A stretch of DNA of 34,876 nt. Source: Chloroflexaceae bacterium. Lineage in GTDB: Bacteria; Chloroflexota; Chloroflexia; Chloroflexales; Chloroflexaceae. Below the pieces are notes generated by a model. It ran no database searches. It saw nothing but the letters and a program-made list of their open reading frames with translations, and was not told the origin of the DNA. Location of the stretch: positions 1 through 34,876 of the forward strand of contig JAAURD010000024.1 of assembly GCA_012034075.1 (NCBI GenBank), read 5' to 3'. The position numbers and the translations under genes were made by a program. Positions 1-34,876 of this stretch are shown one piece after another (within the stretch, counting starts at the first letter, position 1; the number at the start of each line of letters is the position of its first letter).

Positions 1-1837
1 GTGGCAGCCGGCGGTGCTCCATCTTCTGCAGTCGTTCGGCCTCACGCTGCTGGCGTTCAATGTAGCTGCCATAGCGGGCCACCAGTTCCACTTGCTCTAT
101 GACATAGGCTGGCGCTTCGGGCAGATCAAACAACGGCTGTACCTGCCGATAGGAGACATGCGGCCGGCGCAGCAACTCTTCAATACTCACCGCATTCGAG
201 AGTGGCTGAAGCCCAGCACTGGTTAGTTGCTCATTGGTCGCAGCGGTTGGGTAGATACGTTGACGCTGCAGGCGTCCCAACAGTTCGGTACTCTGCGTCC
301 GCTTCTCTTCAACTGCCGCCGCTCGTGCCGCATCTACCAGGCCCAGCTCATAGGCCAGCGGCGTCAGTCGCAGGTCTGCATTATCGCCACGCAACAGCAG
401 CCGGTGTTCGGCGCGACTGGTAAACATACGGTAAGGCTCACGAATTTCTTTGGTCACCAGATCATCAATGAGTACGCCAATATACGCTTGATCACGACCC
501 AGGATAACCGAGGGTTCGCCTCGCAGAAAACGTACCGCATTGATACCGGCCATCAATCCCTGAGCTGCTGCCTCTTCATAGCCGGTTGTACCGTTGATCT
601 GACCAGCCAGAAACAGCCCTGGCAAACGTCGCGCACTCATATCCGCCATGATCTCGCCCGTGGCAACTGCATCGTACTCAATGGCATAGCCAACGCGCAT
701 CAGTTCGACGTTGCGCAGCGCCGGAATACTACGCAGCATAGCCCACTGCACATCTTCGGGGAGCGAGGTATTGCAACCCTGCACATAGACTTCGTGGGTA
801 GTCCAGCCTTCCGGTTCGAGAAACAGCCCATGGCGCTCTTTATCGGCAAACCGCACAATCTTGTCTTCGATACTGGGACAATAGCGTGGGCCAGTGCTCT
901 GAATAACCCCACTAAAGAGCGGTGCCCGATCCAGATTATCGCGTATCAGCTGATGAAACTCGGGTGTTGTGTACATGAGGTAGCAGGGGAGTTGGGCCCG
1001 CCAGCCGTTTAGCATTGGATGCGGATAGATGGCAGCCGGTGGGGTCTGGGTAAATGGAGGGAGTTGTATACCTGACGATAGCACAGAATAACCATTGCTG
1101 GCGGTTGCTGCGAGCGGCACATACTGATGCTGGAAACTGAGCGGTACCGAACTGCCCTGTTGTATCTCGGTCTGCGTAAAGTCAATCGTACGAGCATCAA
1201 TTCGCGGTGGCGTGCCCGTCTTCAGGCGAATCAACGGAAACCCAAGCGTAGCCAGATCCTCGCTCAAAGCAACCGCAGCGGCCTCACCGCCACGACCGCC
1301 ACTCCAGATGGCTGAGCCAGTGATAAGCTTGCCACGCAAAAACGTACCCGTGGTAAGCACCAGTGCCCGTGCATTATACTGCCAACCCGTATGGGTTACG
1401 ACCGCAAACCGAAGATCAGGCCGATCTGGATCTTCGATACGATGGATGCGTTCGACCATGGCCTGACGCACGGCAAGGTTCGGCGTCGCCTCCAGGGTCT
1501 CTTTCATCGTGCGTGAATAGAGGCGCTTATCCGCCTGCGCACGGAGCGACTGTACGGCTGGACCTTTGCTCTCATTGAGCATGCGAATCTGGATAAAACT
1601 TGCGTCGGTGATCCGCCCCATCAAGCCACCTATGGCATCAATTTCACGGACCAGGTGGCTTTTGCCGGGGCCGCCAATGCTGGGGTTACAAGACATGTGG
1701 GCAATTTTGTCGAGATCAATGGTGAGGAGCAAGGTCCGGCAGCCCATGCGAGCGGCGGCATGGGCCGCTTCGCAACCAGCATGGCCGGCGCCAATCACCA
1801 CAAGATCGTACGTTGTGAATGTCTGATCAGCTATCAT
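1..1837 (-). CDS. mnmG: tRNA uridine-5-carboxymethylaminomethyl modification enzyme MnmG, C-terminus cut by window edge
   Basis: MnmG (GidA) is the FAD- and NADH-dependent partner of MnmE that installs the cmnm5 group on the wobble uridine of certain tRNAs in the cytoplasm. The frame opens with ATG at 1837 and reads MIADQTFTTYDLVVIGAGHA, a Rossmann FAD-binding GxGxxG, followed by the family hallmark CNPSIGGPGKSHLVREIDA and GGLMGRITDASFIQ. It stays open to base 1, giving about 612 residues, so only a short tail is missing. The last visible part, ERQQREAERLQKMEHRRLP, matches the C-terminal tRNA/MnmE-binding helices. The ribosome binding site is weak. It is divergent from the receiver-HTH gene at 1998, with 160 bp between them. 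Identification is near certain; the position of the stop cannot be seen. Confidence 0.96.
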   Translation of the reverse strand, partial: MIADQTFTTYDLVVIGAGHAGCEAAHAAARMGCRTLLLTIDLDKIAHMSCNPSIGGPGKSHLVREIDAIGGLMGRITDASFIQIRMLNESKGPAVQSLRAQADKRLYSRTMKETLEATPNLAVRQAMVERIHRIEDPDRPDLRFAVVTHTGWQYNARALVLTTGTFLRGKLITGSAIWSGGRGGEAAAVALSEDLATLGFPLIRLKTGTPPRIDARTIDFTQTEIQQGSSVPLSFQHQYVPLAATASNGYSVLSSGIQLPPFTQTPPAAIYPHPMLNGWRAQLPCYLMYTTPEFHQLIRDNLDRAPLFSGVIQSTGPRYCPSIEDKIVRFADKERHGLFLEPEGWTTHEVYVQGCNTSLPEDVQWAMLRSIPALRNVELMRVGYAIEYDAVATGEIMADMSARRLPGLFLAGQINGTTGYEEAAAQGLMAGINAVRFLRGEPSVILGRDQAYIGVLIDDLVTKEIREPYRMFTSRAEHRLLLRGDNADLRLTPLAYELGLVDAARAAAVEEKRTQSTELLGRLQRQRIYPTAATNEQLTSAGLQPLSNAVSIEELLRRPHVSYRQVQPLFDLPEAPAYVIEQVELVARYGSYIERQQREAERLQKMEHRRLP

Positions 1838-1862
1838 CGTTTTCTGTTGTTCTGATAGGCGA

Positions 1863-1879
1863 TGACAGCAAAGCTGTCA
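1863..1879. promoter_or_regulatory. Inverted repeat TGACAGC-AAA-GCTGTCA in divergent intergenic region
   Basis: A perfect 7-bp inverted repeat with a 3-nt spacer lies 26 bp from the mnmG start and 23 bp upstream of the -35 box of the divergent promoter. It could be an operator for either gene or a hairpin in the mnmG leader. Nothing in the sequence says which protein would bind it. Confidence 0.35.
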
Positions 1880-1901
1880 CACACCAGTCATGTTCGGTTC
1901 G

Positions 1902-1930
1902 TTGTTGTGTAAGCAATACCATGTTATAAT
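1902..1930 (+). promoter_or_regulatory. Sigma70-type promoter with extended -10
   Basis: The -35 TTGTTG (1902-1907) is followed by a 17-bp spacer and a perfect -10 TATAAT (1925-1930), preceded by TG one base upstream (extended -10). Transcription would start near 1937, giving a leader of about 60 nt before the TTG start at 1998. This is one of the best promoter matches in the window. Confidence 0.75.
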
Positions 1931-1997
1931 AGCGTTCTGTACGAACAATGTCAACGGTGTTTCAGGAAAATCACCCTAAAGACCCAGGGAGTTCGTT

Positions 1998-3176
1998 TTG
2001 GCGACGATTTTGATTATAGACGACGATGTGGCACAACTCGCTAGTATGGGCACACAGCTGGAAGGGGCCGGCTATAACGTGCTGAAAACAAGTGAAGCCA
2101 CACCAGCAGAAGTTATATTTGATGAGTATCACCCCGATCTGGTCGTACTTGAAGTAAAAACAAGTCGCGATGCTGGTTGGCGCTTGCTCGAGCGGTTTGC
2201 TTCGCAATCCCCAGTGATTGTGGTCAGTGCCTACAGTCGTGAAGAAGATGTCGTGCGTGGTTTGGAAGCAGGTGCAGCCGATTATCTGGCCAAACCCTAT
2301 CGTTCGGCCGAGTTGTTTGCTCGTATTCGCCGGCATATCACGCAACGCCTGTATCAAGATACTGAGCACGACCACACCGAACACAATGGCCATAGTAGTG
2401 TTGCCCAGATGCCCGTCAATACTTCCTACACGGCATCGCCTGCATTGGAACAGGCTGAAACAGCATACCAACCAGTTGCTGTCGAACCAGTCAGTTCGCC
2501 AAAGGCGGTAAGCCCGTCTCAGAAACCGTTACGAGCCAACTCAGGCCATGCGACCGAACCAGAAGCGGTCTTTATGGATGAGCAAGAAGAGATCGCGCTG
2601 CTCCGCTCCAGCCAAGATACGGTACCTGTTGCAGCAGAGGCATTGCCCGAAGATACGTCGCTGGGGGCACGGCTACGGGCCGAACGTCAACGCCGTCGTA
2701 TCACTCTGGTACAGGCCGAAAACGATTTGCATATTCGTATGTGGTATCTGCAGGCGATGGAAGAAGAGCGCTTTGCCATGTTGCCGATTGGGCCTATGGC
2801 ATCGCAGATGTTACGCTCGTATGCAACCTACCTTCAGATGGATGTGAATGCCGTTATGGAGGAGCACAACCGCCTCTATAAAGCTCGTCAGGCGGGTTCA
2901 CCACCGCGATTAGAGGTCGGTTTTCCACCAAGCCGAAAACGGTCGCTTCCCCGCTGGATGTTCTGGACTGTAGCGGTGATACTGGGTATTCTGGTAAGCG
3001 TGGTAGGGATTGTGCTGCTTGATCCCGAGGGAGCGCAGACGCTCAACAATCAGCTGCTCAACCTGATCAACATGCCGAGTCCCACGCCGGATTCATCATC
3101 GCTGGCTGATCCTCCAGGCGTAACGGCACTGGTTGAACATGCCATCGCGGGTATCAGTTTGCTCACCCGGCTTTGA
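1998..3176 (+). CDS. Receiver domain fused to RodZ-like HTH and a transmembrane anchor
   Basis: The 392-residue protein starts at TTG (1998), six bases after AGGGAG. Residues 1-115 form a CheY-like receiver: acidic cluster D8-D10, S77 and the invariant Lys in LAKPY (K99). The phospho-acceptor position in 'PDLVVLEV' is Glu52, not Asp, so normal phosphorylation is unlikely. A flexible Pro/Ser/Glu-rich linker (about 120-215) leads to a helix-turn-helix of the RodZ/HTH_25 type (about 220-290: SLGARLRAERQRRRITL, then IRMWYLQAMEEERF). A basic stretch and one membrane helix (about 320-341) follow, with a ~50-residue tail outside. RodZ links the MreB cytoskeleton to the cell wall; this protein shares the HTH-plus-membrane layout but lacks a large outer domain. 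It may be a constitutively 'on' or phosphorylation-independent adaptor. The domain calls are firm; the role is inferred. Confidence 0.85.
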   Translation: MATILIIDDDVAQLASMGTQLEGAGYNVLKTSEATPAEVIFDEYHPDLVVLEVKTSRDAGWRLLERFASQSPVIVVSAYSREEDVVRGLEAGAADYLAKPYRSAELFARIRRHITQRLYQDTEHDHTEHNGHSSVAQMPVNTSYTASPALEQAETAYQPVAVEPVSSPKAVSPSQKPLRANSGHATEPEAVFMDEQEEIALLRSSQDTVPVAAEALPEDTSLGARLRAERQRRRITLVQAENDLHIRMWYLQAMEEERFAMLPIGPMASQMLRSYATYLQMDVNAVMEEHNRLYKARQAGSPPRLEVGFPPSRKRSLPRWMFWTVAVILGILVSVVGIVLLDPEGAQTLNNQLLNLINMPSPTPDSSSLADPPGVTALVEHAIAGISLLTRL

Positions 3177-3285
3177 ATGGTCATAGCTCATAAGGGACTG
3201 GTATGATGCACCGCAAAGATTTGCAAGCAACCCGTTTACCTCTCCACTATCTGGCATAAATGCCACTCCGCTTTGAAAGGGTTCT

Positions 3286-5286
3286 ATGGCACTAGTGCGC
3301 ACAGCCATGAGCTGTGCCAAACAATGGGCCAAGCGCGTTGTGGGTGATTGGCGCCTGGGGTTGCTCATTGTTGCGAGTAGCAGTTTGATCTTGCTGATGG
3401 CGCAACTGCCATTCACCTATACCTTCATCGCCGGTAAAGAGCGTGGCGCGTTTAGCGATCAGCCCTTTTTGCAGCAGGTGCATGCCGCTGAAGCAAATGA
3501 CGATTGGGGTCGTTGGCGTTGGATGCGCTCCCAATCGTTGATCGATGTTCCTGGTATTGGTCAGCGTTCGGTCATTCTGCGTTTTCGGGTGGTTTCTCAC
3601 CGGGCACAACGTCAACCTGATGCTCCACCGACGATTCTCCAGATGCAATCGGGCAATGGGCCGGTCGTACCGCTGACGCTTCGGCTGGAAGGGGCTCGTT
3701 ATCATGTGCTGCTTCCCGCTGCAACGCTCGATGATGGCCGACTGAACCTGCATCTGACCACCGAAAGCTGGCAGAACGAAGGTGACCGTCGCGGTGATCT
3801 GGGGATTGCCATTGGCGAGGCGGTGAGTCTGCAAAGTGTCCCGTCATCGGGCCTGGTTATACCACCGCTGTCGCTGATGCTGGCATGGGTCATCAGTCTG
3901 GTGTTGCTCTGGGTAACCCTGCGTGTGCTCGCGTTCACTCCAGTCACAACGTGGTGGCTACTGCTGCCGCTCGCGCTGGGAGTCCCATGGCTGTTGCTGT
4001 ACGAAGCCCCTCGGCTGGCTTTTGGCACGTTCTGGGTCATTCAGGCCAGCCTGATAGCACTGGTTAGTGCGTTGCTGAGTGTGTTGTTGGTGCCGCCCTT
4101 CCTCCGCGCTTTGCTGTGGGTACCACCGCCACAGCTGTTGCGCTGGCTGCTCTTGCTGCTGGTACTGAGCTTTGTGTTGAAGTTTGGGGCGCGACTCTAT
4201 CCCGAAGCTATGCCCGGCGACTTGCAGCTGCATGTGAATCGGTATAGCCACACCGTGTTGGGACAGGTCTACATTCTGGCGCAACACCGCGGTCTGCCCT
4301 TTCCGTTTCCCAATGCGCTCTATATTGTGATGGCGCCGCTCACCCTGCTGCCCATCAGTATTCATGTGCTGTTTGAGGTGCTCGGCGGGTTGTTTGAGGC
4401 AACCACCGTCCTGTTGCTCTATCTCATGGTGACGCGGGCCACCGGCCATGCCCGTTGGGGAGTGCTGTCCGCTGCTCTCTATGCGCTGACCGCTGGCGGC
4501 TTTATGAATAGCTGGTTTGCCTTCGAGACCCAGATAGCCGGGCAGTGGGTCACGCTTTTGCTGATTTTACTGCTGGTCTGGCACTGGCCACAGTATCAGC
4601 AATGGCTGTTGCTGGGTGGGCTGGTGATGCTTTTTATTCAGGTATTTCTGGGGCATATTGGTCAGGCGATTAATACCACGTTGGTAGGTATCTTGCTTAT
4701 ACCCCTGTTGTGGTGGCAGGCCAGAACACGGCATGAACAACACGGCGTCCGCTGGTTGCTGCTGATTGGCCTGATTGCCGGGGTTTTTGTTGCCCTCTTT
4801 TATTACAGCGCGTTCTGGGGTACGATGATGGAGATGCTCCAGATTGCGCAGAGTGGCCTGAATAATGCAACTGGCCGTCGTCCTATTCCGCGTGAAGAGA
4901 CGTTGCAGGTGTTATGGTATGGTGGGTTGATCACCCATTTTGGCTTCTTTCCGGTATTGCTTGCTGTTGCTGGTGCTCTGCTCATGCTGCAAAACCAGCG
5001 CATGCGTCGCTCGCTTCTCGTCTGGTTGATCTGGCTTTCATTTGCCGTTAGTCTGTCACAGGCCCTGTTACCCCTGATCACGCTGAATTCGATCACCACA
5101 CGCTGGCTTATGTTCTCGGCCTGGGCAATTGCGATATCCGGCGCTCTGGGCTGGTTGCACCTGTGGTCACGCGGACGCGCTGCCCGCATTGTTACATGGG
5201 CTATGGCAGGCTATATCTGCTGGCTGACGCTGAGCCTGTGGGCAGCAGCGATGGCCTGGCGCTTGCCACCGATTGAACCATTTTAA
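3286..5286 (+). CDS. Large polytopic membrane protein, GT-C-like layout, unknown function
   Basis: This 666-residue protein begins at ATG 3286 with GAAAGGG just upstream. An N-terminal membrane helix (about 27-46) is followed by a ~150-residue soluble segment, presumably outside the membrane. Then come ten or more hydrophobic helices rich in Leu, Trp and Val to the C-terminus. After the fourth or so helix lies 'ARLYPEAMPGDLQLHVNRY', an acidic/His loop that recalls the first loop of GT-C membrane glycosyltransferases, followed by many membrane spans. I do not recognise a named family, and the GT-C comparison rests on topology and that loop only. It lies 109 bp after the receiver-HTH gene on the same strand and 42 bp before the SLC12 transporter, so the three may be cotranscribed. 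Confidence 0.7.
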   Translation: MALVRTAMSCAKQWAKRVVGDWRLGLLIVASSSLILLMAQLPFTYTFIAGKERGAFSDQPFLQQVHAAEANDDWGRWRWMRSQSLIDVPGIGQRSVILRFRVVSHRAQRQPDAPPTILQMQSGNGPVVPLTLRLEGARYHVLLPAATLDDGRLNLHLTTESWQNEGDRRGDLGIAIGEAVSLQSVPSSGLVIPPLSLMLAWVISLVLLWVTLRVLAFTPVTTWWLLLPLALGVPWLLLYEAPRLAFGTFWVIQASLIALVSALLSVLLVPPFLRALLWVPPPQLLRWLLLLLVLSFVLKFGARLYPEAMPGDLQLHVNRYSHTVLGQVYILAQHRGLPFPFPNALYIVMAPLTLLPISIHVLFEVLGGLFEATTVLLLYLMVTRATGHARWGVLSAALYALTAGGFMNSWFAFETQIAGQWVTLLLILLLVWHWPQYQQWLLLGGLVMLFIQVFLGHIGQAINTTLVGILLIPLLWWQARTRHEQHGVRWLLLIGLIAGVFVALFYYSAFWGTMMEMLQIAQSGLNNATGRRPIPREETLQVLWYGGLITHFGFFPVLLAVAGALLMLQNQRMRRSLLVWLIWLSFAVSLSQALLPLITLNSITTRWLMFSAWAIAISGALGWLHLWSRGRAARIVTWAMAGYICWLTLSLWAAAMAWRLPPIEPF

Positions 5287-5328
5287 AGCAAAGAAGGAAC
5301 ACGAAAGCACTATGGATTGAGACAGCAC

Positions 5329-7482
5329 ATGAATCTTTGGAAACGATTACGTCCGGCAGGTGATGCACCAGGTATACGCACGTTTGGAACATTCGGTGGG
5401 GTCTTTACGCCAAATGTTCTGACCATTCTGGGCGTTATTATGTATCTGCGCCTGGGGTGGGTGGTGGGCAATGCCGGCTTGCTCGGTGCGCTGATCATTA
5501 TTCTGATGGCCAAAGGAATTACCATTTGCACGGGCATGTCTATTTCTTCAATCACCACGAATATTCAGATTGGTGCGGGTGGGCCTTTCTCGATTATCTC
5601 CAAATCGCTTGGTCTGGAGGCAGGCGGGAGCATTGGGATTCCGTTGTATATTGCGCAGACGCTTTCCGCCGCACTTTATATCATCGGTTTTACTGAAGGC
5701 TGGTTGCGAGTCTTTCCAGAACATCCTCCCTGGCTTATCTCGGTGAGTGTCTGGTTGCTCCTGCTGGCGATCTCGTATATCAGTGCCTCGTTTGCGATTC
5801 GGATTCAATATCTTGTGATGACGATTATGGCCCTGTCGATTATGTCATTTCTGTTGAGCCCTTCGCCACCAGTTGAGCATATCGTCTGGATTGGAGCGTT
5901 TGAAGATGCTGACTTCTGGCATGTCTTTGCGGTCTTCTTTCCTGCGGTAACGGGGATACTGGCCGGGGCCAATATGTCGGGCGACCTGACGAACCCACGC
6001 CGGGCCATTCCGATTGGCACGATGAGTGCAATTGTTGTGACGATGATTATCTATCTGGGGCTTGCCTTTATGTGTGGCTATATTGGCACATCCCAGGAGT
6101 TACGCACCAATCAGATGTTTATGGTCGATCATGCCTGGTGGGGGCCGGTGGTCATCGGTGGGATTCTCGGTGCGACATTTTCGTCGGCGCTGGGCAGTAT
6201 GCTGGGAGCACCACGCCTGCTGCAAGCCCTGTCTGAACATCGCATTGTGCCATTTCATCGCGTATTTGCGCAGAAGTCGCGGAATAATGAGCCACGCAAT
6301 GCAACCATGCTCACTGGTCTGATCATTGCCGCAGCCTTGATGGTCGAACTGAATACGCTGGCCTCATTGATTACGATGTTCTTCCTGGTGACCTATGGTG
6401 TGATCAATCTGGTGGTCTTTATTCAACAGAGTATGCGCATTATTAGCTTTCGACCAACGTTCAAAATACCGCGATTGCTCTCTCTGGGTGGCGCGATTGG
6501 TTGTGCATTGATGATGCTCTTGATCGATGCTATGTTTAGCGCGGTGGCCCTGGTGACGATTGTGGCGCTGTATATCTGGCTCATCCGGCGACAACTGGCC
6601 GCAGAGTGGGGTGACATTCGCGGTGGGATGTTCCTGATTCTGGCGGAGCGTGCTTCTCGTATTGCTGATACGTTTCCCAAACACACGATTTCCTGGAAAC
6701 CGGATCTGCTGGTGCCGATTGAGGATCCGCAGGTCTGGGCGGGGCCACTCTTTTTTATTCGCAGCATCACGTACCCATCGGGGAGCATCTTTGCTTTTAC
6801 GATTACCAGCGAAGAGCAATCGGCGCAAAAGATGGCTGCTATGGATGATTTGCTCTTACCGCTCAAGGGACATATTCTGGTCAATTCGGTGGTCATCGAG
6901 GAGAGTGATTTTTTTCAGGGCACCAAACTGGTGGTTCAGACCTTACGGGGCGGCTCATTTCGACCCAACACGCTCTTTCTGACGATTAGCACGAATGATA
7001 AAAATGATCTGCTTATCAGTCAACTGGCATCTGTTGCTACCAGATACCAGATGGGCATGATTATTCTGAATCAGCATGCCCGCAGTGCGTTTGGCATGCA
7101 TCAGCATGTGAACCTGTGGCTGCGTGATAAAAGCCCGAACTGGAATCTGGCGCTCTTGATTGGTTTGCACCTGCATCTGAACTGGGGCGGTAAAATCAAC
7201 CTGATTACGGCCACCGAAGATGATTCGCCCGAAGAGTATGCACGGCTCTACGATGTCTTACAATCGATCAGTGATCAGGCCCGTATGCCTTCGATGACCG
7301 AGCTGCATGTGTTGACGGGCTCATTTTATGAGACCCTGCTGACCGCACCACGAGCCGATATCAATATCTTCGGGCTCTCTCCGGATGAGGTGCCGATTGC
7401 GTTTATTCGCCAGGTGCCCGAGCTGGCAAAATCATCGTGTGTCTTTGTCAAAGACTCGGGCTACGAAAGTGCACTGGCCTAG
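5329..7482 (+). CDS. SLC12-type cation-chloride cotransporter / APC-superfamily permease
   Basis: The protein has about 717 residues with ATG 5329 as start; an in-frame TTG at 5317 would add four residues. The N-terminal half has about 12 hydrophobic segments beginning with 'FGGVFTPNVLTILGVIMYLR', the first-helix signature of the Na-K-Cl / K-Cl cotransporter (SLC12) family. It continues with 'FFPAVTGILAGANMSGDL', also highly conserved in that family. The C-terminal ~270 residues are soluble, as in SLC12 proteins, where this domain regulates and dimerises the transporter. It most likely moves K+ or Na+ with Cl- across the inner membrane, although bacterial homologues may instead carry amino acids. 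Its stop codon overlaps the stop of the convergent DUF4097 gene by 4 bp. A short ATG-GAT-TGA at 5312 sits between the good AGAAGGAA ribosome site and the real start. Confidence 0.9.
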   Translation: MNLWKRLRPAGDAPGIRTFGTFGGVFTPNVLTILGVIMYLRLGWVVGNAGLLGALIIILMAKGITICTGMSISSITTNIQIGAGGPFSIISKSLGLEAGGSIGIPLYIAQTLSAALYIIGFTEGWLRVFPEHPPWLISVSVWLLLLAISYISASFAIRIQYLVMTIMALSIMSFLLSPSPPVEHIVWIGAFEDADFWHVFAVFFPAVTGILAGANMSGDLTNPRRAIPIGTMSAIVVTMIIYLGLAFMCGYIGTSQELRTNQMFMVDHAWWGPVVIGGILGATFSSALGSMLGAPRLLQALSEHRIVPFHRVFAQKSRNNEPRNATMLTGLIIAAALMVELNTLASLITMFFLVTYGVINLVVFIQQSMRIISFRPTFKIPRLLSLGGAIGCALMMLLIDAMFSAVALVTIVALYIWLIRRQLAAEWGDIRGGMFLILAERASRIADTFPKHTISWKPDLLVPIEDPQVWAGPLFFIRSITYPSGSIFAFTITSEEQSAQKMAAMDDLLLPLKGHILVNSVVIEESDFFQGTKLVVQTLRGGSFRPNTLFLTISTNDKNDLLISQLASVATRYQMGMIILNQHARSAFGMHQHVNLWLRDKSPNWNLALLIGLHLHLNWGGKINLITATEDDSPEEYARLYDVLQSISDQARMPSMTELHVLTGSFYETLLTAPRADINIFGLSPDEVPIAFIRQVPELAKSSCVFVKDSGYESALA

Positions 7483-9320
7483 CCCAGCCCTTCGAGCAGC
7501 ATATCGCCCTCTTCGGGGGTAATCCGCCCTTCGGCGACCATCTGCAAAATCGCCATACGATCCTGCTCTGCATTTGCTGGTGCTGCTGCGCCTGGGGCTT
7601 TAGCCTCAGGCTTCGTGGGTTGCGCTTGCTGTGGGTCAAGGCGAACGGTTGGCCCGGTGTTAACGGATGTGCTATCTGATGGCGGTGTGCTTGCTCGCGT
7701 ATTGCCGTGGTTTCTGCGCCGTTGCTGAGCGCCGCCACGTGGTGCGTGCGTACCACCAAGGTTCTCCAGTGCTCGTTCCACCGCCTCGCATGCGCCGGCG
7801 ATGCCTTCGTTGGCAGCGGCAAGTGCGGCAGCCTGGAGACGTTCAAATTGCTTCGGGTCAAACTGCCATTCGCGGTTGTGATAACGAACGCGAGCCGAAG
7901 CGTCATGACGTGCTTTTGCCCGTCGACGGCCGGGGCCGGCACGCTCCGAGCCAGCAGTGCGTGAATCACGTTCGGCATGGCGTCTGGCCCGCCGGGCTTG
8001 TTCTTCGGCGCGGCGTTGCGCTCGCCGAAACTCTTTGTCAATGCGTTGACGTGCCTGACGAGACTCTTCCTCCACCTGACCTAAAAAGGATTCAGCCCAG
8101 GCCGGGCCAGGTAGCCAGTCGGCATCGGTAAAGCTGGAAAGAACATCGCGACCCAGTTTCTGGGCCAGGTTGCCCATCTCCATGCCGAGATCGGCCATTT
8201 CACGGCCAAAGTCGGCGACTTCGCGTTCCATATCTTCCCAGAGATCACTGCTGCTCTCGGGTGACTCTTCGCGTCCACGGAGCTCCAGGTTACCCTTGAC
8301 ACTCAGTTCGAGCCGGGCATTCCCCTGACCATAGGTAAAACCAATCTGCTCACCGCTGCTCTCGGCTTCAGCCCCAATGAGCATGCCTTCAACGGTTGCC
8401 CGAATACTCAAATCAGGATTGGGTGGGAGCAGAATAATGGCATCGCCATGGACTCGTAGCCGGGCACGCGTTTCGGCAAGAAACGGCGAGCGTAGTTTGA
8501 GATCGTGCCCAACACTGCTTACCTCAATATTGCCTTGAATATCACGCAAATCGGCATTGGCTGCCAGATGACCCATCTGTATATGGCCGTGGATAGTTTG
8601 CAGGCTGACATTGCCACCAACATTACCTACTTCCACCGCGCCATGGACTTCACGTAAGCGACAGGTGTGGGCGACACTGCCGGCCTGAAGTTGGGCGACC
8701 TGCTGCACCTCAAGATCATCGCCGACGTTCCCCAGGACAAGCTCGGTGCGGTTGCTGCCATGCACATGACAGTCGCCGCCCACATTGCCACAACGTAATG
8801 ACACCGTTATGTCGGTTGCATCCAGATCACCATCGATTGTGCCAAGCATAGCGGTTTCTACCTGCTCCAATACCACGTCGTGGCCGGCTTGTTCCAGCCC
8901 TACCTGACGCACACGGGTGATCGTCACATCGCCACGGATGCCGCCACGGGACCAGAGAGCCGGTCCGTCGGTCATGGTCAGGTCGGCCCCCAGCACATGC
9001 ACATCGACCGGATCGCTTATTTGTTCGAGGATAACATCGCCCTTGATTTCGTTTAGTTGCACTTTCTGTACGCCGGTAATGTCAACATCACCACGCACTC
9101 GACTGATAGTCAGGCTGGCTCCGGCCGGTACCTGAATCAGGACATCACCCTGTGCGCCGTTGATGGTCACGGTATCGGCTTCTTGCTGTACTGCCATATG
9201 TTGATCATAGCTGCTTATACCAACCGCCGACTGGTACCAGGTGCGTACCTGCACATCACCACGCATCTGGTCGAGTTGAACCAGTGGGGTGGTCGTGGTT
9301 GAACATGTTTGCTGACTCAT
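7479..9320 (-). CDS. DUF4097 (YvlB/LiaX-like) beta-helix protein with C-terminal SHOCT-like motif
   Basis: 613 residues from ATG 9320. Residues ~10-345 are short beta-strand repeats rich in 'GDV', 'GNV' and 'I.G' turns (for example GAQGDVLIQVPAGASLTISR, then VRGDVDITGV), the pattern of DUF4097 putative adhesin beta-solenoids. A Glu/Met-rich amphipathic helix region follows (~345-400), then a strongly Arg/Glu-rich coil (~410-470) and a low-complexity Pro/Ala/Thr linker. The C-terminus, 'ILQMVAEGRITPEEGDMLLE', is the short helical motif found at an end of YvlB/LiaX proteins. In Firmicutes such proteins work in cell-envelope stress responses. There is no signal peptide, so a cytoplasmic location is likely. 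It is translationally coupled to the DUF2089 gene: that gene stops at 9322, one base before this ATG, with GGAGG upstream. It converges on the SLC12 gene with a shared CTAG at the two stops. Confidence 0.85.
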   Translation of the reverse strand: MSQQTCSTTTTPLVQLDQMRGDVQVRTWYQSAVGISSYDQHMAVQQEADTVTINGAQGDVLIQVPAGASLTISRVRGDVDITGVQKVQLNEIKGDVILEQISDPVDVHVLGADLTMTDGPALWSRGGIRGDVTITRVRQVGLEQAGHDVVLEQVETAMLGTIDGDLDATDITVSLRCGNVGGDCHVHGSNRTELVLGNVGDDLEVQQVAQLQAGSVAHTCRLREVHGAVEVGNVGGNVSLQTIHGHIQMGHLAANADLRDIQGNIEVSSVGHDLKLRSPFLAETRARLRVHGDAIILLPPNPDLSIRATVEGMLIGAEAESSGEQIGFTYGQGNARLELSVKGNLELRGREESPESSSDLWEDMEREVADFGREMADLGMEMGNLAQKLGRDVLSSFTDADWLPGPAWAESFLGQVEEESRQARQRIDKEFRRAQRRAEEQARRARRHAERDSRTAGSERAGPGRRRAKARHDASARVRYHNREWQFDPKQFERLQAAALAAANEGIAGACEAVERALENLGGTHAPRGGAQQRRRNHGNTRASTPPSDSTSVNTGPTVRLDPQQAQPTKPEAKAPGAAAPANAEQDRMAILQMVAEGRITPEEGDMLLEGLG

Positions 9321-9321
9321 G

Positions 9322-9714
9322 TTATCCCTCCTGTGATGTTTTGCTGTGTTGTTCGTGTTCTTTGAGGTGGCTCATTGCTTCCTCGACGGTTATTTCTTTG
9401 GCTGCGAGCCGTTCGAGAATGGCCTGACGTGCCGATGGTTGTTCGGGTGCTGGTGGGCCGCCCAATGCGGTTACAATTTCATCGAGCCGGCTGCGGGCGG
9501 TGTTGTAGGCGATATTTAAATCAGCGGCCAGTTTTTGCACATTGCCGCGATGTTGCAGCAATAACTCGACAAAATCGAGTTGTTCACGGGTGAGTTTGCC
9601 GATCCAGCCGAGGTGAAATGATCCCTCAACGACGATGCCGCTTTCGGGGCATTCCAGCCGGGTGACGATCATTTCACCACCGGTCACTGGGTCGCGGGTT
9701 AGTAATGGATGCAT
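9322..9714 (-). CDS. DUF2089-family HTH regulator
   Basis: 130 residues from ATG 9714, chosen because AAAGGAG lies seven bases upstream; an upstream in-frame start at 9786 has no such site. The N-terminal part, 'DPVTGGEMIVTRLECPESG', aligns with the DUF2089 zinc-ribbon segment (as I recall it, CPVCGGEL.VTRL.CPSCG), but three of the four Cys positions are replaced, so zinc binding is probably lost. Residues ~42-82 (LTREQLDFVELLLQHRGNVQ, then LNIAYNTARSRLDEIV) make a helix-turn-helix like those of small sigma/LuxR-type regulators. The C-terminus, 'ARQAILERLAAKEITVEEAM', is a SHOCT-like helix pair resembling the one ending its operon partner. It probably controls its own operon. Confidence 0.85.
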   Translation of the reverse strand: MHPLLTRDPVTGGEMIVTRLECPESGIVVEGSFHLGWIGKLTREQLDFVELLLQHRGNVQKLAADLNIAYNTARSRLDEIVTALGGPPAPEQPSARQAILERLAAKEITVEEAMSHLKEHEQHSKTSQEG

Positions 9715-9735
9715 AGGGCATCTCCTTTCTTGCCA

Positions 9736-9750
9736 ATCACTGCCAGTGAT
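9736..9750. promoter_or_regulatory. Hairpin / operator-like dyad ATCACT-GCC-AGTGAT in DUF2089 leader
   Basis: A perfect 6-bp inverted repeat with a 3-nt spacer lies just upstream of the AAAGGAG ribosome binding site of the DUF2089 gene. Its place suits an autoregulatory operator or an RNA hairpin that hides the ribosome site. Binding by the DUF2089 protein is a guess. Confidence 0.4.
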
Positions 9751-9801
9751 ACCGGGGAAAAACGGCAAACGACCGGCAGAATACAAACAGGTATTACAAA
9801 A

Positions 9802-9830
9802 AAGATACCATGGTTGGCGAAAAAAAGCAA
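9802..9830 (-). promoter_or_regulatory. Possible promoter for the DUF2089-DUF4097 operon
   Basis: On the minus strand TTGCTT (9830-9825), a 17-bp spacer and TATCTT (9807-9802) preceded by TGG form a weak sigma70 promoter with an extended -10. An AT-rich stretch (9831-9890), unlike the surrounding DNA, lies upstream and could act as an UP element. The hexamers match only partly, so this is tentative. Confidence 0.35.
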
Positions 9831-9909
9831 TACAATTGGCAAAAATTACTATTCAGGAAATAAAAAATACTCTATCGGAATGATGTTCTGGTGTAGATCG
9901 CTGTTCATC

Positions 9910-9943
9910 CCAAATTCAGGTGATCGCTGGTATGTTCTTTGAT
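9910..9943 (+). repeat. 34-bp dispersed element, copy A
   Basis: Shares CCAAATTC-GGTGATC-CTGGTAT and a final CTTTGAT with copies at 10350 and 10601. A half copy (ACCAAATTCGGT) follows directly at 9945-9956, so the 5' end of the unit is duplicated in tandem here. Confidence 0.6.
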
Positions 9944-10026
9944 ACCAAATTCGGTTAATCGATACGCGATAGACTGATTCCGTATCCGACGTAGGTGCGT
10001 GCTTGTAGCCGCACAAAGGATCGTAG

Positions 10027-10045
10027 GCGCGGCTTGCAGCCGCGC
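10027..10045. repeat. GC-rich palindrome GCGCGGCT-TGC-AGCCGCGC
   Basis: A perfect 8-bp stem with a 3-nt loop, preceded by GTAGG. Related, less perfect units lie at 9991-10015 (GTAGGTGCGTGCTTGTAGCCGCAC) split by a loop, and at 10071-10093. These look like REP-type palindromic units. Confidence 0.6.
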
Positions 10046-10259
10046 AACCCTGAGCCGCCACAGCTCCCACGTAGGCGCGGGTGGAAGCTGCGCAAAAGCG
10101 GGTAGCAGACGTGCTGTAGCGGCGTCAGTGTGCTGTGCCTATCGCTTCAACCCGTTGGCTTTGACACGGAGTACATGCGCCCACAAGAAAGCACCTGCCT
10201 CTGGACTTGGTGCGTTGGGGCACGGACCGCCGTTTTCTCCTGGTATGCGCTCAGGTGCG

Positions 10260-10276
10260 TGCGGCTGCAAGCCGCA
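10260..10276. repeat. GC-rich palindrome TGCGGCT-GCA-AGCCGCA
   Basis: A perfect 7-bp stem with a 3-nt loop inside a wider AGGTGCG...GCACCT context (10253-10279). It belongs to the same family as the palindrome at 10027. Confidence 0.6.
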
Positions 10277-10349
10277 CCTCCAGCATGCGGAGCACGTCGC
10301 TTTTTTGTGAAACATAAGTACGGTAACAAGCACGCATCTACGTCTCATA

Positions 10350-10383
10350 CCAAATTCGGGTGATCACTGGTGGGCGCTCTGCT
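10350..10383 (+). repeat. 34-bp dispersed element, copy B
   Basis: Reads CCAAATTCGGGTGATCACTG and onward, matching copies A and C. It is preceded by TACGTCTCATA, which corresponds to TACGTCTGATA before copy C, so the true unit may be some 12 bp longer. Confidence 0.6.
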
Positions 10384-10440
10384 CGGACGCTGTGCGCCCT
10401 AAAGCAGGCTGCAAGTCGTACCTACATCTGATGCGTGCGT

Positions 10441-10457
10441 GCGGTCGTCCCGACCGC
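10441..10457. repeat. Palindrome GCGGTCG-TCC-CGACCGC
   Basis: A perfect 7-bp stem with a 3-nt loop in the repeat island. There is no T-tract on either side, so a terminator role is unlikely. Confidence 0.5.
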
Positions 10458-10527
10458 CGTGCGGCGGCAAGCCACACCTACGATCTTGCACCGACGGCAG
10501 TCCGGTGCCAGCGTGCTTGGCGTGCGT

Positions 10528-10542
10528 CCGCACAGCGTGCGG
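10528..10542. repeat. Palindrome CCGCAC-AGC-GTGCGG
   Basis: A perfect 6-bp stem with a 3-nt loop. Shortly after it, GCGCAGCACGCTG (10558-10570) recurs exactly at 19141-19153 in the second repeat-bearing gap, which links the two islands. Confidence 0.5.
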
Positions 10543-10600
10543 TCGTGCCGTCGTTGGGCGCAGCACGCTGACGCCCCTACAGCCGCACCTACGTCTGATA

Positions 10601-10634
10601 CGCCATTCGCGGTGATCACTGGTATGCGCTTTGA
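10601..10634 (+). repeat. 34-bp dispersed element, copy C
   Basis: Contains GGTGATCACTGGTATGCGCT followed by TTGAT, aligned with copies A and B after a one-base insertion. It is directly followed by CGAACGC, the same bases that open the 27-bp repeat at 10718. Confidence 0.6.
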
Positions 10635-10650
10635 TCGAACGCGGAGCGCC

Positions 10651-10690
10651 TGCTTTGTAGGGTAGCAGCGCGCTGCGACCCTACAAAGCA
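10651..10690. repeat. 40-bp near-perfect palindrome
   Basis: Arms TGCTTTGTAGGGT (10651-10663) and ACCCTACAAAGCA (10678-10690) are exact complements and enclose GCAGCG/CGCTGC, with one A:G mismatch; 19 of 20 positions pair. It lies about 70 bp past the response-regulator stop. It could stop transcription from both sides or form a cruciform, but it has no flanking T-run typical of an intrinsic terminator. Confidence 0.7.
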
Positions 10691-10717
10691 GGGCAGGCTG
10701 CAAGCCTCCGTTCCATC

Positions 10718-10744
10718 GAACGCATCAGATCAACGTGGTCAGAC
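10718..10744. repeat. 27-bp dispersed repeat, copy 1
   Basis: Begins GAACGCATCAGATCAAC and ends GTGGTCAGAC. It is identical over all 27 bases to 24384-24410. This copy sits 15 bp beyond the stop codon of the minus-strand response regulator. Confidence 0.8.
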
Positions 10745-10758
10745 TACGCGCCAGGCGC

Positions 10759-11448
10759 TTAATCTAGCGAGACAAACCCTCGCTGAATGGCATAGCGATA
10801 CATTTCAAACTGGTTATGCAATTGCAATTTGCGCATGCAGTTAGAGCGGTGGGTTTCCACCGTGCGCTGACTGATGCCTAACAAACGACCAATGTCTGGA
10901 GCACTTTCACCCTTGACGGTGAGATGAAAGATTTCGCGTTCACGCGCGGTCAGCGTTTCAAACGAATCAAAGGGTGTTTCGTTGGACCTTTCGATATAGG
11001 CTTCGATAGCCTTTTCGGAAAGGGGGGGACCAATATAGCGACGACCATGTAAGGCTTCACGCACGGCATGGATCAGTACGGTTGCATCGGATTGTTTGGA
11101 GACATAGGCAAGTGCCCCACCCCGCAATGCTTGAAGCACATAGGCTTCATCGGTATGCATCGAGAGGATAACAATGCGTGTATCGGGCGAGCATTTGCGA
11201 ATATCGGTTAGAATCTTTAACCCTTCCGCACGAGTAAAATAGCTTTTATCACTTACATGTTCATCACCATCTCTGGGCATAGTAAGATCAAGTATCAAGA
11301 CATGAGGCATTAAATGGGCAATGAGGTCAAGTGTTTCGATTAAGTCACTGGCTTCACCCACTACTTCAAAATCGGGTTCGGATTCGAGCAAAAACCGAAA
11401 ACCTTGACGGACTACCTGATGATCATCAGCAAGAAAGATGCGTACCAT
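10759..11448 (-). CDS. NarL/FixJ-type response regulator
   Basis: 229 residues from ATG 11448, preceded by AGGGTGG; an upstream in-frame start at 11478 lacks a ribosome site. The receiver (1-125) has D8/D9, phospho-acceptor D54 in 'LILDLTMP', S96 and K118. Between the beta3 loop and helix 3 there is an extra acidic and aromatic stretch of roughly 14 residues ('RDGDEHVSDKSYFTRAEG') not usual in this family. The C-terminal LuxR/GerE helix-turn-helix (about 163-228) reads 'LTAREREIFHL' and 'ISQRTVETHRSNCMRKLQL'. It should bind DNA as a dimer when phosphorylated by the kinase encoded just upstream. The genes lie 118 bp apart, and a promoter in that gap lets the regulator be expressed on its own. 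Confidence 0.93.
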   Translation of the reverse strand: MVRIFLADDHQVVRQGFRFLLESEPDFEVVGEASDLIETLDLIAHLMPHVLILDLTMPRDGDEHVSDKSYFTRAEGLKILTDIRKCSPDTRIVILSMHTDEAYVLQALRGGALAYVSKQSDATVLIHAVREALHGRRYIGPPLSEKAIEAYIERSNETPFDSFETLTAREREIFHLTVKGESAPDIGRLLGISQRTVETHRSNCMRKLQLHNQFEMYRYAIQRGFVSLD

Positions 11449-11547
11449 AAAGACCACCCTATCTGTGCAAGGCCGCATAACGATAGTAATTTGTGGTTAG
11501 GACAGGTTCACGAGAACCCCCACATACAGCTGATAAAGCTGATTTGT

Positions 11548-11575
11548 ATTATACCACATTTCGTCGTTATGGCAA
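11548..11575 (-). promoter_or_regulatory. Sigma70-type promoter for the response regulator
   Basis: On the minus strand TTGCCA (11575-11570), a 16-bp spacer and a perfect TATAAT (11553-11548). The -35 overlaps the kinase stop codon at 11567-11569. Transcription would start near 11541, about 90 nt before the regulator's ATG. Confidence 0.6.
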
Positions 11576-14500
11576 GAGTGGGAGTTCAACTGAGAGACAT
11601 GTTCCTTTTCCGGGCCATGATTCAATATTCAGCGTCCCATTGAGGCATTTCGCCCGTTCATACATCCCTAGTAAACCGCTTGAAGAGGCTTGCTGTTTGA
11701 CAATTTCGATCTGAAATCCCTGACCCTCGTCTTCGATCTTGATACAGAGTTGATCGTTTTCTACCCACAGACGCACCATAACCTCAGATACCTGGGCATG
11801 ACGGGCGACATTGGTCAGGGCTTCTTGAATGATGCGATAGGCCACCGTGACGACGCGGTCGGGCAAAGATCGGTGCTCTAAATCATGATGCTTAAAGTCT
11901 ACCTGCACCTCTGTCTGATCCTGATACCGCTCAAAATGCCAGAAGAGCGTGGGGAGCAGCCCTAGATCATCGAGCATGGGGGGACGCAGTTTGAGTGACA
12001 AACTGCGCACCTGCTCCATCAAATCAAAGATGTGCTGACTCATCTCTGCAATCTTGTGTTTTTGGGCATCGTTGGGTAGCCGGGGTAAGAGCTGCAAGCC
12101 AAGACGTAAGCCGGTCAGTTGCTGCCCAATCTCATCGTGTAGTTCGCCGGCGATCCAGCGACGTTCGCTCTCTTGTACATCCACCAGCCGGTGCGAGAGG
12201 TGTTGCAGCTGTTCTCGGTTCTGACGCGCCTGTTCAAAGAGATACGACTGCCACAACGCAATCGAGAGCCGGTCGACAATATCATCAATAATCTCCAGTT
12301 CTTCATCAGAAAAGCACTGATCCCTGATGGGTTGAAGCATAAAGCAGCCAATAACCGTATCGCCCACCTGGAAGGTTGCACGATACAGCTCATGGGTTAC
12401 TTTGCGTGTGGGCCAATCGTCATGCCAGGGGCAGCAGATGTCCTGTTCAGGAAAATGCTCCTGCATATGTAAACAGCAGGTATCTGGCTCAAATTCGTTC
12501 CGTGAGAACGAAGGGATGAGCACGAGATCGATCTGATGTTGATTGTTGTAAAACTGGGATACCAGGACATGCTTGGTTTCACGGGCCATCAGTACCAGAT
12601 GGGCGGTCTGATAGGAGATTAAGCTCTGCAACGATAGCAGAGCTGCCATTGCAATATCATCGGATGAATGTGCTTCCAGAATAGCTCGGTCCAATTTACG
12701 TTGACCCCTCAAACGAACATTTAAATATGCAAGTTCCTTCTGTTCTGTACGCTGTTCAGTGAGATCAGTGCCTAAGGTAAAGCAGCCGAGCACGCGGCCT
12801 TGCGCATCGATATGGGGAATATAATCGGAACGAAGATAGCGGATACTTCCATTCGGAAGTTGCATTTCCCAGGTATAGGTTACCTCTTCGCCAGACAGCA
12901 CCCGTTGTAACTTATCCAGAGCAAAGAGATAATTCGCTTCACCGACAACATCACGTACCGAACGACCAATCATCTGCTCTGGAGCAATGCCGAACCATTC
13001 TTGATAATACCGGTTACCAAACCGGTAGGTGAGGTCTGAATCAACATAAGAAATGAGCACGGGTACTGAGTTCGTGATGAGCTTTAACCATTGTTCATGC
13101 TCTTCGATCTGCTGAAACAGCTTCTTCTGCTGGGTAATATCGGTCTTGGTACCGATCATCCGCACGGGTTGGCCGGTATCATTAGGGATAACCTGGGCAT
13201 GGGTGTGGAACCAGCGAGCCTGCCCGTCTTTATGCCAGAGCCGATGCTCAATATCATAGGCTGGCAATGTTCCGGTGAGATGTCCTTCAAACGCAGCCAG
13301 AACGCGTGCGCGATCATCTTCGAGCAGAAACGTTGCCCATTCTTCCATACTGGTGCCAATCTCATGGTCCGCATACCCCAACATCTCTTTGAGTTCGGGG
13401 GAAAGATAGATTTCATTGGTGGTCAGATCAAGGTCCCAGATACCGACCCTACCGGCCTTGACTGCTAGCACATAGCGCTCCTGACTTGCAGCCAGTTCGG
13501 CAGTACGCGCTTTGATGCGTTGCTCTAATTCGGCGTTCAAGCGGCGTATCTCGGCATTCGCCCGTTTCCGCTCGGTGATGTTGGTTGAGATGCCACCAAT
13601 CGCGGATATCTCGCCCTGTTCATTAAAGATGGGGAATTTAATCGAGAGAAAATCGGCTGGTTGTTCATCTACCAGAATTGCTGGTTCCTCAAAGGTATAG
13701 GCACGTTGTGAGGCAATCACCCGTTGCTCATTGGCCTGCCATGCCTGTGCCAGTTCGGGCGGAAAGATATCAACATCGCGTTGATGCAGCATTTTCGCCC
13801 GCCAGTCAGCGCCTACAACTTGCTCAATCGCATCATTGAGCAAAAGAAACCGGCCTTCCAAGTCTTTGACATAGATCACCGCGGGTGAATGCTTTAAAAT
13901 GCTCTGTAACAGGTTTTCTCGCTCACGCAATGCTTCTTCTGCTTGTTTGCGGTCGGTGATGTCGATGCAGGTGCCATAGTGGCGGTAGGGTTGACCGGTA
14001 GCATCAAGGGCTATCTGACCGTGCAAGGCAAACCAACGCAAACTACTACCAGCATGATAGAGACGGACCTCGGTATCATATGTGTTGCAACCAGCTGCGA
14101 TCTGGTGTTTAATGACAGCTTGAATTGCTTCCAGATCTGGTTCATAGACCAGATTCTGCCATTCATTTACATCCTGGGGGGTGATCTCGGGTGCGTATCC
14201 GAGCATATGGGTAATGCCAGGACTAACATAGACCGAACCCGTGGCGACATCGATATCCCAGATAACTACTCGACCCATATTCACGGCCAGGTCATAGCGT
14301 TCCTGGAGCTTGGCGAGCCGTTGCTGACTTGTAGATAATGCTTCATCACGCTGTTGTTCGCCACTGATATCGCGAAATACGCCGGCGACACCACAGATCG
14401 CTCCTGATAGATCACACAGCGTGACTGCCGAAAGCTCTCCCTGAAAGGTGCTGCCATTACAGCGACGAAAGGCCAGAATACCGCACCATGAGTTATTATC

Positions 14501-15184
14501 AATGGTGTTCTGGATGCATTCCATCACATATGCTCGATCTTCGCTGAACATATCGAGGATATGCATACCTATGAGACTATCACCATAGCCCATAATGTCA
14601 CGACAGGCACGGTTAGCATAGGTGATCTTCCAATCAAGGTCAATCGTACCGATAGCATCAGCAATATGTTCGACCATATAATAAAATGCCTGTCGCTGCT
14701 CATACTGCAGCGCTGTTTCGACTACTCTGTGTTGTTGCTGCGAACGCCACTGCTCATAGAGTGTACCGGTAACAACAGTTAAGGCATCACACCCTTGTTC
14801 GAGCAACAACAAGCCCTCAACCGCACCAGGTAGACGATCAGAGATGGCCGGTAGGGCTGACCGCAACAGATGTCGCCGCACAAGATTCAACGCTGTCAGT
14901 ACATCTGCAAGGGGTACCCGTTGATCCTGGAGGATGTCGAGCAAGAGAGGTTCTATACCAATCGGATAGTGGTTGGTATCATGGGCTATCAGGCTTTGCA
15001 ACAAGGCTTCTATGACCTGGTCTACTGACGCACGAATTGCTTCGGGGGGAAAACGGTGATAAACGCCAACCTTATAGACATAATCATGCACAATGGAATC
15101 GACCATTGAGGTTCGTTGTTGTTGCATGTAATCAGCGAAGGTTTCAACCAGGGTCTGGTGTGATGGTATGGTCATCGTATCCAT
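11567..15184 (-). CDS. Multi-PAS/GAF sensor histidine kinase (NarX/DesK type)
   Basis: About 1205 residues. ATG 15184 is preferred because AGAGGA lies six bases upstream; ATG 15190 is the alternative. The N-terminal ~150 residues are helical and resemble the RsbRD N-terminal sensor domain. Five PAS domains follow (about 169-279, 296-419, 426-541, 570-691, 701-815), most closing with the 'GT..DIT..K' PAC motif. A GAF domain (~834-984) carries two Cys pairs (CC at ~903 and ~917). The HisKA_3 dimerisation helix has H~1016 in 'GELHDEIGQQLTGLRLGL', and the ATPase domain shows 'EALTNVARHA', 'DEGQGF' and 'GLLGMYERA'. No membrane helix is apparent, so it senses cytoplasmic signals, with PAS domains probably binding cofactors. 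It should phosphorylate the response regulator encoded next. Confidence 0.93.
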   Translation of the reverse strand: MDTMTIPSHQTLVETFADYMQQQRTSMVDSIVHDYVYKVGVYHRFPPEAIRASVDQVIEALLQSLIAHDTNHYPIGIEPLLLDILQDQRVPLADVLTALNLVRRHLLRSALPAISDRLPGAVEGLLLLEQGCDALTVVTGTLYEQWRSQQQHRVVETALQYEQRQAFYYMVEHIADAIGTIDLDWKITYANRACRDIMGYGDSLIGMHILDMFSEDRAYVMECIQNTIDNNSWCGILAFRRCNGSTFQGELSAVTLCDLSGAICGVAGVFRDISGEQQRDEALSTSQQRLAKLQERYDLAVNMGRVVIWDIDVATGSVYVSPGITHMLGYAPEITPQDVNEWQNLVYEPDLEAIQAVIKHQIAAGCNTYDTEVRLYHAGSSLRWFALHGQIALDATGQPYRHYGTCIDITDRKQAEEALRERENLLQSILKHSPAVIYVKDLEGRFLLLNDAIEQVVGADWRAKMLHQRDVDIFPPELAQAWQANEQRVIASQRAYTFEEPAILVDEQPADFLSIKFPIFNEQGEISAIGGISTNITERKRANAEIRRLNAELEQRIKARTAELAASQERYVLAVKAGRVGIWDLDLTTNEIYLSPELKEMLGYADHEIGTSMEEWATFLLEDDRARVLAAFEGHLTGTLPAYDIEHRLWHKDGQARWFHTHAQVIPNDTGQPVRMIGTKTDITQQKKLFQQIEEHEQWLKLITNSVPVLISYVDSDLTYRFGNRYYQEWFGIAPEQMIGRSVRDVVGEANYLFALDKLQRVLSGEEVTYTWEMQLPNGSIRYLRSDYIPHIDAQGRVLGCFTLGTDLTEQRTEQKELAYLNVRLRGQRKLDRAILEAHSSDDIAMAALLSLQSLISYQTAHLVLMARETKHVLVSQFYNNQHQIDLVLIPSFSRNEFEPDTCCLHMQEHFPEQDICCPWHDDWPTRKVTHELYRATFQVGDTVIGCFMLQPIRDQCFSDEELEIIDDIVDRLSIALWQSYLFEQARQNREQLQHLSHRLVDVQESERRWIAGELHDEIGQQLTGLRLGLQLLPRLPNDAQKHKIAEMSQHIFDLMEQVRSLSLKLRPPMLDDLGLLPTLFWHFERYQDQTEVQVDFKHHDLEHRSLPDRVVTVAYRIIQEALTNVARHAQVSEVMVRLWVENDQLCIKIEDEGQGFQIEIVKQQASSSGLLGMYERAKCLNGTLNIESWPGKGTCLSVELPLLP

Positions 15185-15255
15185 AGTCATTCCTCTGTGA
15201 GACGTTTGTTGTCGGTCTACCTTGATATGCTGTCTATCAGACCGCATATTTTTGA

Positions 15256-16059
15256 TTAACGTATTATTGGTGCTCGTTCAGCCACGACCAGCAACATCGA
15301 ACGTGTTGCGGGTATGGTGGCAGTCCATGCGGCCAGGGCAGCCTTGGCCAGGGTCCGCAATGGGTGTCGTTCGACCCGCCCGGCTTCCAGTCCGACTAGT
15401 TCACGGGCGGGCACAAACTGCCGCTGGATGACCCGTAGCCCGGCCTGTTGCACCAGCCAGCAGACTTCACTCATGGTATAGGTGCGGCTGTGGGTGGTAT
15501 AACGGGCTGTTCCTTCAAGCAGCATCTGCTGGCGAAACTCCGCCGTAGGGGTGAGGCTCTGCCAGCAGCAGAGACGTGCCAGGGTGAGCAAACGGCTTTT
15601 GGCATAGAGATCATTGGGCGTTGTGATAACCAGCTTGCCGCCATCAACCAGGACGCGCTGAAATTCACGCAGGACTGGGAGTGGCGAATAGACCAGATGC
15701 TCGATCACTTCGGCAAAGACGATCCGGTCAAATGTCTGATCGGCAAAGGGTAACCCTTCGTGTTCGAGGTTGATCGGCCAGACTTCTACTCCCAGGTGCT
15801 GCCACAATGCCTGACGCGTGCTCGGATCGAGATCAACCCCACGGACATGATAGCCCATGCCCACGAGCAACTGGGTAAATTGCCCCGGCGTCACCCCAAC
15901 TTCAAGGACCCGTGCGCCTGCTGGTGCTGCCAGCGCTTGCATTGTGGCAGCAAATCGCCGACGATGCAAACGAAGATAGTCACTTTTGCCGTCTTTGTGG
16001 GCAAACTGCGCTACCTGCTGCCAGAGGCTGGCGGGAATAATGCCATCGCTGCTGCTCAT
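15256..16059 (-). CDS. Class I SAM-dependent methyltransferase
   Basis: 267 residues from ATG 16059 (GGGAG lies unusually close to the start). SAM-binding motif I is 'RVLEVGVTPGQFTQLL' (~50-65; the usual GxGxG is degenerate), the acidic end of strand 2 is in 'GVDLD' (~76), and motif II/post I is 'FDRIVFAEVIEHL' followed by 'LREFQRVLVDGGKLVITTPN'. This matches the UbiE/Methyltransf_11 group, whose members methylate small molecules, lipids or sugars; the substrate cannot be told. It lies 66-72 bp upstream of the kinase on the same strand and is divergent from the YvlD-like gene. Confidence 0.88.
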   Translation of the reverse strand: MSSSDGIIPASLWQQVAQFAHKDGKSDYLRLHRRRFAATMQALAAPAGARVLEVGVTPGQFTQLLVGMGYHVRGVDLDPSTRQALWQHLGVEVWPINLEHEGLPFADQTFDRIVFAEVIEHLVYSPLPVLREFQRVLVDGGKLVITTPNDLYAKSRLLTLARLCCWQSLTPTAEFRQQMLLEGTARYTTHSRTYTMSEVCWLVQQAGLRVIQRQFVPARELVGLEAGRVERHPLRTLAKAALAAWTATIPATRSMLLVVAERAPIIR

Positions 16060-16126
16060 ACTCCCGATTCAGACTGCCTGATCGTTGCATTGCCCACAAT
16101 GGACCGAATCAGGTTGTCCCTTTCTA

Positions 16127-16155
16127 TTGAAAAAGTTGTCATTTTATAGTATCAT
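16127..16155 (+). promoter_or_regulatory. Sigma70-like promoter immediately before the YvlD-like gene
   Basis: TTGAAA (16127-16132), a 17-bp spacer and TATCAT (16150-16155). Transcription would begin around 16162, only one or two bases before the ATG at 16164, which suggests a leaderless or nearly leaderless message. A TATAGT at 16145 overlaps but has no matching -35. Confidence 0.5.
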
Positions 16156-16163
16156 AAAGAGAG

Positions 16164-16607
16164 ATGACTAATCAACCAACATCTTCTCCATCGCTCTTTG
16201 ATCCACGCCGGATGATTTTGCGCTGGCTTATCAGCACACTTGCGATGTTTGCGGCCGAATGGATCGTACCAGGTATTCGTTTTATCGGCCCTGGTTGGCA
16301 AATGGGTATTGTTGCCCTTATCTTTGGGTTATTCAAAGTATTACTCCGGCCAATTCTGATTCTCATTACCCTGCCACTGGTTTTGATCACCCTCGGCCTG
16401 TTTAGCATTGTGATCAATGCTGTGTTGCTCGGGTTCACTTCGGCTATTGCTGGCTACCTGGGTATTGAATTTATAGTCGATGGGTTCTGGGCAGCGCTCC
16501 TGGGCAGTATCGTTATTTCGTTTATTACGATGATCTTGAGTGCATTGGCTGGTGATGATCGCATACAAATTCGTGTCTATCGTGGTGAGAAGCCAGACGA
16601 ACAGTAG
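16164..16607 (+). CDS. YvlD-like small membrane protein (phage_holin_4_2 family)
   Basis: 147 residues with four hydrophobic helices (about 20-36, 45-60, 64-88, 98-128) and short polar ends. The pattern 'WIVPGIRFIGPGWQMGIVAL' then 'LFKVLLRPILILITLPLVLI' is typical of the family named holin_4_2 in Pfam, which includes B. subtilis YvlD. Despite the name there is no phage context here. In B. subtilis yvlD shares an operon with yvlB (DUF4097), the family found at 7479-9320 in this window. A role in the envelope stress response is therefore plausible but unproven. It converges on the acyl-CoA ligase with a 21-bp gap. Confidence 0.88.
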   Translation: MTNQPTSSPSLFDPRRMILRWLISTLAMFAAEWIVPGIRFIGPGWQMGIVALIFGLFKVLLRPILILITLPLVLITLGLFSIVINAVLLGFTSAIAGYLGIEFIVDGFWAALLGSIVISFITMILSALAGDDRIQIRVYRGEKPDEQ

Positions 16608-16628
16608 CCATCCGTATGTCTTTTCGGC

Positions 16629-18404
16629 TCAGGTGCTAGCTGGTTGCTGACGTACTCCCATACCTGAGCCGGTGCCCTCCTCATCTGTGCTATGCATGCG
16701 CTGCAATGCTTCTTCGACCAGCACCCGTCGCAATACCTTGCCAATCACGGTTCTGGGTAAACTGTTGCGATATTCGATCTCTCGTGGGATTTTGTACGGT
16801 GCCAGGTGCAATGCACAGAATGCCCGTATCTCTTGTACGGTCGGTGCCGTACTACCAGATTGCAGCACCATATAGGCTTTGACCGTCTCGTCGCCGCGTT
16901 CGGGGTTGGGGATGCCAACGACGACGACTTCCATAATGTCCGGGTGCATGAAGAGCACTTCTTCAACTTCATGCGGCAGCACTTTGAACCCACCCACGAC
17001 AATCATATCTTTTTTGCGATCCACAATCTTAAAGAATCCATCGCGATCAATATGGCAGATATCACCGGTGCGGAGCCAGCCGTCTTGTAATGCTTGATTT
17101 GTTTCTTCGGTGCGATTCCAGTAGCCGCGCATCACCTGTGGGCCTCGTACACACAATTCGCCTGGTTCATTGCTTTCTAGTGGCAGGTCTGTGCCATGTT
17201 CCAGATCAATGAGTTTGGCATCGACATCAGGCAGGGGGATGCCAATACAGCCGGCTTTGCGTTGCCCATAGAGCGGGTTACAGTGGGTGACCGGTGCTGC
17301 TTCGGTCAGGCCATAGCCTTCTACCAGGCGCCCCCCGGTCAGTTCACCGAACCGTTCTTGCACATCCATAGGCAAATGGGCGGAACCGCTAATACAGGCA
17401 CGGACACTGCGTAAATTGTAGCGATGCACATGGGGATGGTTGATCATACTGATATACAAGGCAGGGACACCGGGAAAGAGTGTGCATCGTTCGCGAGAAA
17501 TGACCTGCATCACATGTTCAATGAGACGCGGATTGGGCACAATCACCATTTCGCTGGCCAGACCCACCGCAAGCAACATTGAGACGGTGAGACCATAAGA
17601 ATGGAAGAAGGGAATAGCGGCCATCATCTTTTCTTGACCGGGCTGCCCATCAGCCAGCCAGGAGGTGACTTGTATGGTGTTGGCAATCATATTGCCGTGG
17701 GTTAACATGGCTGCTTTGGGCTTGCCGGTTGTCCCACCGGTATATTGGAAGAGGGCTATATCATCTGAGTTGCTTGGGATGCGCGGGGGCAATGGCCCAT
17801 ACTTTTGCAAGAGATGATCAAAAAAGAAGATATCGTGTTCGGGTTTTACGTCAACCCAGTCGTTTGAACGGCGTTGTTTGCTGCGCACGAGCAGGCGAAC
17901 CTGCCAGGGCAGGGTATCGAAGATATGCGCAACGATGACGCGGCGCACTGCTGTAGATGATTGCACTTCACGGAGACGCGGCCAGAAGAGATTTAACAGG
18001 ACAATCGTCTCAGCTTCGCTATCCTGAAGTTGATATTTGAGTTCGCGGCCGGTATACGTTGGGTTGATCGGTACGACAATGGCGCCAAGACGCATAGCCG
18101 CAAAAAAGGAGATAAGAAAATGGGGCGAGTTAGGCAACATCAGCCCGATGCGATCTCCTTTCCGCACACCCAACTGATACAGTGCTGTTGCAAAACGGTC
18201 GATGTATTCTTCGAGTTTTCGGTATGAGAGTTTCCCGCCGATGGTGATCAAACTCCCAGCCATATATTGAAGCACAAAATTGGTAGCTGTGTGGTTGGGG
18301 TACGTGCTGGCTGTCTGGCTGAACATGGAGATAAGCGAGATAGCAGGATATTGCAGCGTTCGGGGGACGCCTTTTTCATAAAATTGAAACCAGGGTCGCT
18401 CCAT
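16629..18404 (-). CDS. Long-chain fatty-acid--CoA ligase (AMP-forming)
   Basis: 591 residues from ATG 18404, with GGGAGGG just upstream. It activates fatty acids with ATP to acyl-AMP and then to acyl-CoA for beta-oxidation or lipid synthesis. All adenylate-forming motifs are present: P-loop 'YTGGTTGKPKAAMLTHGN' (221-238), 'EGYGLTEAAPVTH' (362-374), 'GWLRTGDI' (442-449), 'DRKKDMIVVGG' (462-472) and the C-terminal catalytic Lys in 'LPRTVIGKVLRR' (K556). The length agrees with FadD-type ligases. The chain-length preference cannot be read from sequence. It appears to be transcribed alone. Confidence 0.93.
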   Translation of the reverse strand: MERPWFQFYEKGVPRTLQYPAISLISMFSQTASTYPNHTATNFVLQYMAGSLITIGGKLSYRKLEEYIDRFATALYQLGVRKGDRIGLMLPNSPHFLISFFAAMRLGAIVVPINPTYTGRELKYQLQDSEAETIVLLNLFWPRLREVQSSTAVRRVIVAHIFDTLPWQVRLLVRSKQRRSNDWVDVKPEHDIFFFDHLLQKYGPLPPRIPSNSDDIALFQYTGGTTGKPKAAMLTHGNMIANTIQVTSWLADGQPGQEKMMAAIPFFHSYGLTVSMLLAVGLASEMVIVPNPRLIEHVMQVISRERCTLFPGVPALYISMINHPHVHRYNLRSVRACISGSAHLPMDVQERFGELTGGRLVEGYGLTEAAPVTHCNPLYGQRKAGCIGIPLPDVDAKLIDLEHGTDLPLESNEPGELCVRGPQVMRGYWNRTEETNQALQDGWLRTGDICHIDRDGFFKIVDRKKDMIVVGGFKVLPHEVEEVLFMHPDIMEVVVVGIPNPERGDETVKAYMVLQSGSTAPTVQEIRAFCALHLAPYKIPREIEYRNSLPRTVIGKVLRRVLVEEALQRMHSTDEEGTGSGMGVRQQPAST

Positions 18405-18500
18405 AACCCTCCCAGATCCTTTCTTGTTATAGGAACGGGTGTGATGGTGTAGCCGTCAATGGCGCTGCGGCACAGGTGCCGTGAAAAAAGGCAATACGCA

Positions 18501-18535
18501 CTACATGCTGGTTTCTTGTGGAACACAGCATGTAG
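18501..18535. repeat. Long hairpin CTACATGCTG ... CAGCATGTAG
   Basis: A perfect 10-bp stem (18501-18510 with 18526-18535) continues, after one bulged base, into five more pairs closed by a TTGT loop. It lies 50 bp past the stop of the small membrane-peptide gene and about 100 bp upstream of the acyl-CoA ligase. On the minus strand a T6 run occurs 11 nt after the stem, so it may act as a weak terminator between the two. Confidence 0.5.
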
Positions 18536-18584
18536 CACGCACCGCACAGAAGTATCTACTACCCACGTTTATGACTGGCCTGTG

Positions 18585-18755
18585 CTAGACATCTTCACGT
18601 AGCCACCCACGTTCGCGGGCAATAAACTTGATGGTGGCATCATCTGGTGGGTAGAGACCCGCGGCCTGATATGCATATGCTAGCAGAGCTGCACCCCCAA
18701 CCAGACCTAACCCCAATCCGATCAAAAACGAGATTGCACCTAAGATTTGTTTCAT
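18585..18755 (-). CDS. 56-residue single-span membrane peptide
   Basis: ATG 18755 with AGCAGG eight bases upstream; stop TAG at 18585-18587. The product starts MKQILGAISFLIGLGLGLVG, continues with an Ala-rich hydrophobic helix to about residue 28, and ends in a soluble tail 'LYPPDDATIKFIARERGWLR' then EDV. One membrane helix with a glycine zipper (GxxxG-like spacing) and a cytoplasmic tail is likely. Codon use resembles its neighbours, and an 18-bp dyad sits 24 bp upstream of the start. I do not recognise a family; the tail is too ordered in composition to look like noise. Confidence 0.6.
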   Translation of the reverse strand: MKQILGAISFLIGLGLGLVGGAALLAYAYQAAGLYPPDDATIKFIARERGWLREDV

Positions 18756-18778
18756 GGGTATACCTGCTACTTTCCTAA

Positions 18779-18796
18779 GTGATCACATGTAATCAC
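18779..18796. promoter_or_regulatory. 18-bp operator-like dyad GTGATcACATGTaATCAC
   Basis: 16 of 18 positions are two-fold symmetric, with a central ACATGT. It lies just upstream of the 56-residue peptide gene (start 18755). Size and symmetry suit a dimeric regulator; it is not a canonical CRP, FNR or LexA site. Confidence 0.45.
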
Positions 18797-19218
18797 CGCT
18801 AAGATTCCTGTTTTATTCTGCACTGTGCTCGCACATGAGCGACTTACATGCAGTCCACAAGCGTTTGTACGTCCCGACGTAGCCACTACAGGGGACGACC
18901 AGTTCAGGGCTGACAACCTGAACCGGTGATTTCATGGAAGAACGGTCTTTCCTCATCACGCCACCAGATGGCTGTTTGTCCCTAGTGTAGCACCTGCTTA
19001 CAAAAGACGCAACATGGACATGGCACCAGCATCTGGTGTCCATGCATAACGTTAGCTATTGTACCATAGTGATCGACCGAACAAATCACACGCTTGCGTT
19101 CTGCCAGCCTCTTTTTGTTTGTCGTGGAAACTGACACTTGGCGCAGCACGCTGCGCCGCTACCGATTGCAGGCAGCACGCTGCGCCGCTACCGATTGCAG
19201 TAGGTGGATAACAACGGG
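18797..19218. other. Gene-free gap with several hairpins
   Basis: No convincing gene. Stem-loops occur at 18870-18897 (CGTCCC/GGGACG), 18902-18923 (GTTCAGG/CCTGAAC) and 19024-19038 (CACCAG-CAT-CTGGTG, extendable by CATGGA/TCCATG on either side). On the minus strand a TGG-TACAAT extended -10-like box lies at 19066-19058. A tandem 29-bp repeat is listed separately. I could not match this to any riboswitch I know. Confidence 0.5.
19143..19200 (+). repeat. Two perfect tandem copies of a 29-bp unit
   Basis: Unit GCAGCACGCTGCGCCGCTAC followed by CGATTGCAG at 19143-19171 and again at 19172-19200. Each begins with a small palindrome (GCAGC-AC-GCTGC). The start of copy 1 with two preceding bases matches 10558-10570 in the first island. 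It lies 19 bp past the stop of the STAS protein gene. Confidence 0.8.
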
Positions 19219-20574
19219 CTATCTGATATAAGAACGAAAGGATCTGTTCCTTCTGGGAGATAACGCCTGTAATACCAGGGCAATGCCTTGCTGCAACGTG
19301 CTGCATGTTGTGATGTTGCTTACATCAGCATCCATATGCACCAGGTTTGCGGCTATCTGTGGTTGTACCCCGGTGAGGAGCACTTGGGCGCCTAGCAGGG
19401 TAACTGCCTGGGTTGCCTGGAGCAGCATAGCAGCTACGTGCGTATCTCCTGTTTTCAGGCCAGTCACATCGATAATGACACTCTGGGCGCGATGCTGATG
19501 CACACCTTCCAGTAATGTTTCGATAATCTGCTGGGCACGGCCTGAGTCGATGCTGCCGATCAATGGTAAGACCAGCGTATGCTCGGTGAGCGGTAGCAGT
19601 GGGGTTGAGAGTTCACGTAATACGGCTTTTTGTGCCTCAATAATCTGCTGTTGTAACATCAACCGCTCTTCTTCGGCACGCTTCTGATCGGAGATATCGC
19701 GAAAGATACCGACCGTGGCGTGCGGTTCGCCGGCATCATCTTGAATGAGGAAATTGGTTGAGAGTACGGGAAAGGTCGAACCATCTTTGCGCATACCGGT
19801 GAGTTCGCCATTCCAGATACCCCAATTTTTGATCTCTTCAAAGAGTTTAGCCATCTGTGCGCCGGTGACGCGTGGAAAGAACTTCGACATATTGCTTTCC
19901 AGGGTGGCATCACCATAATCATGAATGCGAAAGAGCGCCGGGTTGGCATAAATCGGCATGCCATGCAAATTGACTACACCGACACCATCGGGCATATTTT
20001 CGATTAAGGTTTTAAAGATACGCAATTCATTGGCCTGACAACGCAATTCCTCATTCAAGCTCTTTAAACGATCTGCAATCCGATGACGTTCTGTTATATC
20101 TATTCCAAAAAGCAATATGAGGTCGTTGTTATCGTCCTCGGTGGTAGCATGTTTACGATCATGCAGCAGATATTCATAGACCTGGTACACGTTGCGATCA
20201 GACAGCGAAAGCTCCCAGGGCATCTCGTCAGCACGCTGTCCCTGTCGGTATCGACATTCACGATGATGAGCATATCCCGCTCCGGCTTCGTTCAGTGGCT
20301 CATGACAAAATGGGCAGCAAGGCGGCGTTGTCTGGGGATCGCCAAAACATGCCCGAAATGCCTGGTTGCTGAACACCACGCTACCGTCAGGTGCGGTGAG
20401 ATGAAGAAAAGCGGGGATTCGGTGAAACGCCTCGATCAATGTATCTCGTTCAGCTTCAAGCGCGGTTATGGTGTGTTGCTGGGTTTGCAGCATCTGCTCC
20501 AGTTGTGCTACCCGTTCGCAGAGTTGCGCATTTTCTTCAGCCAGTGCTGCTACCGTGCTGGTGTCGTGTTGCAT
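19219..20574 (-). CDS. RsbR-like PAS-PAS-STAS regulator
   Basis: About 451 residues from ATG 20574, preceded by GAGGGAG; an in-frame GTG at 20586 is less likely. The order is coiled coil (~9-46), PAS 1 (~50-165), PAS 2 (~187-300 with 'IFRDISDQKRAEEE') and STAS (~325-440). The linker 'QIIEAQKAVLRELSTPLLPL' is the hallmark of RsbR-type stressosome proteins, and the STAS loop 'DVTGLKTGDTHVAAMLLQA' keeps the two Thr positions phosphorylated in RsbR/RsbS. PAS 1 contains an inserted Cys/His cluster, 'PCCPFCHEP' then 'HHREC' (C86, C87, C90, H91, H103, H104, C107), which could bind zinc or iron. No switch kinase (RsbT/RsbW) lies nearby, so its partners are encoded elsewhere. Confidence 0.9.
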   Translation of the reverse strand: MQHDTSTVAALAEENAQLCERVAQLEQMLQTQQHTITALEAERDTLIEAFHRIPAFLHLTAPDGSVVFSNQAFRACFGDPQTTPPCCPFCHEPLNEAGAGYAHHRECRYRQGQRADEMPWELSLSDRNVYQVYEYLLHDRKHATTEDDNNDLILLFGIDITERHRIADRLKSLNEELRCQANELRIFKTLIENMPDGVGVVNLHGMPIYANPALFRIHDYGDATLESNMSKFFPRVTGAQMAKLFEEIKNWGIWNGELTGMRKDGSTFPVLSTNFLIQDDAGEPHATVGIFRDISDQKRAEEERLMLQQQIIEAQKAVLRELSTPLLPLTEHTLVLPLIGSIDSGRAQQIIETLLEGVHQHRAQSVIIDVTGLKTGDTHVAAMLLQATQAVTLLGAQVLLTGVQPQIAANLVHMDADVSNITTCSTLQQGIALVLQALSPRRNRSFRSYIR

Positions 20575-20938
20575 TATCTCCCTCACAGGTTCAGCCAGTG
20601 TGCTGGTTTGGCTCGTGGTTTAACCATCTTGCTTGATATGACGCGTAGCGCCTGCTTGCAACTGACGCTGGCAGGCGGCAATCATGCCCTACATCTGAAC
20701 TCACTGGATCAACGTGGCCAGACCACGAGTCTCGCCAGACGCATGTTGCCCAACGTATCGTACTCCTGTTTTGTATAACGATACCGTCCTATCGCCTTTC
20801 CGATGATGTACGATAAGAGTTAGTATAGCACACAGACCGTGCAGAATCGATGAGCATGCTCGCTCGTTTCATGGTTCTCGTAGAACCCTCTTTTGAAGAT
20901 GAGAGGAGGATTTCCAATAGCTTGCTGTATGCATCTTC
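20575..20938. other. Intergenic region with repeat fragments
   Basis: No gene is supported. It holds a diverged copy of the 27-bp repeat (20706-20726) and, at 20873-20887, a perfect hairpin GGTTCT-CGT-AGAACC followed on the plus strand by CTCTTTT. The hairpin lies about 50 bp beyond the glycosyltransferase stop and might end either transcript. No clear promoter for the STAS gene was found. Confidence 0.5.
20706..20726. repeat. Diverged copy of the 27-bp dispersed repeat
   Basis: GGATCAACGTGGCCAGACCA and one more C align with the second half of the copy at 24384 plus its CAC flank, with two differences. Unlike the other two copies it is not next to a stop codon. Confidence 0.5.
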
Positions 20939-22132
20939 TTATCCGTGCATCGATGATGGATGTTTGACGCGGGCAACCACATCGAGCACACGTGCTGCCC
21001 GACGGTCATAGGTATAGGCAGCAGCGACTGTTTGACGAGCGCGATACCGTTCTTCCTGATCAGGTTCGGAGATCGCCGCCTGTAAGGCGTTTGTCAAACC
21101 TGCCGTGCTGCGGCGTGGAAAGAACTGGACCAGTGTCTCTGGTACGATTTCGCGTAGCGACGGCAAATCGGGCAACACGATGGGGACGCCCATGGCCAGA
21201 TACTCAAACAACTTGAGCGGTGAGGCGGTCATGTCGGTCAGCGTATCGGGAATCACACAGACATCAGCGGCGGCCAGATAACGCACGACGTTTTCTTGTG
21301 GGCAAGGCCCGGTGAGCAGGACATGCCGTTCCAGCCCATGCTGCTTGATTTGCTGTTGCAGGTTGGCCATTTCAGCTGGTCGGCCACCCACCAGCACCAG
21401 TTGCAAACGGTCAATCTGGGGCAGCAAGGCGGCTGTTGCTGCCAATAAGCCTTCGAGCCAGCGGTGGGCAAAGGTTAAACCGGCATACACGACCAGACGT
21501 GCATCAGGCGAGAGATTGAGCGCTTGCCGACAGGCCAGGCGATCCTGGGGGGCAAACAAGGTGGCATCATAGCCATCGGGAATAACAAAGACCTCTGCGG
21601 GCCGACGCCAACCCAGCCGGGCCAGGTACTGCCGAAAGTCATCGGTCAGCGAGACCACGGCGGATGCGCGAGTCAGGGCAATGCGGTCGATGAGATGGAC
21701 CAACCCCTGGGCCCACGGTTCTTTGGCACGTGAAGGGTTATGTGCTTCCAGGTCGTGGGCTTCATAAATCACGGGAATACCGAGCAGTGGGCCAAACAGG
21801 CCGCTCCACCAGGCTGCGACAATATTCTGCCGCACATAGATCGCGTCTACTGGTTGTTTGAGCAACCAGGGCACACACATCCAGGCAAAGGCACTGTACT
21901 CCAGATAGTACCACAGGGATGAACGATGCAAGCGCGACAATCGCCCGATGGCTGGGCGCGGCAAATGGACTGCACCTACATCGGCAAACCGGCTGGGTTC
22001 ACGGTTCCACCGCGCAATCAGTACCAGCGTATCGGGCGCATGCTGGCGCAATGCCTGCACGGTAGCATAGGTTTGCAAGGCATTGGCCGATTGCAGGCTC
22101 AAGCTCGTGGGGTAGGCAATATAACACAGCAT
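20939..22132 (-). CDS. GT4-family glycosyltransferase
   Basis: 397 residues from ATG 22132, where the text 'MLCYIAYPTSLSLQSANALQ' begins like other GT-B enzymes; a longer frame from TTG 22186 would overlap the upstream gene. The N-terminal Rossmann half contains 'VIYEAHDLEAHNPSRAKEPW', and the C-terminal half has the nucleotide-sugar site 'DMTASPLKLFEYLAMGVPIV' with the conserved E-x7-E-like arrangement. Retaining GT4 enzymes add sugars to lipids, exopolysaccharide or other acceptors; donor and acceptor are unknown. The gene starts 19 bp after the stop of the secreted propeller protein gene, so the two are probably cotranscribed. No strong ribosome site precedes the chosen ATG. Confidence 0.87.
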   Translation of the reverse strand: MLCYIAYPTSLSLQSANALQTYATVQALRQHAPDTLVLIARWNREPSRFADVGAVHLPRPAIGRLSRLHRSSLWYYLEYSAFAWMCVPWLLKQPVDAIYVRQNIVAAWWSGLFGPLLGIPVIYEAHDLEAHNPSRAKEPWAQGLVHLIDRIALTRASAVVSLTDDFRQYLARLGWRRPAEVFVIPDGYDATLFAPQDRLACRQALNLSPDARLVVYAGLTFAHRWLEGLLAATAALLPQIDRLQLVLVGGRPAEMANLQQQIKQHGLERHVLLTGPCPQENVVRYLAAADVCVIPDTLTDMTASPLKLFEYLAMGVPIVLPDLPSLREIVPETLVQFFPRRSTAGLTNALQAAISEPDQEERYRARQTVAAAYTYDRRAARVLDVVARVKHPSSMHG

Positions 22133-22151
22133 GGCAATACCAGACGCCCGG

Positions 22152-23705
22152 CTATTCACCCCAATGGGGCGCTTTATTATCACCAAGCGTATCGGTTAAC
22201 TGGCGAACATCTTCGCCGTCATCGCGCATCACATACAGCTCATAGCCCCGGTCGCGCCGCGATGCGAAGACGATTTCACGACCATCGGGCGACCACGATG
22301 GGTCAATGTCATCTTCTTTATCTTTCGAGCGGCGACTAGGGTCGGCGCCATTGCTCAACATCACAAAGATGTTATCATCGCCATCACGGTCGGAAACAAA
22401 GACAATGCGTTCGCCCTCGGGTGACCAGACCGGAAAGCGGTCATGAGATGATTGGATCGTCAACGGCTGCAAGTTGCGCCCATCAACATCAATCGCAAAG
22501 ATATCGTAGTTGCCACCTTGATCGGACTCAAAGGCCACGCGGTTGCCATCGGGTGACCAGGTGGGGTGGGTGCAATCGGCACGGTTGGTCAGTTGTTCGG
22601 GTTCGGCAGCACCATCAGCATCGATCAGGTAGATTTCTTTGTCGCCGTCGCGTTCGGAGGCATAGGCAATGCGGGTGCTATCAGGCGACCAGGCCGGGTC
22701 TTCATCGTCTTCCGGGTTGTCAGTGAGACGCCGAATATCGGTGCCATCAATGTTCATCACAAAGATGTTCATATTGCCATCGCGGCTCGATTCAAAGGCA
22801 ATGCGGGTACCGTCGGGCGAGAGTACCGGGTTTTCATCAGCGGCGGGGCTATTCGAGAGGTTGATCTGTTCAGTGCCATCCGGGTTCATGATGTATACTT
22901 CGCGATTGCCATCGCGTTCGGCCTGAAACACGATTTTGGGCGATGTCAGGCGCGGTCGTGATGGGTCAGGCGCAGTGGTAGGGGTCGCTTCGGCCACTGG
23001 TGGCTCTTCGGTGGGGGTCGCTTCGGCTCCTGGTGGCTCTGGTGCTGGCGCCTGTAACAATTCGGCACCGAGCAAGCCCAGTTGCACCTGATACGGCGGG
23101 TCGTTTTCTGGGTGCAGTTCAAAGCGTGCACGTTCAAACCACTGCACGGTGTAGGCATTGTTATCGCTCAGCGTTTCGACCTGCTCATCACTGAGAGGCA
23201 AGCCAAAGAGGGCCGTGCTTTCATCAATGGAGAAGCCGGGTTCACCGTCAATCTCAAGGCCGTTGGAGCGCCAGGCAGCGAGAATATCACCACAGACATT
23301 GTGGCCGGTCTCAAAAAACAGGCAATCGTTGCGCGGGCCGCTCCTGGGAAAGGCATTCCAATCGATGTCACGTTGATCGAGCGTATCAACACCCAGACGA
23401 CCCAGCAGGACATCATAGGGTGGGGCATTCTCCGGATGCAGTTCCAGGCGGTTGCGCTCAAACCATTGCACCTGGAGTGTTTCCCCTTCAATCACTTCCT
23501 CTTGTTGGGCCGTAATCGGCAATCCAAAGACGGGCAGTCCACCTTGTTGCTGCCAGAATTGGGCAATGCGCCCGCTGATACAGTAGGGCGTTTGATCAAA
23601 ACAGATAGCATCGTCCTGGGCATATGACTGACCTACGACCAGACTGGCAGCCATGAACAGCACCAGGAACAGCACTACCAGGGTCCCACGAAACTGATGA
23701 ACCAT
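22152..23705 (-). CDS. Secreted TolB-like beta-propeller protein with duplicated N-terminal module
   Basis: 517 residues from ATG 23705 (GAGAGGA upstream), starting with a signal peptide (1-30, cleavage near SYA-Q). Two copies of a ~95-residue module follow, each with a paired-Cys segment ('CISGRIAQFWQ'; 'NVCGDILAAW'), a 'FGLP' turn and the signature 'QWFER.R.ELHPEN.PPY'. A Pro/Glu/Thr linker (AEATPTEEPPVAEATPT) leads to six WD40-like/PD40 blades of the form 'WSPDG.RIAF.S.RDG...I', giving a TolB/DPP-IV-like propeller. The blades probably bind peptides or glycans outside the cell. The duplicated module is common in secreted proteins of Chloroflexota as I recall them. Confidence 0.88.
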   Translation of the reverse strand: MVHQFRGTLVVLFLVLFMAASLVVGQSYAQDDAICFDQTPYCISGRIAQFWQQQGGLPVFGLPITAQQEEVIEGETLQVQWFERNRLELHPENAPPYDVLLGRLGVDTLDQRDIDWNAFPRSGPRNDCLFFETGHNVCGDILAAWRSNGLEIDGEPGFSIDESTALFGLPLSDEQVETLSDNNAYTVQWFERARFELHPENDPPYQVQLGLLGAELLQAPAPEPPGAEATPTEEPPVAEATPTTAPDPSRPRLTSPKIVFQAERDGNREVYIMNPDGTEQINLSNSPAADENPVLSPDGTRIAFESSRDGNMNIFVMNIDGTDIRRLTDNPEDDEDPAWSPDSTRIAYASERDGDKEIYLIDADGAAEPEQLTNRADCTHPTWSPDGNRVAFESDQGGNYDIFAIDVDGRNLQPLTIQSSHDRFPVWSPEGERIVFVSDRDGDDNIFVMLSNGADPSRRSKDKEDDIDPSWSPDGREIVFASRRDRGYELYVMRDDGEDVRQLTDTLGDNKAPHWGE

Positions 23706-23763
23706 ACGATCCTCTCTTATGTTGTTGCAAACACGGGAACAACAGAACGACCTTTTTCCTGAT

Positions 23764-24261
23764 TTACGCCTGTTCGGCAATCCGGCGTGCCATTGGGGCC
23801 GCATACGCATGACAAATCGCAATTGCCAGAGCATCAGCCGCATCATCTGGCTTTGGTCGCGCATCCAACTTGAGTGTCAGCCGCACCATTTCTTGTACCT
23901 GCTGTTTATCGGCACCGCCATAGCCAGCGACTGCCTGTTTGACGGCTAGGGGTTTATATTCGGCAATGGGCAAGCCGGCCTGTGCCAGTGCCAGTAATGC
24001 GACCCCTCGTGCCTGACCCACCGCAAGCGCGGTTGTCACATTGCGCGAAAAGAAGAGTTCTTCAACCGCGGCCGCATCGGGCTGATGGGTTTGGATGAGA
24101 TCGACCAGACCCTGATACACCAGAATCAAGCGTTGGGCAACCGGTTGCTTTTTTGGTGTGGTAATCACACCGTAGGCAACCAATTGTAACGTGCCCTGGT
24201 GTTCATCAACCAACCCCCAGCCGACAATTGCTGTACCGGGGTCAATACCCAACATGCGCAT
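23764..24261 (-). CDS. ruvC: Crossover junction endodeoxyribonuclease RuvC
   Basis: RuvC is the dimeric nuclease that resolves Holliday junctions after RuvAB branch migration. The 165-residue protein has the usual length and all four metal-binding acids of the RNase H fold: D7 in 'LGIDPGT', E67/E68 in 'VEELFFSRN', and D140 and D143 in 'KPDDAADALAIAICH'. The start ATG 24261 has no clear ribosome site; ATG 24255 is an alternative. ruvA and ruvB are not adjacent in the window, but yebC lies nearby, a pairing common in bacteria. Confidence 0.96.
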   Translation of the reverse strand: MRMLGIDPGTAIVGWGLVDEHQGTLQLVAYGVITTPKKQPVAQRLILVYQGLVDLIQTHQPDAAAVEELFFSRNVTTALAVGQARGVALLALAQAGLPIAEYKPLAVKQAVAGYGGADKQQVQEMVRLTLKLDARPKPDDAADALAIAICHAYAAPMARRIAEQA

Positions 24262-24383
24262 GGTCTGTTCAATCCATCTTGCTTGTGTGCGGGGAGAAAG
24301 GTGTTACTGGTACACAGGCCATTGCTCAATGCACAGACGTATCACTGGTGAGAGAGTACCATGCATTCGCGGTTGAACTATCG

Positions 24384-24410
24384 GAACGCATCAGATCAAC
24401 GTGGTCAGAC
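24384..24410. repeat. 27-bp dispersed repeat, copy 2
   Basis: Identical over 27 bases to 10718-10744. It ends 2 bp before the stop codon region (24413) of the 70-residue ORF and fills part of the 151-bp gap upstream of ruvC. Confidence 0.8.
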
Positions 24411-24412
24411 CA

Positions 24413-24625
24413 CTAGTCATCATAATCTTCATCTTCATCCAGGTAGGGTAGCCAGGCCGCAACATCAATCCGTGTAAAGAACTGATAGAGCACGGGCAAC
24501 ATCTCTGGGGAAATCACCAGTTCACTGCCAGGCTCAGAACCTTTGAGCATGAGTGTACCTTCACGGGTTAGCGTGATCGCATAATTTTGAATGGTGGTGG
24601 TCAGCAATGGTTGGCCGTTACGCAT
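24413..24625 (-). CDS. Small acidic-tailed protein between yebC and ruvC, unknown function
   Basis: 70 residues from ATG 24625 with AGGAG seven bases upstream, so translation is likely. It reads MRNGQPLLTTTIQNYAITLT, a strand-rich middle ('REGTLMLKGSEPGSELVIS'), a short helix 'PVLYQFFTRI' and a very acidic end 'YLDEDEDYDD'. No membrane helix or Cys. It lies 27 bp downstream of yebC on the same strand and is probably cotranscribed with it. I do not recognise a family. Confidence 0.75.
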   Translation of the reverse strand: MRNGQPLLTTTIQNYAITLTREGTLMLKGSEPGSELVISPEMLPVLYQFFTRIDVAAWLPYLDEDEDYDD

Positions 24626-24652
24626 GGAACGCTCCTCTCTGCACTTACACGG

Positions 24653-25414
24653 TTATGATTGATATTTGTTGAGTAGATCATCACTGATATCAAGGTTACT
24701 ATAGACCCGCTGCACATCATCCAGGTCTTCGAGTTTTTCGAGCAACCGGAGCACCTGCAGGGCATCTTTCTCTTCACCAGTTTGCACCATCGTTGTTGGC
24801 CGCATGGTCATCTCGGCGCCAGTAATCGGAATGTCATGCTCCATGAGCGCCTGACGCACGGTATTGAGTTGCGTCCATTCAGTATAAATCTCGAGGGTAC
24901 CATCTCCCACTTCCACATCTTCGGCGCCGGCATCGATAGCCTGCAACATAACCTCATCGGTGTCAAGACTGCTCCCGTCGATCTCGACCGTAATCAGCCC
25001 TTTTTGTTCAAACATCCAGGCAACCGAACCGGGCTCACCCGGCGTCGCGCCATTTTTGGTCAGGGTGGAACGAACATCCGAACTGGTTCGATTACGGTTG
25101 TTTGTAGCCGCCTCAATCAACAGGGCAACCCCACCAGAGGCATAGCCCTCATAGAAGACCATTTCATCCTGACCTTCGCTGCCCTTGCCCAAACCACGAT
25201 CAATCGCCCGCTGAATGCTGTCGGATGGCATATTATTTTGTCGTGCTTTATCGACCGCAAGCCGTAGACGAAAGTTCATATCCGGGTCACCGCCACCGCC
25301 TTCGCGCGTTGCAATGGCAATATCACGGGCCAGTTTGGTAAATATCTGTCCCCGTTTTTGGTCGGCTGCGCCCTTTGATCGTCGAATCGTATGCCATTTT
25401 GAATGACCAGACAT
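24653..25414 (-). CDS. yebC: YebC/PmpR/TACO1-family protein
   Basis: 253 residues from ATG 25414. The start '[20 protein letters not shown]' is diagnostic of the family, as are '[11 protein letters not shown]'-like (here [20 protein letters not shown]) and '[15 protein letters not shown]'. YebC-type proteins have been described as transcriptional regulators (PmpR) and, more recently and for TACO1, as factors that help ribosomes translate proline-rich stretches. Length and domain order are normal. The gene leads a probable yebC / small ORF / ruvC unit. Confidence 0.96.
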
Positions 25415-25452
25415 GCTACCTGCTCCTGTCTTATCGTCCCTCTTGCTTCTTT

Positions 25453-25461
25453 ATTATAGCA
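25453..25461 (-). promoter_or_regulatory. Extended -10 promoter element upstream of yebC
   Basis: On the minus strand TGC-TATAAT reads from 25461 to 25453, an extended -10 with a perfect hexamer, about 40 bp before the yebC ATG. No good -35 lies at the normal distance, which an extended -10 can tolerate. Confidence 0.5.
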
Positions 25462-25509
25462 TACTTCGTTGACACACTCCTGGACCGAACAAATCACTGT
25501 GTGCCCATG

Positions 25510-27798
25510 TTATGCAAGCCATTTCATCACGCGCCATTCCGCATAGAGCGAACGGAGACGCAGGCTGATTTGCGGCGACAGCCGGTCGGAGACGCCATAG
25601 GCCAGCTGTTCCAGGTTGTTGCCGCCCAGCCGGGCCAGACGAGCCGTAGCGGTAGCCAGGCTAAACCGACCATAATCGGTCACCCATTGGCGGACGCCGC
25701 TGGGGCCGAGCACTTTCCATGGAATAGCCAGGATAATCCAATAGCGCAGCAACATCTGCCAGACGATTTTGTTGTAGTCGTCCCAGCGCATCTGATCTTG
25801 AAAGAAGCGTATTGCCAGTTCGTGGCCCAGTTCATCTAATGCGCCGAGAAAGGCGTTCTGGATTTCGTTGACATTGTGCGGTTGGCCCCAGGGTTGCATA
25901 AAACGGCTAAAGACCCAGTTCAGCGATACATTGATCTGGAATGGGCTGACTCGCTCAAGGTATTTCGGCTCCAGCAAATCGTGGTGGAGTGCATAGTCAA
26001 GCAGGCTGGTGGTGCGTTGGATATTACGAATGTGTGAACCAAAACCGCAATACGTCAGCGGGCTTTGCTGGGCGGCTGAATCTCCTACTGGTAAGACGCC
26101 CCGCAGCAGTGGGGCTTCTTGCGCGTTGACGCTGTGACGGCCCGGAATATAGCCATACACGGGCTTGATATGCTGAAAATCCGGACCGGGCTGTTTGTAG
26201 GTGGGTAAGAGATCAAAATAGATTTCAAAGAGCTCGAGCAGTGAGTAGATTGGCTGACCGGGAGGCGGGTGCGGATCACATCGTGGTGCATGCATCGTGC
26301 TACGATGTTTGGCATGCGGTCCGCGCAGCGCAGCATAATAAAACACATAGGTTGTCAGTTCGTCATTTCGCCCAGGAAACCCTTCCCAGATAAACTGACG
26401 GCCGGTTTGAATATCGGCCACGCTGATCAGGATATCCCCAATGGTCGAGTCCAGCTCACGTGGGCCAGTGCCCTGCACAAAACCACGAGCAACGGTACCG
26501 ACCGTAGGACACACCCCGGCAAAAGGGTCGCCCTGATGGCGCATCAGCGCCAGCGGTGAGACACTGCCCATCCCATCGAGGAGTAATCGTGCCGTGTAGG
26601 TTTCCGAGAGCGGCGTCGTGCTGCCGTCCGAGCGACGGGCTACCGATTCCAGTTCAACCGCAACGCGCAGTGGGCCTTCTTCGGTCACGCGGACACAGCG
26701 AAAGGTGCGATGATCGAGCAAGATACCACCGGCGGCTTCGAGTTTGCGTCGCATCAAACGCAGGATAGCGCCGGCATCAATCGCCAGATTAAGCACATTA
26801 TCCATCCAGAGTTCGTGATGATCGACCTGACTGTAGGGACTCTGGTGAAAACTGACGAGACCGCTGCGGTATTCGCGCATGATCACCGGCGCAAGATCAT
26901 CCCAGGTCACCACACCCGTATCGACCAGGTTTTGCAGTTCGGTACGGCTAATGTTCCATTCACGATGGGCACAGCCTACTTCGCTGCGGTCAAAGACCAT
27001 CACCCGCCAGCCATAACGGCAGGCCATCACGGTAGCATGAATCAGCCCCAGGCCACCGCCTGCATAGATCAGGTCATAGTCGGTTTGATGCATGTCACGG
27101 TGCAATGGCAATGTCTCCTGGTCCCAGGGTTGATAGACCGTGCTCTCATATTCGCCACGCAAAATGCGTTCCCATGAGCGTTCCAGCCGCCAGACCCGTT
27201 CCAGGTGATCGAGTGCTCCCATCGTCTCAAAGTGTTCTACCGTTTTGGGGTAATACGGTCGCAGCCGATCCGCCAGGGGCGATGCTGGGGTCAATGGAGC
27301 TTCGACCGGAGCGTTGCCCCCGCCCCCAACGCTTACCATGGCGCCAACATGCATCGGCACCGAAACCGTCGGTGCTGGTGACACAACCGCCACACGACGA
27401 CGCAACTGGCGGGCCAGCGCCGTCGTACAGCCGCGCAGCGCAGTAACCAGACGGTGGCGATAAAGCAACTGCTGCCAGGGCCAGATCATCCCCGGCAGTG
27501 TGAGTGTTACATGAACAATAGCGTGCGTCGAAAGGACAAAATCATGCAGGGTCATCTCGACCTGAAGTGTGATGGCAGGGTTAGCTTGAGAGACAATCGT
27601 CCAACAGAAGTGATCTTGCGATACGGTATCGCTCACAACGTCTATGGTATAGAGGTCGTCGCCCCAATGCCAGAAATGCCCCACCGGTTTGCCACCTGTG
27701 GGCAATGTTAGCCAGATATCATGGTCGTGTAAACGCTCACGCGTTACAGATAGGGGGACTGGTAGCTCAACATAATCGGTATGGTGTATCCTCATCAT
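25510..27798 (-). CDS. CruA-type lycopene cyclase-like flavoprotein with START-like N-terminal extension
   Basis: 762 residues from ATG 27798 (AGGA eight bases upstream). Residues ~240-760 resemble the CruA/CruP carotenoid cyclase family: FAD-binding 'YDLIYAGGGLGLIHATVMAC' (241-260) and the characteristic 'HREWNISRTELQ' (278-289), later 'GVLPVGDSAAQQSPLTYCGF' where the flavin is closed. CruA cyclises lycopene to gamma-carotene, the main carotenoid precursor of green phototrophs. The first ~125 residues are a strand-rich segment with Trp and His (HFWHWGDDLY; VEMTLHDFVLS) that looks like an SRPBCC/START lipid-binding domain. A Gly/Pro-rich linker (~140-175) joins the two. The family call is fairly firm; CruA versus CruP and the SRPBCC call are inference. 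It has its own promoter. Confidence 0.78.
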   Translation of the reverse strand: MMRIHHTDYVELPVPLSVTRERLHDHDIWLTLPTGGKPVGHFWHWGDDLYTIDVVSDTVSQDHFCWTIVSQANPAITLQVEMTLHDFVLSTHAIVHVTLTLPGMIWPWQQLLYRHRLVTALRGCTTALARQLRRRVAVVSPAPTVSVPMHVGAMVSVGGGGNAPVEAPLTPASPLADRLRPYYPKTVEHFETMGALDHLERVWRLERSWERILRGEYESTVYQPWDQETLPLHRDMHQTDYDLIYAGGGLGLIHATVMACRYGWRVMVFDRSEVGCAHREWNISRTELQNLVDTGVVTWDDLAPVIMREYRSGLVSFHQSPYSQVDHHELWMDNVLNLAIDAGAILRLMRRKLEAAGGILLDHRTFRCVRVTEEGPLRVAVELESVARRSDGSTTPLSETYTARLLLDGMGSVSPLALMRHQGDPFAGVCPTVGTVARGFVQGTGPRELDSTIGDILISVADIQTGRQFIWEGFPGRNDELTTYVFYYAALRGPHAKHRSTMHAPRCDPHPPPGQPIYSLLELFEIYFDLLPTYKQPGPDFQHIKPVYGYIPGRHSVNAQEAPLLRGVLPVGDSAAQQSPLTYCGFGSHIRNIQRTTSLLDYALHHDLLEPKYLERVSPFQINVSLNWVFSRFMQPWGQPHNVNEIQNAFLGALDELGHELAIRFFQDQMRWDDYNKIVWQMLLRYWIILAIPWKVLGPSGVRQWVTDYGRFSLATATARLARLGGNNLEQLAYGVSDRLSPQISLRLRSLYAEWRVMKWLA

Positions 27799-27894
27799 GC
27801 GGTTGTCCTGGTTACCTCTTTCTAGCAGATTTAGCTCGTGGTCTCTGCATGGTATCCATCGCAGTTACGATGATAGACAGCATTGATCATAAAG

Positions 27895-27922
27895 ATCATA
27901 CACAGGTTATCATATCTGTCAA
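27895..27922 (-). promoter_or_regulatory. Sigma70-type promoter for the CruA-like gene
   Basis: On the minus strand a perfect TTGACA (27922-27917), a 16-bp spacer and TATGAT (27900-27895). The start would be near 27888, with a ~90-nt leader. A direct repeat GATCATA-AA-GATCATA (27885-27900) overlaps the -10 and start site and may be a repressor site. Confidence 0.65.
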
Positions 27923-27955
27923 CAGAGATGTCGTCCGACGGGTCTATCGCTCGCT

Positions 27956-29170
27956 TTATGAAACGGTGACAATATCGTGCGCAGCGGCCCAGCGGGTCAG
28001 GTCCTGACGATTGATCGCCGCTGCCATCAGGTCGGGGAAAAGCTCCGGTGTGCAGGCAAAGACAGGGATACCCAATGCATGCATGCGAATGGCGGCACCC
28101 CGATCAAAGCTCGGTGCGCCGCTATCGTTTAAGGCTAACAGCGCTATCATCTGTACGCCAGAGGCGACAATCGCACCGGCCCGACGGATCATTTCATCTT
28201 CTCCGGATCCCTCATACAGATCGCTGAGCAAGACAAAAATCGTCTCCTGTGGCCGGTGAATCAACCCCTGACAGTAGGCCAGCGCACGGGGCGTATCGTT
28301 GCCCCCGCCAAGCTGTACGCCAAAGAGCAAATCAACTGGATCGTGCAATTGATCGGTCAAATCAACGACAGCTGTGTCGTAGGCGACTACGTGGGTTGTG
28401 ACGGACGGCAATGACGCGAGCACGGAACCAAAAATGCCCGCATATACCACCGAACGCCCCATTGAGCCACTTTGATCGATGCAGAGAATGATATCGCGTA
28501 ATGCCGAACGTTTGCGCCCATAGCCAATCCGCACTTCGGGAACAATCGTCTGATAGTCTGGTTGGTAGTGTTTGAGGTTGGCGCGAATAGTGCGATTCCA
28601 GTCAATCTCGTGGTGGCGTGGACGGTAGTTACGCGTCGCGCGGTTGAGACTGCCCATCACCGCCTGGCGCATCGGGTGGGCTAATTTGCGCTTGAGATCC
28701 TCGACCACGCCGTTCACCACAGCACGGGCAGTCTCACGCGCACGGTCAGGCATCACGCTCTTCAGTTCCAGAATCGTAGTGACCAGATGGACATCTGGCG
28801 ACATGGCTTCGAGCATCTCCGGCTGAAGCAACATTTGACGCAAGTTGAGCCGTTCTAGCGCATCCTTCTGCATAATGCGCACGACCGGCGTTGGGAAGTA
28901 GGTGCGAATATCCCCCAACCAGCGAGCGACCTTGGGGGATGATGCGCCCATGCCCACCTTGTGTTTATCCATTTCGGTGCCGTCGGACGTGCCGTCGGAC
29001 GTGCCGTCGGATGATGCATCCGATTCGCCCTGCCCGTAGAGCAAGCTCAGGGCGGTATCCATCTTTTCATCGTTGCCACCGAGCTTGCAGCCGGTGCCAT
29101 CGGCACTGCCACCACCCAGGATCAGACGCCAGCGGCGTTGTTGTTCTTCATGCGGGTCGGGTTGGGTCAT
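27956..29170 (-). CDS. VWA-domain protein of the MoxR/DUF5682 cassette
   Basis: 404 residues from ATG 29170, which overlaps the end of the DUF5682 gene by 23 bp; an in-frame TTG at 29203 would lengthen the overlap. The N-terminal ~110 residues are polar, with an SDGT repeat (53-65). A helical middle leads to a CoxE-like von Willebrand A domain (~222-404) with a complete MIDAS metal site: 'DQSGSMG' (D232, S234, S236), T293 in 'GGNDTP' and D317 in 'LLSD'. VWA proteins of this sort act with MoxR ATPases to insert metals or remodel protein complexes. This is the last gene of the five-gene unit. Confidence 0.9.
   Translation of the reverse strand: MTQPDPHEEQQRRWRLILGGGSADGTGCKLGGNDEKMDTALSLLYGQGESDASSDGTSDGTSDGTEMDKHKVGMGASSPKVARWLGDIRTYFPTPVVRIMQKDALERLNLRQMLLQPEMLEAMSPDVHLVTTILELKSVMPDRARETARAVVNGVVEDLKRKLAHPMRQAVMGSLNRATRNYRPRHHEIDWNRTIRANLKHYQPDYQTIVPEVRIGYGRKRSALRDIILCIDQSGSMGRSVVYAGIFGSVLASLPSVTTHVVAYDTAVVDLTDQLHDPVDLLFGVQLGGGNDTPRALAYCQGLIHRPQETIFVLLSDLYEGSGEDEMIRRAGAIVASGVQMIALLALNDSGAPSFDRGAAIRMHALGIPVFACTPELFPDLMAAAINRQDLTRWAAAHDIVTVS
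28977..29012 (-). repeat. In-frame 12-bp tandem repeat (three copies)
   Basis: GTGCCGTCGGAC occurs at 28977-28988 and 28989-29000, then once more with one change at 29001-29012. In the VWA gene it encodes Ser-Asp-Gly-Thr repeats in a flexible N-terminal region. Copy number can change without a frameshift. Confidence 0.8.
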
Positions 29171-31550
29171 GCGCTTCTTTCTGTGGTAAGGGTGTACTCT
29201 CAATGCCTAACAGCCGCGCCACCACGGGGAGCACACGGGCGGCTCGTTCATGATCAAGGGTGCTCTGCTCAGTGTGATGCGCTGTCACGGTCGGGCCGGC
29301 TTCCGCCGCGGTACGGACGCGCTCACCCAGACGACGGCGAACGGGCGCGGCAAAGGTTGAAAACGTGCGGCGCAGCAGGGGCAAGAGCTGTTCAAAGACC
29401 GATGGGGTGAGGCTCATCACCCAGCTATCTATAACCTGCCAGAGGACGTGATCATGCACCAGGATTTCGCCACTGCTCACCAGAAAGCCTTCAATCCAGC
29501 TCGCTGCATGCTCCGGTGGGTTAGCCGGCGAACATTCCAGGCCCATACGCCGGGCTACCTCGGCCGCATCCAGCGCATGCTGATCAAACAACAGCCGAAT
29601 GCAACGCCCCGCCAACAAGCCATGCAGTCCTGTCTGATCCGCCAGACGTTGCAACACACCCTGCCAGGCGGCATGCTGTTCCGGCTGTTGCAGCATGGTA
29701 ATCACCTGATTGCAGGCAATCAGCGACTTGAACATCTCACTGGCCGCGTCATCATCAAGCGAGGAGCAGGCACCTGGTAGACCAATGCAAATGCGTGTCA
29801 CCAGACTATCGACCACATGACCAACCGCCTCGGTATCGGTTTTGCGCACATCACCATAGCGCAGAATACTTGCCAGATCGGGCAATGCCTGCATCATCTG
29901 CCCAACATCGGTGGTCAGGGCCGCCTGGTTTTGCAAGCGCAGGGTCAGGTCGGGAATAGCATCGGGCAAATGGGCCAGCAACACGCGGTGGATCAACCGG
30001 CTCAGGGCGGGCAGGTTGGTGATGCCATCAGCTTCAACACGCACGCGGTGACCCGCTGCTTCATAGATCGTATTGCCCCAGACGCCCGCCTCAATCAGCT
30101 TGATTGCCAGTTCGGGCAACCACTGGATCCGCCATTTTTCCCAGAACGTCCCCTTCGCACGATCGCTCCCGCGTAGTTCACCCCAGGGTACGTCGATAAG
30201 CTGGAGTCGGTGCAACAGGTAACTGCGATCACGGTCGTTCTCTTTGCGCAGGTCCAGGTCCAGGTCACGCCAGTTCGCCTCGGGCTTGAGGCGCAGGCGG
30301 CGCTGTTCGCGCTGCAAATCGCCCTGCAGCGGCACCAGCGGGGTATCTTCAGGGACGCTGCCCAGCTCATTGCCAACAATCAACTGCTCGTGGATCAGGC
30401 GCATGGGCGCATCGCTATCAAAGCAGAAGATCGCACGGGCAGCCTCGTTCATTTCGGGCAGGCCGGGCAGCGGTGAGTCGCGCAAAGCTGCCAGTGTCTC
30501 TGCCAGCCGCACCGCCTCGATAATATGCGCCGAGGAGGCGTCCAGGTGTTCGCTGCGCAAGAGCCGCGCCACATGCGTCATCCAGTGAATGATCACATCG
30601 GTATGGTTGAGACCGGCCTGAGCCGACTGAAAGAGATGGCGGTACCAGCCGGGCGATTCAATGCCGGCGCCATAGCCACTGCGCATGGAGAGGCGGTCAT
30701 AGGTCCAGGGCACCCAGGTCGCTTTGACCTTCGCTTTTGGTAGGCCCTTGAGTTGCTTCGTATCTTCTTTTACCGGCGGCATGGTTGCCAGGGCCGGCCC
30801 ATGCCAGGCACCGCACACCACGGCAATGCGTTCAAACCCCTCGCGCTGCGCCTGACGAATAGCCTGTCGCATCCAGGCCTCGCGCTGCGCCTCACGTTCG
30901 GCTTCAAGTGGGTTGGCCGGCGGTGGTGTTTCGGCCCGCACTGCGGTCATCGCCTCTTGAATTGCCACAAAGAGGTCGGTACTATCACGCCGTTGCTCTA
31001 CCATATGCTCCCACCAGCGCTCACCATCGCTATACCCGGCGGCACGCGCCAGCACCCCCAGCGGGTCACGGCGCGGGTCATCGTCATCGGCCAGTGCCGC
31101 AGTTGGGTCATCGGTGGCTGCGGTTGATTCGGCTTCCGCCGGTGCTTGCTCCGTCTCGGGCGGGGCATTGGTTGGCGTCTCAGCCGCATCGGTCTCGGCT
31201 TCAGCTGGCGCCTGCCGCGCCTGTTCTATGGCCATCTGGTGCGCCTGCGGCAAATCCATAAAGCGCACCGGGATGTGCTGGGTTAACCCATACGAGAGTG
31301 CCTGCCATTCGGGAGAGAAGCGGGCGAAGGGGTAGTAGACGGCCAGACGCGGATCATCTGGCACGTAGATCAGCAGCGCGACCGGTGGGTCCATCTGCGG
31401 ATGGTTCACCAATGGCAGCACCTCAGCTGCATCGGGCGGGCCTTCAACCAGCAAGATATCGGGGCGCAGTTGCTCCAGCGCTTGAAGCAGGCTATGCGCT
31501 GAACCAGGGCCGTGGTGACGGATACCAAATATGTACGGGTCAGCGGGCAT
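29148..31550 (-). CDS. DUF5682-family protein
   Basis: 800 residues from ATG 31550, 15 bp after the MoxR stop. The N-terminus 'YIFGIRHHGPGSAHSLLQAL' (R11, H12, H13, G14) followed by 'RPDILLVEGPPDA' (E36) is the family signature. A second conserved patch is 'IAVVCGAWHGPAL' (H250). Between them lies a low-complexity Ala/Glu/Pro/Thr segment (~113-158). The long C-terminal half is helical. The two His/Glu patches and 'GAWH' recall the TraB/TIKI/ChaN/EreA fold ('H..S...L...Pd.v.vE' and 'GaGH'), which suggests a metal- or ligand-binding, possibly hydrolytic, domain. This comparison is my inference. No signal peptide or membrane helix. The family usually occurs with MoxR, VWA and SWIM proteins, as here. 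Confidence 0.85.
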   Translation of the reverse strand: MPADPYIFGIRHHGPGSAHSLLQALEQLRPDILLVEGPPDAAEVLPLVNHPQMDPPVALLIYVPDDPRLAVYYPFARFSPEWQALSYGLTQHIPVRFMDLPQAHQMAIEQARQAPAEAETDAAETPTNAPPETEQAPAEAESTAATDDPTAALADDDDPRRDPLGVLARAAGYSDGERWWEHMVEQRRDSTDLFVAIQEAMTAVRAETPPPANPLEAEREAQREAWMRQAIRQAQREGFERIAVVCGAWHGPALATMPPVKEDTKQLKGLPKAKVKATWVPWTYDRLSMRSGYGAGIESPGWYRHLFQSAQAGLNHTDVIIHWMTHVARLLRSEHLDASSAHIIEAVRLAETLAALRDSPLPGLPEMNEAARAIFCFDSDAPMRLIHEQLIVGNELGSVPEDTPLVPLQGDLQREQRRLRLKPEANWRDLDLDLRKENDRDRSYLLHRLQLIDVPWGELRGSDRAKGTFWEKWRIQWLPELAIKLIEAGVWGNTIYEAAGHRVRVEADGITNLPALSRLIHRVLLAHLPDAIPDLTLRLQNQAALTTDVGQMMQALPDLASILRYGDVRKTDTEAVGHVVDSLVTRICIGLPGACSSLDDDAASEMFKSLIACNQVITMLQQPEQHAAWQGVLQRLADQTGLHGLLAGRCIRLLFDQHALDAAEVARRMGLECSPANPPEHAASWIEGFLVSSGEILVHDHVLWQVIDSWVMSLTPSVFEQLLPLLRRTFSTFAAPVRRRLGERVRTAAEAGPTVTAHHTEQSTLDHERAARVLPVVARLLGIESTPLPQKEAHDPTRPA

Positions 31551-31565
31551 GAGGACAGCCTCTCG

Positions 31566-32651
31566 TTAGTCGTTGATCAGTTCACGGCAGGCGCGGTAGA
31601 GGTCTTTCCAACCGTTACGCTCCTTCACTACCGTTTCGAGATATTCTTTCCAGATAACGCTATCATGGACCGGGTCTTTCACCACTGCGCCGACCAGACT
31701 GGCTGCAATATCGTGGGCCTTGAGTTTGCCATCGCCGAAGTGGGCCGCTAGTGCCTGACCACTGTTGATCACAGAGATAGCCTCAGCCGTGCTCAATGTG
31801 CTCCCCGGGCTTTTCAGCCGGGTTTTGCCATCGTTAGTGACACCCTGGCGCAATTCACGGAAGATGGTCACCACGCGGCGAATCTCTTCGAGCGCGGGTG
31901 GTTCAGCCGGCAGTTCAAGCGTGCGGCCCAGGCTCGCCACGCGTTGACGCACAATCTCGACCTCTTCTTCGGCTTTATCGGGCAACGGTAATACGACGGT
32001 ATTGAAGCGCCGCCGTAACGCACTGGAGAGATCATTGACGCCCCGGTCGCGGTCATTGGCCGTCGCAATCAGGTTAAACCCGCGCACGGCCTGCACCTCG
32101 GTATTGAGTTCGGGCACAGGCAAGGTCTTTTCCGAGAGGATCGTAATCAACGTATCCTGCACATCCGAGGGAATACGGGTTAACTCTTCCAGGCGAGCAA
32201 TCTTGCCCTGCTGCATTGCTCGCATCAGTGGACTGGCAACCAGGGCTGCCTCCGATGGCCCTTCGGCGAGCAAGCGAGCATAGTTCCAGCCATAACGCAC
32301 GGCCTCCTCGCTGGTACCCGCCGTGCCCTGGATCATCATCGTCGAGTCACCCGAAACGGCGGCTGCCAGATGCTCCGACACCCAGCTTTTGGCGGTACCT
32401 GGCACGCCCAGCAAGAGCAAGGCGCGGTCAGTCGCCAGGGTTGCCACCGCAATTTCAATCAAGCGGCGACTGCCAATATATTTAGCGCTGATCGTTCGAC
32501 CGCTCTTCAGTTTGCCGCCCATCACATAGGTTAGCACGGCCCAGGGTGAGAGCTTCCAGTTGGTCGGACGTGTGTGGCTATCCTCTTCTATCAGGGCAGC
32601 CAGTTCATCGGCAAACTGCTGTTCGGCGTGCTGCCGTAAAAATGTGGTCAT
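31566..32651 (-). CDS. MoxR-family AAA+ ATPase
   Basis: 361 residues from ATG 32651, which shares ATGA with the stop of the DUF5691 gene, so translation is coupled. Walker A is 'GVPGTAKS' (82-89), the Walker B region reads 'GKIARLEELTRIP' (149-161, Glu-Glu as in this MoxR subgroup), sensor 1 is 'LIATANDRDRG' (N199) and the arginine-finger region is 'LSSALRRRF' (208-216). MoxR ATPases form hexamers that remodel or activate partner proteins, commonly a VWA protein encoded beside them. This is the motor of the cassette. Confidence 0.93.
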   Translation of the reverse strand: MTTFLRQHAEQQFADELAALIEEDSHTRPTNWKLSPWAVLTYVMGGKLKSGRTISAKYIGSRRLIEIAVATLATDRALLLLGVPGTAKSWVSEHLAAAVSGDSTMMIQGTAGTSEEAVRYGWNYARLLAEGPSEAALVASPLMRAMQQGKIARLEELTRIPSDVQDTLITILSEKTLPVPELNTEVQAVRGFNLIATANDRDRGVNDLSSALRRRFNTVVLPLPDKAEEEVEIVRQRVASLGRTLELPAEPPALEEIRRVVTIFRELRQGVTNDGKTRLKSPGSTLSTAEAISVINSGQALAAHFGDGKLKAHDIAASLVGAVVKDPVHDSVIWKEYLETVVKERNGWKDLYRACRELIND

Positions 32652-34258
32652 AAAGTCAACTCCTTGAGCATATCGTCGCGAAACTGCAAGGTTACAACCA
32701 TGTGCTTCAGTGGATCATGCCATCGCTGGATGGGATCATGCTCGTCAGCGAAAATCACAGCGACTTCTCGTGCCATATCGGCCGGAAAACGGAGGGCCAG
32801 CATTTCGGACAGTGGCACCACCAGTTGGGACATGGTATACCAGAAACTGGAACTCTTTTTCGGCGGCGTTTGGGCCAGACGCTCTTGCACACTTTGCCAG
32901 ACAGCGCGGGCAAGCCGGTGGCTCCACGGTTGCTGGTAGCGCAAGAGAAAGGGCATTGCCGCATGCTCCAGATGTATGGGCTGCCGTTCTTCGTGCAACA
33001 GCCGTAGAATAATAGTCTCAATCCAGTCTGCGGGCAACCCTTCGGTCAACATATCCAATGCTGCTTGATTGTTGTGTTTGAGCAGCAACGGGAGCAATGC
33101 TTCCAGAAACGGGAGATCACCGCTGCGATGCGCCGCCTGAGTCCAGGCATGCACCAGCAGTGCTGTCCAGTCGCTCTGTTGGGCAGCCTTGATGAGTTCA
33201 TGCGGGCCAAGCTGCCATTGCTGATACCAGTAATTTGTGGGCACAAAGCTCACGATCTGAGCGAGCCACCAGCTCTTCTCGCTCAACCACCATGGCTCTT
33301 TGCCCGCAGCATACGACATAGATGGTGGTTTGCACGCAATTCCATCGCGAACCATTGCTTCATCACAGGTATCTGGCAATGTAACCTCAAGGCTCCGCCG
33401 TTTCAGTAATCCACCGTCTTTCAGCGTTATCAGCGTCATCGCTCGCTGCTGCATACGTTGACAGAGCCGTGACTCAGGCAGCTTGCCAAGCAGAACTGCC
33501 GCGAATGTTCGCACATGTGTACTGCGATCATCAAGCACGGTTTCCAGCCAGGGTTCATCATCCATGCTCAGGCCGGCGCCACACAGATCCAGAAAGCGCC
33601 GGCGGTCATCGGCCTTTTCACTCTTCCAGGTGAGTTGCAACAGCGTGCGAGCCTGTGCCGTGTTGTACTGCCGCAGATACTGCAACAGCTCCAGGCGCTC
33701 GTGGGCTTGCCCGGTCTCCCAGCGTTGCTGCATCTGCGCCTCATCCAGCCGGCCCATGTCGGCATTGCCGCGGGCATAGGCCCATGCCGGGTTGTGGTCG
33801 GCAAGCCAGCGCCCACGCTGCCCCAGGACGGCACGGATCGGCCCATGGAGCGATTTCTGGCTTGTGCCGAGCTGGAGCAGTGCCACCAGCTGGTGATGCG
33901 GCACACGATAGCCCGCCGCAGCGGCGGCTGCCAGCCATTCGGGGAGTACCTTCGGGTGGTTGTTGCTGAGCATGGATGCCAGATGGTGCGCTGCGGCCGC
34001 CGAACAGGACGGCTGATCGTCTGGTGTACATGGTGGCAATGGGGGCGTTATTGCGGTGGTTGTTGGCTGACCAGCACGACGATAGAGACCGACGGTAGCA
34101 GCGGTGAGCAGCAAAAAGCGCTCATGTGTGGTCTTTGGCAGTCCAGCGAGTAGTTGCCCAGCCGGGTTGGTATTGGGCACTGGTGGCGGTGTCTGACGCC
34201 CCGTACCCACCAGCGAAGTGGTTACCAGTTCGTGCCAGTACGCTTCAATCGTTGTCAT
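32648..34258 (-). CDS. DUF5691-family HEAT-like protein
   Basis: 536 residues from ATG 34258, three bases after the stop of the SWIM gene, with GGAG upstream inside that gene. It begins MTTIEAYWHELVTTSLVGTG and is almost wholly helical. 'RLELLQYLRQYNTAQARTLL', 'DDRSTHVRTFAAVLLGKLPE' and 'HNNQAALDMLTEGLP' look like HEAT/ARM-type repeats suited to a protein scaffold. Two Cys are present but no catalytic motif. The middle part is Trp-rich (EPWWLSEKSWWLAQI). The family is known to me only as a companion of SWIM, MoxR and DUF5682 proteins. Confidence 0.85.
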   Translation of the reverse strand: MTTIEAYWHELVTTSLVGTGRQTPPPVPNTNPAGQLLAGLPKTTHERFLLLTAATVGLYRRAGQPTTTAITPPLPPCTPDDQPSCSAAAAHHLASMLSNNHPKVLPEWLAAAAAAGYRVPHHQLVALLQLGTSQKSLHGPIRAVLGQRGRWLADHNPAWAYARGNADMGRLDEAQMQQRWETGQAHERLELLQYLRQYNTAQARTLLQLTWKSEKADDRRRFLDLCGAGLSMDDEPWLETVLDDRSTHVRTFAAVLLGKLPESRLCQRMQQRAMTLITLKDGGLLKRRSLEVTLPDTCDEAMVRDGIACKPPSMSYAAGKEPWWLSEKSWWLAQIVSFVPTNYWYQQWQLGPHELIKAAQQSDWTALLVHAWTQAAHRSGDLPFLEALLPLLLKHNNQAALDMLTEGLPADWIETIILRLLHEERQPIHLEHAAMPFLLRYQQPWSHRLARAVWQSVQERLAQTPPKKSSSFWYTMSQLVVPLSEMLALRFPADMAREVAVIFADEHDPIQRWHDPLKHMVVTLQFRDDMLKELTL

Positions 34259-34261
34259 GGT

Positions 34262-34876
34262 CTACACTCCATGAAAGACCGCATCAATCCATAGGCCCAG
34301 CGGCAACAGGTTTGCACCGTTCCATTCGGCAGCCAGCAACACCGGGTGACCACCACTGAGGGCCAGCAAGGGCCAGCCTGCATCTGAATGGCGGCTCATG
34401 GGCAGGCTCTGGTTGTTGCAATCACGAAGAACCCACGTTGAACCATGCACCTCAACCCAAACCATATCGAGCAAGAGCAACATGGTTTCAATCCAGGGGT
34501 TGCAAGCCAATGCGGTGGCGTAGTGTTCCAACGCGTCGTCCAAGGTTGCCGCTGCTCCCGCTGGTCGGCTCTTGATAGCTTCTGCGACCGCATGCTGCTT
34601 GACCACGACGGCACGTTGGAGATAGCTACCGGGGTAAAACGCAATATCGGCATCCAAGACCTGCCCTGGTATCAAGGTCTTATCGAGCGGGTTATTGCCA
34701 TAGGCAAAATCGAGCACCAGGGCCGCCCGTTGGTGCTGCTCAGCCCATAACCAGGTCCGCTGGCTGCGCAACCGGTTATCTTCTTCTTCCTGCTGACCCA
34801 CAACCAGCCAGCGGTCACGCAGCGCCGGCTGTGCTCGCACCTCGGCCTCTTCGATGGTGATGCCAATGACTGCCCG
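34262..34876 (-). CDS. SWIM zinc-finger family protein, C-terminal part (5' end beyond window)
   Basis: The frame is open to the right edge and stops with TAG at 34262-34264, giving about 204 visible residues. 'ALRDRWLVVGQQEEEDNRLR', 'SQRTWLWAEQ' and 'LIPGQVLDADIAFYPGSYLQ' match the C-terminal region of large SWIM zinc-finger proteins that accompany DUF5691 and MoxR genes. The CxC...CxH finger itself lies outside the window, so the name rests on this C-terminal similarity and on context. It is the first visible gene of the cassette; its promoter is not in view. Confidence 0.75.
   Translation of the reverse strand, partial: RAVIGITIEEAEVRAQPALRDRWLVVGQQEEEDNRLRSQRTWLWAEQHQRAALVLDFAYGNNPLDKTLIPGQVLDADIAFYPGSYLQRAVVVKQHAVAEAIKSRPAGAAATLDDALEHYATALACNPWIETMLLLLDMVWVEVHGSTWVLRDCNNQSLPMSRHSDAGWPLLALSGGHPVLLAAEWNGANLLPLGLWIDAVFHGV

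Follow-up and report, generated by a model that had tools for sequence, protein, structure and literature searches.

A widespread bacterial operon that pairs a MoxR ATPase and a VWA protein with DUF5682, a probable TIKI-type hydrolase

The operon and its surroundings

The window, that is the whole stretch of DNA analysed, is 34,876 nucleotides long and is an entire contig (C78) of a Chloroflexaceae bacterium, the draft genome of which amounts to 5.0 Mb in 369 contigs. Five genes on the minus strand run inwards from the contig end, and are listed in the order in which they are read:

34262..34876, minus strand: SWIM protein, C-terminal part of 204 aa, the 5' end truncated by the contig end
32648..34258, minus strand: DUF5691 protein, 536 aa, HEAT-like scaffold (Pfam DUF5691, E 1e-130)
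31566..32651, minus strand: MoxR AAA+ ATPase of the YehL type, 361 aa (Pfam AAA_5/MoxR, E 2e-39)
29148..31550, minus strand: DUF5682 protein, a YehM homologue, 800 aa (Pfam DUF5682, E 1e-287)
27956..29170, minus strand: CoxE-type VWA protein with a complete MIDAS (VWA_CoxE, PF05762, E 2e-45)

From the first gene to the fifth the spacings are a 3-bp gap, a 4-bp ATGA overlap, a 15-bp gap and a 23-bp overlap, the start of the VWA gene being taken as the ATG (an earlier TTG at 29203 is in the list of open reading frames). An initial annotation of this DNA had read the five genes as one tightly packed unit, and both coordinates and spacings match that reading. Directly downstream on the same strand is an ORF of 762 aa (25510-27798) with no Pfam match at E 1e-4. 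Elsewhere in the window a histidine kinase of 1226 aa with many PAS domains (11567-15247) is followed by a response regulator gene (10759-11478).

The MoxR and VWA proteins

The pairing of a MoxR AAA+ ATPase with a VWA protein that has a complete MIDAS is borne out by the Pfam matches above and by the motifs of both proteins. The ATPase has a Walker A motif (GVPGTAKS), a Walker B motif with two glutamates (RLEELTR), the sensor-1 Asn and an arginine finger, whilst the VWA protein has DQSGS followed by the Thr and Asp that complete the MIDAS, and DxSxS, T and D are conserved amongst its relatives. Walker A (GxPG[T]xK[ST]), sensor 1 and the arginine finger are conserved in all 72 MoxR homologues, as is a Walker B of the form R-[VIL]-E-E-x-T-R, E. 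coli YehL included, with the Asp that binds Mg in other AAA+ proteins being Glu throughout these 72 YehL-type proteins.

The MoxR protein is 40% identical to YehL over 353 aa (E 4e-75) and its neighbours are homologous to YehM and YehP, which places it in the YehL subfamily; the Pfam bpMoxR profile matches it weakly (E 1e-6). E. coli K-12 has two MoxR ATPases, of which YehL, a named MoxR subfamily, is one (PMC3893208), thus the description of the locus as an undescribed system holds in part, in that no function for YehL was found in the literature searched, whilst its ATPase had already been named.

Conservation and variation of the gene unit

Scanning a single genome for each GTDB species gave at least 592 stretches, all encoding DUF5682 relatives, from which 80 loci were kept, and gene order was counted in the 62 loci with enough room on both sides. 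In 47 of these all five genes lie on one strand, usually in the order SWIM-DUF5691-MoxR-DUF5682-VWA, and in 40 of the 47 every gap is below 400 bp. DUF5682 loci span about ten phyla, including Cyanobacteria, Chloroflexota, Pseudomonadota, Bacteroidota, Actinomycetota, Planctomycetota, Verrucomicrobiota and Deinococcota, and Candidatus Oscillochloris fontis is amongst the relatives found. There is no sixth gene family that most of the loci share.

Amongst 301 Chloroflexota genomes DUF5682 is found in 42 and DUF5691 in 31, with both in 29 where 4.3 would be expected (P 5e-28, a value made too small by the relatedness of the genomes, which leaves the pattern itself unaffected). Thirteen genomes have no DUF5691 at the DUF5682 locus, and 11 of them carry it elsewhere. 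The five-gene arrangement is not due to chance. Of the two outcomes that would have told against the initial annotation neither was seen, in that the families do co-occur across genomes and DUF5682 does not turn out to be a housekeeping enzyme of some unrelated kind.

The parallel drawn with E. coli yehL-yehM-yehP-yehQ is upheld, with homology for three of the four genes. In addition to YehL, the VWA protein is 34% identical to YehP (E 4e-71) and the DUF5682 protein 26% identical to YehM (E 4e-34), yehM itself being annotated as DUF5682; the homology of these three extends over most of each sequence and the gene order is shared. E. coli also encodes a SWIM protein nearby, but the SWIM protein of the window's genome has no BLAST match to YehQ, and there is no recognisable homology outside the finger. 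In E. coli and Iodobacter the cluster starts with WGR/DUF4132 genes, which are followed by MoxR (YehL), DUF5682 (YehM), VWA (YehP) and SWIM (YehQ), thus the SWIM gene is last and WGR/DUF4132 genes (yehF, yehH and yehI in E. coli) are in the place of DUF5691. Homology between DUF5691 and either DUF4132/YehI or YehQ is rejected on the hhalign results (p 0.42 and 0.51).

Other arrangements occur. Some Chloroflexota relatives have MoxR-DUF5682-VWA-SWIM or VWA-MoxR-DUF5682 and no DUF5691, a related arrangement lies on a Streptomyces plasmid, and some DUF5682 loci, several of them cyanobacterial, have no adjacent VWA or MoxR gene. As MoxR-DUF5682-VWA persists in the variants without DUF5691, it is this triad that is the constant core, with the remainder being exchangeable. 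Two loci (L119 and L121) have a divergent VWA-MoxR-DUF5682 set, with two genes in front (452 and 160 aa) that have no Pfam match. Inserts between MoxR and DUF5682 are found in L047, L048, L052, L055 and L093 and are different in each, being a cytidylyltransferase-like protein in L055 and a TPR-like protein in L093.

The SWIM and DUF5691 proteins

The first gene had been described as encoding a SWIM finger protein, which is true of the genome but not of the window: the 204 aa within the window have neither a SWIM finger nor a Pfam family match in a Pfam scan. The finger, CSCPSRKQPCKH, is located on another contig of the same genome, C82 (L116 3-812, minus strand), and the C82 fragment reads straight into that of the window (...PIEQQAD / RAVIGI...), giving a joined protein of about 474 aa. 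The window fragment has 57 BLAST matches (best 1e-43), the best of which lie in the C-terminal half of complete SWIM proteins encoded at other loci, and the C-x-C...C-x-H of the finger is kept in 53 of 53 SWIM proteins.

The HEAT-like nature proposed for DUF5691 agrees with a match to HEAT_2, albeit a weak one (E 0.018, Pfam). In a planctomycete and in the actinomycete Phytohabitans the SWIM and DUF5691 proteins are a single reading frame (L091 5631-8615; L101 6092-8941).

The predicted fold of DUF5682

The full-length model of DUF5682 (pLDDT 89.2, pTM 0.84) has an alpha/beta domain at residues 1-313 and a helical solenoid at 476-750, with a middle part between the two. The parts of the gene to which the argument refers are, on the minus strand:

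30612..31550, minus strand: residues 1-313, predicted TIKI/EreA/ChaN-type alpha/beta domain (model and fold search)
29301..30125, minus strand: residues 476-750, predicted helical HEAT-like solenoid (model)
31512..31517, minus strand: H12-H13 of an RHH motif, candidate for the first GxxH of the superfamily (G9-H12)
31443..31445, minus strand: E36, the predicted catalytic Glu
30882..30884, minus strand: R223, the conserved superfamily Arg (RN/RE motif)
30801..30803, minus strand: H250 of the second GxxH (G247-A-W-H250)

A fold search with the whole protein is swamped by HEAT and helical-repeat matches to the C-terminal half, therefore the N-domain was modelled alone (pLDDT 88.7). With Foldseek alone nothing better than E 0.03 was found for this domain, and amongst viral entries it is a protein of the TraB family that comes out on top when the whole protein is the query (probability 1.00, E 0.023). 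When the Foldseek candidates are re-ranked with VIA-align, the two best PDB rows are chains of the Tetrahymena complex IV (Z 9.8 and 9.5, 190 and 188 residues aligned, rmsd 5.0 and 4.8), followed by ChaN (Z 8.5 with 160 residues aligned at rmsd 4.6), then three Ere-like entries (Z 6.5-6.7), EreC (6.0 and 5.8) and RRSP (5.0-5.5), values to be read in the light of a best Z of 7-8 being common for models with no clear match. These proteins make up the 11 best rows, with other folds beginning at Z 4.7; the two Tetrahymena chains are putative members of the superfamily. The TIKI superfamily takes in ChaN, 3B55 and RRSP and is tied to the Ere family (PMC6254334).

The case for the fold is that this superfamily occupies the top rows and that its motif is kept, as the Z values alone are insufficient. 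On this basis the N-domain is predicted with high confidence to have a TIKI/EreA/ChaN-type fold, with the parallel beta-sheet core and flanking helices of Tiki, RRSP, EreC and ChaN. Unlike those proteins, DUF5682 has no significant sequence-profile match to the superfamily, has an additional HEAT-like C-terminal half and is tied to an AAA+/VWA pair. A search of PDB sequences with the DUF5682 profile found no match. Close relatives of the window's genome have no TraB homologue, thus the TraB sequences used are those of other genomes, and hhalign of DUF5682 against TraB/GumN aligns all four motifs (p 0.018); against erythromycin esterases p is 0.44. No mention of DUF5682 was found in the openly available papers searched, so an earlier assignment of the fold elsewhere is possible.

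A probable active site

In an alignment of 92 sequences from about ten phyla the residues of the putative active site are close to invariant (H12 89/90, H13 90/90, E36 90/90, R223 92/92, G247 92/92, H250 92/92). Their order is that of TraB/GumN and of the superfamily, GxxH, E, R (RN in TraB/GumN) and GxxH, and hhalign pairs H12 and E36 with TraB H21 and E47, and R223, G247 and H250 with TraB R212, G234 and H237. It is also the order of the active site of RRSP (H3902, E3930, R4001, H4030; PMC6254334). H12, E36 and H250 are at or just past strand ends in the DUF5682 model, which is comparable with RRSP, where the active-site residues are near the core strands (PMC6254334). The DUF5682 protein of a faecal scaffold (MT835988.1) keeps H12 and has Leu at position 13, which points to H12 as the histidine of GxxH, although one other protein with R12 and H13 goes against this.

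The domain could instead be a non-catalytic scaffold, with the MoxR-VWA pair acting on some external client. There is precedent within the superfamily in the PMT domain, a member without catalytic residues (PMC6254334), however the residues of DUF5682 are, unlike those of PMT, essentially invariant across some ten phyla, which makes a scaffold highly improbable. The activity of DUF5682, left blank by the initial annotation, can thus be narrowed on the predicted fold and the His-Glu-Arg-His set: it is probably a hydrolase of the TIKI/EreA/ChaN fold, an intact residue set being no proof of catalysis. It is this recognition of a probable TIKI-type enzyme within an otherwise uncharacterised operon that is new.

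A proposed mechanism

In the NorQ/NorD system the hexameric MoxR protein takes hold of a finger of its VWA partner and, by twisting or stretching this finger, remodels the client to which the VWA protein is bound (PMC13036017, PMC9976466). As in NorQ/NorD, CbbQ/CbbO and CoxD/CoxE, a single-module MoxR ATPase here adjoins a CoxE-type VWA protein with an intact MIDAS. The differences are that the likely client is DUF5682, rather than NOR, Rubisco or CO dehydrogenase, that Walker B is EE here and DE there, and that there is the extra SWIM/DUF5691 arm. DUF5682 is the most likely client because it is the most faithful gene companion of the MoxR-VWA pair.

We infer from this a machine for ATP-driven activation or remodelling of which DUF5682 is the working part and SWIM/DUF5691 the arm, a reading to which we give about an even chance. 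The MoxR protein would be a ring motor, with the VWA protein docking on the ring and reaching its target by way of the MIDAS, in the manner of NorQ/NorD and CbbQ/CbbO. The target would most likely be DUF5682, with its putative hydrolase domain at the N-terminus and its solenoid at the C-terminus, and ATP hydrolysis may open it, load it (possibly with metal) or otherwise activate it by direct contact, upon which DUF5682 would cut a peptide or ester bond in its substrate. The SWIM and DUF5691 proteins, sometimes one polypeptide, might be a targeting or sensing arm, which in the E. coli version would be replaced by a different SWIM protein together with the WGR/DUF4132 proteins.

MoxR pairs with CoxE-type VWA proteins insert metals or metal clusters, thus the pair might be a cofactor chaperone like NorQD and CoxDE that supplies DUF5682 or some other enzyme with metal or haem, with DUF5682 a carrier or client of the cofactor and no hydrolase. 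ChaN, which is amongst the closest in fold, is a haem-binding protein, the WGR/DUF4132 proteins of the E. coli version were named MolR from molybdate metabolism, and yehM mutations appeared in E. coli evolved on copper. Yet DUF5682 keeps the complete His-Glu-Arg-His set of a hydrolase, which is beyond the needs of a haem ligand, and no metal-enzyme gene recurs beside the operon in the sampled loci, so that a chaperone of this kind seems rather unlikely.

If the activated-hydrolase reading is true, MoxR-VWA motors, which are known otherwise chiefly for inserting metals and activating enzymes, have a hydrolase amongst their clients, and the TIKI superfamily gains a widespread branch of motor-coupled bacterial proteins. 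Taken further, and somewhat short of an even chance, DUF5682/YehM may represent a hitherto unrecognised class of hydrolases gated by ATP, being a protease or esterase of the TIKI fold that MoxR-VWA switches and that SWIM/HEAT or WGR/DUF4132 proteins direct, in hundreds of species and nearly every E. coli. The operon is widespread in bacteria and its core, yehL-yehM-yehP, is in nearly all E. coli, and with a probable TIKI-type active site in YehM, the constant partner of YehL, function becomes testable by point mutation and enzyme assay in a model organism.

Stress, defence and phage

A further role to be considered is in DNA damage or stress, in which SWIM and WGR would guide the motor to sites of damage in nucleic acid or to stalled complexes, where DUF5682 would cut proteins. 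SWIM and WGR are, as is generally known, often modules that bind nucleic acid. In E. coli molR, which we take to be the old name of the genes heading the yeh cluster (yehF region), is listed as LexA-regulated, and a LexA-like site, AACTGGATAAAATTACAGGG (L124 6448-6467), with 13 of 20 consensus matches is 7 bp before the start of yehF in strain K-12. The DUF4132 and WGR genes of D. radiodurans belong to the DdrO DNA-damage regulon, although these genes need not be part of the system of the operon, and DUF4132 is absent from the window's genome. In the five-gene loci tested no LexA-type or RDRM site is near the first gene, with the exception of isolated matches in L070 and L080, thus control of the five-gene version by DNA damage is rejected and a damage or stress machine is unlikely overall.

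A role in conflict or defence had also been raised. MoxR-vWA pairs are the core of the ternary conflict systems of Kaur et al. 2020 (PMC7159879), and as in those systems the operon has such a core with a third component, so that it might be an anti-phage or conflict system related to them. DUF5682 is patchy in Chloroflexota (the 42 of 301 genomes above) and some copies of the operon are plasmid-borne. Unlike the ternary systems, the third component is DUF5682 and varying effectors are not seen, there being no recurring or swapping effector in the loci and no VMAP, iSTAND, FtsH or beta-propeller partner in a Pfam scan of the five proteins; SWIM, YehL, TIKI and TraB are not mentioned in the 2020 paper (PMC7159879). 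The yehM gene is core in E. coli, being in 5166 of 5426 complete genomes (95%), essentially always as a single chromosomal copy. PADLOC gave no match to the five proteins better than E 0.014, and the sampled neighbours of the operon, with no background set for comparison, are mostly housekeeping genes. Proximity to defence islands does not emerge either, as there are few PADLOC matches amongst 97 neighbours, many of them kinases, again with no background control. A defence role is therefore disfavoured, and kinship with the ternary systems is very unlikely.

No relative was found in viral contigs. The faecal scaffold mentioned above (L166, MT835988.1), the only 'phage' match, is labelled 'Bacteriophage sp.' and UNVERIFIED, and has the MoxR-DUF5682-VWA triad alone beside apparently cellular genes, for which reason a phage origin of this triad is not accepted and the scaffold is probably bacterial DNA. 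Within PHROGs two families match DUF5682 and VWA.
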